From Rhizobium album (GTDB lineage Bacteria > Pseudomonadota > Alphaproteobacteria > Rhizobiales > Rhizobiaceae), in assembly GCF_003122325.1 (NCBI RefSeq), contig NZ_QFBC01000020.1:62001-126000 (forward strand): a stretch of 64,000 nt of DNA, given 5' to 3'. Under the pieces are notes generated by a model. It had not been told where the DNA came from, made no database searches, and saw nothing but the letters and a program-made list of their open reading frames with translations. The translations under genes and the position numbers were made by a program. Positions 1 to 64,000 of this stretch are shown piece after piece (position 1 is the stretch's first letter; the number at the start of each line of letters is the position of its first letter).

Positions 1-285
1 GAATATGTGTATGACGAAGCGACCGGCGAATGGCGGCCGGCTTCCGAACTTGCCGCCGCGGCGGCGAAGGAGGCGCTTGTCTACGACAGTGCCGGCAACG
101 TGCTCGCCGACGGCGATTCGGTGACGCTGATCAAGGATCTCAAGGTCAAGGGCGCCGGCACGACGCTGAAGCAGGGCACGGTGATCAAATCGATCCGCCT
201 GACCGACAACAAGGACGAGATCGACTGCAAGCACGACGCCATCAAAGGCCTCGTCCTGCGCACCGAATTCGTGCGCAAGCGCTGA
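1..285 (+). CDS. phnA: PhnA/YjdM-family protein, 3' part
   Basis: This is the C-terminal part of a PhnA (YjdM)-type protein; the reading frame is open to the left edge, so the N-terminal zinc-ribbon half lies outside the window. The visible part carries the family core, including [17 protein letters not shown], then DCKHD, and ends in EFVRKR, close to E. coli PhnA. The protein was first named from the phosphonate operon, but its biochemical role is unsettled and there are no phosphonate genes beside it. It is followed 10 bp later by ruvX on the same strand. A GTG at base 7 is in frame but is internal to the domain, so it is not taken as the start. Confidence 0.85.
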
Positions 286-295
286 GCACCGGCGT

Positions 296-787
296 ATGGC
301 GACACTGACCATCGAAGACCTGGCCGGCATTCTGACCCGCGGCCAGGCCGTCGCCGGCCTCGATCTCGGCACCAAGACGATCGGGCTGGCGGTCTCGGAC
401 ATCGGGCGGCGATTCGCCAGCCCGCGGCCGGTAATCAAGCGGGTGAAATTCACCCGGGATGCCGAGGTGCTGCTCGATTTCGCCGCTCGCGAAAAGATCG
501 TGGCTTTCATCATCGGCCTGCCCGTCAACATGGACGGCAGTGCCGGGCCGCGCGTCCAGGCGACACGCGCCTTCGTTCGGTCGATGAGCGAAAAGACCGC
601 CCTGCCCTTCGTCTACTGGGATGAACGGCTCTCGACCGTCGCAGCCGAGCGCGCGCTTCTGGAAATGGACGTGTCACGCAAGAAGCGGGCAGAACGCATC
701 GATTCGGCCGCCGCCAGTTTCATCCTTCAGGGCGCGCTCGACAGGCTGTCGTCCCTGGAAAGGGCCGCCTCCGACGACGCCGGATGA
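296..787 (+). CDS. ruvX: Putative pre-16S rRNA nuclease / Holliday junction resolvase-like RuvX (YqgF)
   Basis: The protein has 163 residues, slightly longer than E. coli YqgF. It has the RNase H-like fold signature near the N-terminus ([15 protein letters not shown], with the first catalytic Asp), a central DERLSTV segment and a late D in RIDSAAA, which together give the acidic active-site set of the family. YqgF proteins trim the 5' end of 16S rRNA; resolvase activity was inferred from structure. The ATG at 296 lies 10 bp after the phnA stop. Its last 61 bp overlap the 3' end of the convergent gene at 727-1056. Confidence 0.93.
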
Positions 788-1056
788 CGGCGTCGCCACC
801 AGGCGGCGATCGCCTTGCGGCGACGAAAGCCGATGATGGCGAAGACAACGAGGCTGTCGACGACGATGGCGCGGGCAACGAGCGGCGGAATGGTTTCCGG
901 CGGAATGCCGAGCACGTTGCCGTAGATCTGGAAGACGAGGTCATGCGCCTTGCGGGTCAGCATGAAGATGCCGAAGCTCATGTCGTAATAGGATAGGCCG
1001 TACCAGCTGCCGAGCAGCAGGATCGGCCCGGCCCATAGGATCAGAAACCACTTCAT
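727..1056 (-). CDS. Small membrane protein, probably DUF6105 family
   Basis: This 109-residue protein has two hydrophobic segments: one at residues about 3-20 following MKWF, and one around 60-75 before a basic FRRRKA stretch. The C-terminus is polar. I assign it tentatively to DUF6105, a rhizobial family with no known function. The ATG at 1056 was chosen over one at 1074 because AAGGAGGA stands 6 bases upstream of it. The start overlaps the stop of the 54-codon ORF at 1053-1217 by ATGA, so the two are probably translated from one message. The 3' end runs antisense into ruvX by 61 bp, and the C-terminal 20 residues may be poorly conserved for that reason. Confidence 0.75.
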
Positions 1057-1217
1057 GCGGTTTCCTCCTTCCATCCGCCCTCGCCGGATAACAAAAGCCC
1101 GTTGACCAGCGCCATGACGCCCAGAACCGTTGCCGGCACGGCGATATCGAGAGCGAGCGCTGCAAAAAACATCATCATGATGAACAGCAACGCAAATCTT
1201 GCCAAACGGCTCCGCAT
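1053..1217 (-). CDS. 54-aa hydrophobic small protein, coupled to next gene
   Basis: A short ORF with M-R-S-R-L-A-R followed by hydrophobic stretches at residues about 8-22 and 26-43. Its stop codon TGA overlaps the ATG of the downstream membrane-protein gene as ATGA, and the ribosome binding site for that gene (AAGGAGGA) lies inside its last codons. This arrangement and the membrane-like composition argue that it is a real gene. No clear Shine-Dalgarno precedes its own ATG, so the start is uncertain; in-frame ATG codons at about residues 14-16 are alternatives. The function is unknown. Confidence 0.5.
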   Translation of the reverse strand: MRSRLARFALLFIMMMFFAALALDIAVPATVLGVMALVNGLLLSGEGGWKEETA

Positions 1218-1343
1218 GGAATGTCCGGTCGTTAAAATTATCGTTAACCGGACCTTGGCGCGTTAACCCTTTTTTCGCAACGTAAACCCTTTGTTAAGGT
1301 TAACGGCGTGGCGGCGAAGCTGTGGATGGCTTGCGGGACACCA

Positions 1344-1379
1344 CCGATGTGTATAGTTTTCCCAACTCATACACATCGG
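1344..1379. promoter_or_regulatory. Inverted repeat over vapBC promoter and RBS (probable operator)
   Basis: A perfect 11-bp inverted repeat, CCGATGTGTAT at 1344-1354 and ATACACATCGG at 1369-1379, encloses a 14-bp spacer that itself holds a short AGTT/AACT repeat. The left arm runs into a possible -10 (TATAGT, 1352-1357) with a possible -35 (CTTGCG, 1330-1335). The right arm covers the first bases of the vapB ribosome binding site (GGAG, 1378-1381). VapB-type antitoxins normally repress their own operon at such repeats, so this is probably the operator; an RNA hairpin hiding the ribosome binding site is an alternative. Confidence 0.65.
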
Positions 1380-1387
1380 AGATGGTG

Positions 1388-1600
1388 ATGCGTACGAATG
1401 TCGATATAGATGACGACCTGATGCGCGAGGCGATGGAAGCCAGCGGCCTGCCGACGAAAAAGGCAGCGATCGAGGCGGCGCTGAAGGAGATGATCCGCCG
1501 CCATGCCCAGCGCCAGGCTCTGGATGAGCTCTGGGGTATCGGCTGGGACGGAGATCTCGAAGTGATGCGCGACGAGACAAAGCTCGGCAAGACGGGATGA
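1388..1600 (+). CDS. vapB: VapB-family antitoxin
   Basis: This 70-residue protein begins MRTNVDIDDDLM, the usual start of a type II TA antitoxin of the VapB type (ribbon-helix-helix class, Pfam VapB_antitoxin), with TKKAAIEAALKEMIRR forming the helix pair. The C-terminal DELWGIGWDGDL stretch should be the toxin-binding tail. The ATG at 1388 was preferred to that at 1382 because GGAG at 1378-1381 is correctly spaced only for the former. The last bases overlap the start of vapC (ATGA). It would neutralise the PIN toxin and bind the inverted repeat just upstream. Confidence 0.9.
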   Translation: MRTNVDIDDDLMREAMEASGLPTKKAAIEAALKEMIRRHAQRQALDELWGIGWDGDLEVMRDETKLGKTG

Positions 1601-1992
1601 TCGTCGTCGACAGCTCCGTCTGGATCGCCTATTTCCGGGCGATGGATACGGCAGCGACACGGTTTTTGCGGATGAGCGGCCAGGAACATCTGATCGTCGT
1701 CGGCGACCTTGTGCTGCTGGAGTTGCTGCAGGGCGCCCGTGACGATCACCATGCCCGTTTTATCGAAGCGCGACTGCGCCAGTTTTCGATCCGGCCGATG
1801 GTCGATGCAGATCTTGCCGTCGCCGCTGCCCGCAACTATCGCCTGCTTCGCGAAAAAGGTTTGACCATCCGCAAGACGATCGACCTGATCATCGGCACCT
1901 ACTGCATCCGCAATGGTTACGGCCTGTTGCACGACGACAGGGATTTTTCGCCGATGGCCCAGCACCTCGGCCTCCGGATCGTCACGCCGTAG
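1597..1992 (+). CDS. vapC: VapC-family PIN-domain ribonuclease toxin
   Basis: A 131-residue PIN-domain protein. The acidic metal-binding set is visible: D5 in VDSSVW, E42 in LELLQG, D96 in KTIDLIIGT and D113-D116 in HDDRDF. Members cleave tRNA or rRNA as Mg-dependent endonucleases; the target here cannot be read from sequence. It overlaps vapB by 4 bp, so toxin and antitoxin are translationally coupled. Base composition matches the neighbours, so the module is not obviously a recent arrival. The gene ends 28 bp before the convergent aidB stop. Confidence 0.93.
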   Translation: MIVVDSSVWIAYFRAMDTAATRFLRMSGQEHLIVVGDLVLLELLQGARDDHHARFIEARLRQFSIRPMVDADLAVAAARNYRLLREKGLTIRKTIDLIIGTYCIRNGYGLLHDDRDFSPMAQHLGLRIVTP

Positions 1993-2019
1993 GACCACGA
2001 TTCTCGGAAAATCGGCGCG

Positions 2020-3678
2020 TTACGCCGCCGGCGGATACAACAGATCGACGATATGGCCCGCGTCGAAGCGGGAATCGAGCATGCCGTAGGTCGAGCGCCA
2101 GCCGGCAGCAAGCCGTGTTTCCAGGAAGGCATCGGCGATGCGGCCGGCGCCGAGGCGGTACAGTTCCGCAGCGGCGGCGGCCAGCGCCAGCTGTTCGATC
2201 AGCAGGCGCCCTGCCCCCTCGTCGCGCTCGCACAGCGCCATGGCGGCGCGCAGCACCTCGACCGTCTTGCGTCCCGACGGACCGATATCGCGGGCAATGC
2301 CGGCAAAAACCGTTTCGAAGAGGTCGCGGCCGCGGCTCAGCACCCGCAGCACGTCGAGCGCCATGACATTGCCCGAGCCTTCCCAGATGGCATTGACGGG
2401 CGCCTCGCGGTAATGCCGGGCGATCGGCCGTTCCTCGATGTAGCCGCTGCCGCCGATGCATTCCATCGCCTCGTAGATCAAGGCCGGCGCGATCTTGCAG
2501 CACCAGTATTTCGTCACCGGCGTCATGACGCGGGCATAGGCCGCATCCTCGGCGCTGTCGCGCGCCCGGTCGAAGGCATCGGAAAGACGAAACGCGAGCG
2601 CGGTGGCGGCGGCGACGTCGAGCGCCATGTCGGCCAGAACCCGGGTCATGATCGGCTGGCTGACCAGCATCTTGCCGAAAACGCTGCGGCCGCGAGTATG
2701 ATGCACGGCTTCGGCCAAGGAGGCGCGCATGATGCCGGCGGAGGCCAGCGCGCAATCGAGCCGCGTCAGCGTCACCATGTCGAGAATGGTGCGCACGCCG
2801 GCATCCGGCTCGCCGAGCAGGAAACCGAAGGTATCGGTGAATTCCACCTCAGACGACGCATTGGAACGGTTGCCGATCTTGTCCTTGAGGCGCTGGAACT
2901 GCAGGCCGTTGCCCGACCCGTCTTCCAGTAACCGCGGCACCAGGAAGCAGCCGAGGCCCTCGCGCGTCTTCGCCAGCATGACGAAGGCATCGCTCATCGG
3001 CGCCGACATGAACCATTTGTGGCCGGAGAGACGGTAAATGCCCTCGCCGACACGCTCGGCGACAGAGCGATTGGCGCGCACATCCGTGCCGCCCTGCTTT
3101 TCCGTCATGCCCATGCCGATGGTGACGGCGGTCTTCTGCATCGCCGGCTTGTTGGCCGAATCATATTTCCGCGACAGGATTTTTGGCGCCCATTCCTTTT
3201 GCACCGCCGGCGATGCCATCAAGGCGGCTACGGAAGCGCTGGTCATCGTCAGCGGGCAGAGATGGCCGCATTCTGCCTGCGCCGTCAGGTAGAAGCGCGT
3301 GGCGCGCAGCTTGTGCGCCTTGCCCTTGGCCTCCGGATCGGCCTGGCTGTCCCACAGCGAGGAATGCAGGCCGTTCGCCATCGAACGGCGCATCAGCGCA
3401 TGCCAGGCGGGATGGAACTCCACGACGTCGAGCCGTTCGCCGCGCGGTCCGTGGGTGCGCAGCTTCGGCACGCCTTCATTCGCCATGCGCGCCAGATCCT
3501 GCACTTCCGGCGAGGTGACGTAACGGCCGATCGCATCGAATTCGTCGCGCACGCCGCGCGGCAGGGTGGCGGTCATATCCACCAGCAGCGGGTCGAGCCG
3601 ATAGGCGTTGACGCCGGACCAGGGTTTCGGCTGGTTCAGTTCGGCGAGTTTTTCTTCCGTCCGGCTCATCTTGGTCAT
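2020..3678 (-). CDS. aidB: AidB-like acyl-CoA dehydrogenase family flavoprotein
   Basis: A 552-residue protein that follows E. coli AidB (541 aa) closely over its whole length: EFHPAWHALM, an AECGHLCP segment, GMGMTEKQGG, GHKWFMSAP, LKDKIGNRSNASSEVEF, EAMECIGGSGY and IWEGSGNVM. AidB is an FAD protein of the Ada alkylation response that binds DNA through its C-terminal region; its catalytic role is debated. Two close ATG codons (3678 and 3669) give MTKMSRTEEK; 3678 is used, with only a weak purine-rich site upstream. The gene is divergent from pyrB, 165 bp away. No Ada-type operator is apparent. Confidence 0.9.
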   Translation of the reverse strand: MTKMSRTEEKLAELNQPKPWSGVNAYRLDPLLVDMTATLPRGVRDEFDAIGRYVTSPEVQDLARMANEGVPKLRTHGPRGERLDVVEFHPAWHALMRRSMANGLHSSLWDSQADPEAKGKAHKLRATRFYLTAQAECGHLCPLTMTSASVAALMASPAVQKEWAPKILSRKYDSANKPAMQKTAVTIGMGMTEKQGGTDVRANRSVAERVGEGIYRLSGHKWFMSAPMSDAFVMLAKTREGLGCFLVPRLLEDGSGNGLQFQRLKDKIGNRSNASSEVEFTDTFGFLLGEPDAGVRTILDMVTLTRLDCALASAGIMRASLAEAVHHTRGRSVFGKMLVSQPIMTRVLADMALDVAAATALAFRLSDAFDRARDSAEDAAYARVMTPVTKYWCCKIAPALIYEAMECIGGSGYIEERPIARHYREAPVNAIWEGSGNVMALDVLRVLSRGRDLFETVFAGIARDIGPSGRKTVEVLRAAMALCERDEGAGRLLIEQLALAAAAAELYRLGAGRIADAFLETRLAAGWRSTYGMLDSRFDAGHIVDLLYPPAA

Positions 3679-3786
3679 GGGGTCTTCTGTTCCTGTCCGC
3701 ATCCCTGCGTCTAGTGCGATTTGTTTAAGAATGTTTTGGGGATCGCATTGCACTGGGGATCACACGCCAATCCTCATAGCAGAAGC

Positions 3787-3815
3787 TTGCCCGCCGTGCC
3801 GCCAGTCTTTATAGA
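3787..3815 (+). promoter_or_regulatory. Probable sigma-70-type promoter of pyrB
   Basis: TTGCCC at 3787-3792 and TATAGA at 3810-3815 are separated by exactly 17 bp. This would start transcription near 3822 and leave a leader of only about 20 bases before the pyrB ATG at 3844, too short for a pyrimidine attenuator. Confidence 0.55.
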
Positions 3816-3843
3816 CCGCCTGAACATTGCCCGGAGGCGCCTC

Positions 3844-4785
3844 ATGGTCTTTTTTCCCCACCGCCACCTCATCGGTATCAAGGGTCTCAGCCAGCAGGAT
3901 ATCGGTTATCTTCTCGACAAGGCCGATGAAGCCGTGAAGATCAGCCGGCAGCGGGAAAAGAAAACCTCGACCCTGCGCGGCCTCACCCAGATCAACCTGT
4001 TCTTCGAAGCCTCGACGCGCACTCAATCGTCTTTCGAGCTGGCAGGCAAGCGCCTCGGCGCCGACGTTATGAACATGTCGGTCGGCAATTCCTCGGTGAA
4101 GAAGGGCGAAACCCTGATCGACACGGCGATGACGCTGAACGCCATGCATCCGGACGTGCTGGTGGTGCGCCATTCCTCCGCTGGTGCTGCCGCGCTTCTG
4201 GCGCAAAAGGTCTCCTGCTCGGTGATCAATGCCGGCGACGGCGCCCACGAGCACCCGACGCAGGCGCTGCTCGATGCGCTCACCATCCGCCGCGCCAAGG
4301 GCAAGCTGGCGCGCATCATCGTCGCCATCTGCGGCGACGTGCTGCATTCGCGCGTGGCCCGCTCCAATATCCTGCTGCTCAACGCCATGGGTGCGCGCGT
4401 GCGCGTCGTCGGCCCGGCGACGCTGCTGCCGGCCGGCATCGCCGACATGAGCGTCGAGGTCTATCACTCGATGGAGGAAGGCCTGAAGGATGCCGACGTG
4501 GTGATGATGCTGCGCCTGCAGCGCGAGCGCATGTCCGGCTCCTTCGTGCCGTCGGTGCGGGAATATTTCCATTATTACGGCCTCGATGCCGAGAAGCTGA
4601 AATATGCCAAGGAAGACGCGCTGGTGATGCATCCGGGGCCGATGAACCGCGGCGTCGAGATCGCCTCCGAGATCGCCGACGGGCCGCAGAGCGTCATCGA
4701 GCAACAGGTGGAAATGGGGGTCGCCGTGCGCATGGCCGTCATGGAAGCCCTGCTGCTGTCGCAGAACAACGGAGAACGGGCATGA
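3844..4785 (+). CDS. pyrB: Aspartate carbamoyltransferase catalytic chain
   Basis: The protein has 313 residues and catalyses carbamoyl phosphate + L-aspartate to N-carbamoyl-aspartate, the committed step of pyrimidine synthesis. The carbamoyl-phosphate motif [13 protein letters not shown] is intact, as are HPTQALLD, the RLQRERM segment of the mobile loop and HPGPMNRG near the C-terminus. The ATG at 3844 has GGAGG six bases upstream; longer in-frame starts back to 3721 have no such site. It overlaps the following pseudo-dihydroorotase gene by ATGA. No pyrI regulatory chain is present, which fits the class of ATCases that form a dodecamer with a dihydroorotase-like partner. Confidence 0.96.
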
Positions 4786-6071
4786 GCACGACCACCGTCC
4801 TGAAAAACGCCCGCATCATCGACCCCTCGCGCAACCTCGACGAGGTCGGCACGATCGTCATCGAAAACGGCCGGATTGCGGCCGCGGGTGCCGCGGCGCA
4901 GAACCAGGGCGTGCCGGAAGGTGCGACGGTGCGCGATTGCAGCGGTCTCGTCGCCGTGCCGGGCCTGGTCGATGCCCGCGTCTATGTCGGCGAACCCGGC
5001 GCCGAACATCGCGAGACCATCGCCTCGGCCAGCCGTGCGGCGGCGGCGGGCGGCGTCACCTCCTTCATCATGATGCCGGATACCGATCCGGTCATCGACG
5101 ACATCGCGCTCGTGGAGTTCGTGCTCAGGACGGCGCGCGACAAGGCGGTGGTCAACGTCTATCCGGCCGCGGCCCTCACCAAGGGGCTTGCCGGCGAAGA
5201 GATGACCGAGTTCGGCCTCTTGATGGAATCGGGCGCCGTCGCCTTCACCAACGGCCGCAAGTCGGTGCACGACACATTGGTGCTGCGCCGGGCGATGACC
5301 TATGCCCGCGAATTCGGCGCCGTCATCGCGCTCGAAAGCCGCGACAAATATCTCGGCGCCAACGGCGTGATGAACGAGGGGCTGTTTGCCAGCTGGCTCG
5401 GCCTCTCCGGCGTGCCGAAGGAAGCGGAAATCATCCCGCTGGAGCGCGACCTGCGCATCGCGGCGCTGACGCGCGCCAAATATCATGCCGCCAAGATCTC
5501 CGTGCCCGAATCAGCCGAGGCGATCCGGACGGCGCGCCGGCGCGGCGCCGACGTCACCTGCGGCATCTCGATCAACCACCTTTCGCTCAACGAGAACGAC
5601 ATCGGCGAATACCGCACCTTCTTCAAGCTGTCGCCGCCGCTGCGTTCGGAAGACGACCGCAGCGCCATGGTCGATGCGCTGGCCGATGGCACGATCGACA
5701 TCATCGTCTCCTCGCACGATCCGCAGGACGTCGACACCAAGCGGCTGCCGTTTGCCGATGCCGAAGACGGTGCCGTCGGCCTGGAAACCATGCTGGCCGC
5801 AGCCCTGCGCTTGCATCATAACGGCCGCGTGCCGCTTGCCCGGCTGATTTCCGCCATGTCGACCCGGCCGGCAGAAATCTTCGGTCTCGATGCCGGCACG
5901 CTGAAGCCCGGCGCCAAGGCGGATATAACGCTGATCGACCTCGACGAACCCTGGCTGGTCGCCAAGGAACAGCTGCTGTCGCGCTCCAAGAATACGCCGT
6001 TCGACGACGCGCGCTTCAGCGGCAGGGCGGTTGCCACCTATGTGGCGGGCAAGCAGGTTTTCGGGGTATGA
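4782..6071 (+). CDS. pyrX: Dihydroorotase-like protein, probably inactive (PyrC'/PyrX type)
   Basis: A 429-residue amidohydrolase-fold protein that aligns with type I dihydroorotases but lacks their metal site. The usual DxHxHxR after the first beta-strand reads DARVYVG here (residues 64-70), so both histidines are gone. The later catalytic DHAPH segment reads SSHDPQ, and the conserved histidine region around residue 230 reads KISVPES. In Pseudomonas the matching pyrC' product has no activity but is needed to assemble ATCase with PyrB, and the same operon order and 4-bp overlap with pyrB suggest that role here. Databases usually label such genes pyrC. A functional dihydroorotase must then lie elsewhere in the genome. 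Confidence 0.85.
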
Positions 6072-6103
6072 GAATTCCAGGCTGAGGCTTGGCGGTTGCC
6101 GCT

Positions 6104-6154
6104 TTGCCCCTAACCCTCTCCGTGCCTGCGGGGAGAAGATGCCGGCAGGCAGAT
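6104..6154. repeat. RIME-like intergenic repeat
   Basis: The 163-bp gap between pyrX and plsY contains CCCTAACCCTCTCC, then CCTGCGGGGAGAAG and ATGCCGGCAGG, the word set of the dispersed rhizobial intergenic mosaic elements (RIME). CTCTCC and GGGGAG can pair as a short hairpin. Only one copy is seen in this window; its dispersed nature is inferred from resemblance. Confidence 0.55.
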
Positions 6155-6234
6155 GCGGGGCTGTCGCGAATAAGCAGGTGACGGTGGTCGCGAGCCGTTG
6201 GACGTCGCGATACGAATACGGGGAGCGAGACGCA

Positions 6235-6852
6235 ATGACCGAAATTTTGATCTGGCAGATCACCCTGCCGCTGGCGCTGGCCTCCCTGCTGCTCGGCTAC
6301 CTGCTCGGCTCCATTCCCTTCGGCCTGCTTCTGACACGGGCCGCCGGGCTGGGTGACGTCCGCAAGATCGGCTCCGGCAATATCGGCGCCACCAACGTGC
6401 TGCGCACCGGCAACCGCAAGCTGGCGCTCGCCACCTTACTGCTCGACGCCTTCAAGGGCACGGCGGCGGTGCTGCTCGCCGATGCGGCCTTTGGCGCCGA
6501 GGCCGGCCTGATCGCCGGCTTCGCCGCTTTCCTCGGCCACCTCTTCCCCGTATGGCTCGGCTTCAAGGGCGGCAAGGGCGTGGCGACCTATATCGGCATC
6601 CTGCTCGGCCTAGCACCGTGGATGGTGCTGGTCTTCGCGGCCATCTGGCTGACGATCGCTTTCCTTAGCCGCTATTCTTCTCTGTCCGCTCTGGTTGCAA
6701 CCCTTGTCATTCCGGTTGCATTGTGGATACTGGGGGCTGAAAAAGTGGCACTCGTTCTGGCGTTGATGACCATCATAACCTGGTGGAAACACAAGCCCAA
6801 CATCGAGCGGCTGATACTCGGCACCGAAAGCAAGATCGGAAAGAAGGGATAA
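6235..6852 (+). CDS. plsY: Glycerol-3-phosphate acyltransferase PlsY
   Basis: A 205-residue polytopic inner-membrane enzyme that transfers the acyl group from acyl-phosphate to glycerol-3-phosphate, making lysophosphatidic acid. The three family motifs are present: GSIPFG at the end of helix 1, [12 protein letters not shown], and [10 protein letters not shown]. About five membrane segments are visible. The ATG at 6235 follows GGGAG; the frame is open further upstream through the intergenic repeat but without a ribosome site. Its stop codon directly abuts the dprA ATG, so the two are probably co-transcribed. Confidence 0.95.
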
Positions 6853-8004
6853 ATGTCCAACAGCGGCGCAAGGAAGACGGGAATTGCGCTGACGGACAAA
6901 CAAAGGATCGCCTGGCTGCGGTTGATCCGCACCGAAAAAGTCGGTCCCGCCACCTTTCGCGACCTCATCAATCATTGCGGATCGGCGGAACTGGCGCTGG
7001 AAATGCTGCCGGACCTTTCGCGCCGGGGCGGCGCCGCCCGTCCCATGCGGATCGCAACCGTCGATGAGGCCGAACGCGAACTGGCGGTCGCCCGCAAATT
7101 CGGCGCCGCCTTCGTCGGCATCGGCGAACCGGACTATCCCCCTGCCCTGCGCCAGATCGACGGCGCCCCTCCTCTTCTCGCCGTCAAGGGCGATCTCTCG
7201 ACTGCCGTCCTGCCCGCCGTCGGCATTGTCGGCTCGCGCAATGCCTCGATCAGCGGCGCCAAGTTTGCGGCGATGATCGCCAGGGATACCGGGCGGGCGG
7301 GTTATGCCGTCATTTCCGGCCTGGCGCGCGGCATCGACACCGCCGCCCACCGCGCCAGCCTGGAAACCGGCACGATCGCCGCCATGGCCGGCGGGCTCGA
7401 CCAGCCCTATCCGCCCGAAAACATCGGCCTGCTGCAGGAAATCTGTGACGGACGCGGATTGGCGATCAGCGAAATGCCATTCGGATGGGAGCCGCGGGCA
7501 CGCGATTTTCCGCGGCGCAACCGGCTGATCGCCGGCGTCGCGCTGGGGGTGGTGGTGGTCGAGGCCGCAAGCCGCTCCGGTTCGCTGATCACCGCCCGGC
7601 TGGCCGGCGAGTTCGGGCGGCTGGTGTTTGCCGTACCAGGCTCACCGCTGGACCCCCGCTGCCACGGCACCAACGGATTGTTGAAGGACGGGGCAATCGT
7701 CACGACGGAGGCCGCGGATGTGCTGAATGCACTGTCGCCGATCTCGCAAATCGATCTGTTTTCCGATCCCTCCGTCCGGGAGCCGCCCTACGAAAGCGAA
7801 AGGCCGATGCTCCTGCCGCCCGGGGAAGAGGAGCGCGACCGCATCATCGATGCGCTCGGCCCGACACCGGTCGAGATCGACGACATCATCCGCCATACGC
7901 AAATTCAGCCGGCGACCGTCTACCTGGTCTTGCTGGAACTGGATCTTGCCGGACGGCTGCATCGCCATGCCGGCGGCCTGGTATCATTGGCGATGCCGGA
8001 TTGA
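6853..8004 (+). CDS. dprA: DNA-processing protein DprA
   Basis: A 383-residue protein with an N-terminal SAM-like helical domain, then the Rossmann-like DprA fold (VGIVGSRNAS, ISGLARGIDTAAHRAS, AMAGGLDQPYPPEN, FPRRNRLIAG, VVEAASRSGSLITA) and a C-terminal winged-helix region (residues about 315-380). DprA loads RecA on incoming single strands during transformation and is also widespread in species with no known natural competence. It starts on the base after the plsY stop; the ribosome site AAGAAGGG is inside the end of plsY. The last 21 bp overlap a convergent small gene. Confidence 0.95.
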   Translation: MSNSGARKTGIALTDKQRIAWLRLIRTEKVGPATFRDLINHCGSAELALEMLPDLSRRGGAARPMRIATVDEAERELAVARKFGAAFVGIGEPDYPPALRQIDGAPPLLAVKGDLSTAVLPAVGIVGSRNASISGAKFAAMIARDTGRAGYAVISGLARGIDTAAHRASLETGTIAAMAGGLDQPYPPENIGLLQEICDGRGLAISEMPFGWEPRARDFPRRNRLIAGVALGVVVVEAASRSGSLITARLAGEFGRLVFAVPGSPLDPRCHGTNGLLKDGAIVTTEAADVLNALSPISQIDLFSDPSVREPPYESERPMLLPPGEEERDRIIDALGPTPVEIDDIIRHTQIQPATVYLVLLELDLAGRLHRHAGGLVSLAMPD

Positions 8005-8181
8005 ACGGCGGCCAGCCTGGATATCGCCGGCCTCCATATAGGCCATTTCGATGAAGTAGCATAACGTCTCGGCGCCCTCGCTCTGGGCGACCTGACGCAA
8101 CTCGCCGAGCATCTGCCGGATATAGGCGATGTTCTGCCTCCAAGCTTCACCATCATCGGCCTGTGCTGTCTTGGGGGTCAT
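7984..8181 (-). CDS. Hypothetical 65-aa protein
   Basis: A small, mostly helical, soluble protein (MTPKTAQADDGEAW..., with GELRQVAQSEGAETLCYFIEM in the middle and a basic tail). I do not recognise a named family. The ATG at 8181 has a GAGAG-type site upstream; a GTG at 8187 is the alternative. It converges with dprA and overlaps its last 21 bp. The composition and the ordered amphipathic pattern look like a real gene. Confidence 0.6.
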   Translation of the reverse strand: MTPKTAQADDGEAWRQNIAYIRQMLGELRQVAQSEGAETLCYFIEMAYMEAGDIQAGRRSIRHRQ

Positions 8182-8465
8182 TTCCACTCTCGCCTTCGTG
8201 AGAACCGATATTAGATTAGCGGAACCGGAAAAACCTGTTCGATTCCATGTGGTATGGAAGATAGATCAATTATCTCAAATTGCAATAACTGTCGAAGCTC
8301 TCAATGGTTGTATTTTGGTGTGCAGCCCGTAAACGGCATATAAATTGCCCTAAGCCTCTTGACCGCGACGAAATCACTGTCCATGTCGGAAATCCGGAAA
8401 ACCGCGCTCCTTCCCTCCATGAGTTCCGGTTTCATGGCGCAATCATACTGTTTTAGAGATCCGTG

Positions 8466-11138
8466 ATGAATGTTGTTGTGGTAGAATCGCCGGCCAAGGC
8501 CAAGACGATCAACAAGTATCTTGGCCCCGGCTACAAGGTTCTGGCGTCCTTCGGCCATGTCCGCGACCTGCCTGCCAAGGACGGCTCGGTGCTTCCCGAC
8601 CAGGATTTCGAGATGCTCTGGGAGGTGGACGGCGCTTCGGCCAAACGCATCAAGGATATTGCAGATGCGGTGAAATCCTCCGACGGCCTGTTTCTGGCGA
8701 CCGACCCGGATCGCGAAGGCGAAGCCATTTCCTGGCACGTTCTCGACCTGCTGAAGAAAAAGAAGGTGCTCGGCGACAAGCCGGTCAAACGCGTCGTCTT
8801 CAACGCCATCACCAAGAAGGCCGTGCTCGATGCCATGGCGCAGCCGCGCGACATCGATGTGCCGCTGGTCGATGCCTATCTCGCCCGCCGCGCCCTCGAT
8901 TATCTCGTCGGCTTCAATCTGTCGCCCGTTCTGTGGCGCAAGCTGCCGGGTGCCCGTTCGGCCGGCCGGGTGCAATCGGTTGCGCTTCGCCTGGTCTGCG
9001 ACCGCGAGTCGGAAATCGAGCGTTTCGTTTCGGAAGAATACTGGCAGATCTCGGCGCTTTTGAAGACGCCGCGCGGCGACGAGTTCGAGGCCAGGCTGGT
9101 TTCCGCGGACGGCAAGCGCCTGCAGCCGCGCGCCATCGGCAACGGCGAGGAGGCCAACCGGCTGAAGTCGCTTCTGGAAGGCGCAAGCTACGTCGTGGAA
9201 AGCGTCGAGGCCAAGCCGGTCAAGCGCAACCCCTCGCCGCCCTTTACCACCTCGACGCTGCAGCAGGCCGCCTCCTCCAAGCTCGGCTTCTCGGCGTCGC
9301 GCACCATGCAGGTGGCGCAGAAGCTCTATGAAGGCACCGATATTGGCGGCGAGACGGTCGGTCTCATCACCTATATGCGTACCGACGGCGTGCAGATGGC
9401 GCCGGAAGCGATCGATGCCGCTCGCCATGCCATCGGCGAGCAGTTCGGTGCCCGTTACCTGCCGGAAAAGCCGCGTCTCTATTCCACCAAGGCGAAGAAC
9501 GCCCAGGAAGCCCACGAAGCCATTCGCCCGACGGATTTCAATCGCACGCCGGATTCGGTGCGCCGCTACCTCGATGACGACCAGCTTCGCCTCTACGACC
9601 TCGTCTGGAAGCGTGGTATCGCCAGCCAGATGGCGTCCGCCGAAATCGAGCGCACCACCGTCGAAATCCTCGCCGACAATGGCGAGCAGAAGGCCGGCCT
9701 GCGCGCCGTCGGTTCCGTCATTCGCTTCGACGGTTTCATCGCCGCTTATACCGACCAGAAGGAAGACGGCGAACAGGCCGACGACAGCGAGGACGGCGGC
9801 CGCCTGCCGGAGATCAACGCCCGCGAAAAGCTGGTGAAGAACAAGGTCAACGCCACCCAGCACTTCACAGAACCCCCGCCACGTTATTCCGAAGCTTCGC
9901 TGATCAAGAAGATGGAAGAGCTCGGCATCGGCCGCCCCTCCACCTATGCCGCGACGCTGGCGACACTGCGCGACCGCGACTATGTGACGATCGACAAGCG
10001 CAAGCTCATGCCGCAGGCCAAGGGCCGGTTGGTGACGGCTTTCCTCGAAAGCTTCTTCAACCGCTATGTCGAATATGATTTCACCGCCGATCTCGAAGAA
10101 AAGCTCGACCGCATTTCCGCCGGCGAACTGAACTGGAAGGATGTGTTGCGCGATTTCTGGCGCGATTTCTTCGCCCAGATCGAGGACACCAAGGAACTGC
10201 GCGTCACCAACGTTCTCGACGCACTGAACGAGATGCTGGCGCCGCTGGTGTTCCCGAAGCGCGAGGACGGCTCCGATCCGCGCGTCTGCCAGGTGTGCGG
10301 CACCGGCCAGCTGTCATTGAAGCTCGGCAAGTACGGCGCCTTCGTCGGCTGCTCGAACTATCCGGACTGCAACTACACCCGCCAGCTATCGTCGGAAAAC
10401 GGCGGCGAGGCGGATGCGGCGGCACTCAACGAACCCAAGGCGCTCGGCAAGGATCCGCTCACCGGCGAGGAGATCACCTTGCGCAGCGGCAGGTTCGGTC
10501 CCTATATACAGCGCGGCGACGGCAAGGAGGCGAAACGTTCTTCCCTGCCGAAAGGCTGGACGCCGGCGACCATCGATTACGAAAAGGCCCTGGCGCTGCT
10601 GTCGCTTCCGCGCGATGTCGGCCCCCACCCCGAAACCGGCAAGATGATTTCGACCGGCATCGGCCGCTACGGTCCCTTCGTGCTGCATGACGGCACCTAT
10701 GCCAACCTCGAAGGAGTCGAGGACGTGTTCACCATCGGCCTCAACCGTGCCGTGACCGTGCTTGCCGACAAGCAGACCAAGGGTGCGGGCGGTCGTGGCC
10801 GCGCGACGCCTGCGGCGCTCAAGGAACTGGGCGACCATCCCGACGGCGGCGCCATCACCGTGCGCGACGGCCGTTACGGCCCCTATGTCAACTGGGGCAA
10901 GGTCAACGCCACCCTGCCGAAGGGCAAGGATCCGCAATCGGTGACGGTCGAGGACGCGCTGGCGCTGATCGTCGAAAAGGGCGGCAAGCCTTCCGGCAAG
11001 TCCGCCAAGGCGAAGGCCCCTGCCAAGACGGCAAAAGCCAAGGCCTCCGCCGAGACGAGCGAAACAAAGAAGGCCGCCAAGCCAAAGGCTGCGGCAAAAC
11101 CGAAGGCCAAGACGGCCTCGAAGACAAAGAAGAGTTAA
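8466..11138 (+). CDS. topA: DNA topoisomerase I
   Basis: A type IA topoisomerase of 890 residues that relaxes negative supercoils. The Toprim domain is at the N-terminus (VVVESPAKAKTI; DPDREGEAISWH), and the active-site tyrosine is about residue 303 in LITYMRTDG. After the core there is one four-cysteine zinc finger (CQVCG...CSNYPDC, residues about 608-635), then several repeats containing GRYGPYV/GRYGPFV, and a lysine/alanine-rich basic tail of about 60 residues. ATG 8466 is used rather than GTG 8463. The stop is immediately followed by the rnr ATG. The 284-bp gap before it holds no gene. Confidence 0.96.
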   Translation: MNVVVVESPAKAKTINKYLGPGYKVLASFGHVRDLPAKDGSVLPDQDFEMLWEVDGASAKRIKDIADAVKSSDGLFLATDPDREGEAISWHVLDLLKKKKVLGDKPVKRVVFNAITKKAVLDAMAQPRDIDVPLVDAYLARRALDYLVGFNLSPVLWRKLPGARSAGRVQSVALRLVCDRESEIERFVSEEYWQISALLKTPRGDEFEARLVSADGKRLQPRAIGNGEEANRLKSLLEGASYVVESVEAKPVKRNPSPPFTTSTLQQAASSKLGFSASRTMQVAQKLYEGTDIGGETVGLITYMRTDGVQMAPEAIDAARHAIGEQFGARYLPEKPRLYSTKAKNAQEAHEAIRPTDFNRTPDSVRRYLDDDQLRLYDLVWKRGIASQMASAEIERTTVEILADNGEQKAGLRAVGSVIRFDGFIAAYTDQKEDGEQADDSEDGGRLPEINAREKLVKNKVNATQHFTEPPPRYSEASLIKKMEELGIGRPSTYAATLATLRDRDYVTIDKRKLMPQAKGRLVTAFLESFFNRYVEYDFTADLEEKLDRISAGELNWKDVLRDFWRDFFAQIEDTKELRVTNVLDALNEMLAPLVFPKREDGSDPRVCQVCGTGQLSLKLGKYGAFVGCSNYPDCNYTRQLSSENGGEADAAALNEPKALGKDPLTGEEITLRSGRFGPYIQRGDGKEAKRSSLPKGWTPATIDYEKALALLSLPRDVGPHPETGKMISTGIGRYGPFVLHDGTYANLEGVEDVFTIGLNRAVTVLADKQTKGAGGRGRATPAALKELGDHPDGGAITVRDGRYGPYVNWGKVNATLPKGKDPQSVTVEDALALIVEKGGKPSGKSAKAKAPAKTAKAKASAETSETKKAAKPKAAAKPKAKTASKTKKS

Positions 11139-13496
11139 ATGACGAATAGAGAACCGCGCGGCAAGGCAGCACAGACCGGCAAACGGGCTGGCAGGGCCGC
11201 CCGCGCGGAGACTGCAAGAAGCGACGACAGCATCATTCAGGGCGTGCTGCCGCCGCGGGACGTGATCCTGCGTTTCATCGCCGACCATCCCGAAAAAGCA
11301 TCCAAACGCGAACTGGCCAAGGCCTTCGGCCTGAAAGGCGAAAGCCGCGTCGAGCTCAAGAACCTGCTGCGTTCGCTCGAAGAGGACGGCCTCGTCCAGA
11401 AGAACCGCAAATCCCTGATCCGCCCCGGCGCCCTGCCGCCCGTTACCGTGATCGACATCACCACCCGCGACAAGGACGGCGAACTGATCGGCCGGCCGGC
11501 CGAGTGGCCGGAGGACGCCGGTGTCGCACCGGCGGTGCTGATCCGCCAATCCTCCGAAAAGCGCGGCAAGGGCAAGACGCCGGCCGCCGGCCTCGGCGAC
11601 CGCATCCTGGCGAAGATCTTCCCGGCGAGCGAACGCGGCGGGCCGGCCTATACGGCGCGCATCATCAAGGTCATCGACAAGCGCATGAACGCCGTGCTCG
11701 GCGTGTTCCGCGAGACGCCCGGCGGCGGTGGACGGCTGATGCCGATCGAAAAGCGCGGCGAGGAAATGGTCATCGATCCGGACTCGACCGGCGAAGCCAG
11801 GGACGGCGATCTCGTCGAGGTCGAAGTGGCGCGGCTCGGCCGTTTCGGCCTGCCGCGGGCGAAGGTCCTGACGGTGGTCGGTTCCGTCGCCTCGGAAAAG
11901 GCGATCTCGATGATCGCCATCTATGCGCACGGCATCCCCTACATCTTCCCGCCGCCCGTCGAGGCCGAGGCAGAAGCCGCCAAGGCCGCGACCATGGCGA
12001 GCCGCGAGGACTGGCGCACGCTGCCGCTGATCACCATCGACCCGGCCGACGCCAAGGACCATGACGACGCCGTCTATGCCGAAGCCGATCCTTCGCCGGA
12101 CAATGTCGGCGGCGTCGTCGTCACGGTGGCGATCGCCGATGTCTCCTGGTACGTCAGGCCTGGCTCGCCGCTCGACCGCGAGGCGCTGAAGCGCGGCAAT
12201 TCCGTGTATTTCCCGGATCGCGTCGTGCCGATGCTGCCCGAGCGCATCTCCAACGATCTCTGCTCGCTGAAGGAAGGCGTCGACCGGCCGGCACTCGCCG
12301 TGCGGATGGCCTTTTCTTCCGAAGGCCGCAAGATCGGCCACACCTTCCATCGCATCATGATGAAGAGTGCGGCCAAACTCTCCTACAGCCAGGCCCAGGC
12401 GGCCATCGACGGCGCTCCCGACGACAAGACCGGCCCGCTGCTCGAGCCGATCCTGAAGCCGCTATGGCACGCCTACCACGTGATGAAGCGCGGCCGCGAC
12501 CGGCGCCAGCCGCTGGAACTCGACATGCCGGAGCGCAAGATCCTGCTCAAGCCCGACGGCACGGTGGACCGCGTCGTCGTGCCGCCGCGGCTCGATGCCC
12601 ACAAGCTGATCGAGGAGATGATGATCCAGGCGAACGTCGCCGCCGCCGAGACGCTGGAGAAGAAGCGCCAGCCGCTGATCTACCGCATCCACGACGCGCC
12701 GTCGCTTGCCAAGCAGGAGACGCTGCGGGAGTTCCTGGCGACGCTCGGCATTCCGCTCGCCAAGGGCGGCAATGTGCGCGCCAACTCCTTCAACGGCGTC
12801 CTCGCCAAGGCGGAAGACACGCCGCACCAGACCATGGTCAACGAGATGGTGCTACGCTCCCAGAGCCAGGCGATCTACAGCCCCGACAATATCGGCCATT
12901 TCGGCCTCAACCTGATGAAGTACGCCCATTTCACCTCGCCGATCCGCCGTTATGCCGACCTGATCGTGCATCGTGCCCTGGTGGGGTCGCTCGGCTTCGG
13001 CGAAGGCGGGATCACGCCGGACGAGGAGGCGTCGCTCGACGATATCGCCGCGGAAATCTCGACCTTCGAGCGCCGCGCCATGGCGGCCGAACGCGAGACG
13101 GTCGACCGGCTGATCGCCCATCATCTCGTCGGTCGAATCGGCGAGGAATTTGCCGGCCGCGTGCAGGGTGTCACCAAATCGGGGCTGTTCATCAGCCTGC
13201 CGGATTACGGCGCCGACGGCTTCGTGCCGATCTCGACCCTCGGCAACGACTATTTCATCTACGACGAGGCGCACCAGGCGCTGTCGGGCGAGCGCACCGG
13301 TCTCGGCTATCGCCTCGGCGATGAGGTGCAGGTGCGCCTGGCCGAAGCGGTGCCGCTCGCCGGCGCCCTGCGGTTCGAGATGCTGAGCGAGGGGCGCAAG
13401 ATGCCGACGGCGGTGCGTTCGTTCCACAAGACATCGCGGCGTGGTGCCGGGCAACGCAAGCAGCCGGGCACCCGTCCGCCGCGCGGTCGCCGCTAA
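11139..13496 (+). CDS. rnr: Ribonuclease R
   Basis: A 785-residue 3'-5' exoribonuclease able to degrade structured RNA. An N-terminal basic and winged-helix region (residues about 25-85) is followed by cold-shock-like domains, the RNB catalytic domain with ITIDPADAKDHDDAVY (the acidic metal ligands) and FTSPIRRYADL, and a C-terminal S1 domain (FAGRVQGVTKSGLFI) with a basic RRGAGQRKQ tail. It starts on the base after the topA stop, so it depends on topA transcription and perhaps re-initiation. Confidence 0.95.
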   Translation: MTNREPRGKAAQTGKRAGRAARAETARSDDSIIQGVLPPRDVILRFIADHPEKASKRELAKAFGLKGESRVELKNLLRSLEEDGLVQKNRKSLIRPGALPPVTVIDITTRDKDGELIGRPAEWPEDAGVAPAVLIRQSSEKRGKGKTPAAGLGDRILAKIFPASERGGPAYTARIIKVIDKRMNAVLGVFRETPGGGGRLMPIEKRGEEMVIDPDSTGEARDGDLVEVEVARLGRFGLPRAKVLTVVGSVASEKAISMIAIYAHGIPYIFPPPVEAEAEAAKAATMASREDWRTLPLITIDPADAKDHDDAVYAEADPSPDNVGGVVVTVAIADVSWYVRPGSPLDREALKRGNSVYFPDRVVPMLPERISNDLCSLKEGVDRPALAVRMAFSSEGRKIGHTFHRIMMKSAAKLSYSQAQAAIDGAPDDKTGPLLEPILKPLWHAYHVMKRGRDRRQPLELDMPERKILLKPDGTVDRVVVPPRLDAHKLIEEMMIQANVAAAETLEKKRQPLIYRIHDAPSLAKQETLREFLATLGIPLAKGGNVRANSFNGVLAKAEDTPHQTMVNEMVLRSQSQAIYSPDNIGHFGLNLMKYAHFTSPIRRYADLIVHRALVGSLGFGEGGITPDEEASLDDIAAEISTFERRAMAAERETVDRLIAHHLVGRIGEEFAGRVQGVTKSGLFISLPDYGADGFVPISTLGNDYFIYDEAHQALSGERTGLGYRLGDEVQVRLAEAVPLAGALRFEMLSEGRKMPTAVRSFHKTSRRGAGQRKQPGTRPPRGRR

Positions 13497-13532
13497 GGCA
13501 ATCGCAAAAGACGCTTTCAGGAAGGATCCGAT

Positions 13533-13988
13533 ATGGCCACCCAACAGGACAACGAACCGATCCGCTTCGGCGGTCCGGATGTCGCGGAACGACCGGTGGG
13601 ACGCTCCATCGTCCGCGGTCTGCGCAACACCTGTCCTGCTTGCGGCAGCGGCCGGCTGTTCCGCGCTTTCCTCAAGCCTGTCGATCATTGCGCCGCCTGC
13701 GGCGAAGAAATGTTCCACCAGCGCTCCGACGACCTGCCGCCCTATCTCGTCATCTTCGTCATCGGCCACGTCACGGTCGGCGGCTACATGATGACGGATC
13801 TGGTCTGGCCGCTGTCGATGTGGACACATCTGGCAATCTGGGCACCCATTACGGTGCTGACGGCGATGCTGTCGATCCAGCCGATCAAGGGCGGCGTCAT
13901 CGGATTGCAATGGGCACTGCGTATGCACGGCTTCGGCGGGCACAAGGACGAGCTCGACGATCCCAATATCGGAGAACAGCACGAGTGA
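13533..13988 (+). CDS. DUF983 family membrane protein
   Basis: A 151-residue protein with two CxxC zinc-knuckle pairs near the N-terminus (CPACGSG at residue about 34 and CAACGEE at about 53), then two membrane segments (about 70-90 and 97-115) and a polar tail. This is the DUF983 layout, frequent in alphaproteobacteria next to rnr or cytochrome oxidase genes; its role is unknown. AGGAAGGA precedes the ATG by 7 bases. Its stop overlaps the GTG of the Nudix gene (GTGA). Confidence 0.9.
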   Translation: MATQQDNEPIRFGGPDVAERPVGRSIVRGLRNTCPACGSGRLFRAFLKPVDHCAACGEEMFHQRSDDLPPYLVIFVIGHVTVGGYMMTDLVWPLSMWTHLAIWAPITVLTAMLSIQPIKGGVIGLQWALRMHGFGGHKDELDDPNIGEQHE

Positions 13989-14680
13989 AACGGCCGGGCG
14001 AAAAGACCGAATGGGGCGTCGAAGTCTCTGCCGAGCGCCCGGCCGGTCCCTCCGTTCGTCCGCGCGACGCCGCGACGATCGTCCTGATCGATCGGACGAC
14101 GGGCTTTCCGCGCGTGCTGGTCGGCAAACGCAGCAGCCGCCATGTGTTCATGCCGGATACCTATGTCTTTCCCGGCGGGCGGCGGGATGCATCCGACCAT
14201 GCTCTGCCCTTCGCATCCGATCTCCATCCCCTAGTTCTCGCCAGGCTCACCGGCGAACGGGGAACGGAGAAGAGCGCCCGGGCAATCGCGCTGGCAGCCC
14301 TCAGGGAACTGCACGAGGAAACCGGCCTTACGCTGGGGGATGCCGCCGGCGGCAGACTCCGGGCAAGCCTGCATACGCTGCGATATGTCGCCCGTGCCGT
14401 CACGCCGCCGGGCAACGTGCGGCGTTTCGACACGCGCTTCTTTTCGACCTTTGCCGACGAAGCCGGAATAAATCCCGATCTCATCCGTGATACAGGGGAA
14501 CTGCATGATCTGCGCTGGCTCGATCTGCGCGATGTCGACAGCCTGAGCATGCCACGGATAACCCGCACCGTTCTCGAAGACTTGAAAAAACTGATGAGCA
14601 TGGACCCGGCTTTACCGTTTGGCAGCCCAGTGCCGTTTTATTATAGCCGTCGCGGGCAGTCATTCCGCAGCACAGTGTAA
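13985..14680 (+). CDS. Nudix hydrolase
   Basis: A 231-residue Nudix protein. The Nudix helix is clear (ALRELHEETGL), but 40-odd residues containing ARLTGERGTEKSAR separate it from the FPGGRRD glycine pair, the long insertion typical of NUDT19-like/CoA-type Nudix enzymes. It therefore probably cleaves a nucleoside-diphosphate-linked substrate such as CoA or a derivative; the substrate is not proven. The start is a GTG at 13985 overlapping the DUF983 stop by 4 bp, which indicates coupling; the open frame upstream of it is a shadow of the DUF983 gene. Confidence 0.88.
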   Translation: MKRPGEKTEWGVEVSAERPAGPSVRPRDAATIVLIDRTTGFPRVLVGKRSSRHVFMPDTYVFPGGRRDASDHALPFASDLHPLVLARLTGERGTEKSARAIALAALRELHEETGLTLGDAAGGRLRASLHTLRYVARAVTPPGNVRRFDTRFFSTFADEAGINPDLIRDTGELHDLRWLDLRDVDSLSMPRITRTVLEDLKKLMSMDPALPFGSPVPFYYSRRGQSFRSTV

Positions 14681-14693
14681 GCAGGATCATTTT

Positions 14694-15878
14694 ATGTCTC
14701 AGCCGTCCAACGGCGCACCGGGTCACGTCGAGGAAATTCATTGGCCGTCGCTGTTTGCGGCCATTTCGGCGATCAGCGCCGTCGGCATCGCCATCGGCCT
14801 CGGCCTGCCCCTGCTCAGCATCATCCTGGAAAAGCGCGGCATTTCCTCGACGCTGATCGGCTTCAACTCCGCCATGGCCGGCGTCGCCGCCATGGCCGCG
14901 GCCCCGGTGACGACATGGCTCGCCCACCGTTTCGGGGTGGCCAATACCATGCTCTGGGCCGTGCTGCTGGCGGCCGTCAGCGCGCTCGGCTTCTATTACG
15001 CCGAAGCCTTCTGGATGTGGTTCCCGCTGCGGGTGGTCTTCCACGGCGCCACCACCACGCTCTTCGTGCTTTCGGAATTCTGGATCAACGCCGCCTCCCC
15101 GCCCTCCCGGCGCGGCATGGTGCTCGGCATCTATTCGACGGTGCTGTCCATCGGCTTTGCCGCCGGGCCGCTGATCTTCTCCATCGTCGGCAGCGAGGGC
15201 GTATTTCCGTTCCTGATCGGCGCCGGCGCGATCCTGCTCGCTGCCATACCGATCTTCATCGCCCGCTACGAAAGCCCCGTGCTGGACGAGAAGCCGGAAC
15301 TGCACTTCTTCCGCTACGTCTTCCTGGTGCCGAGCGCCACGGCGGCGGTCTTCGTCTTCGGCGCGGTCGAGGCCGGCGGCCTGTCGCTGTTTCCGATCTA
15401 TGCCACCCGCTCGGGCTTCACCGAGGCGCAGGCGGCGCTGCTTCTGACCATCATGGGCATCGGCAACGTCATCTTCCAGATCCCGCTCGGCATGCTCTCG
15501 GACCGGATCTCCGACCGTCGTACACTGCTCTTCATCATGGCCGTCATTGGCCTCGTCGGCGCGATGACCTTGCCGCTGCTGGCCGGCAACTGGCTGATGA
15601 TGGCGGCCGTGCTGTTGTTCTGGGGCGGCTGTGTCGCCGGTCTCTACACGGTCGGCCTCAGCCATCTCGGCTCGCGACTCACCGGCGCGGACCTGGCGGC
15701 CGCCAATGCCGCCTTCATCTTCTGTTATGCCATCGGCACCGTCGCCGGCCCACAGGCCATCGGCGCCACCATCGACATGACCGGCAATGACGGGTTTGCC
15801 TGGGCAATTGCCGCCTTCTTTGGCCTCTACGTGCTGCTTTCGGTGGCTCGCCTGCTTTTCGGGCCAAAACGGACTTGA
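14694..15878 (+). CDS. MFS transporter
   Basis: A 394-residue major facilitator with about 12 hydrophobic segments. The cytoplasmic loop signature after helix 2 is weak (AHRFG), and after helix 8 there is GMLSDRISDRR, the usual MFS A-like motif. It resembles the YcaD/YfkF-like group of small-solute exporters; the substrate is unknown. The ATG at 14694 is 13 bp after the Nudix stop with AGGA upstream. The rpmG promoter lies inside its last codons. Confidence 0.88.
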   Translation: MSQPSNGAPGHVEEIHWPSLFAAISAISAVGIAIGLGLPLLSIILEKRGISSTLIGFNSAMAGVAAMAAAPVTTWLAHRFGVANTMLWAVLLAAVSALGFYYAEAFWMWFPLRVVFHGATTTLFVLSEFWINAASPPSRRGMVLGIYSTVLSIGFAAGPLIFSIVGSEGVFPFLIGAGAILLAAIPIFIARYESPVLDEKPELHFFRYVFLVPSATAAVFVFGAVEAGGLSLFPIYATRSGFTEAQAALLLTIMGIGNVIFQIPLGMLSDRISDRRTLLFIMAVIGLVGAMTLPLLAGNWLMMAAVLLFWGGCVAGLYTVGLSHLGSRLTGADLAAANAAFIFCYAIGTVAGPQAIGATIDMTGNDGFAWAIAAFFGLYVLLSVARLLFGPKRT

Positions 15879-15902
15879 CTTTTCACGCGCGATTTGTAGT
15901 TT
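15875..15902 (+). promoter_or_regulatory. Probable rpmG promoter
   Basis: TTGACT at 15875-15880 (in the context CTTGAC, a strong alphaproteobacterial -35) and TAGTTT at 15897-15902 with a 16-bp spacer. The -35 overlaps the stop codon of the MFS gene. Transcription would begin near 15909, giving a leader of about 65 bases before rpmG. Confidence 0.5.
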
Positions 15903-15974
15903 CGCGCCAGAAATAGCCGTGGACCCTTTCCGGCCGTCCACGGCTTCGTTTTTATTAAAGGCAGGACCACGACC

Positions 15975-16142
15975 ATGGCGAAAGCTACAACCATCAAGAT
16001 CAAGCTGCTGTCGACCGCCGACACCGGGTTCTTCTACGTCACGACGAAGAACAGCCGTACGATGACGGACAAGATGACGAAGACCAAGTACGACCCGGTT
16101 GCCAAGAAGCACGTCGAATTCAAGGAAACCAAGATCAAGTAA
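15975..16142 (+). CDS. rpmG: 50S ribosomal protein L33
   Basis: A 55-residue basic protein starting [21 protein letters not shown] and ending [10 protein letters not shown], the full-length alphaproteobacterial L33 without the zinc cysteines (C-minus form), hence independent of zinc. It sits in the large subunit near the E site. The gene has its own promoter upstream and a strong intrinsic terminator 25 bp after the stop, so it is transcribed alone. Confidence 0.96.
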
Positions 16143-16167
16143 GATCTGCTTTCTGGAAGTTTAAAAG

Positions 16168-16199
16168 AAAGCGCGAGCCCTCGGGTTTCGCGCTTTTTT
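16168..16199 (+). terminator. Intrinsic terminator of rpmG
   Basis: The arms AAAGCGCGA (16168-16176) and TCGCGCTTT (16188-16196) form a 9-bp stem, extended by an inner CCC/GGG, and run directly into a six-T tract. Confidence 0.9.
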
Positions 16200-16244
16200 A
16201 TTACCGCCTGCCAGCCGCCGTTTCCCTCCCATGCCTGAACCGCC

Positions 16245-16425
16245 GGAAATAAAAAACGCCGCCTCCCGGGGGAAGCGGCGTTTGAAAAGGGGGCCGGTTG
16301 ACATGCAGCGGCACGAGGAACCGCGTGTAGCATATCAACCGGCCAACCCCACGACCCAGGAGATGCGGCGGACCTGAGCATCATGGGGTAAGACTGCCCT
16401 CTTTCCGAGGAGCGTTGTCTCTTTG
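16245..16425 (-). ncRNA. Candidate trans-acting small RNA
   Basis: On the minus strand a strong terminator at 16250-16283 has no gene upstream of it. Between it and a possible promoter (TTGATT-N18-AATTAT, reading leftwards from about 16465) lie about 180 bases that can fold into a long hairpin: arms of 15 bp at 16292-16306 and 16330-16344 (only one G-U pair), with a further GCGG/CCGC stem at 16308-16311 and 16321-16324. The region has no convincing ORF; a 133-codon minus-strand frame runs antisense through rpmG and looks spurious. Hairpin, U-tract and orphan promoter are the layout of rhizobial trans-encoded sRNAs, but I cannot name a family. Confidence 0.5.
16250..16283 (-). terminator. Intrinsic terminator on the minus strand
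   Basis: AAACGCCGC (16254-16262) pairs with GCGGCGTTT (16275-16283). Read on the minus strand the stem is followed by TTTTTTATTT. On the plus strand it is followed by GAAAAGG, so it works leftwards only. Confidence 0.8.
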
Positions 16426-16429
16426 TATG

Positions 16430-16935
16430 ACGCATAATTTGCTCAAAATGAAAAGAAAATCAACAAATTCTTAATGCTTAGACGGACCCTTGTCCCTTTA
16501 TGGTTAAAAACGACGGATAATGGTAAGGAAAGCGATTTATTTTCCAATTAAAACAACCAAAATACTAAAAATATTGATTCATTGCCGGCACGTATATTTT
16601 GGGACCCGCACAAACAATATTTTGTTAAGTTTTTAGATACCCAATTGAATCAAAGCTTAATCGTGCCTTCGAAAGTCCGGACCGCCATCACGGCAGATGC
16701 AGCCGCGCCATTTCGCTTCAACTGTGTTGTATGCGCGAAATTTTCACGGTCGCAATTGTGGGAATCTTCACGCGCTATACGATTGATCAATAATGGGTGA
16801 AAAACGCCACCATCTGCACAACCTTATAGCAAAAAGGCCGCGTTCCTTCGGAAAAGTTATCCACAGACGCGCCGAATGCTCCAGCCGATCCGACTGTTCT
16901 TCAAAATACTGTCGTCATGACGAGAATTGATTCGT
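16430..16935. other. AT-rich intergenic stretch, no gene seen
   Basis: Roughly 500 bp with far more A+T than the flanks, especially 16430-16660, between the sRNA candidate and the pleD stop. A 72-codon plus-strand frame from a TTG at 16582 has no ribosome site and unlikely composition. A perfect DnaA-box word, TTATCCACA, is at 16857-16865. AT-rich tracts like this can bind nucleoid proteins such as MucR, but nothing here proves it. Confidence 0.6.
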
Positions 16936-18303
16936 TCAGGCCGCTGCCGCCACGACCCGGTTGCGTCCGCCATTCTTGGCTTCGTAGAGTGCCCGGTCGG
17001 CCTGCTTGAGCAATTGCTCCGGAGTTTCCATGCTGCCGGTGGTCGAGGATATGCCCATCGAGGCCGTGAGCTTCAGCAGATCGCCGCCCGGCAGGCTGAA
17101 AGGCTCGCCTTCGATACGACCGCGCAGCCGCTCCGCCACGGCCGCAGCCATTTCCGGCGGCGTATCCGGCATCACAAGCACGAACTCCTCGCCACCATAG
17201 CGGCAGGCAAGATCGGCCCCGCGCACTGTCCCGCGGATGCGTTGGGCAAACTCCTTCAGCACCTCGTCGCCGGCATCGTGGCCATAGGTGTCGTTCACGC
17301 TCTTGAAGCGGTCGATGTCGGTGATGCAGACGGACAGCGGCCGGCCGCGGGCGATCGCCCGGCTGAACAGCAGCTTCAGGTGATTGTCGAGATAGCGCCT
17401 GTTGTTCAGGCCGGTCAGGCCGTCGGTTACCGCCAGTTCGATCGTCTGCTTGACGCTGGTGCGCAGGCGGTCGTTGAAGCGCTTGCGGCGTATCTGGGTC
17501 AGGCAGCGCGCCACGAGTTCGTTCGGATCGAGCGGCCGGACGATATAGTCGTTGACGCCGAGATCGAGCGCCCGCACGATCATGCTGTCGGCACCCTGCT
17601 CTGTGATCAGCAGGATCGGTATGAAACGCGTCCGCTCCAGCGACCTGAGCTGCGAGCACAGGCGCAACGGATCGTAATCGTCGAAATTCGAGTTGACGAT
17701 GACCAGTTCGAACGGGTTTTCCGCTGCCTCGAACAATGCTGCCTGCGGATCCGACATCGCCATGACATCGGCGATCGGTTTCAGCGCCTTGACGATACGC
17801 TCCTGCGAGCTGCCGCGGCCATCAACCAGCAGCACCTGCGCCGCCTCTTCGCTCCGGCTGTCCGTCTTCAGCATTTCCTCCAGGCCGATAGTGTGGGCGG
17901 TTTCGGCGCGGAAGCGCAATTCATCGCTCAGCGTCTTGAGGCGCAGGAGGCTTTTGACGCGCGAGATCAGCTGCAGGTCGTTGACGGGCTTGGTGAGAAA
18001 ATCGTCGGCACCCGCCTTCAGTCCCCTCACCCGGTCGGACGGCTGGTCCAGCGCCGTCACCATGACGACCGGAATATGCGTGGTGCGCGGATTGCCCTTG
18101 ATACGTTCGCAGACCTCGAATCCGTCCATGCCCGGCATCATGATGTCGAGGAGGATGAGGTCGACCTGGGTGCGGTCGCAGATCTCCAGCGCCGTCTTGC
18201 CGTCGGCAGCGGTCAGCACATCGAAATATTCGGCGAGAAGGCGCGCTTCGAGCAGTTTGACGTTGGCGGGAATGTCGTCCACGACCAGGATACGTGCAGT
18301 CAT
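16936..18303 (-). CDS. pleD: Response regulator / diguanylate cyclase PleD
   Basis: A 455-residue REC-REC-GGDEF protein that makes c-di-GMP from two GTP after phosphorylation. REC1 (residues 1-125) has the acidic pair D9/D10, phospho-acceptor D53 in LLDIMMPG and K in LTKPV. REC2 (about 155-275) is degenerate, with VIVNSNF where the acceptor should be, as in Caulobacter PleD, and serves for dimerisation. The GGDEF domain has GGEEF at residues 370-374 with an RGAD inhibitory site five residues before it, so product inhibition is expected. It is 18 bp downstream of divK on the same strand, the conserved pair that controls polarity and the motile-sessile switch. Confidence 0.96.
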   Translation of the reverse strand: MTARILVVDDIPANVKLLEARLLAEYFDVLTAADGKTALEICDRTQVDLILLDIMMPGMDGFEVCERIKGNPRTTHIPVVMVTALDQPSDRVRGLKAGADDFLTKPVNDLQLISRVKSLLRLKTLSDELRFRAETAHTIGLEEMLKTDSRSEEAAQVLLVDGRGSSQERIVKALKPIADVMAMSDPQAALFEAAENPFELVIVNSNFDDYDPLRLCSQLRSLERTRFIPILLITEQGADSMIVRALDLGVNDYIVRPLDPNELVARCLTQIRRKRFNDRLRTSVKQTIELAVTDGLTGLNNRRYLDNHLKLLFSRAIARGRPLSVCITDIDRFKSVNDTYGHDAGDEVLKEFAQRIRGTVRGADLACRYGGEEFVLVMPDTPPEMAAAVAERLRGRIEGEPFSLPGGDLLKLTASMGISSTTGSMETPEQLLKQADRALYEAKNGGRNRVVAAAA

Positions 18304-18321
18304 CGTGTCGTCCCTGCTCCC

Positions 18322-18693
18322 TTAGGCATCGCCGAGATAGGTCTTGATCGTTTCGATGAATTTCGGCACGGAAATCGGCTTGGACACGTAGGCTTCGCAT
18401 CCGCCCTGCCGTATCCGCTCCTCGTCGCCCTTCATGGCGAAAGCGGTCACGGCGATCACCGGAATGACATGCAGGTCGTCATCTTCCTTCAGCCATTTGG
18501 TGACTTCCAGTCCCGAGACCTCCGGAAGCTGGATATCCATGAGAATGAGGTCCGGACGGTGCTTGCGCGCCAGATCCAGGGCTTCCATTCCGTTGCGGGT
18601 CTGGATGGTCGTATAGCCGGAGGCTTCGATCAGATCCCGAAAGAGCTTCATGTTGAGCTCGTTGTCTTCTACGATCATGACCTGTTTCGGCAT
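18322..18693 (-). CDS. divK: Single-domain response regulator DivK
   Basis: A 123-residue stand-alone receiver, essentially identical in layout to Caulobacter Div[10 protein letters not shown] with the acidic pair, D53 in [13 protein letters not shown], a T in AVTAFAM and K in VSKPIS. In alphaproteobacteria DivK-P acts through DivL-CckA to lower CtrA activity, and it is phosphorylated or dephosphorylated by DivJ/PleC-type kinases. The region between it and the divergent gene at 18821 holds a TATATA word (18735-18740) that could be its -10, with no good -35. Confidence 0.96.
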
Positions 18694-18820
18694 TACGGCT
18701 TGTCCTTGAATGCTTTTCCGGCCGGCCCATCCTCTATATAGGTGTCCGGCGGATTCATTCTACAATCTCGCCCGACAGAGTAGATGGATTTGGTTGAGAA
18801 AAAGGTAACCGATCGTCAAA

Positions 18821-19129
18821 ATGCATAACAGTTCGAAAATAGGCGCGGCGGCGGCCGCAGATCCGCAGGAAACGGCGATCGCCGTGCTGTCCTGGCTGGC
18901 AAACGAACCGGACATGCTGTCGCGTTTCCTGGCCCTGACGGGCGTCGCACCCGGCGAGCTGCGCCACGCCATGGGCGATACCGGCTTCCTTGCCGGGCTC
19001 ATCGACTTCATCATGGGGCACGAACCGACCCTGATGGCCTTTTGCGCCGCAACGGATACCGCGCCCGAAACCGTTGCAGCCGCCTGGCGCACGCTCTCGA
19101 AACCGGGACTGGACTCCGGAGAATACTGA
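18821..19129 (+). CDS. DUF3572 family protein
   Basis: A 102-residue soluble helical protein with AIAVLSWLANEPDMLSRFLA, GVAPGELR and LIDFIMGHEPTLMAFC, the signature of DUF3572, an alphaproteobacterial family of unknown function that usually stands beside divK/pleD. It diverges from divK. Its stop TGA overlaps the ATG of the next gene (TGATG). Confidence 0.88.
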   Translation: MHNSSKIGAAAAADPQETAIAVLSWLANEPDMLSRFLALTGVAPGELRHAMGDTGFLAGLIDFIMGHEPTLMAFCAATDTAPETVAAAWRTLSKPGLDSGEY

Positions 19130-19797
19130 TGGCGACTCGGCAGGATTACGATCTCGACCACATCCGGCTGACAGACAGGCCGCTGATCGTCTGCGATATC
19201 GACGAGGTGGTGCTGGAGTTCATTTCGCCATTTGCCGCTTTCCTGCGCAGCCAGAATCACGAGCTTCTGCCGCGCTCCTTCCATCTCCACGGCAACATCG
19301 TCTCGACCCTGGACGGCTCCGTTCCGGAGGCGGCCATCGTATCGGCCTTCCTCGATGCGTTCTTCGCGGCGCAGGACAAGTGGCAGATGCCGGCGGAACA
19401 GGCGGTCGAGACGCTGCACCGGCTGGCGGATGACGCCGATATCGTGTTTCTCACCGCCATGTCGCCGCGCCACCGGATCGTGCGGCGCAACCTGCTCGAC
19501 CGCTTCGACCTGCATTTTCCCATGGTGGCGACGGAGGGGCCGAAAGGCCCTGTCGTCACGGCCCTGCACGGCGCCCGTCCGCTGCCGGTCGCCTTTATCG
19601 ACGACATCGAGCGCAACCTCCTGTCTGTCCGCGAGCACGTGCCGGATTGCCTGCTTCTGACGATGCTCGCCAATGCGGATTTCCGCGCCCTCGCTCCTGA
19701 GCCCTGCGCCGGCATTCGCGCCGTCGCAGGATGGACCGAGGCCTTCGGCCTGCTGCAGGCGCATGTCTGCGCTGACGTCCGTTCGCAGACGGGTTGA
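19129..19797 (+). CDS. HAD-like hydrolase, unassigned
   Basis: A 222-residue protein with a haloacid-dehalogenase pattern: motif I is CDIDEV (residues about 22-27), a Thr follows in FLTAMSP (motif II) and FIDDIERN near residue 160 is motif IV. This suggests a small-molecule phosphatase or a related hydrolase; the substrate is not recognisable. The ATG at 19129 overlaps the DUF3572 stop, so the two proteins are coupled. An in-frame ATG further upstream lies inside DUF3572 and is not used. Confidence 0.75.
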   Translation: MATRQDYDLDHIRLTDRPLIVCDIDEVVLEFISPFAAFLRSQNHELLPRSFHLHGNIVSTLDGSVPEAAIVSAFLDAFFAAQDKWQMPAEQAVETLHRLADDADIVFLTAMSPRHRIVRRNLLDRFDLHFPMVATEGPKGPVVTALHGARPLPVAFIDDIERNLLSVREHVPDCLLLTMLANADFRALAPEPCAGIRAVAGWTEAFGLLQAHVCADVRSQTG

Positions 19798-19897
19798 CGG
19801 AGACGGGTAACTCCAGCCTCGCGTCTTTTCCCGGGAAAACGCCGGCCGGATCCAGCTTGGCCTTGAGGATTCGCCTGTCCTGGCGTAGCGTCGCTCT

Positions 19898-19912
19898 GTT
19901 CAACCTTTGTTC
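19898..19912 (+). promoter_or_regulatory. LexA (SOS) box before dinB
   Basis: GTTC at 19898-19901 and GTTC at 19909-19912 are separated by exactly 7 bases, the direct-repeat LexA site of alphaproteobacteria. It ends 5 bases before the dinB ATG, so LexA bound here would block transcription start or early elongation. Confidence 0.85.
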
Positions 19913-19917
19913 CGAAC

Positions 19918-21207
19918 ATGAGCACTGAACCCAAGTCCAATTCCGGTTTCTGCCGCGACTGCCTGGCCGAGCAGGCACCGACCAGGCGTTGCCGCGCCTG
20001 CGGCAGCCCGCGGCTGGTCTATCATGACGAACTCTACGACCTGACGCTTGCCCATATCGACTGTGACGCCTTTTATGCGGCGATCGAAAAACGCGACAAT
20101 CCCGAGCTTCTGGACAAGCCGCTCATCATCGGCGGCGGCAAGCGCGGCGTCGTCTCCACCGCCTGTTACATCGCCCGCATCCATGGCGTACGCTCGGCGA
20201 TGCCGATGTTCAAGGCGCTCGAAGCCTGTCCCGAAGCGGTGGTCATCCGTCCGGACATGGAAAAATACGTCAGGGTCGGCCGGCAGATCCGGGCGATGAT
20301 GCAGGATCTGACGCCGCTGGTTCAGCCCTTGTCGATCGACGAGGCGTTCCTGGAACTCGACGGGACACAAAGGCTGCATCACGACCCGCCGGCGCGCATC
20401 CTCGCCCGTTTTGCCAAACGGGTGGAAAACGAGATCGGCATCACCATCTCGATCGGCCTTTCCTATTGCAAGTTCCTCGCCAAGGTCGCCTCCGACCTGC
20501 AGAAGCCGCGCGGCTTTTCGGTCATCGGCCAGCGGGAGGCGCTCGATTTCCTCGCTCCCCGCCCCGTCACGACGATCTGGGGCGTCGGCAAGGCGTTTGC
20601 CGCAACGCTGGAACGCGACGGCATCCGCACCATAGGGCAGTTCCAGACGATGGAGGAAAACGAACTGATGCGCCGCTACGGCACCATGGGCCAGCGCCTC
20701 TATCGCTTGTCGCGCGGCATCGACGATCGCGAGGTGCATCTCAACGACACCGCCAAGAGCGTTTCGGCGGAGACGACCTTCTTCGACGACATCGCCCGTT
20801 TCGACGACCTCGTGCCGCTGCTGCGCAACCTTTCCGAAAAGGTCGCCTGGCGGCTGAAGAAGAACGCAGTCGCCGGCAATACCGTGGTGCTGAAGCTCAA
20901 GACCGCGGACTTCAAGATCCGCACCCGCAACAAGCGGCTGGAGGATCCGACGCAGCTTGCCGACAGGATTTTCCGCACCGGGCTGAGCATGCTGGAGAAA
21001 GAGGCCGACGGAACGAAATTCCGCCTTCTCGGCATCGGCGTCACCGATCTCACCGATCCCGGCCGGGCCGACCCGCCCGACCTCGTGGACGCACATGCCG
21101 CGCGTCGCGCCGCCGCCGAGGCCGCCGTCGACAAGCTCCGCGAAAAATTCGGGAAAAACACTGTCGAAACCGGTTATACCTTCCAGACGGGACGCCGCGA
21201 TCAATAA
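19918..21207 (+). CDS. dinB: DNA polymerase IV with N-terminal zinc-ribbon-like extension
   Basis: A 429-residue Y-family translesion polymerase. The catalytic acids are in [12 protein letters not shown] (about residue 44) and [11 protein letters not shown] (about residue 141); the little-finger domain follows after about residue 285. The first 40 residues carry two cysteine pairs, CRDC and CRAC, that look like a zinc ribbon and are absent from E. coli DinB (351 aa). The gene is preceded by a perfect SOS box 5 bases from the ATG. It probably starts a single-gene transcript. Confidence 0.95.
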
Positions 21208-21392
21208 TTCGTGATGTTTCGAAGCCACCCGGCGGTGGATATGTACAAGATCGTTTACGGATGCTTAGTTGTTGTGCAGGAACGGCGCTGTCGATTGTTT
21301 CAGCTGGTTCTCGAAATTCCTCTACGCTTCAAAACTTCCTTAAACTTCACGACATATTTTGTCGGCATATGTTTTGCGTCAGGAATAGCACG

Positions 21393-22658
21393 ATGGTTTC
21401 TCGTTTGATCTTGGGCGTCAGCCTTTCCCTGCTTGCCGCAACCGCCTACACGCCGCCTGCGCTGGCGAATGATGGCCGGACGTTGCAGATCATCGTCTCG
21501 CGCGACGCCCAGTCGCTCGTCGTCTACAACGGCGACCAGGTGGTGGCAACCTCGAAGGTCTCGACCGGCAAGCCCGGCCATTCGACGCCGACCGGCATCT
21601 TTTCCATTCTGGAAAAGAAGAAGTATCACGAATCCAACCTCTATTCGAACGCGCCGATGCCCTACATGCAGCGCATCACCTGGTCCGGCGTCGCCCTGCA
21701 CGAATCCAACCATGTGCCGAACTATCCGGCCTCACATGGTTGCGTGCGCATGCCCGGCAAATTTGCCAAGGCGCTGTTCCAGATGACGCAGCGCGGCGCG
21801 CATGTGATCATCACCGACGAACCGGTGGTGCCGGTCGCCTTCAGCCACTCGAACCTCTTCAAGCCGCACAATCCGCTGATCGAGGAACAGTTGATGTCGG
21901 ACGCGGAACTGCGGCCGACGACGCCCGATCCCGTGCTGCGGCCGGTCGAACTCGCCATGAACGAGGTTCTGCCGAAGTTAGGCGCCACGGCGACGGCCGT
22001 GATCGAGGACATGCCGCCGATCCGCATTCTCATCACCCGCCGCGGCGCGCGTGAAGCGATGATTGACGCCCAGACGCTGCTCAACACGCTGGGTTACGCC
22101 GCCGGCGATGTCGACGGCCAGGCCGGCAGCGTGACCATCGCCGCCATCAATGCCTTCAAGACGGCCAACAACCTGCCGGCCAAGGGCGAGTTGCTCAGCC
22201 CGGAATTCATGGCAGCACTCTACAAGGCCGCCGGCAAGGGCACGCCGCCCTCCGGCCAGATCCTGGTGCGTCAGAAATTCAAACCGATCATCGAGGCGCC
22301 CGTGGTCATCGACCAGCCGGAGGTGGCGCTCGGCACGCTGTTCTTCGAGGCAACTGACGTAATGCGCACCGCCGGCAAGGTGGAATGGCATGCGCTCAGC
22401 CTCGACAACCATCTGAGCGAGCAGCAGATGAAGCGCCTCGGCATTACCGAAAGCGCCGATGCCAAGGATCCCGATCTGCTGTCGAAGACGCTCGATCGCA
22501 TCCGCATTCCCGACGACGTGCGCCGCAAGATCGAAACGCTTCTGAGCGACGGCTCGTCGCTGACGATCGCCGATGTCGGCCTGGGATCGGAAACCGGCCA
22601 GGGGACCGACTTCATCACGCTGACGAAAAAGACGCCGAAGGGCAAATCCAAGAGCTGA
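21393..22658 (+). CDS. Secreted L,D-transpeptidase (YkuD) with peptidoglycan-binding domain
   Basis: A 421-residue exported protein. A signal peptide (hydrophobic core about 5-18, then PPALAND) leads to a YkuD domain with ALHESNHVPN...SHGCVRMP, where C117 is the catalytic cysteine that makes 3-3 crosslinks or attaches proteins to peptidoglycan. A peptidoglycan-binding-like segment (AQTLLNTLGYAAGDVDGQ) lies at about 230-270. The ATG at 21393 has AGGAA upstream; an ATG at 21369 would add eight residues. In-frame sequence further left is a shadow of dinB. It ends before a bidirectional terminator shared with dnaE. Confidence 0.9.
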   Translation: MVSRLILGVSLSLLAATAYTPPALANDGRTLQIIVSRDAQSLVVYNGDQVVATSKVSTGKPGHSTPTGIFSILEKKKYHESNLYSNAPMPYMQRITWSGVALHESNHVPNYPASHGCVRMPGKFAKALFQMTQRGAHVIITDEPVVPVAFSHSNLFKPHNPLIEEQLMSDAELRPTTPDPVLRPVELAMNEVLPKLGATATAVIEDMPPIRILITRRGAREAMIDAQTLLNTLGYAAGDVDGQAGSVTIAAINAFKTANNLPAKGELLSPEFMAALYKAAGKGTPPSGQILVRQKFKPIIEAPVVIDQPEVALGTLFFEATDVMRTAGKVEWHALSLDNHLSEQQMKRLGITESADAKDPDLLSKTLDRIRIPDDVRRKIETLLSDGSSLTIADVGLGSETGQGTDFITLTKKTPKGKSKS

Positions 22659-22687
22659 GCCGCAGGGCAGCATCCTCATCCAAAAGC

Positions 22688-22720
22688 AAAGGCGCCTGAA
22701 ACATAGATTCAGGCGCCTTT
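22688..22720. terminator. Bidirectional terminator between ldt and dnaE
   Basis: The 13-bp perfect arms AAAGGCGCCTGAA (22688-22700) and TTCAGGCGCCTTT (22708-22720) enclose a 7-base loop. T-rich sequence follows on both strands, and the genes on either side converge on it. Confidence 0.85.
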
Positions 22721-22758
22721 CTTATGTGCTTGTAATCCTGTGATCTTTTCCAGACCGT

Positions 22759-25700
22759 TCACACCAGCTCGACGTCGATCACACCCGGTGCCGAACGTAA
22801 GGCAGCGGCGATTTCCGGCGAGATACGGTATTTTTCCGTCAATGCCACCTCGATCTCGCGCTGGCCCTCTTCCTTGATGACGATGAAGGACACCAGGCCG
22901 TCACCCTTGGCGTTGAGATGGGCGGCGACCGTTCGAAGCGGTCCGGCGTCGCGCACATAGATGCGCAAGGCCTTCTGCATCTGGATCGATTTTTCCTCGA
23001 GCGATTGTGCCGTCTGGATTCGGAGACCGATGCCTTCGGGACGTTCTTCGGCATTGACCGTGAGGATCAGCGATTTTCCGGGCTCCAGAAGGTCCCGGTA
23101 CTGGTTGAGGCCTTCGGAAAACAGCACCGCCTCGTACTGACCGGACGGATCGGAAAAGGAGACGATGCCCATCTTGTTGCCGGTGCGCGTCTTGCGCTCC
23201 TGCTTCATCGTCACCGTGCCGGCCAGTCGTCCGGCGGAAGCACCCTGTTTCACCGCAGCGGAAAAATCGGCAAAACTCTGCACCCGCATCTTCGACAGCA
23301 GGCTCGCATAGGAATCCAGCGGGTGTGCCGACAGATAGAAGCCGAGCACCTGAAATTCGCGGTGCATCTTTTCCGAGGCAAGCCAGGGCGCGAAGGTGGG
23401 GAAGGTGATGGTTTCCGGCCCGGTCGCGGCCCCCGAGCCGAACATGTCCGATTGGCCGCTCGTCTTGTTTTCCTGTGCCCGCTGGGCATAACCGATGATG
23501 CGGTCGAGGCCGGCGATCATTTCGGCGCGGTCACGGCCGAAACAATCGAAGGCGCCTGCCGAAATGAGGCTTTCGAACACTCGCCGGTTCACCTGCTTCG
23601 GATCGATACGCAGGCAGAAATCCTCGATGCTGGCGAAAGGCTTGTCGCCGCGCACCGCAACGATGTGCTCGACGGCCGCTTCGCCGACGCCCTTGATGGC
23701 GGCGAGCGAATAGAAGATGCAGTTGTCGCCCGTTTCGAACATCCGGAACGAGGTCTGAACCGATGGCGGCACCACCTTGATGCCGAGCCGCTTGGCATCC
23801 TGCCGGAAATCGTTGAGCTTGTCGGTGTTCGACATATCGTAGGTCATCGACGCGGCGAGGAATTCCACCGGGTAATGCGCCTTGAGATAGGCCGTCTGGT
23901 AAGACACGATGGCGTAGGCCGCCGCGTGCGACTTGTTGAAGCCGTAATTGGCGAACTTTGCCAAGAGGTCGAAGATCAGGTCCGATTGCGGTTTCGACAC
24001 GCCGTTCTTGACGGCGCCGGTGACGAAACGCTCGCGCTGCTTGTCCATCTCCTCCTTGATCTTCTTGCCCATGGCGCGGCGCAAAAGATCGGCCTCGCCG
24101 AGCGAATAGCCCGAAAGGACCTGGGCGATCTGCATCACCTGTTCCTGGTAGACAATGACGCCCTGCGTTTCCTTGAGCAGGTGGTCGATCATCGGATGGA
24201 TGCTCTCGATCTCCTCCTCGCCGTGCTTGCGGGCGTTGTAAACCGGGATGTTTTCCATCGGACCCGGGCGATACAGCGCCACCAGCGCGATGATGTCCTC
24301 GATGCAGTCCGGCCGCATGCCGATCAGCGCCTTGCGCATGCCGGCACTTTCCACCTGGAAGATGCCGACCGTTTCGCCGCGCGACATCATTTCGTAGGTT
24401 TTCGCGTCGTCCAGCGGCAGGCTTTCGAGTTTCACCTCGATGCCGCGCTTGGCGATGAAATCGACGCCGGTCTTCAGCACGGTCAGCGTCTTGAGGCCGA
24501 GGAAGTCGAACTTCACCAGGCCCGCCTGCTCGACCCATTTCATGTTGAACTGGGTGACCGGCATGTCCGACCGCGGATCGCGGTACATCGGCACCAGCTT
24601 CGACAGCGGCCTATCACCGATGACGATGCCGGCGGCGTGGGTCGACGCGTGCCGGTAAAGGCCTTCGATCTTCTGGGCGATATCCAGCAGTCGGGCGACG
24701 ACGGGTTCTTTTTCCGCCTCCTCCCGCAGTTTCGGCTCCTCCTCGATCGCCTTGTACAGCGGCGTCGGATTGGCAGGGTTGTTGGGCACGAGCTTGCAGA
24801 TCTTGTCGACCTGGCCGTAAGGCATCTCCAGCACGCGGCCGACGTCGCGCAGTGCCGCGCGCGCCTGCAGCGAACCGAAGGTGATGATCTGCGCCACCTG
24901 CTCGCGGCCGTATTTCTGCTGGACGTAGCGGATCACCTCTTCGCGCCGGTCCTGGCAAAAGTCGATGTCGAAGTCCGGCATCGAAACGCGGTCCGGATTG
25001 AGAAAGCGTTCGAACAGCAGCGAGAATCGCAACGGATCGACGTCGGTGATCGTCAGCGCATAAGCGACGAGCGAGCCCGCACCCGAACCACGCCCCGGAC
25101 CGACCGGGATATCCTGCAGCTTCGCCCATTTGATGAAGTCGGCAACGATCAGGAAGTAGCCCGGAAACTTCATGCGTTCGATGACGCCGAGTTCGAACTG
25201 CAACCGCTCGCGATAGTCCTTCTCGTCGTACCCTTCCGCCATGCCGAGCGTCGCCAGGCGGTGGTCGAGGCCTTCTTCGGCCTGTCGGCGCAATTCTGCC
25301 CCTTCGGCGCGATCAGCCTCCTCCTCGTCGCTTGTCGCCGCGCTGGTGAAGCGCGGCAGGATCGGCTTGCGGGTCTTGAGTACGAACGAGCATCGCCGGG
25401 CGATCTCCACCGTATTTTCCAAAGCTTCCGGCAGGTCCGCAAACAGCCTGGCCATATCCGCGCGGCTTTTCAGATAATGGTCCGGCGTCAAGCGGAACCG
25501 GCTGTCGTCGGAGACGATCGCATTGTGCGCCACCGCCATCAGCGCATCATGGGCATCGAAATCATCGGGAGACGGAAAAAACGCTTCGTTGGTGGCCACC
25601 AGAGGTACGTCATGAGCGTAAGCGAGATCTACCATTCTCGCTTCGTGTCGGCGGTCGTAATTACCATGCCGCTGCAGCTCGATGTAAAGCTGATCGCCGA

Positions 25701-26259
25701 ACAGCGCCTTCAGCGTCAAGAGGCGTTGCTCGGCCATCGCCGCATGCCCCTCCCTCGAGGCGATGTCAACGGGACCGCCGACGCCGCCGGTCAGCACGAT
25801 CAAGCCGTCGGTGCCACCTTCCTGCAGCCAGGACAGGCGAATATTGACGGAGCCGTTGCCCTCGCCGCCGAGATAGGCGCGGCTGACGAGGTCGACGAGA
25901 TTTTCGTATCCGACCGCATTGGCGGCGAGCAATACCACCGACGGCAGCTTGACGAAGGATTGCAGGCCGCGCTTGTCGGTCTCCTGTCCGTCCTCCATGT
26001 CGATCGACACCTGGCAACCGATGATCGGTTGCAGACCCTCACCGACAGCCTTTTCGGAAAATTCCAGCGCAACGAAGAGATTGTTGGTATCGGTGATGGC
26101 AATTGCCGGCTGGCCGTCGGCAGCAGCCTTGCTCAGGATCTTCTTGAGAGGCAAAGCGCCCTCAAGCAGGGAATAGGCAGAATGAACCCGCAGATGAACG
26201 AATTCCAGCGCGCCCCGGCTTTCGCCTCCGACGCCCGACACAGCCCCTACCGTTGCCAT
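22759..26259 (-). CDS. dnaE: DNA polymerase III alpha subunit
   Basis: The replicative polymerase catalytic subunit (DnaE1 type), 1166 residues. The N-terminal PHP domain starts at HLRVHSAYSLLEGA; the palm carries PDFDIDFCQDRR with the catalytic aspartates, and PGRGSGAGSLVAY precedes it. Helix-hairpin-helix, OB-fold and tau-binding parts follow. The ATG at 26259 has GGAAGG seven bases upstream; an ATG at 26277 would add six residues. The gene could be read partly from the LexA-controlled promoter at 26491-26519 upstream, because no convincing terminator lies between. A 1099-codon open frame on the opposite strand is a composition artefact. Confidence 0.97.
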   Translation of the reverse strand: MATVGAVSGVGGESRGALEFVHLRVHSAYSLLEGALPLKKILSKAAADGQPAIAITDTNNLFVALEFSEKAVGEGLQPIIGCQVSIDMEDGQETDKRGLQSFVKLPSVVLLAANAVGYENLVDLVSRAYLGGEGNGSVNIRLSWLQEGGTDGLIVLTGGVGGPVDIASREGHAAMAEQRLLTLKALFGDQLYIELQRHGNYDRRHEARMVDLAYAHDVPLVATNEAFFPSPDDFDAHDALMAVAHNAIVSDDSRFRLTPDHYLKSRADMARLFADLPEALENTVEIARRCSFVLKTRKPILPRFTSAATSDEEEADRAEGAELRRQAEEGLDHRLATLGMAEGYDEKDYRERLQFELGVIERMKFPGYFLIVADFIKWAKLQDIPVGPGRGSGAGSLVAYALTITDVDPLRFSLLFERFLNPDRVSMPDFDIDFCQDRREEVIRYVQQKYGREQVAQIITFGSLQARAALRDVGRVLEMPYGQVDKICKLVPNNPANPTPLYKAIEEEPKLREEAEKEPVVARLLDIAQKIEGLYRHASTHAAGIVIGDRPLSKLVPMYRDPRSDMPVTQFNMKWVEQAGLVKFDFLGLKTLTVLKTGVDFIAKRGIEVKLESLPLDDAKTYEMMSRGETVGIFQVESAGMRKALIGMRPDCIEDIIALVALYRPGPMENIPVYNARKHGEEEIESIHPMIDHLLKETQGVIVYQEQVMQIAQVLSGYSLGEADLLRRAMGKKIKEEMDKQRERFVTGAVKNGVSKPQSDLIFDLLAKFANYGFNKSHAAAYAIVSYQTAYLKAHYPVEFLAASMTYDMSNTDKLNDFRQDAKRLGIKVVPPSVQTSFRMFETGDNCIFYSLAAIKGVGEAAVEHIVAVRGDKPFASIEDFCLRIDPKQVNRRVFESLISAGAFDCFGRDRAEMIAGLDRIIGYAQRAQENKTSGQSDMFGSGAATGPETITFPTFAPWLASEKMHREFQVLGFYLSAHPLDSYASLLSKMRVQSFADFSAAVKQGASAGRLAGTVTMKQERKTRTGNKMGIVSFSDPSGQYEAVLFSEGLNQYRDLLEPGKSLILTVNAEERPEGIGLRIQTAQSLEEKSIQMQKALRIYVRDAGPLRTVAAHLNAKGDGLVSFIVIKEEGQREIEVALTEKYRISPEIAAALRSAPGVIDVELV

Positions 26260-26375
26260 CGCATGCCTTCCAATCATTCACTTGAATCAAGCCTGATTGT
26301 CGGCTTCCCAGGCAGCAGAGTCCAGTACGGCCCAAAGGTTCTGCAGGAAATTATCACGGACGCGAGCTTGCGTCC

Positions 26376-26462
26376 TCACATCGCCATCATGATCACCGAC
26401 AGGCTGGCGATAAACGTCACAATGGAAGCGAAGGCAGCGATATCACGAATAAAATCAGTCAT
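26376..26462 (-). CDS. 28-aa hydrophobic peptide behind an SOS-type promoter
   Basis: A 28-codon ORF: MTDFIRDIAAFASIV, then a hydrophobic stretch to the C-terminus (IASLSVIMMAM), giving one membrane helix from about residue 8 to 28. AAGGAG lies seven bases upstream of the ATG, an ideal ribosome site, and a consensus promoter with a LexA box precedes it by about 30 bases. Size, hydrophobicity and SOS-type control recall TisB and DinQ of E. coli, which depolarise the membrane, but there is no sequence match and the similarity is an inference. A 6-bp GGACGC/GCGTCC hairpin without a U-tract follows the stop, and dnaE begins 116 bp later. It could alternatively be a leader peptide of dnaE. Confidence 0.6.
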   Translation of the reverse strand: MTDFIRDIAAFASIVTFIASLSVIMMAM

Positions 26463-26490
26463 TGCATCTCTCCTTACCTCTTATGTTTTT

Positions 26491-26519
26491 ATTTTGTTCT
26501 CTTTTGGTTCCGGTGTCAA
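26491..26519 (-). promoter_or_regulatory. Promoter with LexA box in the spacer
   Basis: Reading leftwards, TTGACA (26519-26514) and CAAAAT (26496-26491) are 17 bp apart. The spacer contains GAAC-CAAAAGA-GAAC (26510-26496), a perfect alphaproteobacterial SOS box (direct repeat, N7), overlapping the first base of the -10. LexA bound there would block RNA polymerase. This is the best -35 match noted in the window. Confidence 0.7.
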
Positions 26520-26622
26520 TCCCAATTTTGAGCCGTTCCCCGCTATTCTCCCATCACGCGGATGCTGGACCCCTCCTCGGGGTTTGGATATGAAAACACA
26601 GTCGAAAAAGAGGAGTACGAGA

Positions 26623-27207
26623 ATGATCCGAGCCCTGCTCGCCGCCGTGGCGCTCGTCACGGGCACATCCGCTGCCCTGGCTGCCGAACCGATCGCCCCG
26701 GAGCGCATCATCGATGCCGTGACCGGCGACTGGAACAAGGACGACCAGTCGGACCTTGCCCTTCTCGTGGCGCCGGCGGAAGGCGAGGACATGATCGGCA
26801 TCTACATCTATGTCCGCGACAAGGATCATCCGCTGCTCAAGCTGGTGGCCGAAGCGCCGGGCAAGATCTGGGGCAACAGCAGCCTGGACGGCATGTTCGG
26901 CCAGGATCCGTCGCTGACCGCGCTGGCGAACGGCTCCATCGCCGTGCATTCGCAAAACAGCGGTATCGGCCGCAACCGCTGGGAACAGAGGATGACGCTC
27001 GCTTATCGCAACGGCGATTTCGTCGTCGCCGGCTATACCTACAACGACTACGACACGCTCGACCCCAATGCCGGAACGACCTGCGATTACAACGTGCTGA
27101 CCGGCAAGGCCAAGGTGAACGACAAGGAACTGCGTGTCGAACCGAAGTTCATCACCATCCAGGATTGGGACGATACCAAGGATCGCGGTCCCTGCAGCAG
27201 CGATTGA
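26623..27207 (+). CDS. Secreted protein of unknown function
   Basis: A 194-residue exported protein: signal peptide MIRALLAAVALVTGTSAALA, then a mature domain beginning EPIAPERIIDAVTGDWNKDD. It contains several Asp/Asn-rich turns and a cysteine pair near the end (C at about 165 and CSSD at the C-terminus) that could form a disulfide. Family not recognised. AGGAG precedes the ATG at 26623; an ATG at 26590 would add eleven residues. It diverges from the SOS-type promoter at 26491-26519, but its own promoter is not clear. Its leader has an ACCCC/GGGGT hairpin around 26569-26583. It ends 21 bp from the convergent lolD stop. Confidence 0.75.
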   Translation: MIRALLAAVALVTGTSAALAAEPIAPERIIDAVTGDWNKDDQSDLALLVAPAEGEDMIGIYIYVRDKDHPLLKLVAEAPGKIWGNSSLDGMFGQDPSLTALANGSIAVHSQNSGIGRNRWEQRMTLAYRNGDFVVAGYTYNDYDTLDPNAGTTCDYNVLTGKAKVNDKELRVEPKFITIQDWDDTKDRGPCSSD

Positions 27208-27228
27208 GCCGCAGGAAAAACCGCAAGA

Positions 27229-27912
27229 TCAGATCTCGTGCACCTTGCCGTCGCTGATCGTCACGCGACGGTCCATGCGGCGGGCAAGGTCGAGATTGTG
27301 CGTGGCGATGACGGCTGCCAAGCCCGACTGGCGCACCAGGGCTTCCAGCGCGTCGAAGACATAATGAGCCGTTTCCGGGTCGAGATTACCCGTCGGCTCG
27401 TCGGCCAGCAGCACCAGCGGCGCATTGGCAACGGCGCGGGCAATCGCCACGCGCTGCTGCTCGCCGCCGGAAAGCTCCGCCGGGCGATGGGTGGCGCGAT
27501 GGCCAATCCGCATGTAGTCGAGCAGCTGGCTGGCACGCTCGCGGGTCTCGTTCCAGGCAAGCCCGCCGATCAGCTGCGGCATCATGATGTTTTCCAGCGC
27601 CGAAAATTCCGGCAGCAGGTGATGGAACTGGTAAACGAAGCCGATCTCCGAGCGGCGGATCGCCGTCCGCTGGTCGTCGGGCAGATTGTTGCAGCTCTTG
27701 CCGTTGATGAAGACCTCGCCCTTGTCGGGATGCTCCAGCAGCCCGGCGACGTGCAGCAGCGTCGACTTGCCGGTGCCGGACGGCGCCACCAGGGCGACGA
27801 TCTCGCCGGAATGCAGCGTGAAATCCGCGCCCTTGAGAATCGACAGGACGGTGTCGCCCTGGCCGTAGTGGCGTTCGACCCCGGATAGCTGCAGTGCGAT
27901 TTTACGTTTCAT
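27229..27912 (-). CDS. lolD: Lipoprotein-releasing ABC transporter ATPase LolD
   Basis: A 227-residue ABC ATPase: Walker A APSGTGKS (with Ala for the usual Gly at the start), the Q-loop in [12 protein letters not shown], signature LSGGEQQR, Walker [14 protein letters not shown] and the switch His in [14 protein letters not shown] is typical of LolD. It powers the release of outer-membrane lipoproteins to LolA. It lies 15 bp downstream of the permease gene lolC on the same strand. Confidence 0.93.
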
Positions 27913-27927
27913 GTATGCGTGTCGTCC

Positions 27928-29235
27928 TTATTCGTAACGCAGCGCCTGCACGGGATCGAGCCGTGAAGCGCGCCAGGCGGGAACGATCGTGGCGAGGAAC
28001 GACAGGGTCAGCGCCATGATCACCACCGATACGGTTTCGCCAACATTCATGTCGGCGGGAAGCTGGCTGAGGAAATAGAGTTCCGGGTCGAACAGCACCG
28101 TGCCGGAAATCCAGGAGAAAAACTGCCGGATCGATTCGATGTTGAGACAGACGATAACGCCAAGCAGCACGCCAGCCAGCGTGCCGGCAATGCCGATGGC
28201 CGCCCCGGTCATGAAGAAGATCCGCATGATCGAGCCCGACGTCGCCCCCATGGTGCGCAGGATGGCGATGTCGCTGCCCTTGTCCTTCACCAGCATGATC
28301 AGGCCGGAAATGATGTTGAGCGCCGCCACCAGCACGATCAGCGTCAGGATCATGAACATGACGTTGCGTTCCACCTGCAGGGCGGAGAAGAAGGTCTGGT
28401 TGCGCTGGCGCCAGTCGGTGATGAACACCTGGCGGCCGGCCGCTTCCTCGAGCTTCGGACGCAACTCATCGACCGTATCGGGATTGGCGACGAACAGCTC
28501 GATCGACTGCACCACGCCTTCGGCGTTGAAATACAGCTGCGCCTCCTCGAGCGGCATGTAGATGATCGAGGAATCATATTCCGACATGCCGATCTCGAAG
28601 ATGCCGGAGACGACATAGGACTTGATGCGCGGGTTGACGCCGAGCGGCGTGATATCGCCCTCGGGCGACATCAGCGTGATCTGGTCGCCGGCGTTGAGGC
28701 CGAGTTGGCTTGCCATGCGAGAACCGATCAGCACGCCCTGCCCCGCGGCAAAACCGACGAGATCGCCGCTCTTGACGTTGCTGGAGACGGTCTTCAGCGC
28801 CTCGATGTCTTCGGGCCGAATGCCGCGCACCAGAGCGCCGGTTCCCGCGCCGCCGCGGCCGGAGGCCAGCGTCTGCCCCTCGACCAGCGGCAGGGCCATG
28901 GTGACGCCGGGCACGGCCGCGAATTTCCTGGCCAGTTCGTCGTAATTGTCGAGCGGCGTGTCGATCGGCTGGACGATCATGTGGCCGTTGACGCCGAGAA
29001 TGCGGGAAATCAGCTCGGTGCGGAAACCGTTCATCACCGCCATGACGATGATCAGCGTCGCGACACCGAGCATGATGCCGATGAAGGAAAAGCCGGCGAT
29101 AACGGAGATGAAGGCTTCCTTGCGCCGCGCCCGGAGATAGCGCCAGGCCACGATCCGTTCGAAGGCGGAAAACGGGCGGCCGGCCTTGCTCTTGCCAGGC
29201 TGTTCCGCCGTTTCCTTCACCGCATCTACCGCCAT
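27928..29235 (-). CDS. lolC: Lipoprotein-releasing ABC transporter permease LolC/E
   Basis: A 435-residue permease with one N-terminal membrane helix after a cytoplasmic segment, a large periplasmic MacB-like domain (about 60-290) and three C-terminal helices of the FtsX type; the LolC/E-specific start FERIVAWRYLRARRKE is present. It extracts lipoproteins from the inner membrane. Only one permease gene is visible here, as in other alphaproteobacteria where a single LolC/E type may form a homodimer. It sits between proS and lolD. Confidence 0.93.
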   Translation of the reverse strand: MAVDAVKETAEQPGKSKAGRPFSAFERIVAWRYLRARRKEAFISVIAGFSFIGIMLGVATLIIVMAVMNGFRTELISRILGVNGHMIVQPIDTPLDNYDELARKFAAVPGVTMALPLVEGQTLASGRGGAGTGALVRGIRPEDIEALKTVSSNVKSGDLVGFAAGQGVLIGSRMASQLGLNAGDQITLMSPEGDITPLGVNPRIKSYVVSGIFEIGMSEYDSSIIYMPLEEAQLYFNAEGVVQSIELFVANPDTVDELRPKLEEAAGRQVFITDWRQRNQTFFSALQVERNVMFMILTLIVLVAALNIISGLIMLVKDKGSDIAILRTMGATSGSIMRIFFMTGAAIGIAGTLAGVLLGVIVCLNIESIRQFFSWISGTVLFDPELYFLSQLPADMNVGETVSVVIMALTLSFLATIVPAWRASRLDPVQALRYE

Positions 29236-29249
29236 GTTTTCCCCTTCTG

Positions 29250-30572
29250 TCAGCCGGTCAGCTTGTTCAATGCCGCTTCAACGGTCAGCGTCTCGCGTGC
29301 CCCGGTCTTGCGGTCCTTGAGCTCCACTTCGCCATTGGCGATGGAGCGCGGACCGACGATGACCTGCACCGGAACACCGATCAGATCGGCGGCGGCGAAC
29401 TTCGTGCCGGCGCGATCGTCCGTATCGTCGTAAAGCACATCCTGACCGGCGTTGCCGAGAGCCGCATACAGCCTTTCGCTGGCCGCATCGCAGGCCTCGT
29501 CGCCCGCCTTCATGTTGATGATCACGGAATCGAACGGCGCGACGGATGCCGGCCAGATGATTCCGTTTTCATCATGCGATGCTTCAATGATGGCTGGAAC
29601 AAGGCGGGTGGGGCCAATACCGTAGGAACCCATGTGGACAACATGTTCCTTGCCGTCTGGCCCCTGCACCTTGGCGCCCATCGGCTCGGAATATTTCGTG
29701 CCGAAATAGAAGATATGGCCGACCTCGATGCCGCGGGCCGAAAGGCGATCGCCTTCCGGTATGGCATTAAAAGCCGCCTCGTCGTGCATTTCGGAGGTGG
29801 CGGCGTAGACCGACGTCCACTTGTCGAAGATCGACTGCATGCCGGCGACGTTGTCGAAATCGGTATCTTCGGCCGGAATGTCGAAATCGACGAAATCCTT
29901 GTGGCAGAAGACCTCCGATTCGCCGGTATCGGCAAGGATGATGAATTCGTGGCTGAGATTGCCGCCGATCGGGCCGGTGTCGGCGCGCATCGGAATGGCG
30001 CGCAGGCCAAGCCGCGAGAAGGTGCGCAGGTAGGCGGCGAACATCTTGCGGTAGGAATGTTCGGCACCTTCCTTCGTCAGGTCGAAGGAATAGGCATCCT
30101 TCATCAGGAACTCGCGCGACCGCATGGTGCCGAAGCGCGGGCGGATCTCGTCGCGAAACTTCAGCTGGATGTGGTAGAGGTTCAGCGGCAGGTTCTTGTA
30201 GGATTTGACGTAGGACCGGAAGATATCGGTGACCATCTCCTCGTTGGTCGGGCCGTAGAGCATCGGGCGCTCCTGACGGTCCTTGATCCGCAGCATTTCC
30301 TTGCCATAGGCGTCGTAACGGCCGCTTTCCTGCCAGAGTTCGGCGGATTGCAGCGTCGGCATCAGCAGTTCGATGGCGCCGGAGCGATTCTGCTCCTCGC
30401 GGATGATCTTGTTGACCTTGTCCAGAACCCGCTTGCCCATCGGCAGCCAGCTATAGATGCCCTGCGACTGCTGGCGGACCATGCCGGAGCGCAGCATCAG
30501 CCGATGGGAGACGATCTCGGCTTCCTTGGGATTTTCCTTCAGGATAGGCATGAAAAAGCGGGAAAGGCGCAT
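29250..30572 (-). CDS. proS: Prolyl-tRNA synthetase
   Basis: A 440-residue class II synthetase (motif 1 around [13 protein letters not shown], motif 2 [17 protein letters not shown], motif 3 [13 protein letters not shown]). It is much shorter than the 572-residue E. coli enzyme because the Ala-tRNA editing insertion between motifs 2 and 3 is missing, as is usual in alphaproteobacteria, which rely on a separate deacylase for mischarged Ala-tRNA(Pro). The C-terminal anticodon-binding domain is complete. It is co-directional with lolC 14 bp downstream. Confidence 0.95.
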
Positions 30573-30865
30573 AGGCTGGTCCAGAAATTTTTGGGATTCC
30601 CTCGACTGCCGGGAATCAATGAACAGGGGCGATTTTGGAAGATGTTCTTAGCCGCTTCGCGGGGCGAAAGAAACCCGCCTGAAACACGCATTTGCGGCGT
30701 GAAGCTCGAATGATGGCCACTCGAAATATGATTTCACGGCAGAATTGAGGCGAGCCAGAACTGAAATTACACTTCTCGCTTGTCAACAGAAAAAATGTAT
30801 CGAAGTGTAGCAAAAATGCAAAAAAATCGGATGACAAAGCCCAATCTCTGAGCTAGTTTCGGCTC
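30573..30865. other. Intergenic stretch upstream of proS
   Basis: About 290 bp with no ORF I can support, AT-richer than the flanks towards 30780-30850. It should hold the minus-strand proS promoter and a plus-strand promoter candidate near 30831. Confidence 0.5.
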
Positions 30866-31007
30866 ACAAAAGAGGCAAGGAGATTAAATTCTTGTCGTTT
30901 CGCGGTCAAAGTCTTGGGAGGATTAGGTCTTAGGCGCGCTCGCTCGCAGCCCCGGTAACGGTTAGAGATCACGCGATACTTTAAAAACAAGGCTTCCAGC
31001 CTTGTTT
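30866..31007 (+). ncRNA. Candidate plus-strand small RNA
   Basis: ATGACA (30831-30836) and TAGTTT (30854-30859), 17 bp apart, could form a promoter. About 140 bases later there is a terminator with a long T-tract on this strand, and no plus-strand gene lies between. An AAGGAG followed by a TTG (30892) opens a 13-codon frame, so a leader peptide is possible. The terminator may simply serve the minus-strand DUF1467 gene, which would remove most of the support. Confidence 0.3.
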
Positions 31008-31013
31008 TTTTTT
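30983..31013. terminator. Terminator, probably bidirectional
   Basis: The stem AAAACAAGGC / GCCTTGTTTT with a 5-base loop is followed on the plus strand by a run of nine T. On the minus strand it is followed by TTTTTAAAG, so it can also end the DUF1467 transcript coming from the right. Confidence 0.8.
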
Positions 31014-31138
31014 GCTTTTTGCCTGCGACTTATCTTTTGCAACGCTGCTTTTCAAAAGCAGCCTCTCATCGCAGGCTTTTATGAAATCCGTATGACGAAA
31101 GGCCGTAGCGGGCCTTTGTCGGCAGGCCGCAACAAAAC

Positions 31139-31408
31139 TCAATCGAATTTGGGAATGAAGCGCGGCAGGGCATCGATGCTGAAGCCGAGATAGACGGAAC
31201 AGAGATACCAGAGACCGTAGAGCACGGCGGAGACCAGCGTCGTCAGCAGCAGAACCTTCTTCGCCTGGAAACGCGTCGGGGCGCTTTCGACGGTGCCGGG
31301 CACGACATGATCGTCCTCCGCCTGCGTGCGCAGGCCGATCGGCAGGATCGCGAAAAGCGTGATCCACCAGACGATGAAATACACTGCAAAGATGGAAAAA
31401 AGCTGCAT
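31139..31408 (-). CDS. DUF1467 family membrane protein
   Basis: An 89-residue protein with two membrane helices (about 3-25 and 50-72) linked by a polar loop with RTQAEDDHVVPGT. This is the DUF1467 layout found next to mce in many alphaproteobacteria; function unknown. A 7-bp AAAGGCC/GGCCTTT hairpin (31098-31117) and a terminator follow it. It is 171 bp downstream of the mce gene. Confidence 0.85.
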   Translation of the reverse strand: MQLFSIFAVYFIVWWITLFAILPIGLRTQAEDDHVVPGTVESAPTRFQAKKVLLLTTLVSAVLYGLWYLCSVYLGFSIDALPRFIPKFD

Positions 31409-31579
31409 CGGTCGTCCTTCCGGGCCTTGCCGCTCCGTATGCGGAGATGCCCTTGGTTTCAGCCGGGCGAACGGCCTCTGGATAAGCTGCTACGGCGTCC
31501 TTGGCGCGACTTGAAAGACGCGCGGCGCTGTAGAGGCCTTATAAGGCCAAAGCCGGTCAAGCTCAAACCGGCCTTATTG

Positions 31580-31984
31580 TCACAGTTGCTCGAGTTCGAT
31601 CAGCGTGCCGAAAAAATCCTTGGGGTGCAGGAAAAGAACCGGCTTGCCGTGCGCGCCGATCTTGGGATCGCCGTTGCCGAGCACGCGGGCACCGGCGGCG
31701 ACAAGGCGGTCGCGGGCGACAAGGATGTCATCCACTTCGTAGCAGATATGGTGCATGCCGCCATCGGGGTTTTTCGCCAGGAAGGCGGCAATGGGCGAGG
31801 TCTCGCCAAGCGGCTCCAGCAGTTCCACCTTGGTGTTCGGCAGTTCCACGAAGACCACGGTCACGCCATGCTCCGGCAAGGCCTGCCTTTGCGAGACCGC
31901 CGCGCCCAGCGTGTCGCGATAGGCATCGGATGCCTTGCCGATATCCGGCACGGCGATGGCGATGTGATTGATGCGTCCGAGCAT
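31580..31984 (-). CDS. mce: Methylmalonyl-CoA epimerase
   Basis: A 134-residue vicinal-oxygen-chelate protein: start MLGRINHIAIAVPDIG with the first metal His, then MHHICYEVDDI and a C-terminal FFGTLIELEQL with the metal-binding Glu. It interconverts the R and S forms of methylmalonyl-CoA in propionate breakdown. The ATG at 31984 has GGAGGAG upstream; the longer frame reads back into rnj and is discarded. It lies 23 bp after the rnj stop. Confidence 0.92.
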   Translation of the reverse strand: MLGRINHIAIAVPDIGKASDAYRDTLGAAVSQRQALPEHGVTVVFVELPNTKVELLEPLGETSPIAAFLAKNPDGGMHHICYEVDDILVARDRLVAAGARVLGNGDPKIGAHGKPVLFLHPKDFFGTLIELEQL

Positions 31985-32007
31985 GACGGTCTCCTCCCCC
32001 GGTCCGG

Positions 32008-33675
32008 TCAGATCTTCGTCAGGAAGACGGTGACGACGGGTTTTTTGCCCCATGCCTCGTTGGCGGCGGCGCGGACGGCACGGCGAACCGCCTCGCGCAC
32101 CGTTTCGAGATCCTTGCGACGGGCACGCGGGATGCTTTCGACGGCGCCGAGCACGGCGTCATAGAGCGTGTCGTTCATGTCCTCGCCTTCATAATCGAAT
32201 TCCGGCAAGCCGACCGGCACGACAACCGGATCGCCGACGAAATCGAAGCGGCTGTCGAGCAGGACATTCACCGCGACATGGCCGACAAAGGCCAGCTTGC
32301 GACGCTCGCCGATGCCCATCTCGTCGAAATCGCCGATCAGCTTGCCGTCCTTGAAGATGCGGCCGTGCGGCGCTTCGCCGACGACCTCGACCGGGCCCGG
32401 CGCTAGCCGCAGGATGTCGCCGTTGCGCACGCGCGGCACGGTGGCGATGCCTGACTGCAGGCCAAGTTCGCGCTGCGCCGTCAGATGCGCGGCTTCGCCG
32501 TGCACGGGAACGAGGATTTCCGGCCGCGTCCAGGCATACATCTGTTGCAGCTCGCTGCGGCGCGGATGGCCGGAGACATGCACCAGCGCTTCGGAATCGG
32601 TCAGCACGTTGACGCCCTGCTCGATGAGGCCGTTCTTGATGTCCTGGATCGCCTTCTCGTTGCCGGGAATGGCGCGGGAGGAAAAGACCACGAGATCGCC
32701 GGCGCTGAGCGCGATGTTGCGCATCTCGTCGCGCGCCAGCTTGGCCAGCGCCGCCCTCGGCTCGCCCTGGCTGCCGGTCAGGATGACGACGACCTTATCC
32801 CGCGGGATGTAGCCATATTCGTCCTCGCCGATGAACGGCTTGATGCCTTCCATGATGCCGACGTCTCGCGCCACGTCGACGACGCGCTTCAGCGAACTGC
32901 CGAGCAGCAAGACTTCGCGGCCCGCCCTGTCGGCGGCTTCAGCGACCGAGCGGATACGACCGACATTCGAGGAAAAAGTAGTAATCGCCACACGGCCTTC
33001 CGCGGACTCGATCACCTTCTGCAGGCTTTCGGAAACTTCCTTTTCCGAAGGCGAAACGCCATCGCGCAACGCATTCGTGCTGTCGCACATCAGCGCCAGC
33101 ACGCCCTCGTCGCCGATTTCGCGCAGCCGCTTTTCGTTGGTCAGCGGACCGAGCGACGGTTCGAGGTCGATTTTCCAGTCGCCGGTGTGGACGACGTTGC
33201 CGAGCGGCGTGCGGATCACCAGCGCCATCGGCTCGGGGATCGAGTGGTTGACAGCGACGGCCTCGATGCTGAACGGACCGACATTGATGATATCGCCCGC
33301 TTTGAACGGCGTCACGGGAATATCGCCGCGCGATTCCTCATAGCGCCGCTTGGCCTCCAGCAGGCCGGCGGTGAAGCCCGAGGCATAGACCGGCACGTTG
33401 AGGCCGGGCCAGAGGTCGTTCAGGCCGCCATAATGGTCTTCATGCGCATGGGTAATGATGATCGCCTTGAGATTCTTGCGCTCGCTGGCGAGGAAGCTGA
33501 TATCGGGGAGAACGAGATCCACGCCCGGCAGGTCCGGACCTGGAAACGTCACGCCGCAATCCACCATGATCCATTGGCGGTTGCTGGGCGCTCCGTAACC
33601 GTAGAGCGCGAGATTCATGCCAATCTCGCCGACGCCGCCGAGCGGCAGAAACACCAGTTCTTCTTTATTTGTCAT
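32008..33675 (-). CDS. rnj: Ribonuclease J
   Basis: A 555-residue metallo-beta-lactamase/beta-CASP nuclease. The HAHEDHYGG metal motif, VNHSIPEP, HTGDWK and the beta-CASP segment (TGSQGEPRAAL, HVSGHPRRSEL, PVHGEAAHL) are all present. RNase J trims the 5' ends of rRNAs and some mRNAs in alphaproteobacteria. The ATG at 33675 (MTNKEELVFLPLGG) is used rather than upstream frames that run into birA. It sits 16 bp after birA. Confidence 0.95.
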   Translation of the reverse strand: MTNKEELVFLPLGGVGEIGMNLALYGYGAPSNRQWIMVDCGVTFPGPDLPGVDLVLPDISFLASERKNLKAIIITHAHEDHYGGLNDLWPGLNVPVYASGFTAGLLEAKRRYEESRGDIPVTPFKAGDIINVGPFSIEAVAVNHSIPEPMALVIRTPLGNVVHTGDWKIDLEPSLGPLTNEKRLREIGDEGVLALMCDSTNALRDGVSPSEKEVSESLQKVIESAEGRVAITTFSSNVGRIRSVAEAADRAGREVLLLGSSLKRVVDVARDVGIMEGIKPFIGEDEYGYIPRDKVVVILTGSQGEPRAALAKLARDEMRNIALSAGDLVVFSSRAIPGNEKAIQDIKNGLIEQGVNVLTDSEALVHVSGHPRRSELQQMYAWTRPEILVPVHGEAAHLTAQRELGLQSGIATVPRVRNGDILRLAPGPVEVVGEAPHGRIFKDGKLIGDFDEMGIGERRKLAFVGHVAVNVLLDSRFDFVGDPVVVPVGLPEFDYEGEDMNDTLYDAVLGAVESIPRARRKDLETVREAVRRAVRAAANEAWGKKPVVTVFLTKI

Positions 33676-33691
33676 GTTATCTGGTTCCAAA

Positions 33692-34456
33692 TCATTCGAA
33701 AAAGACGTCGCCCGCAGCAATCGGCAATAGCCGGCCGCCACCGGTATCGAGCATCAGCAAACCGTTGTCATCAATACCTGCGAACTGGCCGGAAAGCGAC
33801 TTGTCCGGCAGGTTGACGGTGATCTTTTCCCCAACCCCGCAGGCCCCCCTGCGCCATAACTCCACCACAGATGCGATGCCGCGTCCGCGGTTCCAAAGCA
33901 CCAGCATATCGTTCATCGAAACATAGAGATGCGCGAACAGTTCGTCGGGCGAAACGGAGGCGCCCTGTGCGGCCAGCGAGGTGACGGGATACTGGCCGCT
34001 ATCCGGCATGACGGCGATGTTGATGCCGATGCCAATCACCAGCGCCTGACGCCCGTCTGCAAGGTTTTCGCTTTCGAGCAGGATGCCGCAGGTCTTCTTG
34101 CGGCCGATCAGGATGTCGTTCGGCCACTTGATCTCGACGGGTTCGCCGCCCGGCGGCACCACCTTGCGGATCGCATCGTGCACGGCGACGGCGACGGCGA
34201 GCGGCAAGGAGGGCAAGCGGTCGAGCGGTGCCGGATCGATCAGGAGAAGGGAAGCGTAGAGATTGCCGGGCTCCGAGGCCCAGGGTCGCCCGCGGCGACC
34301 GCGTCCGCCGGTCTGGCGGCGGGCGGTGATCCAGAGAGGGCCTGGATCGCCGGCGCGCGCACGCGCCAGGCATTCCGTGTTGGTGGAAGAGACGTCGCCG
34401 AGAGCCTCGTGCCGGACGTCGCTCAGCGTCGTCCGGCTATGTCTCCTGTCATCCAT
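33692..34456 (-). CDS. birA: Biotin--[acetyl-CoA carboxylase] ligase
   Basis: A 254-residue class I BirA without the N-terminal DNA-binding domain, so it is a ligase only and not a repressor. The biotinoyl-AMP loop GGRGRRGRPW, KWPNDILIG and GIGINI are conserved. ATG 34456 overlaps the nuoN stop (TGATG), which places it at the end of the complex I transcript; a TTG at 34459 is the alternative start. The nuoN-birA-rnj order is common in rhizobia. Confidence 0.93.
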   Translation of the reverse strand: MDDRRHSRTTLSDVRHEALGDVSSTNTECLARARAGDPGPLWITARRQTGGRGRRGRPWASEPGNLYASLLLIDPAPLDRLPSLPLAVAVAVHDAIRKVVPPGGEPVEIKWPNDILIGRKKTCGILLESENLADGRQALVIGIGINIAVMPDSGQYPVTSLAAQGASVSPDELFAHLYVSMNDMLVLWNRGRGIASVVELWRRGACGVGEKITVNLPDKSLSGQFAGIDDNGLLMLDTGGGRLLPIAAGDVFFE

Positions 34457-35898
34457 CAAAAGAACGAAGCGGAGGCCGCTTCCGCAGCAGCCCCGAGCGG
34501 GCCGCCGATCAGCACGTACCCGGCGACGAACAGGCCGGAGAGGCCGAAGACCAGCCGCAGCACGCCCGCCGTGCGGGCAAACTCGCCCTTGGCTTCATCG
34601 AACCACATCAGCTTGATGACGCGCAGATAGTAGTAGCAGCCGACGACGGAAGCGAGCACGCCGATGATCGCCAGCGCATAAAGCTTGGCTTCGATGGCCG
34701 CGACGAAAACGAAATACTTCCCAAAGAAGCCGGCGAGCGGCGGGATGCCGGCAAGCGAGAACATCAGCGCCGTCAGCACCACCGCCATGAACGGGTTGGT
34801 GGCGGAAAGGCCGGCGAGATCGTCGATGTTTTCGGTCACGCCACCATCCTTGCGGCGCATCGCCATGATGCAGGCGAAAGTGCCGAGCGTCATGACCATG
34901 TAGATGGTCATGTAGATCAGCACGCCCGAGACACCGGTCTTGGTGCCGGCAGCGAGGCCGACAAGCGCGTAACCCATATGGCCGATGGACGAATAGGCCA
35001 TCAGTCGCTTGATGTTGCGCTGGCCGATGGCGGCGAAGGCGCCGAGCACCATGGAGGCGATGGCGATGAAGGAGATCACCTGCTGCCAGTCGAGCTTGAT
35101 CGGTTCGAAAGCTGTGCCGACGATGCGCACCAGCATCGCCATGGCGGCAATCTTCGGCGCGGCAGCGAAGAAGGCGGTCACCGGCGTCGGCGCGCCCTCG
35201 TAGACGTCCGGCGTCCACATGTGGAACGGCACGGCGGAAATCTTGAAGGCAAAGCCGGTCAGCACGAAGACGAGGCCGAACAGCAGGCCGAGCGAACGGC
35301 TTTCGCCGGAAAGCGCCGTGGCGATTTCGGCAAAGCCGGTGTGGCCGGTGAAGCCGTAGACCAGCGACATGCCGTAGAGCATCATGCCCGAGGACAAGGC
35401 GCCGAGAACGAAATATTTCAGGCCGGCCTCGGTCGACTTCAGGCTGTCGCGGTTGATAGCCGCGACGACGTAGAGCGCCAGCGACTGCAGTTCCAGCGCC
35501 AGGTAGGCGGAGATCAGGTCGTTGGCCGAGATCATCAGCAGGATGCCGAGCGTCGCCAGCACCAGGAGCACCGGGAACTCGAACTGGTTGAGGTGCTCCG
35601 AGCGCGATTGCCCGAGCGTCATGATGATCGCCGTCACCGAACCGATCAGCGCCACGACCTTGAGGAAGCGGGCGAAGGCGTCCGATACGAAGACGCCGCC
35701 GAACGCCAGGCCGTCCGCGCCCGACAGGATCATCCAGCCGCCGGAAATCACCAGCAGCAGGATGGCCAGAACGGTTACTGTCGTCCCCGACTTTTCGCCG
35801 GAGAACACACCGATCATCAGAAGCGCCAAGGCGCCGATCGCCAGAATGATTTCCGGCGTTGCGAGATGCAGACTTGCGAGCAGAATTTCAGCCGTCAT
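34456..35898 (-). CDS. nuoN: NADH-quinone oxidoreductase subunit N
   Basis: A 480-residue proton-pumping antiporter-like subunit with about 14 helices. It has the discontinuous-helix region and conserved lysines ([29 protein letters not shown]). It is the last nuo gene, 17 bp after nuoM, and its stop overlaps birA. Confidence 0.96.
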
Positions 35899-35915
35899 GT
35901 CTTAGATTCCTGTCG

Positions 35916-37427
35916 TCATTTCACCGACAGCGCGACATCGTGCGCTGCCTGCAAGGCTGCAGTATAATTGTTGACCAGCAGATCCACGGAGGCTGCCGTC
36001 GCATCGAAGATCGGTGCCGGGTAGACGCCGAAGAAGATCGTCAGAACGATCAGCGGGTAAAGAAGCGCCTGTTCGCGCGGGGACAGGTCGAAGAGCGCCT
36101 TGAGGCTTTCCTTTTCCAACGCGCCGAAGATGATGCGGCGATAGAGCCACAGCGCATAGGCGGCCGAAAGGATCACGCCCGTCGCAGCGAAGAGCGCAAC
36201 CCAGGTGTTGGCGCGGAAGACGCCGATCAGGGTCAGGAATTCGCCGATGAAACCGGAGGTGCCGGGCAGTCCGACGTTCGCCATGGTGAAGACCATGAAG
36301 GCGAAGGCGTATTTCGGCATGTTGTTGACCAGGCCGCCGTAAGCGGCGATCTCGCGGGTGTGCAGGCGGTCGTAGACGACGCCGACGCAGAGGAACAGCG
36401 CGCCGGAAACAAAGCCGTGCGAAATCATCTGGAACAGCGCGCCCTGGACGCCCTGCGTATTGGCCGCGAAGATACCCATTGTCACGTAACCCATATGGGC
36501 GACGGAAGAATAGGCGATCAGCTTCTTCATGTCCTCCTGCATCAGCGCCACCAGCGAGGTGTAGATGATGGCGATGACGGAGAGCGCGAAGACCATCGGC
36601 GCGAAATAGTCGGAGGCGAGCGGGAACATCGCCAGCGAGAAGCGGATCATGCCGTAGCCGCCAAGCTTCAGGAGAATGCCGGCCAGGATGACCGAACCCG
36701 CGGTCGGCGCCTGGACGTGCGCATCCGGAAGCCAGGTGTGCACCGGCCACATCGGCATTTTCACCGCGAAGGAGGCGAAGAAGGCGAGCCACAGCCAGGT
36801 CTGCAGACCGGCGGGGAACTGGTACTTCAAGAGTTCCGTGATGTCGGTGGTGCCGGCCTGCCAGTACATCGCCATGATGGCGAGCATCATCAGCACCGAG
36901 CCGAGCAGCGTATAGAGGAAGAACTTGTAGCTGGCGTAGACGCGGTCCTTGCCGCCCCAGACGCCGATGATCAGGAACATCGGGATCAGGCCGCCTTCGA
37001 AGAAGACGTAGAACAGCACGATGTCGAGCGACACGAAGACGCCGATCATCAGCGTTTCGAGCAGCAGGAAGGCGATCATGTATTGCTTCAGCCGCTTCTC
37101 GATCGTTACCCAGCTGGCGAGGATGCAGAAGGGCATCAGAAGCGTCGTCAGGATGACGAACAGCATGGAGATGCCGTCGACGCCGACGTGATAACCGATA
37201 CCGGTGCCGAGCCAGGTGGTCTTCTCGACCATCTGGAAGCCCGGGTTCGAATTGTCGAAACCGATCCAGATGAACAGCGACACGAGAAAGGTGAAGAGCG
37301 TGGTGAACAGCGAGACGTTCAGCACGTTCCGCCGGCCGTTCGGCGTGTCATCCCTCGTGAGCAACAGGAAGAGGACGCCGACCAGCGGCAGGAACGTGAC
37401 CGTTGAAAGAATAGGCCAATCGGTCAT
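35916..37427 (-). CDS. nuoM: NADH-quinone oxidoreductase subunit M
   Basis: A 503-residue antiporter-like membrane subunit. [18 protein letters not shown] and the [11 protein letters not shown] segment with the conserved lysine just before it (MKKLIAYSS) identify it. Its ATG overlaps the nuoL stop by one base (TGATG), so NuoL and NuoM are coupled. Confidence 0.96.
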
Positions 37428-39430
37428 CAGAAGGAACTCCCGAGCATCATCCAGGTGACGAGCGCCGCAACGCCGATCAGCATGGCAAAGGCATAATGAT
37501 AGAGGTAACCGGTTTGCAGGCGCACCACGCGGTTGGTCACGTCGACGACGCGGGCGGCGATGCCGTTCGGGCCGTACCTATCGATGACCGCGACGTCACC
37601 CTTCTTCCACAGGAAACGGCCGAGCGCCTTGGCGGAACGGACGAACAGGAAGTCGTAGAGCTCGTCGAAGTACCACTTGTTGAGCAGGAACTGGTAAAGC
37701 ACGCGATGCTGCTGGGCCAGGACCTTCGGCGTTTCCGGCGACTTGATGTACATGTACCAGGCGGTGACGAAGCCGGTGACCATGGCGATGAACGGGCTCC
37801 ACTTCACCAGAAGCGGCACATGGTGGAAATGTTCGAGGATCTCGTTTTCCGGCAGGGTGAACAATGCGCCCTTCCAGAATTCAGCATAGTGGTGACCGAA
37901 GAAGTAGCCCTCGAAAATCACGCCGGCGAGAACCGCACCGACCGCCAGGATATAAAGCGGCAGCAACATCACCATCGGCGATTCATGCACGTGATGCATG
38001 ACCTCGTGGCTGGCACGCGGCTTGCCGAAGAAGGTCAGGAAGGCCAGGCGCCAGGAATAGAAGCTGGTGAACAGCGCGGCGATGACCAGCAAGGTAAAGG
38101 CGAAGCCCGAAACCGCCGAGTGCGAGGCGTAGGCGGATTCGATGATCACGTCCTTGGAGAAGAAGCCGGCAAAGCCGAACATCGTGCCGGGGATACCGAC
38201 ACCGGTCAGCGCCAGCGTGCCGATGGTCATCATCCAGAAGGTGATCGGGATATGCTTGCGCAGGCCGCCCATGTAGCGCATGTCCTGCTCGCCGTCGACG
38301 GCGTGGATGACGGAGCCGGCACCGAGGAACAGCAGCGCCTTGAAGAAAGCGTGCGTGAACAGATGGAAGATCGCCGCGCCGTAAGCGCCGACGCCGAGCG
38401 CCACGAACATGTAACCGAGCTGCGAGCAGGTCGAGTAGGCGATGACGCGCTTGATGTCGTTCTGCACCAGACCGACGGTCGCCGCGAAGAAGGCGGTGAT
38501 GGCGCCGATGACGGTGACGACGGTCAGCGCATCATGCGACAGTTCGAACAGCGGCGACATGCGGGCGACGAGGAAGACGCCGGCGGTGACCATGGTTGCG
38601 GCATGGATGAGCGCCGAGACCGGCGTCGGGCCTTCCATAGCGTCCGGCAGCCAGGTGTGCAGCAGGAACTGCGCCGACTTGCCCATGGCACCCATGAAGA
38701 GCAGCAGGCAGACGGCGGTGATGGCGTGCGCCTTGTCGAGATGCATGCCGAAGAGGTTGATGACGGCTTCGCCGCCCTCGGCCGCCCCTTCGGCCGGCAG
38801 GTAGGTGGCGGCCGTCGCGAAGATCGTTTCGAAGTTGATCGAGCCGAACAGCACGAAGACACCGGAAATGCCGAGGATGAAACCGAAGTCGCCGACGCGG
38901 TTGACGATGAAGGCCTTCATCGCCGCCGCATTGGCCGAGGGCTTCTTGAACCAGAAGCCGATGAGCAGGTAGGACGCCAGGCCCACGCCTTCCCAGCCGA
39001 AGAACATCTGCAGCAGATTGTCCGACGTGATGAGCATCAGCATCATGAAGGTGAACAGCGACAGGTAGGCGAAGAAACGCGGCCGATGCGGATCGTGGTG
39101 CATGTAGCCGATCGAATAGAGGTGCACCAGGGTCGAGACGGTGTTGACGACGACGAACATCACCGCGGTCAGCGTGTCGACGCGGAAGGCCCATTCGACG
39201 TCGATGCCGCCGGACTGGATCCAGCGCAGGACGGGAACCTTGATCACTTCGCCGGCCTCGCCATGGCCGAGCGCCACGGTGAAGAAGGCGATCCAGGAAA
39301 GGATCGCAACGACGATCATCAGGCCGGTGGTGACGTATTCCGATGCCTTGGCGCCGATGGCGCGACCGAACAGGCCGGCGATCAGCGCGCCGATCAGGGG
39401 AAGGAAAACGATGGCTTTGTAAAGGATCAT
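37427..39430 (-). CDS. nuoL: NADH-quinone oxidoreductase subunit L
   Basis: A 667-residue antiporter-like subunit, the most distal pump. [21 protein letters not shown] and [16 protein letters not shown] are present; the C-terminal part supplies the long lateral helix. It starts 7 bp after nuoK. Confidence 0.96.
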
Positions 39431-39437
39431 AGCCGGT

Positions 39438-39746
39438 TCAGCCCTTCATCACATTGACGTCTTCGACGGCGATGGAGCCGCGGTTACGATAGAAGACCAC
39501 GAGAATTGCAAGACCGATCGCCGCCTCCGCCGCCGCGACCGTCAGGATGAACAGGGCGAAGACCTGACCCGTGATGTCGTTGAGGAAGGAAGAGAAGGCG
39601 ACCATGTTGATATTGACCGCAAGCAGGATGAGTTCCACCGACATCAGGATGACGATGACGTTCTTGCGGTTGAGGAAAATGCCGAAAACACCGAGCGTGA
39701 AGAGGATGGCACTGACCGTCAGGTAATGGGAAAGACCGATTTCCAT
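39438..39746 (-). CDS. nuoK: NADH-quinone oxidoreductase subunit K
   Basis: A 102-residue, three-helix membrane subunit, with the conserved membrane glutamates in [11 protein letters not shown] and [11 protein letters not shown] that carry protons. It lies 29 bp after nuoJ. Confidence 0.96.
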
Positions 39747-39775
39747 AATTTCGTTTCCTTGACCTCGTGCGCGCT

Positions 39776-40390
39776 TCAGACGCCCTGCCCGGGCTTGACC
39801 TTGACCACCTCGACGGCGGTCGCGGGCGTGCGGGCAACCTGCTGGGAAATATCCTGCCGCTTGATGTTCTGGCGGTGACGCAGCGTCAGCACGATGGCGC
39901 CGATCATCGCGACCAGCAGCACAAGGCCGGCGATCTGGAAGAAATAGACATAATGGGTGTAGAGCACGTCGCCGAGGGCGGCGGTATTGGTGCGTTCCGT
40001 CAGCGCGGGGATGGGCATCGCCACCGTCTTGCCGATGTCGGGCGAAATGACGCTGCCGCCGATGACGACGATCAGTTCCGCCGCCAGGATCACCCCGATC
40101 AGCGCGCCGACCGGCGCGTATTCGAGCACGCCCGAGCGCAACTCCGTGAAGTCGATGTCAAGCATCATCACGACGAAGAGGAAGAGCACCGCCACAGCGC
40201 CGACATAAACGACCAGCAGGATCATCGCCAGGAATTCGGCGCCCGTCAGCAGGAAGAGGCCGGCGGAGTTAAAGAAGGTGAGGATCAGGAACAGAACCGA
40301 ATGGACCGGATTCCGAGCCGAAATCACCATGAACGCCGACGCCACAGCGATGAAGGCGAAGAGATAGAAAAAAAGAGCCTGCAGACCCAT
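39776..40390 (-). CDS. nuoJ: NADH-quinone oxidoreductase subunit J
   Basis: A 204-residue membrane subunit with five helices; [18 protein letters not shown] is the typical third helix. A 139-bp gap separates it from nuoI, large for this operon; it holds no ORF I support. Confidence 0.95.
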
Positions 40391-40529
40391 GTTGGTGCCT
40401 TTTCGTCTTCCCCCGGGCGGACTGTCCCCTGCCCGATGGAGTTTTGCCGGCCTCGATGACGCTGCCGGCGCTCCGTTTTAACTGGACCGCGACGGGATGC
40501 TCCCGGGGCGGCATACATTCAATAGCCGA

Positions 40530-41021
40530 TCAGCGGTACGGCGAGTCGATCGCGATGTTGCGCGCGATTTCGCGCTCCCAGCGGTCGCCGTTGTCGAGCA
40601 GACGGGCCTTGTCGAAATAGAGCTCTTCGCGCGTTTCCGTCGCGAATTCAAAGTTCGGACCTTCGACGATGGCATCGACCGGGCAGGCTTCCTGGCAGAA
40701 GCCGCAATAGATGCACTTCACCATGTCGATGTCGTAACGCACCGTGCGGCGGGTGCCGTCGTTGCGGCGCGGCCCGGCTTCGATGGTGATCGCCTGGGCG
40801 GGACAGATGGCTTCGCACAACTTGCAGGCGATGCAGCGTTCTTCGCCGTTGGGGTAACGGCGCAGGGCGTGTTCGCCGCGGAAGCGCGGGGAAACCGGAC
40901 CTTTTTCGAAAGGATAGTTGATCGTCGCCTTCGTCCGGAAGAAGTAGCGCATCGACAGGAAGAAAGCGCCGACGAATTCCTTCAGGAAGAGCGAACTGAC
41001 GGCTTGCGAAAAACCGGCCAT
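40530..41021 (-). CDS. nuoI: NADH-quinone oxidoreductase subunit I
   Basis: A 163-residue subunit with two ferredoxin-type 4Fe-4S motifs, [12 protein letters not shown] and [12 protein letters not shown] (clusters N6a and N6b). The ATG at 41021 has GGAG six bases upstream and matches the usual length; the ATG at 41033 would add four residues. Confidence 0.95.
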
Positions 41022-41060
41022 CTTAATCTCCAAATTTGCCAGAAACGGACGGGCGCATGA

Positions 41061-42104
41061 TCAGGCCCAACCCATCAGTTTCAGCACGAATGCAACAATG
41101 ACCACCATGGCGAGCGAAATCGGCAGGAAAACCTTCCAGCCCAGGCGCATCAGCTGGTCATAGCGGTAGCGCGGCACGAAGGCCTTCACCATGGCGAACA
41201 TGAAAAACACCATTGTCGCCTTGATGACGAACCAGATGATACCCGGCACCCAGTTGAGCACGGCGATGTCGACCGGCGGCAGCCAGCCCCCGAGAAACAG
41301 GATCGTCGTCAGCGAGCACATCAGAACGATGGCCGCATATTCGCCGAGCATGAACATCATGTAGGGCGCCGACGAATATTCGACCATGAAGCCGGCAACC
41401 AGCTCCGATTCCGCTTCCGGAAGATCGAAGGGCGGACGGTTGGTTTCAGCCAGCGCCGAGATGAAGAAGATGATGAACATCGGGAACAGCGCCAGCCAGT
41501 GCCAGTCGAGGAACGAGGCAGGCAGGCCCATCATGGTGCCGAGACCATCCTTCTGGGCGATGACGATGTCCGTCAGGTTCAGCGAACCGACGCAGAGCAG
41601 CACGGTGACGATGACGAAGCCGATCGAGACTTCGTAGGACACCATCTGCGCGGCGGAACGCAGCGCGCCGAGGAACGGGTACTTCGAGTTCGAAGCCCAG
41701 CCGCCCATGATGATGCCGTAGACTTCCAGCGACGAGATCGCGAAGACGTAGAGGATGCCGACGTTGATATTGGCGACCACCCAGCCCTCGTTGAGCGGGA
41801 TCACCGCCCAGGTGGCGAGCGCCAGCGTCACGGCGACGAGCGGGGCCAGCAGGAAGACGCCCTTGTTGGCGCCGGCCGGAATGATCGGCTCCTTGAAGAC
41901 GAACTTCAGAAGGTCGGCGAAGGACTGGAACAGACCCCACGGACCGACGACGTTCGGACCGCGGCGAAGCTGCACGGCGGCCCAGATCTTGCGGTCGGCA
42001 AGCAGGATGTAAGCGATGAAGACGAGCAGGCAGACGAGAAGCAGCAGCGACTGTCCGACCATGATGGCCGCCGGCCAGACGTAGTTAGAAACGAAAGAGT
42101 CCAT
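41061..42104 (-). CDS. nuoH: NADH-quinone oxidoreductase subunit H
   Basis: A 347-residue eight-helix subunit that forms the quinone chamber with NuoB and Nuo[41 protein letters not shown]-type loops ([16 protein letters not shown]) are conserved. The ATG at 42104 ([11 protein letters not shown]) is used; the open frame before it is the end of nuoG in another phase. Confidence 0.95.
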
Positions 42105-42115
42105 GGTCCCTGCCC

Positions 42116-44197
42116 TTACTCTGCCGCGACTTTGAAATTGTTGCGGGCAAGCGCCGAGCACTCCGCCATGACGGCCGAAGCGCGCGCTATCGGGTTCGTC
42201 AAATAGAAGTCTTTCACGGTCGACGCAAACCCGGATTTGTTGATGACACCGCCTTTTTCCGCCACTGCGGCAATTTCGCCTGCATTGCCCGGAGCGATCT
42301 CGTCCGTATGGGCGAAATGCGGGTGCGCGGCATAGAGTTTGGCACGCAAAGCACCAAGCGAATCAAAGGGAAGGCGCTTGCCGAGCACGTCCGACAGCGC
42401 GCGGATGATCGCCCAGTCTTCCTTGGCGTCGCCAGGCGCAAAACCGGCACGGTTACCCATCTGAACGCGGCCTTCGGTGTTGACCCAGATGCCCGACTTT
42501 TCGGTGTAGGTCGCAGCCGGCAAGATGACGTCGGCGCCATGCGCCCCGTTATCGCCGTGCGAGCCGATATAGACGGTGAACTTGGCGGTCTTGGCCGAGG
42601 TTTCGAATTCGTCGGCGCCGAGCAGGAAGAGCACGTCCATCGACTTCAGCATCTCGGCGGCGTTGGCGCCGTTGGCGCCCGGTACGAAACCGAGATCCAG
42701 GCCGCCGACGCGCGATGCTGCGGTGTGCAGCACGGCAAAACCGTTCCACTCTTCGGTGATCGCACCGACGGCGACGGCGAGAGCCGCTGCCTGCGACAGG
42801 ATCGCTGCGCCATCGGCACGGGCGAGCGCGCCCTGGCCGATGAGGATCAGCGGGTTCTTGGCGCCCTTCAGCTTGTCGAGGAAGGAGTGGTTGCCGGCGA
42901 CAAGATCCGCCAGGCTGTCGGTACCGGCACCGATGTAGTCATAATCATAGCGCAGTTCGCCGGCTTCGCCGATCAGGCCGATCGGGAAACCGCCGCGGCG
43001 CCAGCGCTTGCGGATGCGGGCGTTGAGAACGGCCGCTTCGTAACGCGGGTTGGCGCCGATGATCAGCAGCGCGTCGGCAGCTTCGATGCCTTCGATACCG
43101 GGATTGAAGAGGTAGCTTGCGCGACCGAGCGACGGATCAAGCGCCGTCCCGTCCAAACGACAGTCGAGGTTTTCCGAGCCGAGCGATTTTATCAGCTCCG
43201 ACAGGGCATACATTTCTTCGACGGAGGCCAGGTCACCGGCAATCGCGCCGATCTTGTTGCCGGAGGTGCCGGCGACGGCAGCCTTGATGGCACCGAAGGC
43301 TTCGCCCCAGCTGGCAGCCTGCAGGCGGCCGTCACGGCGAACGTAAGGCCGGTCGAGACGCTGGGTCTTCAGGCCGTCCCAGATGAAGCGGGTCTTGTCG
43401 GAGATCCACTCTTCGTTGATCGCCTCGTTGACGCGCGGCAGGATGCGCATGACTTCGCGGCCGCGGGTATCGACACGGATCGCCGAGCCGAGCGCGTCCA
43501 TGACGTCGATCGATTCGGTCTTGTTCAGTTCCCACGGACGGGCGGTGAAGGCGAAGGGCTTCGAGGTCAGCGCGCCGACCGGGCACAGGTCAACGACATT
43601 GCCCTGCAGCTCCGACGTCATTGCCTGCTCGAGATAGGTGGTGATTTCGGCGTCTTCGCCGCGGCCGATCAGGCCAAGCTCGGTGATACCGCCAACTTCG
43701 GTGGTGAAGCGGACGCAACGCGTGCAGTGGATGCAGCGGTTCATCACCGTCTTGACCAGCGGGCCGATATATTTGTCTTCGACGGCGCGCTTGTTTTCCT
43801 GGTAGCGCGAGGTGTCGATGCCGAAGGCCATCGCCTGGTCCTGCAGGTCGCATTCGCCGCCCTGGTCACAGATCGGGCAATCCAGCGGGTGGTTGATCAG
43901 TAGGAATTCCATGACGCCCTCACGGGCCTTCTTCACCATCGGCGTGTTGGTGAAGATCTCGGGAAGTTCGCCGTTCGGGCCGCCGCGGACGTCGCGCACA
44001 CCCATGGCGCAGGAGGCTGCCGGCTTCGGCGGGCCGCCCTTCACCTCGATGAGACACATGCGGCAATTGCCGGCGACCGACAAACGCTCGTGAAAACAAA
44101 AGCGCGGAACCTCGGCGCCGGCTTCTTCGCACGCCTGCAGCAGCGTGAAATGATCCGGTACCTCGATCTCTTTACCGTCAACTTTTAGCTTCGCCAT
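42116..44197 (-). CDS. nuoG: NADH-quinone oxidoreductase subunit G
   Basis: A 693-residue iron-sulfur subunit. The N-terminal 2Fe-2S ligands ([15 protein letters not shown]), the [12 protein letters not shown] segment and CIHCTRC are present; the rest is a molybdopterin-oxidoreductase-like domain with no cofactor, as in other complex I. It follows the accessory ORF at 44262-44975 rather than nuoF directly. Confidence 0.95.
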
Positions 44198-44261
44198 CGT
44201 ACCTTACGTCCTGTTTTGTCTGCTGCCGCAAACCTGTCCTTCGTCCGCCCGCCGGGGCGTC

Positions 44262-44975
44262 TTATGTCTTCGCCGTCTTCGTGCCGGCAAGTGCCTTCGC
44301 CTGGCCGATCCAGTCGTCGCGGCCGATGCGGCCCTCGACACCGAGTTCGGCGTCGAACCGCTTGATGTCGTCCTCGCTCCAGCCTGCAATATCGGCAAAA
44401 CGAGAAACACCCTTGCCGTTCAGAACCTGTTCCAGCTTCGGGCCGATGCCGGAAATGCGCTTGAGATCGTCGGCCTTGGCCCGGCGCACCGTCTTGACGG
44501 GTGCAGCGATCACCGGCTTTTCTTGCTTGGCCTTCGGTGCTGCCTTGGCGGTCACCGCCGACTTCACCTTTTCTTTCGAAACGGTCTTTACGACGGGCTT
44601 CGCCTTCGTTTCCACAACAGGCGCAACCTCTTCGACCGCCCGCAGCACCGGCTTCAACGGCACGACCTTCGCCGTCTCCGTGCGTGTCACGACCGGCTTG
44701 GCTTCCTTGACAACGGGTTCAACCTTCACGGCCGCCCCCTGCCCTTCCGCCATCTGTTTTTCCAGGAGAGCGGAAAAGCGCTGGCTGGTTTCGACCGCGC
44801 TCTGCAGCGCGCCGAGAAACGCGCCGGCCATCTGCGTGGAAAAACCGAACCCGATCGTCGCGGCGGCCGCAAATGCCGCAGCCGGATGCGCGGCGAACGG
44901 ATGCAACGGCGGCAGCGCAGTGCCAGCGGTGTCGTTCGCCGTCTGTTTCGTGCTCTTGCCTGCCGTTTCCGTCAT
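44262..44975 (-). CDS. Accessory protein with NuoE-like C-terminal domain, between nuoF and nuoG
   Basis: A 237-residue protein of three parts: an Ala-rich N-terminal region with a hydrophobic stretch (about 28-60), a low-complexity Lys/Val/Pro/Ala linker (about 75-160), and a C-terminal domain with DDLKRISGIGPKLEQVLNG (helix-hairpin-helix-like), FADIAGWSEDD and GRIGRDDWIGQAKALA. This last domain is the same type as the extension of NuoE in this window (DDLKMISGVGPKIEGTL, IAGWQKAE, GRIERDDWVHQAKVLA). The ATG at 44975 is 5 bp after the nuoF stop, so it is made with complex I. Assembly or stability of the NADH module is a guess. Confidence 0.8.
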   Translation of the reverse strand: MTETAGKSTKQTANDTAGTALPPLHPFAAHPAAAFAAAATIGFGFSTQMAGAFLGALQSAVETSQRFSALLEKQMAEGQGAAVKVEPVVKEAKPVVTRTETAKVVPLKPVLRAVEEVAPVVETKAKPVVKTVSKEKVKSAVTAKAAPKAKQEKPVIAAPVKTVRRAKADDLKRISGIGPKLEQVLNGKGVSRFADIAGWSEDDIKRFDAELGVEGRIGRDDWIGQAKALAGTKTAKT

Positions 44976-44980
44976 GTCGT

Positions 44981-46285
44981 TTACTCCGCTGCTTCCAGGA
45001 CGGCGCCGTGCGCCGTGGCGTTGCGTGTGAACTCGTCGATACGCTTTTCCATCTCCGGACGGAAGTTGCGGATCAGGCCCTGGATCGGCCAAGCCGCGGC
45101 ATCGCCCAAGGCACAGATCGTGTGGCCTTCCACCTGCTTCGACACCTGGAAGAGCATGTCGATCTCGCGCTTCTGGGCATTGCCCTTCACCATGCGCTCC
45201 ATCACCCGCATCATCCAGCCGGTGCCTTCGCGGCACGGCGTGCACTGGCCGCAGCTTTCATGCTTGTAGAAAGCCGCCAGACGCCAGATCGCCTTCACGA
45301 TATCCGTCGACTTGTCCATGACGATGACAGCGGCCGTACCGAAGGACGACTTCACGTCACGCATGCCATCGAAATCCATCGGCGCATCCAAGATATCCTC
45401 GCCCTTCACCACCGGACAGGAAGAGCCGCCGGGGATGACGCCGAGAAGATTGTCCCAGCCGCCGCGGATGCCGCCGCAATGGCGCTCGATCAGTTCGCGG
45501 AAGGGAATGCCCATCGCTTCTTCGACGGTGCACGGCTTGTTGACGTGACCGGAAACCATGAACAGCTTGGTGCCGACATTGTTCGGACGGCCGATCGCCG
45601 AGAACCAGGCGGCTCCGCGGCGCAGGATGGTCGGCGCAACGGCGATCGATTCGACGTTGTTGACGGTGGTCGGGCAGCCGTAGAGACCCATGTTCGCCGG
45701 GAAAGGCGGCTTCAGGCGCGGCTGGCCCTTCTTGCCTTCGAGGCTTTCGAGCAACGCGGTCTCTTCGCCGCAGATATAGGCGCCTGCACCGTGATGCAGA
45801 AAAATGTCCATATCCCAGCCATGCTTGTTGTTCTTGCCGAGCAGGCCGGCATCATAGCATTCGTCGATCGCCGCCTGCAGGGCCTCGCGCTCACGCATGT
45901 ATTCGCCGCGGATATAGATGTAGGCGGTATGGGCACCCATGGCGAAGGAGGCGATCAGGCAGCCTTCGATCAGCGTATGCGGATCGTGACGCATGATGTC
46001 CCGGTCCTTGCAGGTGCCGGGCTCCGATTCGTCGGCGTTGACGACGAGGTAGTGCGGCCGGCCGTCGCTTTCCTTCGGCATGAAGGACCACTTCAGGCCG
46101 GTGGGGAAGCCGGCACCGCCGCGGCCGCGCAGGCCCGACGCCTTCATCTCGTTGATGATCCAGTCGCGACCCTTTTCGAGAATCTGCTTGGTGCCATCCC
46201 AATGGCCACGGCTCATGGCGCCCTTCAGGGACTTGTCCTTGAAGCCGTAGATATTGGTGAAGATGCGATCCTGATCAGCTAGCAT
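44981..46285 (-). CDS. nuoF: NADH-quinone oxidoreductase subunit F
   Basis: A 434-residue subunit that binds NADH and FMN ([13 protein letters not shown]) and carries cluster N3 ([14 protein letters not shown]). All ligands are intact. It lies 73 bp after nuoE. Confidence 0.96.
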
Positions 46286-46358
46286 GGCTCTTATTCCGCC
46301 GGTTCGTCGATAATGTCGAGACGCTTCCGATGCGCTTCAACCGAGTTTCTACATACAC

Positions 46359-47480
46359 TTATCGCGGCTTCTTGCCGAAGACCTTGATATACTCTTCCTC
46401 GCCGCCCTCGGCGAGAACCTTGGCCTGATGGACCCAGTCGTCGCGTTCGATACGACCGCGGAAATTCAGGTAGCCATCGACCCAGTCACATTCGGCCTTC
46501 TGCCAGCCGGCAATCTGCGCGAAGGTGAAGATGCCGAGTTCATGCAGGGTGCCTTCGATCTTCGGGCCGACGCCGGAGATCATCTTCAGATCATCCGGCT
46601 TTTCCGGCTTGTCGACCGATTTCGGGCGGTTGGGATCATCGAGCGAAGGCTTGGCGCTTGCCTTTTCGGCATCCGCCGTCCCCGACGGCGCCTGGGCTTC
46701 CGCAGCCCTGGCGTTTTCGGCAGCGGCGGCGGGCGCCGTTGCCGGCGTCTTCAACGTCGGATTGGTTTCGTCGGCATCCGTCTTGGCGCGACCGGCGTTC
46801 GAGGGCGGAATGCTGACCGCGTCGGCGGCCGCTTCCTGCTCGACGGCGAGTTGCGACTTCGGCGGAACGATCTCTTCGGTCAGCGTGGTCACGCCACCGA
46901 ACGGCGCCGAGAAATGCCGGTCGATCTGCGGGCCCGGCTTGACGTCGGCGCCCTTGCCTGCCTCAAAGCGGTCGATGATGTATTCAAGCTGCGGAGGCGT
47001 CAGGTCCTCGTAGGCATCCTTGAAAATGATCACCATCGGCGCGTTGACGCAGGCGCCCTGACACTCCACCTCTTCCCACGACAGCGTGCCGCTGTCGTTG
47101 GTGTGCAGCGGCTCCGGATGGATCTTGCGCTTGCACAGGCTGATCAGCTCTTCCGAACCACGCAACATGCACGGCGTCGTGCCGCACACCTGGATGTGGG
47201 CGCGGGTGCCGACCGGTTTCAGCTGGAACTGCGTATAGAAGGTCGCCACTTCGAGCACGCGGATATAGGCCATATCCAGCATGTCGGCGACCGCCTCGAT
47301 ACAGGCGCGCGTCACCCAGCCGTCCTGCTCCTGCGCACGCATGAGCAACGGAATAACCGCCGACTGCTGACGCCCCGGCGGGTACTTCCTGATGGTTGCC
47401 TCGGCCCAGGCCGCGTTTTCCGCGCTAAAGGCAAAACTTGCCGGCTGGACGTTCTCTTCGGCTAGTCGACGAACGGACAT
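46359..47480 (-). CDS. nuoE: NADH-quinone oxidoreductase subunit E, extended
   Basis: The first 190 residues are the thioredoxin-like 2Fe-2S subunit (CGTTPCMLRG and CQGACVNAPM hold the cysteines). At 373 residues it is about twice the E. coli length: an Ala/Pro/Lys-rich linker leads to a C-terminal domain starting DDLKMISGVGPKIE and ending in a basic KVFGKKPR. The extra domain is shared with the separate ORF at 44262-44975. Long NuoE forms are known from rhizobia; the function of the extension is not. Confidence 0.94.
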   Translation of the reverse strand: MSVRRLAEENVQPASFAFSAENAAWAEATIRKYPPGRQQSAVIPLLMRAQEQDGWVTRACIEAVADMLDMAYIRVLEVATFYTQFQLKPVGTRAHIQVCGTTPCMLRGSEELISLCKRKIHPEPLHTNDSGTLSWEEVECQGACVNAPMVIIFKDAYEDLTPPQLEYIIDRFEAGKGADVKPGPQIDRHFSAPFGGVTTLTEEIVPPKSQLAVEQEAAADAVSIPPSNAGRAKTDADETNPTLKTPATAPAAAAENARAAEAQAPSGTADAEKASAKPSLDDPNRPKSVDKPEKPDDLKMISGVGPKIEGTLHELGIFTFAQIAGWQKAECDWVDGYLNFRGRIERDDWVHQAKVLAEGGEEEYIKVFGKKPR

Positions 47481-47497
47481 TCTTCCTCACGCCTATC

Positions 47498-47749
47498 TCA
47501 GTTTATGGATCTACACCTGGTATTCGCGATCGACGCGAATTCGCAGGCGTAGGCCGACTGGTCTTTTTGCATAAACACTACGAACCGGCTGCCGTTCGGC
47601 ACGGCAGCCTTGATTTCATATCCCTGTGACAGCAGTTGCGCCATGCTTGCCGACTGCGCCGACGATCCACCGAGACCATCTTCCTGTTGCTGGGCAACAG
47701 CGACAGACGATCCGAGCAACGTCGCAGCCATGGCAAGCGCTAGACGCAT
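47498..47749 (-). CDS. Small secreted protein between nuoD and nuoE
   Basis: An 83-residue protein with a signal peptide ([20 protein letters not shown]) and a mature part of about 63 residues with two cysteines near the C-terminus, probably a disulfide. I do not recognise the family. Its ATG overlaps the nuoD stop (TGATG), and nuoE begins 17 bp after its stop, so it is fixed in the complex I transcript although it should act in the periplasm. Confidence 0.75.
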   Translation of the reverse strand: MRLALAMAATLLGSSVAVAQQQEDGLGGSSAQSASMAQLLSQGYEIKAAVPNGSRFVVFMQKDQSAYACEFASIANTRCRSIN

Positions 47750-48939
47750 CAGCGGTCCACCTCCCCGAACACGATGTCGAGCGAGCCGAGCACGGCGGAA
47801 ACGTCCGCCAGCTGGTGGCCCCGGCACAGGAAGTCCATCGCCTGCAGATGCGCGTAGCCCGGGGCACGGATCTTGCAGCGATAGGGCTTGTTGGTGCCGT
47901 CGGAGACGAGATAGACGCCGAATTCGCCCTTCGGCGCTTCGACGGCGGCATAAACCTCGCCTTCCGGCACGTGATATCCTTCGGTGTAGAGCTTGAAATG
48001 GTGGATCAAGGCTTCCATGGAACGCTTCATCTGGCCACGCTTCGGCGGAACCACCTTGCCGTCCAGCGACGACACCGGTCCGACCTTGGCATCGCTCATC
48101 AGGCGATTGACGCACTGACGCATGATCTTCACCGATTCGCGCATCTCGATCATGCGGATCAGGTAACGGTCATAACAGTCACCGTTCTTGCCGATCGGAA
48201 TATCGAATTCGAGGTCGGAATAACATTCGTAGGGCTGAGAACGACGCAGGTCCCAGGCGGCGCCCGAGCCGCGCACCATGACGCCCGAGAAGCCCCAGGC
48301 CCAGCAATCCTCCAGCGACACGACGCCGATATCGACATTGCGCTGCTTGAAGATGCGGTTGCCGGTCAGAAGGTCGTCGATATCGTCGAGCGTCTTGAGG
48401 AACGGATCGCACCACTTGCCGATATCCTCGACGAGCGCTTCCGGCAGATCCTGGTGAACGCCGCCCGGACGAACGTAAGCGGCGTGCATGCGCGAACCCG
48501 AGGCGCGCTCATAAAACACCATCAGCTTTTCGCGCTCTTCGAAACCCCAGAGCGGCGGCGTCAGCGCGCCCACGTCCATGGCCTGGGTCGTGACGTTGAG
48601 CAGATGCGACAGGATACGGCCGATTTCCGAATACAGCACGCGGATCAGCTGGCCGCGAATCGGGATCTCGATGCCGAGCAGCTTTTCGACCGCGAGCGAA
48701 TAGGCATGCTCCTGGTTCATCGGCGCCACGTAGTCGAGGCGGTCGAAATAGGGCAGAGCCTGCAGGTAGGTCTTGGTCTCGATCAGCTTTTCGGTGCCGC
48801 GATGCAAGAGGCCGATATGTGGATCGACCCGCTCGACGATTTCGCCGTCCAGCTCCAGCACGAGACGAAGAACGCCGTGCGCCGCCGGATGCTGCGGTCC
48901 GAAATTGATGTTGAAATTGCGGACGTTATGTTCAGTCAT
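47749..48939 (-). CDS. nuoD: NADH-quinone oxidoreductase subunit D
   Basis: A 396-residue 49-kDa-type subunit lining the quinone site; [12 protein letters not shown] at the N-terminus and [15 protein letters not shown] are typical. The ATG at 48939 (MTEHNVRNF) fits the usual start; an ATG at 48945 would add two residues. Upstream, instead of nuoC, comes the S23-family insert. Confidence 0.96.
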
Positions 48940-48966
48940 GGCCACGCTCGCGTGTTGAGTGAGTGG

Positions 48967-48987
48967 TGAATAGTGAGCAGTGAGTAG
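48967..48987 (+). repeat. Inverted repeat, left copy, flanking the S23 gene
   Basis: This 21-bp element contains AGTGAGCAGTGAGTAG and matches the complement of 49397-49417 at 20 of 21 positions. It lies in the gap before nuoD and points into the S23 gene. Confidence 0.85.
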
Positions 48988-49003
48988 TTCTCATCCAGAT
49001 CGC

Positions 49004-49387
49004 CTATTCATCACGTTTCTTCTGCTGGACCTTACGAATAAACGCGCCCAGCATCTTCCCATTCTCTTCGCACTTCGCCAGCAACTCGGCCGCCAATTGC
49101 GGCTGCAACAGCCCGACGCGTTCACTGACAATCAAATGCGTTTCCAATTCCTTCAGCGAACCCTGAGCAATTTTAAGAAATTGAGCGAAGGATCCTCGAT
49201 TCTCCCGTCCATAGCCTTCGGCAATGTTTGCCGCCACGGATGTTGCGGATCGTCTAATCTGACTGGTCAATCCATAAAGCTCTTCCTTGGGGAAGGGCCT
49301 TGTCGCCTCATAACAAGCAACAGAAATATCGATAGCGAACTGCCAGACTTTCAAATCCCGGTAAGAATTGATTCTCCCTTCGTTCAC
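49004..49387 (-). CDS. Four-helix-bundle protein, S23/IVP family
   Basis: A 127-residue protein of the family first found inside intervening sequences of 23S rRNA genes (Pfam 23S_rRNA_IVP). The signature is complete: YRDLKVWQFAIDI, YGLTSQIRRSATSVAANIAEGYGR, FAQFLKIAQGSLKELETHLI. The start is a GTG at 49387. It is not in an rRNA gene here but between nuoC and nuoD on the coding strand, inside a 21-bp inverted repeat. Function unknown; RNA binding has been proposed for the family from its basic face. Confidence 0.9.
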   Translation of the reverse strand: MNEGRINSYRDLKVWQFAIDISVACYEATRPFPKEELYGLTSQIRRSATSVAANIAEGYGRENRGSFAQFLKIAQGSLKELETHLIVSERVGLLQPQLAAELLAKCEENGKMLGAFIRKVQQKKRDE

Positions 49388-49396
49388 TTCATCTCT

Positions 49397-49417
49397 CTAC
49401 TCACTGCTCACTAATCA
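49397..49417 (-). repeat. Inverted repeat, right copy, includes nuoC stop codon
   Basis: This is the partner of 48967-48987. Read on the minus strand its first three bases are the TGA stop of nuoC, so the element begins exactly at the end of that gene. Confidence 0.85.
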
Positions 49418-50017
49418 CTGTTTGGCCTTCTCGTCACCCGGGAGAACGTAATCCGTTCCTTCCCAAGGACTGAGAAAATCGAAGTTGCGGAATTCCTGCT
49501 TCAACTCGACTGGCTCGTAAACCACACGCTTGGCCGCGTCGTCGTAGCGCACTTCCACGAAACCGGTGGTCGGGAAGTCCTTGCGCAGCGGATGACCTTC
49601 GAAACCGTAGTCGGTGAGGATTCGGCGAAGATCGGGATGGCCGGTAAACAGGATGCCGTACATGTCCCACGCTTCACGCTCGAACCAGTCGGCGCCCGGA
49701 TAGACGGCGGTCGCGGACGGCACGGCCTCTTCCTCGGCCGTCGCGACCTTGACGCGGATGCGCAGGTTCTGGCGGGGAGACAGGAGATGATAGACGACAT
49801 CGAAACGCTGTTCACGCTTCGGCCAATCGACGCCGCAGATATCGATGAGATTGACGAAGCCGCACTGCACGTCGTCACGCAGGAAGGTCAAGAGCGGCAG
49901 AATGTTTTCCGCAGTCGTCGTCAGCGCCAGCTCGCCGTAGCGGATCTCCGATGCGGCAATCAGGGCACCACGCGTTTCCGCGAGGTGGGATGCAAGCTCG
50001 TTCAGGGCTTCACTCAT
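49415..50017 (-). CDS. nuoC: NADH-quinone oxidoreductase subunit C
   Basis: A 200-residue 30-kDa-type subunit. The family signature ERE-x-WDM-x-GI ([12 protein letters not shown]) and [23 protein letters not shown] are present. It is a separate gene, not the nuoCD fusion of E. coli. Its stop codon coincides with the edge of the inverted repeat around the S23 insert. Confidence 0.95.
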
Positions 50018-50034
50018 TTGCTCGATCCCCTACC

Positions 50035-50616
50035 TTACCGCTCGATCGTGCCGGTGCGGCGGATCTTCTTCTGCAGCAGCAGGACGCCGTAGAGAAGCGC
50101 CTCTGCCGTGGGGGGACAGCCCGGCACATAGACGTCAATCGGCACGACGCGATCACAACCGCGCACCACCGAATAGGAATAATGATAATAACCGCCGCCG
50201 TTGGCGCACGACCCCATCGAGATGACGTAACGCGGCTCGGGCATCTGGTCGTAGACCTTGCGCAGCGCCGGCGCCATCTTGTTGGTCAACGTGCCGGCAA
50301 CGATCATGACGTCCGACTGGCGCGGCGAGGCGCGCGGCGCGAAACCGAAACGCTCGACGTCGTAACGCGGCATCGAAAGCTGCATCATCTCGACCGCGCA
50401 GCAGGCGAGACCGAAGGTCATCCACATCAGCGAACCGGTGCGGGCCCAGGTGATGAGCTCGTCGGTCGAGGTGACCAGAAAACCCTTGTCGGCGAGTTCG
50501 TTGTTGATCTCGCCGAAGAATGCATCATTGGCGCCGATGGGCTTGCCGGTGCCGGGATCGATGATCCCCTTCGGCTGCGGCGCGACCAACGTGCTTCCGC
50601 CTTGAGCTACGCCCAT
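50035..50616 (-). CDS. nuoB: NADH-quinone oxidoreductase subunit B
   Basis: A 193-residue subunit carrying cluster N2: tandem cysteines in [10 protein letters not shown], then [10 protein letters not shown] and [12 protein letters not shown]. The ATG at 50616 has GGGAG seven bases upstream. It overlaps the end of nuoA by 10 bp. Confidence 0.95.
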
Positions 50617-50972
50617 TCGAGTGCTCCCTTTTTCCATTCATAGATAAAGCCGATGGTCAGCACGAAAAGGAACACCATCATCGACCAGAAGCCGAACCAG
50701 CCGATATCGCCGAAAGACACGGCCCACGGAAACAGGAAGGCGACTTCGAGGTCGAAGATGATGAAAAGGATCGACACCAGATAGAAGCGGATATCGAATT
50801 TCATACGGGCATCGTCGAATGCATTGAAGCCGCATTCATAGGCTGAGAGCTTTTCCGAATCGGGCGCCTTGTAGGCGACAGCGAAAGGCGCGATCAAAAG
50901 AGCGAGACCGATCACCAGGGCGATGCCGATGAAGATCGCGATCGGAAGATAGGAACTGAGAAGTTCGGTCAT
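50607..50972 (-). CDS. nuoA: NADH-quinone oxidoreductase subunit A
   Basis: A 121-residue, three-helix subunit; [18 protein letters not shown] and [12 protein letters not shown] are typical. [10 protein letters not shown] at 50972 is used; ATG codons at 50975 and 50981 are close alternatives. It is the first gene of the nuo operon, so the promoter must lie in 50973-51400. Confidence 0.95.
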
Positions 50973-51407
50973 CATTTCCATCCATGCTTGTCTTCCGGTA
51001 TCGGGCGATACCCAGGGCCACAGGCCGACAAGCCGAAAAGAGCGTTGCAACAAGCCGTGGTTAGCGCAGGCCGTGTCTTCATGCAAGACTTGGACCAGCA
51101 TTTCAACCATGCCTGCCAAGAGTTTATCAAGCCAAGGAAAAAATGTCGCGGCAAATCAATGCAGGGCAGCCATGCATGGATAAAACCACAATTTCTTAAG
51201 GCATTGATGAAGGCATGCACGCCGAGAAAAAATTCCACCGCGCAACACACCCTCCCCGCATCAAAAGACGGATAGAAGGAGAATCAGCCCGCAGTAAAAA
51301 TCGCCTGCCGCCGACTCGCCAAAAGCGAAACGCACATTTCGACCGCGCCAAGGCATCGGCACAATTCATTGACTGCCATTACGATGGAAAACTTCAACGC
51401 GAAGAAA
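50973..51407. other. Leader and promoter region of the nuo operon, no gene seen
   Basis: These 435 bp lie between nuoA and the first tRNA-Asp. The upstream extension of the nuoA frame has no ribosome site and is not taken as coding. A CCATGCATGG palindrome is near 51170, and AT-rich patches around 51180-51230 may contain the promoter; I cannot fix it. Confidence 0.5.
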
Positions 51408-51484
51408 TGGCGCGAGTGACGGGGCTCGAACCCGCGACCTCCGGCGTGACAGGCCGGCACTCTAACCGACTGAGCTACACCCGC
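51408..51484 (-). tRNA. tRNA-Asp(GTC), copy 1
   Basis: A 77-base gene including an encoded CCA. The acceptor GCGGGTG pairs with CACTCGC, the anticodon loop reads CTGTCAC (anticodon GTC), and the T-loop is TTCGAGC. It is identical to the copy at 51548-51624. Confidence 0.97.
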
Positions 51485-51547
51485 GCATCCGGCTGCAATT
51501 GCAACCTCTTCTTCACTCCGCAAAGACTTGCGGCATCGTCTTGAAAC

Positions 51548-51624
51548 TGGCGCGAGTGACGGGGCTCGAACCCGCGACCTCCGGCGTGACAGGCCGGCAC
51601 TCTAACCGACTGAGCTACACCCGC
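51548..51624 (-). tRNA. tRNA-Asp(GTC), copy 2
   Basis: Identical in all 77 bases to copy 1, 63 bp away in tandem. The two are probably processed from one precursor starting to the right of 51624. Confidence 0.97.
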
Positions 51625-52049
51625 ACTTCGTTTCAAACCGCACAACCAATGTCTGGCTGCCGGCGCCGAACCGGACTTGCCGTTTCGATGAGCGGCTAAC
51701 TACGGGGTTCGGCTTTGGGTGTCAAGCGGCTTTGAATACAAATCCATGACAGACGGAAATTTCGTTCCCGGACCCTGCAGCCACACTTTGCAAGGCATGG
51801 CTCTACGCCGGTCCGAAGCCTGAAAGCGATACGCGGCGAGATTATCCACAGCCTGCGTTCGGCCCGGTGACGCGCTATATGCCCTTCAAAGAAATCGGAC
51901 ATGGACGCCGTTGTCAGCAGCATTCTCCCCAGCTGCGAGAATTGCGGCACAGAAAAAATTCAAAAAAAATCAAAATCGCTCTTGCGGTTTTTCTCGGCTC
52001 CGCCTAAATCACGCCCACCGTAGCGACGGACATGATCCGAACCGCAGAC
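51625..52049. other. Intergenic region between tRNA-Asp and tRNA-Val, no gene seen
   Basis: 425 bp holding the divergent promoters of the tRNA genes. An 84-codon minus-strand frame (51696-51950) has no ribosome site and an unlikely composition. A perfect DnaA-box word, TTATCCACA, is at 51842-51850, and a short AT-rich tract precedes tRNA-Val. Confidence 0.5.
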
Positions 52050-52125
52050 GGGCGATTAGCTCAGTTGGTAGAGCGCCTCGTTTACACCGAGGATGTCGGG
52101 AGTTCGAGTCTCTCATCGCCCACCA
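52050..52125 (+). tRNA. tRNA-Val(TAC)
   Basis: A 76-base gene with encoded CCA. The acceptor GGGCGAT pairs with ATCGCCC, the anticodon loop is TTTACAC (anticodon TAC), and the T-loop is TTCGAGT. An accessory patch of small genes begins 80 bp downstream. Confidence 0.97.
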
Positions 52126-52207
52126 TTTCTCCCAGATCGAATTTGCAAATATCCTTGGATCTTCCTGCGTAAGCTCCGCATTAGCAGTTTATCTCACCGG
52201 ACGGACA

Positions 52208-52855
52208 TCACGACCAACGTTCGCAAAAAGCATTGATGTCGCTCGACTGGAAGTCGGCGAGCCGCTCCATGATCGTCTCGAACGGCCAATTCCACCAGGA
52301 CATGGCGGAAAGTTTTTCGGCGATGGTACGCGAAAAACGCTCGCGAATGAACTTTGCCGGCACACCGCCAACGATTGTGTACGGCGCGACATCCCTGGAG
52401 ACGACTGCACCCGCCGCGAGAACGGCACCGTCCCCAACCGTGACGCCAGGCAATACGATCACCCCATGCCCTATCCAGACGTCGTTGCCGATGATGGCAC
52501 GGTCCGTCTTGCGTCGATCGAAAAAGGCATGATCGCGGACGGCATCCGACGAGTAATATTCCGGGCAATAGGTAAAGCGATGCATCGACGGGCGGTCCAT
52601 CGGGTGGTTGGGCGCGCCTATTCTTACCTCTGCCGCGATGGCACAGAATTTTCCGATCACCGCATCGCTGACCATGCAGCGCTGTCCCAGATAGGAAAAA
52701 TCGCCGAGTTCGACCGACTGAAGCGCCGTATCCTCCAGGATCTCGCAGCATTGCCCGATGGTAGTATCCCGTAACGCCACCGACGGATGGACAACGGTTT
52801 CAGCGATCTTGGGACGATTGGGCTGCGAGGTCAGGGGCAATGTCGGTCTCCACAT
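52208..52855 (-). CDS. Hexapeptide-repeat acetyltransferase, phosphonate-associated (phn_thr-fam) type
   Basis: A 215-residue left-handed beta-helix protein: hexapeptide repeats around [28 protein letters not shown] and [32 protein letters not shown], the catalytic His in APNHPMDR, and a C-terminal WWNWP segment. The order matches the transferase family that sits in phosphonate (phn) operons, though none of those genes is close. The acyl acceptor is unknown. The ATG at 52855 has GGGAGG unusually close, so the start is not certain. It converges on tRNA-Val. Confidence 0.8.
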
Positions 52856-52963
52856 TTCCTCCCGCCTATCCGGCTTCGATGAAAGATGTGTGACGCTGTT
52901 GTCCGGGCAGATGCGCAGGCAAGTGGAACGTGGCCGGAGGCCTGGATTCGCTTTACCGCGGCT

Positions 52964-53005
52964 AAAAACAGAAAAGACCGCGGACACCCTCGTCGCCCGC
53001 GGTCT
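52964..53005 (-). terminator. Intrinsic terminator, minus strand
   Basis: AGACCGCGG (52975-52983) and CCGCGGTCT (52997-53005) form a 9-bp stem. On the minus strand it is followed by TTTTCTGTTTTT. It probably ends the transcript of the gene at 53136-53438. Confidence 0.7.
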
Positions 53006-53135
53006 GTATCGCCCCCGCCGCCGGGTTCGATGGGCACGTTATGCCCAATCTTGCGCCGCACGGCAATTACGAGAACTCACCCCTCACAATAAGCTAGCCT
53101 GTTCTGGGACAGGCGTTTCCGGCCGGGCGAAATGC

Positions 53136-53438
53136 CTATAGCGACGGCAAAGCCATCTGCTCCGTCGGGGCGCAGGCAGCCTCGAATTCCTTGATCGTTT
53201 CGGCATCGTTGTCGGCCGGCAACACGGCATCGGCACCGACGACGTCGGTCTGGGCGTCATCGTCATTGGGGAATGCATAGGATTCGATGAAGAAAGCGAT
53301 CCTGCCTTTCCAGACATGGCGGCCCTCAATCGGCCGGCAGACCGTGGCCTGCTCGAAATCATCCTGGAGTTGCTCCACCGATGGTGCGATCTGCGGCATC
53401 GGTGACATTGCAAGCGCGACCATAAAGGCAGCCATCAT
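53136..53438 (-). CDS. Hypothetical exported protein
   Basis: A 100-residue protein beginning MMAAFMVALAMSPMP, a short signal-like hydrophobic start, then an acidic domain (EQLQDDFEQATVCR, AFPNDDDAQTD). Two cysteines could pair. Not recognised. AGGA lies about 9 bases before the ATG pair at 53435/53438. Isolated, with a terminator about 130 bp downstream. Confidence 0.5.
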   Translation of the reverse strand: MMAAFMVALAMSPMPQIAPSVEQLQDDFEQATVCRPIEGRHVWKGRIAFFIESYAFPNDDDAQTDVVGADAVLPADNDAETIKEFEAACAPTEQMALPSL

Positions 53439-53612
53439 GGCTTCGTTCCTCGAATCAATCCTCGCAGATGCAATAGCATGTCCTCATATTGACGACGAAA
53501 CGAGAAGGCGTGAACCAGCCACGATCGACGCGGAGCGGTGCAGTGATGCAACGGTGCCGGCGAGGTTTTCAGGCTTGCCCGGATATGGGCAGGCAGCCCC
53601 CTGTCTTCGCGC

Positions 53613-53933
53613 TCAGTGCCGCGCTTCGGACGATGCCTGGCTGGACGCGCTGTAAGGGGCGTCCTTGAAACCTTCCACGGCCTGCTGGCCCTTTTGCGTC
53701 AGCGACGCGACGGCTTCGCGGGCATTCTTCTTGCTTAATTCCACGAGGCCGCGACGCACGAGGGCAGATATTGTCCGGCGGTGCACGCAGGGGATCGGCG
53801 TCGGCCGCTGTCCCCAGAACTCCGGATGGCTCTTCGCATCGCGCAGATGTGCCCAGTAACCGGAAAACTGAACCAGTTCCCCCCTCGCCAAGATTTCCAG
53901 CGCTTCGATTTGCGCCTGCGACAGCGACGTCAT
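53613..53933 (-). CDS. Hypothetical winged-helix-like protein
   Basis: A 106-residue protein. HRRTISALVRRGLVELSKKN followed by REAVASLTQKGQQAVEGF looks like recognition helix and wing of a MarR/PadR-type winged helix, so DNA binding is possible. GGGAG precedes the ATG at 53933 with good spacing. No named family recognised. The C-terminal tail is Ser/Ala-rich. Confidence 0.6.
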   Translation of the reverse strand: MTSLSQAQIEALEILARGELVQFSGYWAHLRDAKSHPEFWGQRPTPIPCVHRRTISALVRRGLVELSKKNAREAVASLTQKGQQAVEGFKDAPYSASSQASSEARH

Positions 53934-54066
53934 GTTGCTCTCCCTTTTCGCGTAGAGCTAGAGTCGCGAACGGTTTCGTCAACCGTTCCGCACCATATCG
54001 TTCAATGCTGGCAAAAGCGGGAACAGAAATGCCGGATTGCGGTTACGTTGGCGATGAGGAGCAAAC

Positions 54067-54312
54067 ATGGCAAGATATTATTTCGACATTCACAATGGCT
54101 CGGGCCCGGTCACCGACAGCGAAGGATTGGAAGTAGAATCCGGGGCGCGGGTCGAAAGCGAGGTGGCCCGTATCCTGACAGATATCGCACGCGACGAATT
54201 CGTCGCCGTCGCCGATGGCGAAGTGGCGGTCGAGGTGAGAAACGAAGCCGGCACGGTGGTTTTTTGCGGCTCCCTCACCTTTCATGCAAAGTGGACAGGC
54301 ATGGGCCAATAG
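54067..54312 (+). CDS. DUF6894 family small protein
   Basis: An 81-residue protein: MARYYFDIHNG, then a helix with EVARILTDIARDEF and a final VAVEVRNEAGTVVF strand pair. This is the pattern of the DUF6894 family, common and multi-copy in rhizobia, function unknown. GAGGAG lies 7 bases before the ATG. Confidence 0.75.
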   Translation: MARYYFDIHNGSGPVTDSEGLEVESGARVESEVARILTDIARDEFVAVADGEVAVEVRNEAGTVVFCGSLTFHAKWTGMGQ

Positions 54313-54450
54313 ACATGCCCCTGGGGAGACCAACGCCGCCTGTGCGCCGCACAGGGGCGTGCGTTGGCTGGGGCGCTACAGAACACGCAGCCCACCGGAA
54401 CGGCAGGAAGCGGCCTATCTCGGCCGTCTTTCGTCAAGCCGTCGAAAAGG

Positions 54451-54639
54451 TCAGCGATAACGCGGCCTGCGCACGATATTCATCAGCAATTCCATCGCCG
54501 TGGCATACTCGCCGAACAAGATCCGCAAACGCTTCTCGTTTTCGAGATCGAGATTGTATTGTTGGCAAAAGTCCCGGATCGGCCAGACGTGGCGCAGCGT
54601 GGTGACGTCGATGACATTGGGATCGATGTTATACGACAT
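54451..54639 (-). CDS. Hypothetical 62-aa protein
   Basis: A short soluble protein (MSYNIDPNVIDVTTLRHVW, then CQQYNLDLENEKRLRILFGEYATAMELLMNI and a basic RRPRYR end). GGGAGGA precedes the ATG at 54639 with good spacing, and the second half is a regular amphipathic helix. Family unknown. It lies downstream of the diguanylate cyclase on the same strand, 103 bp away. Confidence 0.65.
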   Translation of the reverse strand: MSYNIDPNVIDVTTLRHVWPIRDFCQQYNLDLENEKRLRILFGEYATAMELLMNIVRRPRYR

Positions 54640-54742
54640 GGTTTCCTCCCTGATCCATCGCATGGAACCAGCCAGGAGGGAAATAGTTCCCTCTCTGACA
54701 AAGATTCCTTGATCAGGTGTTTCGGAGCGGCGTGCGGCCCGG

Positions 54743-56074
54743 TCATTCCATCTGGGCGGCGGCGATCGCCACCCGGTTCCGGCCGGTGTTCTTCGCCTCG
54801 TAGAGAGCCCTGTCGGCGCGCGAAATGGTGAGATCGACCGCATGCTCGGAAGACAGGCGCATCGCCACGCCGAGACTCACGGTCACGGCAAGCGCGACGC
54901 CGCCGACCTCGAAAGGTGTGGCATAGATGGTGCGACGAATGCGTTCCGCCATCTCCACGACCGTCTTCGCATCGTCGTAACGCAGCAGTACGGCGAACTC
55001 TTCGCCGCCGACGCGGGCGAAAAGATCGTCGCGGCCAATCACGCTGCGGCAACGACGGGTGAACTCCTCGAGCACCAGGTCACCGGTCCCATGGCCGAAA
55101 GCGTCGTTGATCTGCTTGAAATGGTCGATATCGAGCATCAGGATGGCGTGAGGCGCATTGGCCTGCGCGGCGTCAAAGCGCTTTTCCGCCTCCTGGAAGA
55201 AGCGGCGCCGGGTCATGGCGCCCGTCAGCGAGTCGGTATCCGCCAGACGCTGGAGTTCCCGCGCATAGGCGCGTTCGCTTGTGACGTCGAGGAAGAGGTT
55301 GATGTTGAAGTTGCCGATCGTGCGGTGGCGGAACTGGATCGTCCGTGTCGAGCCGTCCTTGGCGGTCACCTCCAGGTCGAACGGCGTCATTTCGCGGTTC
55401 TCCGCCCGGGCGGCTGCAATCGAGCTTTCCCACTTCTCCCGGGCAAAGCGGCGGTAGTGGGGATCGGGATAAGCCAGCCTCCACCAATCCTCCGGCGTCG
55501 GCAAATCGCTTTGCTCATACCCGAACAGTTCGACGCATTGCGCATTGGAAAACTGGATCTCGTCGTCGAGATTGCCGATCTCGAAACCGAAGGGAAGCCA
55601 GTTGAGCAGCGAGATCAGGTTTTCCTGCCAGCTTGCCAATGCCACCGTACCACCGACGGGTGCATCGCTGATGGTAAAGAGCCGCAACGCCTCGCCTTCG
55701 ACGACGACGGTCGTCAGCCGCATCAGCAGGGACCGCTGCTCGGCCTTGACGACCGCATTCAGGATGAAGGGTTCGCCAGGCGTCCCGACGGGGGCGTTGC
55801 TCCAGATGTGATCCGTGAACTGGGCGCACTCCTCGCCGAGCAGGTCGGCCATCGGCCGGTTCGCCAGAGCCTCGACTGGCAGCCCGAAAAAAGACGCCGC
55901 GCTCTGGTTGCCGAAACGCACCGTTCGTTCGTAACGGTCGACGACGAGAACCGGGGCGCCGATGCAATTGGTCCAGAAATCGAGTGTTTCACGCGTCTGG
56001 CCGAAGCTATCCGCCTCGTCCGCCGGCCGCATCCTGATATCGGACCGACGTCCGGCATTGTTCGAATGGCTCAT
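54743..56074 (-). CDS. PAS-domain diguanylate cyclase
   Basis: A 443-residue protein. Two PAS-like domains (about 35-130 with APVLVVDRYERTVRFGNQSA, and about 150-265 with FGYEQSDLPTPEDWWRLAYPD) precede a GGDEF domain. GGEEF is at residues 356-360, so it should make c-di-GMP. The inhibitory RxxD site is missing (GRDD stands there), so feedback control is probably lost, unlike PleD in this window. No membrane segments. The ATG at 56074 is used; a TTG 22 codons upstream is open but less likely. Confidence 0.88.
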   Translation of the reverse strand: MSHSNNAGRRSDIRMRPADEADSFGQTRETLDFWTNCIGAPVLVVDRYERTVRFGNQSAASFFGLPVEALANRPMADLLGEECAQFTDHIWSNAPVGTPGEPFILNAVVKAEQRSLLMRLTTVVVEGEALRLFTISDAPVGGTVALASWQENLISLLNWLPFGFEIGNLDDEIQFSNAQCVELFGYEQSDLPTPEDWWRLAYPDPHYRRFAREKWESSIAAARAENREMTPFDLEVTAKDGSTRTIQFRHRTIGNFNINLFLDVTSERAYARELQRLADTDSLTGAMTRRRFFQEAEKRFDAAQANAPHAILMLDIDHFKQINDAFGHGTGDLVLEEFTRRCRSVIGRDDLFARVGGEEFAVLLRYDDAKTVVEMAERIRRTIYATPFEVGGVALAVTVSLGVAMRLSSEHAVDLTISRADRALYEAKNTGRNRVAIAAAQME

Positions 56075-56345
56075 CCCAAAATCATCCCGATGCCCAGGAG
56101 CGGACAATTCAAGCGAGACATGGTCATTCGTCCCCGGCAACCAGGCGGAACACCTCCCGTTTACCGTTTGTTTTGCGCCCTTGGCCCAACTCGACTTTTC
56201 GAGAATAAACGATGGTTCTCACCAAACAGTATATTCATTCCATCGCATTGTCATGCGCTTGCCGCTCGGGCGGGAAATACCGAGAACCCGGACGCACGGG
56301 CGGCGCATCGCCGGGTTGGACAAGGGAAAAAACTGCAGGCCGCCG

Positions 56346-57614
56346 TCACGCCCTGCCGTCACCTGCCGCTTCCTCGGTTCGCCGCTTCAAGGTCGTCAGC
56401 AGCCGGAACGTGACGATGACCGCGACACCGGAAATAGCGGTCGCAGCGAAGAACAGCACGGGATAGCCGAGTACATCGGCAATCATGCCTGCCATCATCG
56501 AACCGAGGAGATAGATGATGATCTGGGCGCAGGACAGAATGGTGAAATCGGTACCCGGCTGGTCCTTCGAGGCGACGGCCATGAAAAGGCTGTAGAGCGC
56601 GACGATCTCCATGTAGCGGATCAGCGTCTGGAACCCGGCCGCGCCGAGCAACACCCACAGCCCCGAAAGCTGGCCGGCGGCATGCAGGCTGAACAGCAGG
56701 AAACACAAGGTCCGCAAACCGCCGAGCAGCAGCAGCGTACCGCTGGCGCCGGTGCGCAGCACCAGTATCGCCGCAATCGCCGAACCGGCGATCCCGGCCG
56801 TTGCCGCCGAAATGCCGCTGAGGTAACCGATCGACGACAGCGGCAGACCGGCATCGACGAGGTAGGAACCCTCCATCGACTTCACCAGGCCTTCGCTGGC
56901 CCGGTAGATCAGCGCAACGGTCAGTGCGGTCACCGCCTCGGGCCGCTTGACGAAGGCCTTGAGCGACGGGCGCTTTGCGGGCTGGAAGACGGCGGTGTCG
57001 GCATCTTCCGGCATGAAGGCGATCGCCACCAGCGGCAACGTCGAGATGGCGGCTATGGTGAGGATCATCGGCTGCCAGCCGATCCATTCGTAGAGCACCA
57101 GCGAGAAGGTGCCGCCGACGATGACGCTTGCCGCCACCGCGCCGCCCTGGATGGCGTTGCCGACGGCGCGGTCTTTCTCCCTAAGCGCCAGCGTCGCGTA
57201 ACCGTCCGTGGCGATGTCCTGCGTCGAGGTCAGGATGGCGATGACCAGGCCGATCAGGAAGATCGCCATGACATTGTTCGGCTCGACGAAGATCAGCGCG
57301 ACGATCGCCAGCACGGTGCCGAACTGCGTCGGCAGGATCCAGCTGCGGCGGTGGCCGATCGACATCAGCTTGATGCGGTCGACCAGCGGCGCCCAGAGAA
57401 ATTTTATCGTCAGCGGGATCATCAGCACCGCCAGCATGCCGATCGCCGTTCGCGAGACGCCGAGTTCACGCATGATCGGCGGGATCGCTGCCACCAGCAG
57501 GTATCCCGGAATGCCCTGCGCCAGGTAAAGTCCGGCCAGCACGGCGAAAAGCCGCATCCGGCCTGCGGAGAAACGACCGGCCGCGGTCGGCTGATGCAGG
57601 TCGGCAGTGCTCAT
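56346..57614 (-). CDS. RhtX/FptX-type siderophore MFS permease
   Basis: A 422-residue, 12-helix AmpG/RhtX-like permease: GLYLAQGIPGYLLVAAIPPIMRE at the start, ILTSTQDIATDGYA, and GFQTLIRYMEIVALYSLFMAVASKDQPGTD late in the protein. RhtX of Sinorhizobium and FptX of Pseudomonas bring Fe-siderophore into the cytoplasm without an ABC system. The receptor gene two places upstream and the AraC regulator support that role. Its ATG (57614) overlaps the stop of the STAS-like gene (ATGA). Confidence 0.85.
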   Translation of the reverse strand: MSTADLHQPTAAGRFSAGRMRLFAVLAGLYLAQGIPGYLLVAAIPPIMRELGVSRTAIGMLAVLMIPLTIKFLWAPLVDRIKLMSIGHRRSWILPTQFGTVLAIVALIFVEPNNVMAIFLIGLVIAILTSTQDIATDGYATLALREKDRAVGNAIQGGAVAASVIVGGTFSLVLYEWIGWQPMILTIAAISTLPLVAIAFMPEDADTAVFQPAKRPSLKAFVKRPEAVTALTVALIYRASEGLVKSMEGSYLVDAGLPLSSIGYLSGISAATAGIAGSAIAAILVLRTGASGTLLLLGGLRTLCFLLFSLHAAGQLSGLWVLLGAAGFQTLIRYMEIVALYSLFMAVASKDQPGTDFTILSCAQIIIYLLGSMMAGMIADVLGYPVLFFAATAISGVAVIVTFRLLTTLKRRTEEAAGDGRA

Positions 57615-57994
57615 GGGCGCTTTCCGGAAGCAGGGAGATGACCGGTTGCAAACCGCATCGCCTCGTCGCTGTCGCTGGTGACGTGCACGGGGATGTTCCA
57701 GAGGCGGGAGAAGGATTGCTGCGACCGTGGATTGGGCGTTTCGCGCACCAGCGCCACTGCAAGGCAATGGGCCGAAATCTGCGTGCGCGTTCGTTTGGCC
57801 CACGCCGCCTGGCGCAGTTCGCCTTCGCGCGACAGATGCACATGACCGGAGATATCGACCACCATGGCGTAAGGTCTTTCGATCTCGCCGATGCGGTCGA
57901 GGGCGGCAAGATAGCTTTCCTCGTCCGTTTCGGCATAGGGGGGACAGAGGTGGAGATGGATGATACCATCTCCCCGGATCGAAAAACTGATCAT
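57611..57994 (-). CDS. STAS-like protein between receptor and permease
   Basis: A 127-residue soluble protein with a beta-alpha pattern (MISFSIRGDGIIHLHL; AALDRIGEIERPYAMVVDISG; LAVALVRETP), like SpoIIAA/STAS domains but lacking a clear phosphorylatable Ser motif. Family not certain. Both ends overlap neighbours (TGATG with the receptor stop, ATGA with the permease start), so all three are made together. A role in regulating the permease is a guess. Confidence 0.7.
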   Translation of the reverse strand: MISFSIRGDGIIHLHLCPPYAETDEESYLAALDRIGEIERPYAMVVDISGHVHLSREGELRQAAWAKRTRTQISAHCLAVALVRETPNPRSQQSFSRLWNIPVHVTSDSDEAMRFATGHLPASGKRP

Positions 57995-60198
57995 CAGAAG
58001 GTGATCTTGTAGCTCAGCGATACGGTGCGTCCCTCGCCGTTGACGACATTGTTGCGCGTCGCGCTGGCGGTCGGATTCATGTAGTCGCGGTCGAAGAGAT
58101 TTTCGATGCCGAAGCTCAGCTCGCCCTCGCCGACCTTCTTGCTCGCCATGACGTTGACCAGCGCCGCACCCTCGATTTCCGGAACGGTGGTGATCTTGTC
58201 GCGGCCGCTGAAGAACACCACTTCGCCGCGCAGGTTCAGGCCGTTTTCGAAGACGTAGGTGCCGTAGACCATGCCGCGGAACGGCGTGGCTATACGGTTG
58301 TTCGGCAGCCAGCTGTCGATGTCGCCGTCCCGATCGGCGTCGTAACGGCCCTCCTGGTAGGAGAGCACCGTTCCGACCGTGAAACTGTCAGTCGCCTGCC
58401 ACCAGCCGGTCGCTTCCAGACCCCAGATCCTTTCCTTCTGCTGCGACACGCGGTTGGAGGCGACATCGTAGTTGACGCCGTCATCCGAGGTCGAGACGAA
58501 GGCCGACAGCGATCCGCCGAAATCCGTCCAGCCGCCGCGCATGCCGATTTCGTAATTATTGACCACCTGCGGATCGGGCGCGATCGAGGCATAGCTGACC
58601 GTGTAGTCCGGCGCCCCCGCACCCGGGCAGGCCAGCGCGCCGTAGGCATCGCACAGTTCCGCCGAGGAGTTGGCGCCGGCGCGGCGGGTGAAGCCGCCGA
58701 TGTCGGTCAGCGAAAAGCCCTGGGAGAAGCCGGCAAAGGCCTGCAGTTCCGGCGTCAGGTCGAAGGTGCCGCCGAGGTTGAAGGTCCAGTTGTCGTATTC
58801 GAAGGAACCGCCGAGCACGTCGATCGCCGGATAGGGCCGGTTGATGTAGTAGATGGCCGGCCGGTTGAAATCCGCGACGTTCAGGAAGAAGCGTTCGTAG
58901 CGCACGCCGCCCTGGATCTCCAGCCGGTCGGTGACCGGCGCCTGCAATTGCGCGAACGCGGCGACGGAGTTCTGCCGCATCGGGCTGATGATGTCCCAGC
59001 CGTTCTGGATCTTCTGCGTCGTCTCGTCATGCAGGAAGTCGAGGCCCCAGGTCAGCACCATGTCTTGCCAGATCGAGTCGAGCGGCGTGGCGACAGTGGC
59101 GTTGATGCCGGTGCGCTTGCTGTAGAGCGTGCCCTGGGCGTAATCGGCCTGCGGATTGCGCGGATCGCCGGAGTAATAGACCTGGTTGTTGACGGCGGTG
59201 TCGAAGCGGGTGAAGGGGAAACGCTTCTCCATGTCGTTGTGGAACGCCTTGACCTCCAGGTCGCCGAGCGCGAAAGCCGAATCGCTGTAGCGGGCGGTGA
59301 AATATTTCGAGTCTTCGGTCACCGGCCTGCCCGTGTAGGGGCTGGTGAAATCGGGAACCGCCGGGTTGGCGAGGAAATTGGTGAACCAGTCGGGGTCCTG
59401 GCTCATCTTCACCAGTTCACCGGAAATCTCGAAGCGGCGGCTTTCGTCCTCGAAGCCGAGGCGGGCATACAGATTGCCGAAATCGGTGCGGTCGCCGCCG
59501 CCCTGCCCCAGCATGGCATCCGAAGGCAGCTCGCGGCCGTCGCCGTCATAGGTGCGGCGCACCTTGCGGCCGCTGGCGGAGAACAGGTAGTCGAAATTGC
59601 CGAGCTTCTGGGTGGCCGAGATGGAAACTTCGGGTGCCGCCGATTTGCCCAGGCTCTCGGTGAACGCGCGCACCTTGGTTTCGACGGTCACTGACGGCTT
59701 GTCCGTGGCATCCTTGCGGGTGATGAAATTGATCGTGCCGCCCGTTGCACCCGAGCCGTAGAGGCTGCTGGCGCCGTTGACGACCTCGATGCGCTCGACC
59801 TTGGCGAGATCCACCAGCGACAAAACGCGCGAAACGTCGCGCAGCGGCGTATTGCGCGCCACGCCGTCGACCAGCACGAGGACGCCGCGACCGCGGAACG
59901 TCTCGGATGCGCCGGATAGCGTCTGGTTGGATACGGAGAAGCCCGGAACGAGCTTGGAAACCAGCGCCGAGGCGTTGGCGGCCAGCTTCTTCTGCTGTTC
60001 CAGCTCTTCACCCTCGATGACCATGACCGAGCCGGGAATGCTTGATACCGGACGGCTGGTGCGGGTGGCGGTGGTGATCACCAGCGGCTTCAGCTCCGTG
60101 GCCTCGCCTTCCGTCGCCTGGTCCTGGGCAAAAACGGGCATCGCAAACAGCGGCATCAGGGCGAGGCAGGTTCCGGCAAGCAAGGCGGCGTGGCGCAT
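57994..60198 (-). CDS. TonB-dependent siderophore receptor
   Basis: A 734-residue outer-membrane receptor. A signal peptide ends near AFAQ (about residue 25); a TonB-box-like LKPLVITTATRTSRP and the plug (SIPGSVMVIEGEE, VPGFSVSNQTLSGASETFRGRG, VERIEVVNGASSLYGSGATGG) follow; the barrel ends in SYKITF with the terminal Phe needed for assembly. The siderophore is not readable; the RhtX-like permease suggests a small hydroxamate or catecholate type. Divergent from the AraC gene, 224 bp away. Confidence 0.92.
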   Translation of the reverse strand: MRHAALLAGTCLALMPLFAMPVFAQDQATEGEATELKPLVITTATRTSRPVSSIPGSVMVIEGEELEQQKKLAANASALVSKLVPGFSVSNQTLSGASETFRGRGVLVLVDGVARNTPLRDVSRVLSLVDLAKVERIEVVNGASSLYGSGATGGTINFITRKDATDKPSVTVETKVRAFTESLGKSAAPEVSISATQKLGNFDYLFSASGRKVRRTYDGDGRELPSDAMLGQGGGDRTDFGNLYARLGFEDESRRFEISGELVKMSQDPDWFTNFLANPAVPDFTSPYTGRPVTEDSKYFTARYSDSAFALGDLEVKAFHNDMEKRFPFTRFDTAVNNQVYYSGDPRNPQADYAQGTLYSKRTGINATVATPLDSIWQDMVLTWGLDFLHDETTQKIQNGWDIISPMRQNSVAAFAQLQAPVTDRLEIQGGVRYERFFLNVADFNRPAIYYINRPYPAIDVLGGSFEYDNWTFNLGGTFDLTPELQAFAGFSQGFSLTDIGGFTRRAGANSSAELCDAYGALACPGAGAPDYTVSYASIAPDPQVVNNYEIGMRGGWTDFGGSLSAFVSTSDDGVNYDVASNRVSQQKERIWGLEATGWWQATDSFTVGTVLSYQEGRYDADRDGDIDSWLPNNRIATPFRGMVYGTYVFENGLNLRGEVVFFSGRDKITTVPEIEGAALVNVMASKKVGEGELSFGIENLFDRDYMNPTASATRNNVVNGEGRTVSLSYKITF

Positions 60199-60277
60199 CG
60201 AGATCTCTCCATTCGACTTGAGGCTGCGGAAAACCTCGCCTGCGAAAGGCAGGCCTCTGGTTTGCGACGTCCAAGTC

Positions 60278-60309
60278 GGTTAAACATGTCTATACCAGTC
60301 AGGTTTACC
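60278..60309. promoter_or_regulatory. Possible operator in the receptor/AraC intergenic region
   Basis: TAAACATG (60281-60288) and CAGGTTTA (60300-60307) form an imperfect inverted repeat (7 of 8 positions) around an 11-bp centre, between the divergent genes. It does not match an obvious Fur, Irr or RirA box. An AraC-type or iron-regulator site is possible. Confidence 0.35.
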
Positions 60310-60422
60310 CAAGCGATGCCCTGGCGACTTGGTCGGAGACGAAAGCCACCACGCCTGTAGCGAACTTGCCGGAAAGCAGGCACCGGCGTTGCATTTTTGA
60401 CACATACTTAACGATACCTTTC

Positions 60423-61361
60423 ATGACCGAAATGATCAGCCCTCAACACCTCGACACCGCCGGCCTTGCCGAACGTGAAAGCCGTTCGTTGACAAGGACG
60501 ATGCTGTCTTCGGTCATCGGGCCCGTGGAGATCGATGCGGCGGCGCTGGCCGGCAGCCGCGGTATCCAGTGCGCCTTGCCGCAACTTGCCGTCATGACGG
60601 CGTTTTTCGCCCCTGCTCCGTTGCGAATCACCGGTTCCGGCCGGGCGAATAGCGGGCGTGCGCTGATGGTGCGCAGCATGGAAGGCCCGCTTGCCGTGCA
60701 GCAGGGCAATCGCATGGTCGAGGCCGATGTCGGCGATTTCCTGTTCGTTTCCGGCGAGGAGCCGTTCGAATGGTCGCTGCCTTCGGGCGGACGCCTCGAT
60801 TGCGGCAGCCTGCCGCTGGCGTCCTTCCGCCTGCCGCCGCCGCAATTGCAGCGCATCCTGCTGCGGCCGGTGCCGAAAAACTTTCCGCCGCTGCAATTGC
60901 TGATCACCTACGGCGCCTACCTTTTGATGCGCGGCCCGCACGGCCCGCGCGAAGCGGAGATGGCGAACGTGCATTTCCACGAAATCCTGCCGCTGGTGCT
61001 GGCCTATCTCGATGCCGATGCGAGCGTGCCGGGCAGCGACCGGATGCAGGGCGTCAAGGCCTACATCGATGCGCATCTTTCCGATCCAGATCTCGATGTT
61101 TCCACGCTGGCCGGCCTCAACGGTGTCACGCCGCGCTCCATCCAAAAACTCTTCCAGCAGGAAGGCACGACGTTTTCCCGCTATCTGCTGGAGCGGCGCC
61201 TGGCCATGGCACAACAGATGATCGGCCGCAGCGGCGAAGACCGCCCGATCAGCGCCATTGCCTATGAGGTGGGGTTCGGTGACCTCTCCTATTTCAACAA
61301 GGCCTTCCGCCGCCAGTTCGGCCAGGCGCCGTCCGAACTGCGCAAGGGGGCGCGGCGGTAG
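60423..61361 (+). CDS. AraC-family transcriptional regulator
   Basis: A 312-residue regulator. The N-terminal 200 residues are of the AraC-binding-like type (cupin_6-like: VMTAFFAPAPLRITGSG, VEADVGDFLFV), and the C-terminal 100 hold two helix-turn-helix motifs (DVSTLAGLNGVTPRSIQKLFQQEG and ISAIAYEVGFGDLSYFNKAFRRQFGQAPSE). Its place beside the receptor and RhtX-like permease recalls RhrA, activator of rhizobactin genes, so it probably senses the Fe-siderophore. Start ATG at 60423. Confidence 0.9.
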   Translation: MTEMISPQHLDTAGLAERESRSLTRTMLSSVIGPVEIDAAALAGSRGIQCALPQLAVMTAFFAPAPLRITGSGRANSGRALMVRSMEGPLAVQQGNRMVEADVGDFLFVSGEEPFEWSLPSGGRLDCGSLPLASFRLPPPQLQRILLRPVPKNFPPLQLLITYGAYLLMRGPHGPREAEMANVHFHEILPLVLAYLDADASVPGSDRMQGVKAYIDAHLSDPDLDVSTLAGLNGVTPRSIQKLFQQEGTTFSRYLLERRLAMAQQMIGRSGEDRPISAIAYEVGFGDLSYFNKAFRRQFGQAPSELRKGARR

Positions 61362-61389
61362 GAGCGGCTATTGCTGCCGGCGACGGAGA

Positions 61390-62169
61390 TTACGCCGGAT
61401 GCTGCTGCACGCTCAGCCCGCCGTCGATGGTCAGGCAGGTGGCGTTCATGAACGGGCATTCGTCGGAAATCATGAAGACCGCGGCGAGCGCGATTTCTTC
61501 CGGCGTGGCGATGCGGCCACCGGGATGCAGGCGCATGGTTTCCGCCTTCGCCGCCATCGGATCTTCAAAACTGTTCCAGTAATCGATCACCTTCTGCGTC
61601 GCGACATAACCCGGCGCCAGAGCGTTCACGCGGATATTCTTGCCCGCATATTCCAGGCCGAGCGACTTGGTGAGCCCCAGCAGCGCATGTTTTGCCAGCG
61701 GATACGGAAAGGTGTGCGGAATGATGGTGAAGGCATGCGTCGAGGCGATGTTGAGGATGACGCCGCCACCCTGGTCGATCAACCCGGGAAGCACCGCCTT
61801 GCAGCAGTTCCACGCACCCTTCAAATTGATGTCGAAGCAGCGCTGCCATTCCTCGTCGGTGGTCCGGAGCGGTTCGGCGAAGACGTTGACGCCGGCATTG
61901 TTGACGAGCGCATTCAGCATGCCGATCTCACGGTCGGCCTGCTGCACCGCGGCGCGCATGGCGAGCGGGTCGGCGATGTCGCCGGCCATGAAGCCGAGCG
62001 TCGCGCCCCTTTCCCGCAGCCGCTGCGCCGCCTGCTGCAACAGGACACGGTCGAGATCGACGAGGAAAAGATGCGCGCCCTCGCGGGAAAACGCTTCGGC
62101 CATGGCGAAGCCGATGCCCTGCGCCGCACCGGTGATCAGGATACGTTTGCCGTTCAGCCGCTCGGCCAT
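61390..62169 (-). CDS. SDR-family sugar dehydrogenase, probably L-arabinose pathway
   Basis: A 259-residue classical short-chain dehydrogenase: NAD(P) motif TGAAQGIG (13-20), NNAG (about 90-93), catalytic S143, Y156 and K160 (YPLAK), and the C-terminal TIDGGLS. Aspartate residues after beta-2 (LVDLD) suggest NAD rather than NADP. It follows araH on the same strand 28 bp later, so oxidation of L-arabinose or a related sugar is likely, as in non-phosphorylative rhizobial catabolism. Substrate not proven. Confidence 0.85.
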   Translation of the reverse strand: MAERLNGKRILITGAAQGIGFAMAEAFSREGAHLFLVDLDRVLLQQAAQRLRERGATLGFMAGDIADPLAMRAAVQQADREIGMLNALVNNAGVNVFAEPLRTTDEEWQRCFDINLKGAWNCCKAVLPGLIDQGGGVILNIASTHAFTIIPHTFPYPLAKHALLGLTKSLGLEYAGKNIRVNALAPGYVATQKVIDYWNSFEDPMAAKAETMRLHPGGRIATPEEIALAAVFMISDECPFMNATCLTIDGGLSVQQHPA

Positions 62170-62197
62170 GGTCTTCTCCCCAAGCTTTCGTTGACCT

Positions 62198-63148
62198 TTA
62201 GCCCCGCCGGCCGACGGCAGTGGAGCGCAGGTTGTCGAGCAGGACGGCGATCAGCAGGATCAGGCCGCGCACGACATATTGATAGAAGGCCTGGATATTG
62301 AGCAGGTTCATGACGTTTTCGGCAATGCCCATGATCAGCACGCCGACGATGACGCCCGTCATCGCCGCCCGGCCACCGGCAAGCGACACACCACCCAGAA
62401 CGCAGGCGGAGATGACGGACAGCTCCAGTCCCGTAGCGGCATTCGGCTGACCTGAGGTAATCCGCGAGGCGAGCAGCACGCCGGCGATGGCGCAGACGAG
62501 GCCCTGCAGCGCGAAGATCCAGATGCGCATGGTGATGACGTTGACGCCGGCGAGCCGCGAGGCTTCCGGATTGCCGCCGATCGCCAGCGTGTTCTTGCCG
62601 AACACCGTGCGGTTCAGCACGAAGCCGAACACGATGAACAGGGCCGCCATGATCCAGATCGGCGTCGGGACGCCGAAAAATTTCGACAGAGCGAGCTGGT
62701 AGAAGGCCGGATCGTTGATGCCGACGGCGCGGCCGTCCGAGGCGATCAGCGCAAGACCGCGGACGATCTGCATGGTCGCCAGCGTGGTGATCAGCGCATT
62801 GATGCGGAAACGGGCGATGACGACGCCGTTGACCAGGCCGACCACGCCGCCGCAGACGAGCGCGGCCAGCAGGCCGAGGATGATCGAGCCGGTGGCGTTC
62901 GACGCCATCACCGCGACCATGCCGGAAAAGGCGACCGTCGAGCCGACCGACAGGTCGAAATCCCGCGAGGCCAGGCAGAACATCATGGTGCAGGCGACGA
63001 TGCCGATGGTGACCACCGATTGCAGCAGGCCGAGCATGTTGCGCTCGGTCAGGAAGTTCGGAACGGTCAGCGACACGATGACGAAGGCGAGCGCAAAGAT
63101 GACGACCAGGCCTTGTTCGCCGAGGAGAAGTTTTTTCAGAGAGGACAT
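62198..63148 (-). CDS. araH: L-arabinose ABC transporter permease AraH
   Basis: A 316-residue, about 9-helix permease strikingly close to E. coli AraH: CLASRDFDLSVGS, INALITTLATMQIVRGLA, GNTLAIGG-like KNTLAIGGNPEASRLAGV, ISACVLGGVSLAGG and ENVMNLLNIQAFYQYVVRG. Start at 63148 (MSSLKKLLLG); the frame open further upstream overlaps araG in another phase and is discarded. 16 bp after araG. Confidence 0.9.
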   Translation of the reverse strand: MSSLKKLLLGEQGLVVIFALAFVIVSLTVPNFLTERNMLGLLQSVVTIGIVACTMMFCLASRDFDLSVGSTVAFSGMVAVMASNATGSIILGLLAALVCGGVVGLVNGVVIARFRINALITTLATMQIVRGLALIASDGRAVGINDPAFYQLALSKFFGVPTPIWIMAALFIVFGFVLNRTVFGKNTLAIGGNPEASRLAGVNVITMRIWIFALQGLVCAIAGVLLASRITSGQPNAATGLELSVISACVLGGVSLAGGRAAMTGVIVGVLIMGIAENVMNLLNIQAFYQYVVRGLILLIAVLLDNLRSTAVGRRG

Positions 63149-63164
63149 CGTCGAAACACCTTTG

Positions 63165-64000
63165 TCAGGATTGGGCGGCGGCAACGGGGGACGTATCGGG
63201 CAGAGCAGCCGCCAGGATGCGGCGCTCGTCGAACTCGGTACGCGGGATATCGGCAGCAACCCGGCCCTGGCACATGACCATGATCCGGTCGGTGATGCCC
63301 ATGACTTCGGGAAGCTCGCTCGATATGACCACGATCGCCATGCCGCCGGCGGCGAGGTCGTAGAGGATTTCGTAGATTTCGGACTTGGCGCCGACATCGA
63401 TGCCGCGTGTCGGCTCGTCGATGATCAGCAGCTTGACGCCCTGTTCCGACAGCCACCGGCCGAGGATGACCTTCTGCTGGTTGCCGCCGGAGAGGTTGAT
63501 GATGTCCTGCTTGCGCGACGGCGTGCGCACCTTCAGCCTGGCGATGAAGGTATCGGCGAGATCCGCCTCCTTGCGGGGGCTGAGGATGCCGAAGGGCGAA
63601 AAATGCCGACGCGAGGAAATCGCGATGTTTTCTTCGATCGAGCGCCCCTGCACGATGCCGTCATGCTTGCGGTCTTCCGGGCAGAGCACCATGCCCGAGC
63701 GGATCGACTGCGGCGGGCTGTCGGGCGCCACCTTGACGCCGTCCACCTCGACCGTGCCGCTTCGCCGGCTGTCGGCGCCGTAGACCAGCCGGGTCATCTC
63801 GCTGCGCCCTGCCCCGATCAGGCCGAAAAAACCGAGGATTTCGCCGGCGCGCACGTCGAAGCTGATCGGCACCGGCAGTTTCGAGCCCGAGAGGTCGCGC
63901 ACCTTGAGGCGCACGGCGCCGGCTTCGCGCGGTTTGTAGCCCCAGATGTTGCTGATTTCGCGCCCGACCATCTCGGAGATGATCTGATCGCGCGTCACCT
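63165..64000 (-). CDS. araG: Sugar ABC transporter ATPase AraG, C-terminal part
   Basis: This is the second half of a tandem-ATPase protein; the N-terminal half lies beyond the right edge. Visible are the end of the first domain (SEMVGREI), then a degenerate Walker A (GLIGAGRSEMTR), signature LSGGNQQK, Walker B LLIIDEPTRGIDVG and SSELPEVMGITDR. This is the AraG/RbsA type, and the AraH partner downstream favours L-arabinose. Confidence 0.88.
   Translation of the reverse strand, partial: VTRDQIISEMVGREISNIWGYKPREAGAVRLKVRDLSGSKLPVPISFDVRAGEILGFFGLIGAGRSEMTRLVYGADSRRSGTVEVDGVKVAPDSPPQSIRSGMVLCPEDRKHDGIVQGRSIEENIAISSRRHFSPFGILSPRKEADLADTFIARLKVRTPSRKQDIINLSGGNQQKVILGRWLSEQGVKLLIIDEPTRGIDVGAKSEIYEILYDLAAGGMAIVVISSELPEVMGITDRIMVMCQGRVAADIPRTEFDERRILAAALPDTSPVAAAQS

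Follow-up and report, generated by a model that had tools for sequence, protein, structure and literature searches.

SidA of Caulobacter is described as a 29-residue inner-membrane protein of the SOS response that inhibits cell division by acting on FtsW (PMC4211646). Caulobacter has a second inhibitor, DidA, which can mask the loss of SidA (PMC4211646). Its gene is listed as CCNA_02004 (PMC10769358), and Caulobacter dnaE appears in an older numbering as CC1926 (PMC1839093). SOS-controlled membrane inhibitors of division are also described from other phyla, namely YneA, SosA and ChiZ (PMC13396833); judged by description, they share a strategy with SidA and with the peptide presented here, that of a small membrane protein working on late division proteins. 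Among the matches listed in a search of the open-access literature (mostly titles), none reports a SidA homologue in rhizobia, nor does any of those listed describe a mechanism by which rhizobia or their relatives arrest division after DNA damage. The window, by which we mean the whole stretch of 64,000 nucleotides of Rhizobium album DNA that was analysed, carries a LexA-boxed gene for a 28-residue membrane peptide next to dnaE1, and we read it, with a probability of about 0.7, as an SOS gene for a SidA-like peptide that stops division.

The Caulobacter locus used for comparison comes from C. vibrioides DSM 9893, where the region was located by a scan with the start of Caulobacter DnaE. Immediately before dnaE and in the same orientation, an ORF lies behind the box GAACATCTTGTGAAC; its first ATG gives 40 codons and an inner ATG gives 29 residues. 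The 29-residue product is SidA by NCBIfam NF033228 (div_inhib_SidA; 72.4 bits over residues 1-29, cut-off 35). The window locus has the same layout, a direct-repeat LexA box followed by an ORF and then by a co-directional dnaE, and the two products are alike in length (29 and 28 residues) and in forming one hydrophobic helix.

The features of the window locus are collected in Table 1. The initial annotation had placed a TTGACA-N17-CAAAAT promoter on the minus strand with GAAC-N7-GAAC in its spacer, and this arrangement is present exactly as described; the box occupies the spacer and its final base is also the first base of the -10 hexamer. No other promoter-like site occurs in 26200-26700 (shuffle mean 0.3). 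The AAGGAG site that had been noted downstream is likewise there, starting ~15 bases after the -10 hexamer and not the ~30 first given. The 28-codon ORF (ATG at 26462, stop TGA at 26378-26376) encodes MTDFIRDIAAFASIVTFIASLSVIMMAM (28 aa), which bears out its earlier description as one hydrophobic helix: the best 19-residue Kyte-Doolittle mean is 2.3, and the only charged residues are D3, R6 and D7. Directly 3' of the stop codon there is a GGACGC/GCGTCC hairpin lacking a T-run, and no terminator-like site was found in the window between the peptide and dnaE1. The latter runs in the same direction and starts at 26277, or at 26259 with GGAAGG before it. The same-strand genes upstream of the peptide are lolE and lolD (read by eye). 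Between lolD and the peptide promoter lies a divergent 193-residue ORF (26625-27204, plus strand) with a signal-like start and no NCBIfam or Pfam match.

Table 1. Promoter, box and genes of the peptide locus, in window coordinates.
Feature	Position	Strand	Basis or remark
TTGACA, -35 hexamer	26514-26519	minus	promoter scan
CAAAAT, -10 hexamer	26491-26496	minus	promoter scan; 17-base spacer from -35
GAACCAAAAGAGAAC, LexA (SOS) box	26496-26510	minus	perfect GAAC-N7-GAAC
AAAC, degenerate third half-site	26485-26488	minus	11-base phase with the two GAAC half-sites
AAGGAG, ribosome binding site	26470-26475	minus	7 bases 5' of ATG
28-codon ORF and stop, SidA-like single-helix membrane peptide (predicted)	26376-26462	minus	ORF translation, homologues, coding test
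Peptide-dnaE1 gap, 116 bases	26260-26375	minus	without terminator-like site
dnaE1, replicative DNA polymerase III alpha subunit	22759-26277	minus	TIGR00594, 1210 bits, E 0

The box taken alone was rejected as evidence. Chance matches in 64 kb had been anticipated in the initial annotation, and they do occur: the window holds five perfect GAAC-N7-GAAC matches against a shuffle mean of 2.16 (five or more in 10 of 100 shuffles), and the whole genome holds 200 against 135 for the backwards motif, so that a box by itself is uninformative. Chance is ruled out for promoter, box and ORF as a unit because the unit is conserved across relatives. LexA is encoded in this genome, and a perfect box precedes the model match to its gene by 63 bases. 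The recA gene shows one-mismatch boxes only, which makes the motif no sharp guide to regulation. Another of the window's perfect LexA-type boxes (19898-19912, minus strand) precedes an ORF (19918-21207, plus strand), with 5 bases between the box and the first ATG; by eye the product looks like a DinB-type polymerase, whose gene may also be under SOS control. Genome G000 holds three more DnaE-type genes (C2:64157-67093, C6:10492-13428 and C14:16225-19308), all above the TIGR00594 cut-off.

With the peptide as query, 21 of 61 relatives were matched at E ≤ 10; the weakest of these are chance hits in other frames, and the good matches lie mostly upstream of dnaE behind a box. A second search started from dnaE1, and hence did not presuppose the peptide. 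It used the upstream stretches of 110 family genomes, the top-ranking of 153 with DnaE matches (G218, at a contig edge, was left out), a sample that leans to closer kin because it was drawn from the highest-ranking matches. A perfect GAAC-N7-GAAC is found on the dnaE strand upstream of dnaE1 in 60 of the 110, and in every one of the 60 the box is followed, at 20 to 125 bases, by a hydrophobic ORF 22-45 codons long. The controls for box and hydrophobic ORF together gave 0/110 on the reverse strand and 0/110 with the backwards motif. Five further genomes of the 110 have the peptide behind a one-mismatch box. One genome with a boxed copy at dnaE (G018; L154 on G018:C4) has a possible second copy, MRDLLHDIASFVAVSTFIATFAVWAGYLAEKV, at L018 (G018:C27:37437), a weak match (E 0.1) with no box within 120 bases.

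The comparison across the Rhizobiaceae that the initial annotation had suggested thus gave a peptide conserved at the codon level with its box kept (60 of 110 genomes). For 36 ORFs (630 pairs), picked by a pattern on residues 9-11 that favours conservation at those residues, pairwise identity at codon positions 1, 2 and 3 is 0.634, 0.843 and 0.431; past the stop codon of the same ORFs it is flat at ~0.26 in all three frames. The median dN/dS is 0.263, with 94.5% of values below 0.5 (399 pairs with usable pS, of 630). Codon-position identities and dN/dS together indicate that the window-type ORF is a protein-coding gene under purifying selection. In an alignment of 26 peptides D7 and F17 never vary, and R6, A10 and S13 are the majority residues. 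A promoter survey covered 84 units, the 60 upstream of dnaE1 and 24 of 29 further loci described below. The seven bases between the half-sites are A-rich in these units; in 55/84 a TTGA[CT]N hexamer stands with exactly 3 bases between it and the box, and in 10/84 none occurs within 40 bases. The third half-site position reads [GA]AAC, GGAC or GATC in 54/84 units, and exactly GAAC in 14/84.

Gapless alignment of the window peptide with C. vibrioides SidA gives 5 identities and 12 positive-scoring positions of 28, the shared residues being R6, D/E7, A10, F/L11, S13, I/V14, F17 and I/V18. Profile-profile alignment of the rhizobial peptides with SidA (hhalign) returns E 2e-5 and a probability of 77% over 20 columns. 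The gapless profile score is matched by 7 of 20000 column shuffles, by 17 of 20000 that preserve hydropathy class and by 148 of 20000 in which the N-terminal eight positions stay fixed. A profile of 43 Hyphomicrobiales peptides was also used to rank 1124 segments from ten loci of Caulobacter and its kin (two of them from bins; L067 has no SidA-type ORF, and L070, from a planctomycete bin with 39% identity, was left out). The nine SidA-type ORFs took the first nine places, at modest E values of 0.0017 to 0.06 (L064 is the weakest), and the next segment has an E of 3.5.

Set against these likenesses, only 5 of 28 residues are identical, the window peptide matches no NCBIfam family at E ≤ 1, NF033228 included, the invariant W19-M20 of SidA is absent from the window peptide and from all 19 rhizobial peptides compared, and hhalign covers columns 1-20 only, leaving the second half unaligned. 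Other family searches were rejected as sources of a name: PHROGs gave E 0.063 and 0.32, neither worth keeping, and Pfam gave DUF1270 only (13.5 bits, E 0.098, cut-off 27). On the profile evidence the window peptide is homologous to SidA, and we call the homology distant because the peptide has no NCBIfam match; part of the likeness could be convergence of short single-helix peptides. By its sequence, the peptide is best termed SidA-like rather than a certified SidA.

The same differences bear on where the peptide acts. It might be an SOS membrane peptide that descends from SidA but has changed function, with a target outside the divisome such as a protease, a transporter or a lipid enzyme. A match confined to the N-terminal two thirds and the missing W19-M20 point that way, whereas conservation in the rhizobial group and in the SidA group alike is highest in the shared core, and we regard a non-divisome target as unlikely.

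A different account, already raised in the initial annotation, makes the ORF a leader (uORF): the promoter would give dnaE1 SOS control, and the ORF would only tune dnaE1 translation or transcription. Consistent with this, the peptide immediately precedes dnaE1 and nothing resembling a terminator was found in between, and 18 of 21 order-level copies lie near dnaE. A Ribo-seq study of Sinorhizobium meliloti also reports translation of sORF25, located in the dnaE1 5'-UTR, and suggests that such ORFs may act as uORFs; neither LexA nor SOS occurs in its main text (PMC10117765). The gene order in S. meliloti Ak57 is proS, a lipoprotein-releasing permease, an ABC ATPase (lolD), the peptide and dnaE. 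Here the homologue MADFVRDLAAFASMSLFIVSISVIALGL (28 aa) lies 150 bases before dnaE and behind two overlapping perfect boxes (L237 2453-2478); the PLSDB gene table, which is incomplete, has no gene at this place. To judge from its place, MADFVRDLAAFASMSLFIVSISVIALGL is probably the sORF25 of that study (PMC10117765), although this interval before dnaE contains further short ORFs, of 26 and 27 codons. Two records filed as plasmids, CP090106.1 (pSymB, 3.7 Mb) and NZ_CP069303.1 (4.6 Mb), carry the peptide, which in CP090106.1 adjoins proS and dnaE; both may be mislabelled chromosomes.

Several observations speak against a leader. Selection acts on the amino-acid sequence. The gap between peptide and dnaE varies from 71 to 529 bases across relatives (dnaE start assumed), no common hairpin was seen by eye in this gap across 60 relatives, and the window leader RNA folds no better than shuffles (z -0.07). 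Above all, the unit is not confined to sites with dnaE downstream. Among the family genomes lacking it within 800 bases of dnaE, 44 were followed up (G244, on a short contig, was left out), and from 35 of them a profile of 26 peptides recovered a copy (E ≤ 1e-3). With the peptides reversed as a decoy, the profile gave nothing at that threshold in 45 genomes (best 0.002). Twenty copies are on other contigs and 11 on the dnaE contig at least 20 kb away, which makes 31 genomes of the family sample with a distant copy, and four are near dnaE, 184 to 1536 bases off (G279, G252, G215 and G315). Adding the 65 of 110 genomes with the unit at dnaE, a copy is present in 100 of 109 examined family genomes (G244 excluded).

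The box travels with these copies. It is perfect at 26 of 29 inspected loci, and the box nearest to consensus stands between -45 and -66 relative to the start codon; the exceptions are L190, with two one-mismatch boxes, and L199 and L201, with none. When the three near-dnaE loci (L181, L195 and L201) are set aside, a perfect box is present at 24 of 26 away loci. The upstream neighbours of 15 of the 29 loci (one of the 15 near dnaE) belong to a single protein cluster, and the three of these neighbours that were examined read by eye as LolD. Seven loci (L186, L187, L189, L192, L194, L196 and L198) have three GAAC half-sites in 11-base phase and hence two perfect LexA boxes that overlap, an arrangement that may mean co-operative or tighter LexA binding. 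No copy was found at E ≤ 1e-3 in nine of the 44 genomes; LexA is absent from two of them (G008 and G277) and present in the other seven, four of which have weak full- or near full-length matches (E 0.001 to 0.05). Co-occurrence of LexA and peptide was rejected as support, since seven of the nine copy-less genomes have LexA.

Because box and peptide persist together where dnaE is not adjacent, the unit is more than a dnaE leader, and as the whole explanation a leader is very unlikely. The other half of that proposal, SOS transcripts entering dnaE1, fares better: read-through is possible because no terminator-like site separates the two genes, and it is worth considering because the S. meliloti study puts sORF25 in the dnaE1 5'-UTR.

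TisB and DinQ of E. coli are short SOS-controlled membrane peptides under antisense RNA control. The initial annotation had likened the window peptide to them, which would make it an SOS-induced, membrane-depolarising toxin that leads to dormancy and is usually held in check by an antisense RNA; by description the size, the single hydrophobic helix and the SOS box are indeed alike, but 25900-27000 has no Rfam match at E ≤ 1 (a type I antitoxin RNA of a described family was rejected on this ground; an undescribed one may exist), the peptide has no NCBIfam match at E ≤ 1 and no Pfam match above cut-off, SidA matches closely in sequence, position, length and control, and the invariant D7 and F17 with the majority residues R6, A10 and S13 would be unneeded by a generic pore-former, all of which renders a toxin of this type highly improbable.

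A SidA-like division inhibitor thus remains our preferred reading, and its relatives extend beyond the family. A search of 101 genomes of the order matched 24 at E ≤ 0.05. Twenty-one of the 24 come from outside the family, and their copies have a perfect box in 16 cases, a one-mismatch box in three and no box in two. The remaining 77 of the 101 gave no match at E ≤ 0.05 with the profile, which was trained on the family. A class-wide search found the DnaE start in 109 of 142 genomes, and six of 29 inspected loci (the window aside) combine a perfect box with a short hydrophobic ORF downstream (L034, L035, L036, L038, L043 and L054), a count made without a control. We suggest tentatively, at somewhat less than even odds, that SidA is one branch of an old family, mostly placed before dnaE, that spans Hyphomicrobiales and other orders and constitutes an unrecognised SOS checkpoint of the Alphaproteobacteria.

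For the window gene we envisage the following. In undamaged cells LexA would sit on the box inside the promoter and keep the gene off. On DNA damage, RecA would trigger LexA cleavage, the promoter would fire and the 28-residue peptide would be made. It would insert in the inner membrane as one helix and, by homology to SidA, bind FtsW/FtsN of the late divisome, delaying septal wall synthesis until repair. Some transcripts from this promoter probably run on into dnaE1. Control and product are supported by the sequence, and the divisome target is suggested by analogy; we infer division arrest by the peptide in rhizobia on the same analogy.

If this is true, then, wherever the genes adjoin, a single transcript under LexA control would halt division while supplying additional replicative polymerase, and damaged cells would keep replicating without dividing. 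The existing Ribo-seq sORF would gain a function other than that of a uORF, and the rhizobial peptides would provide a natural variant set for mapping the SidA-FtsW contact. Much of the order would then have a testable checkpoint effector.
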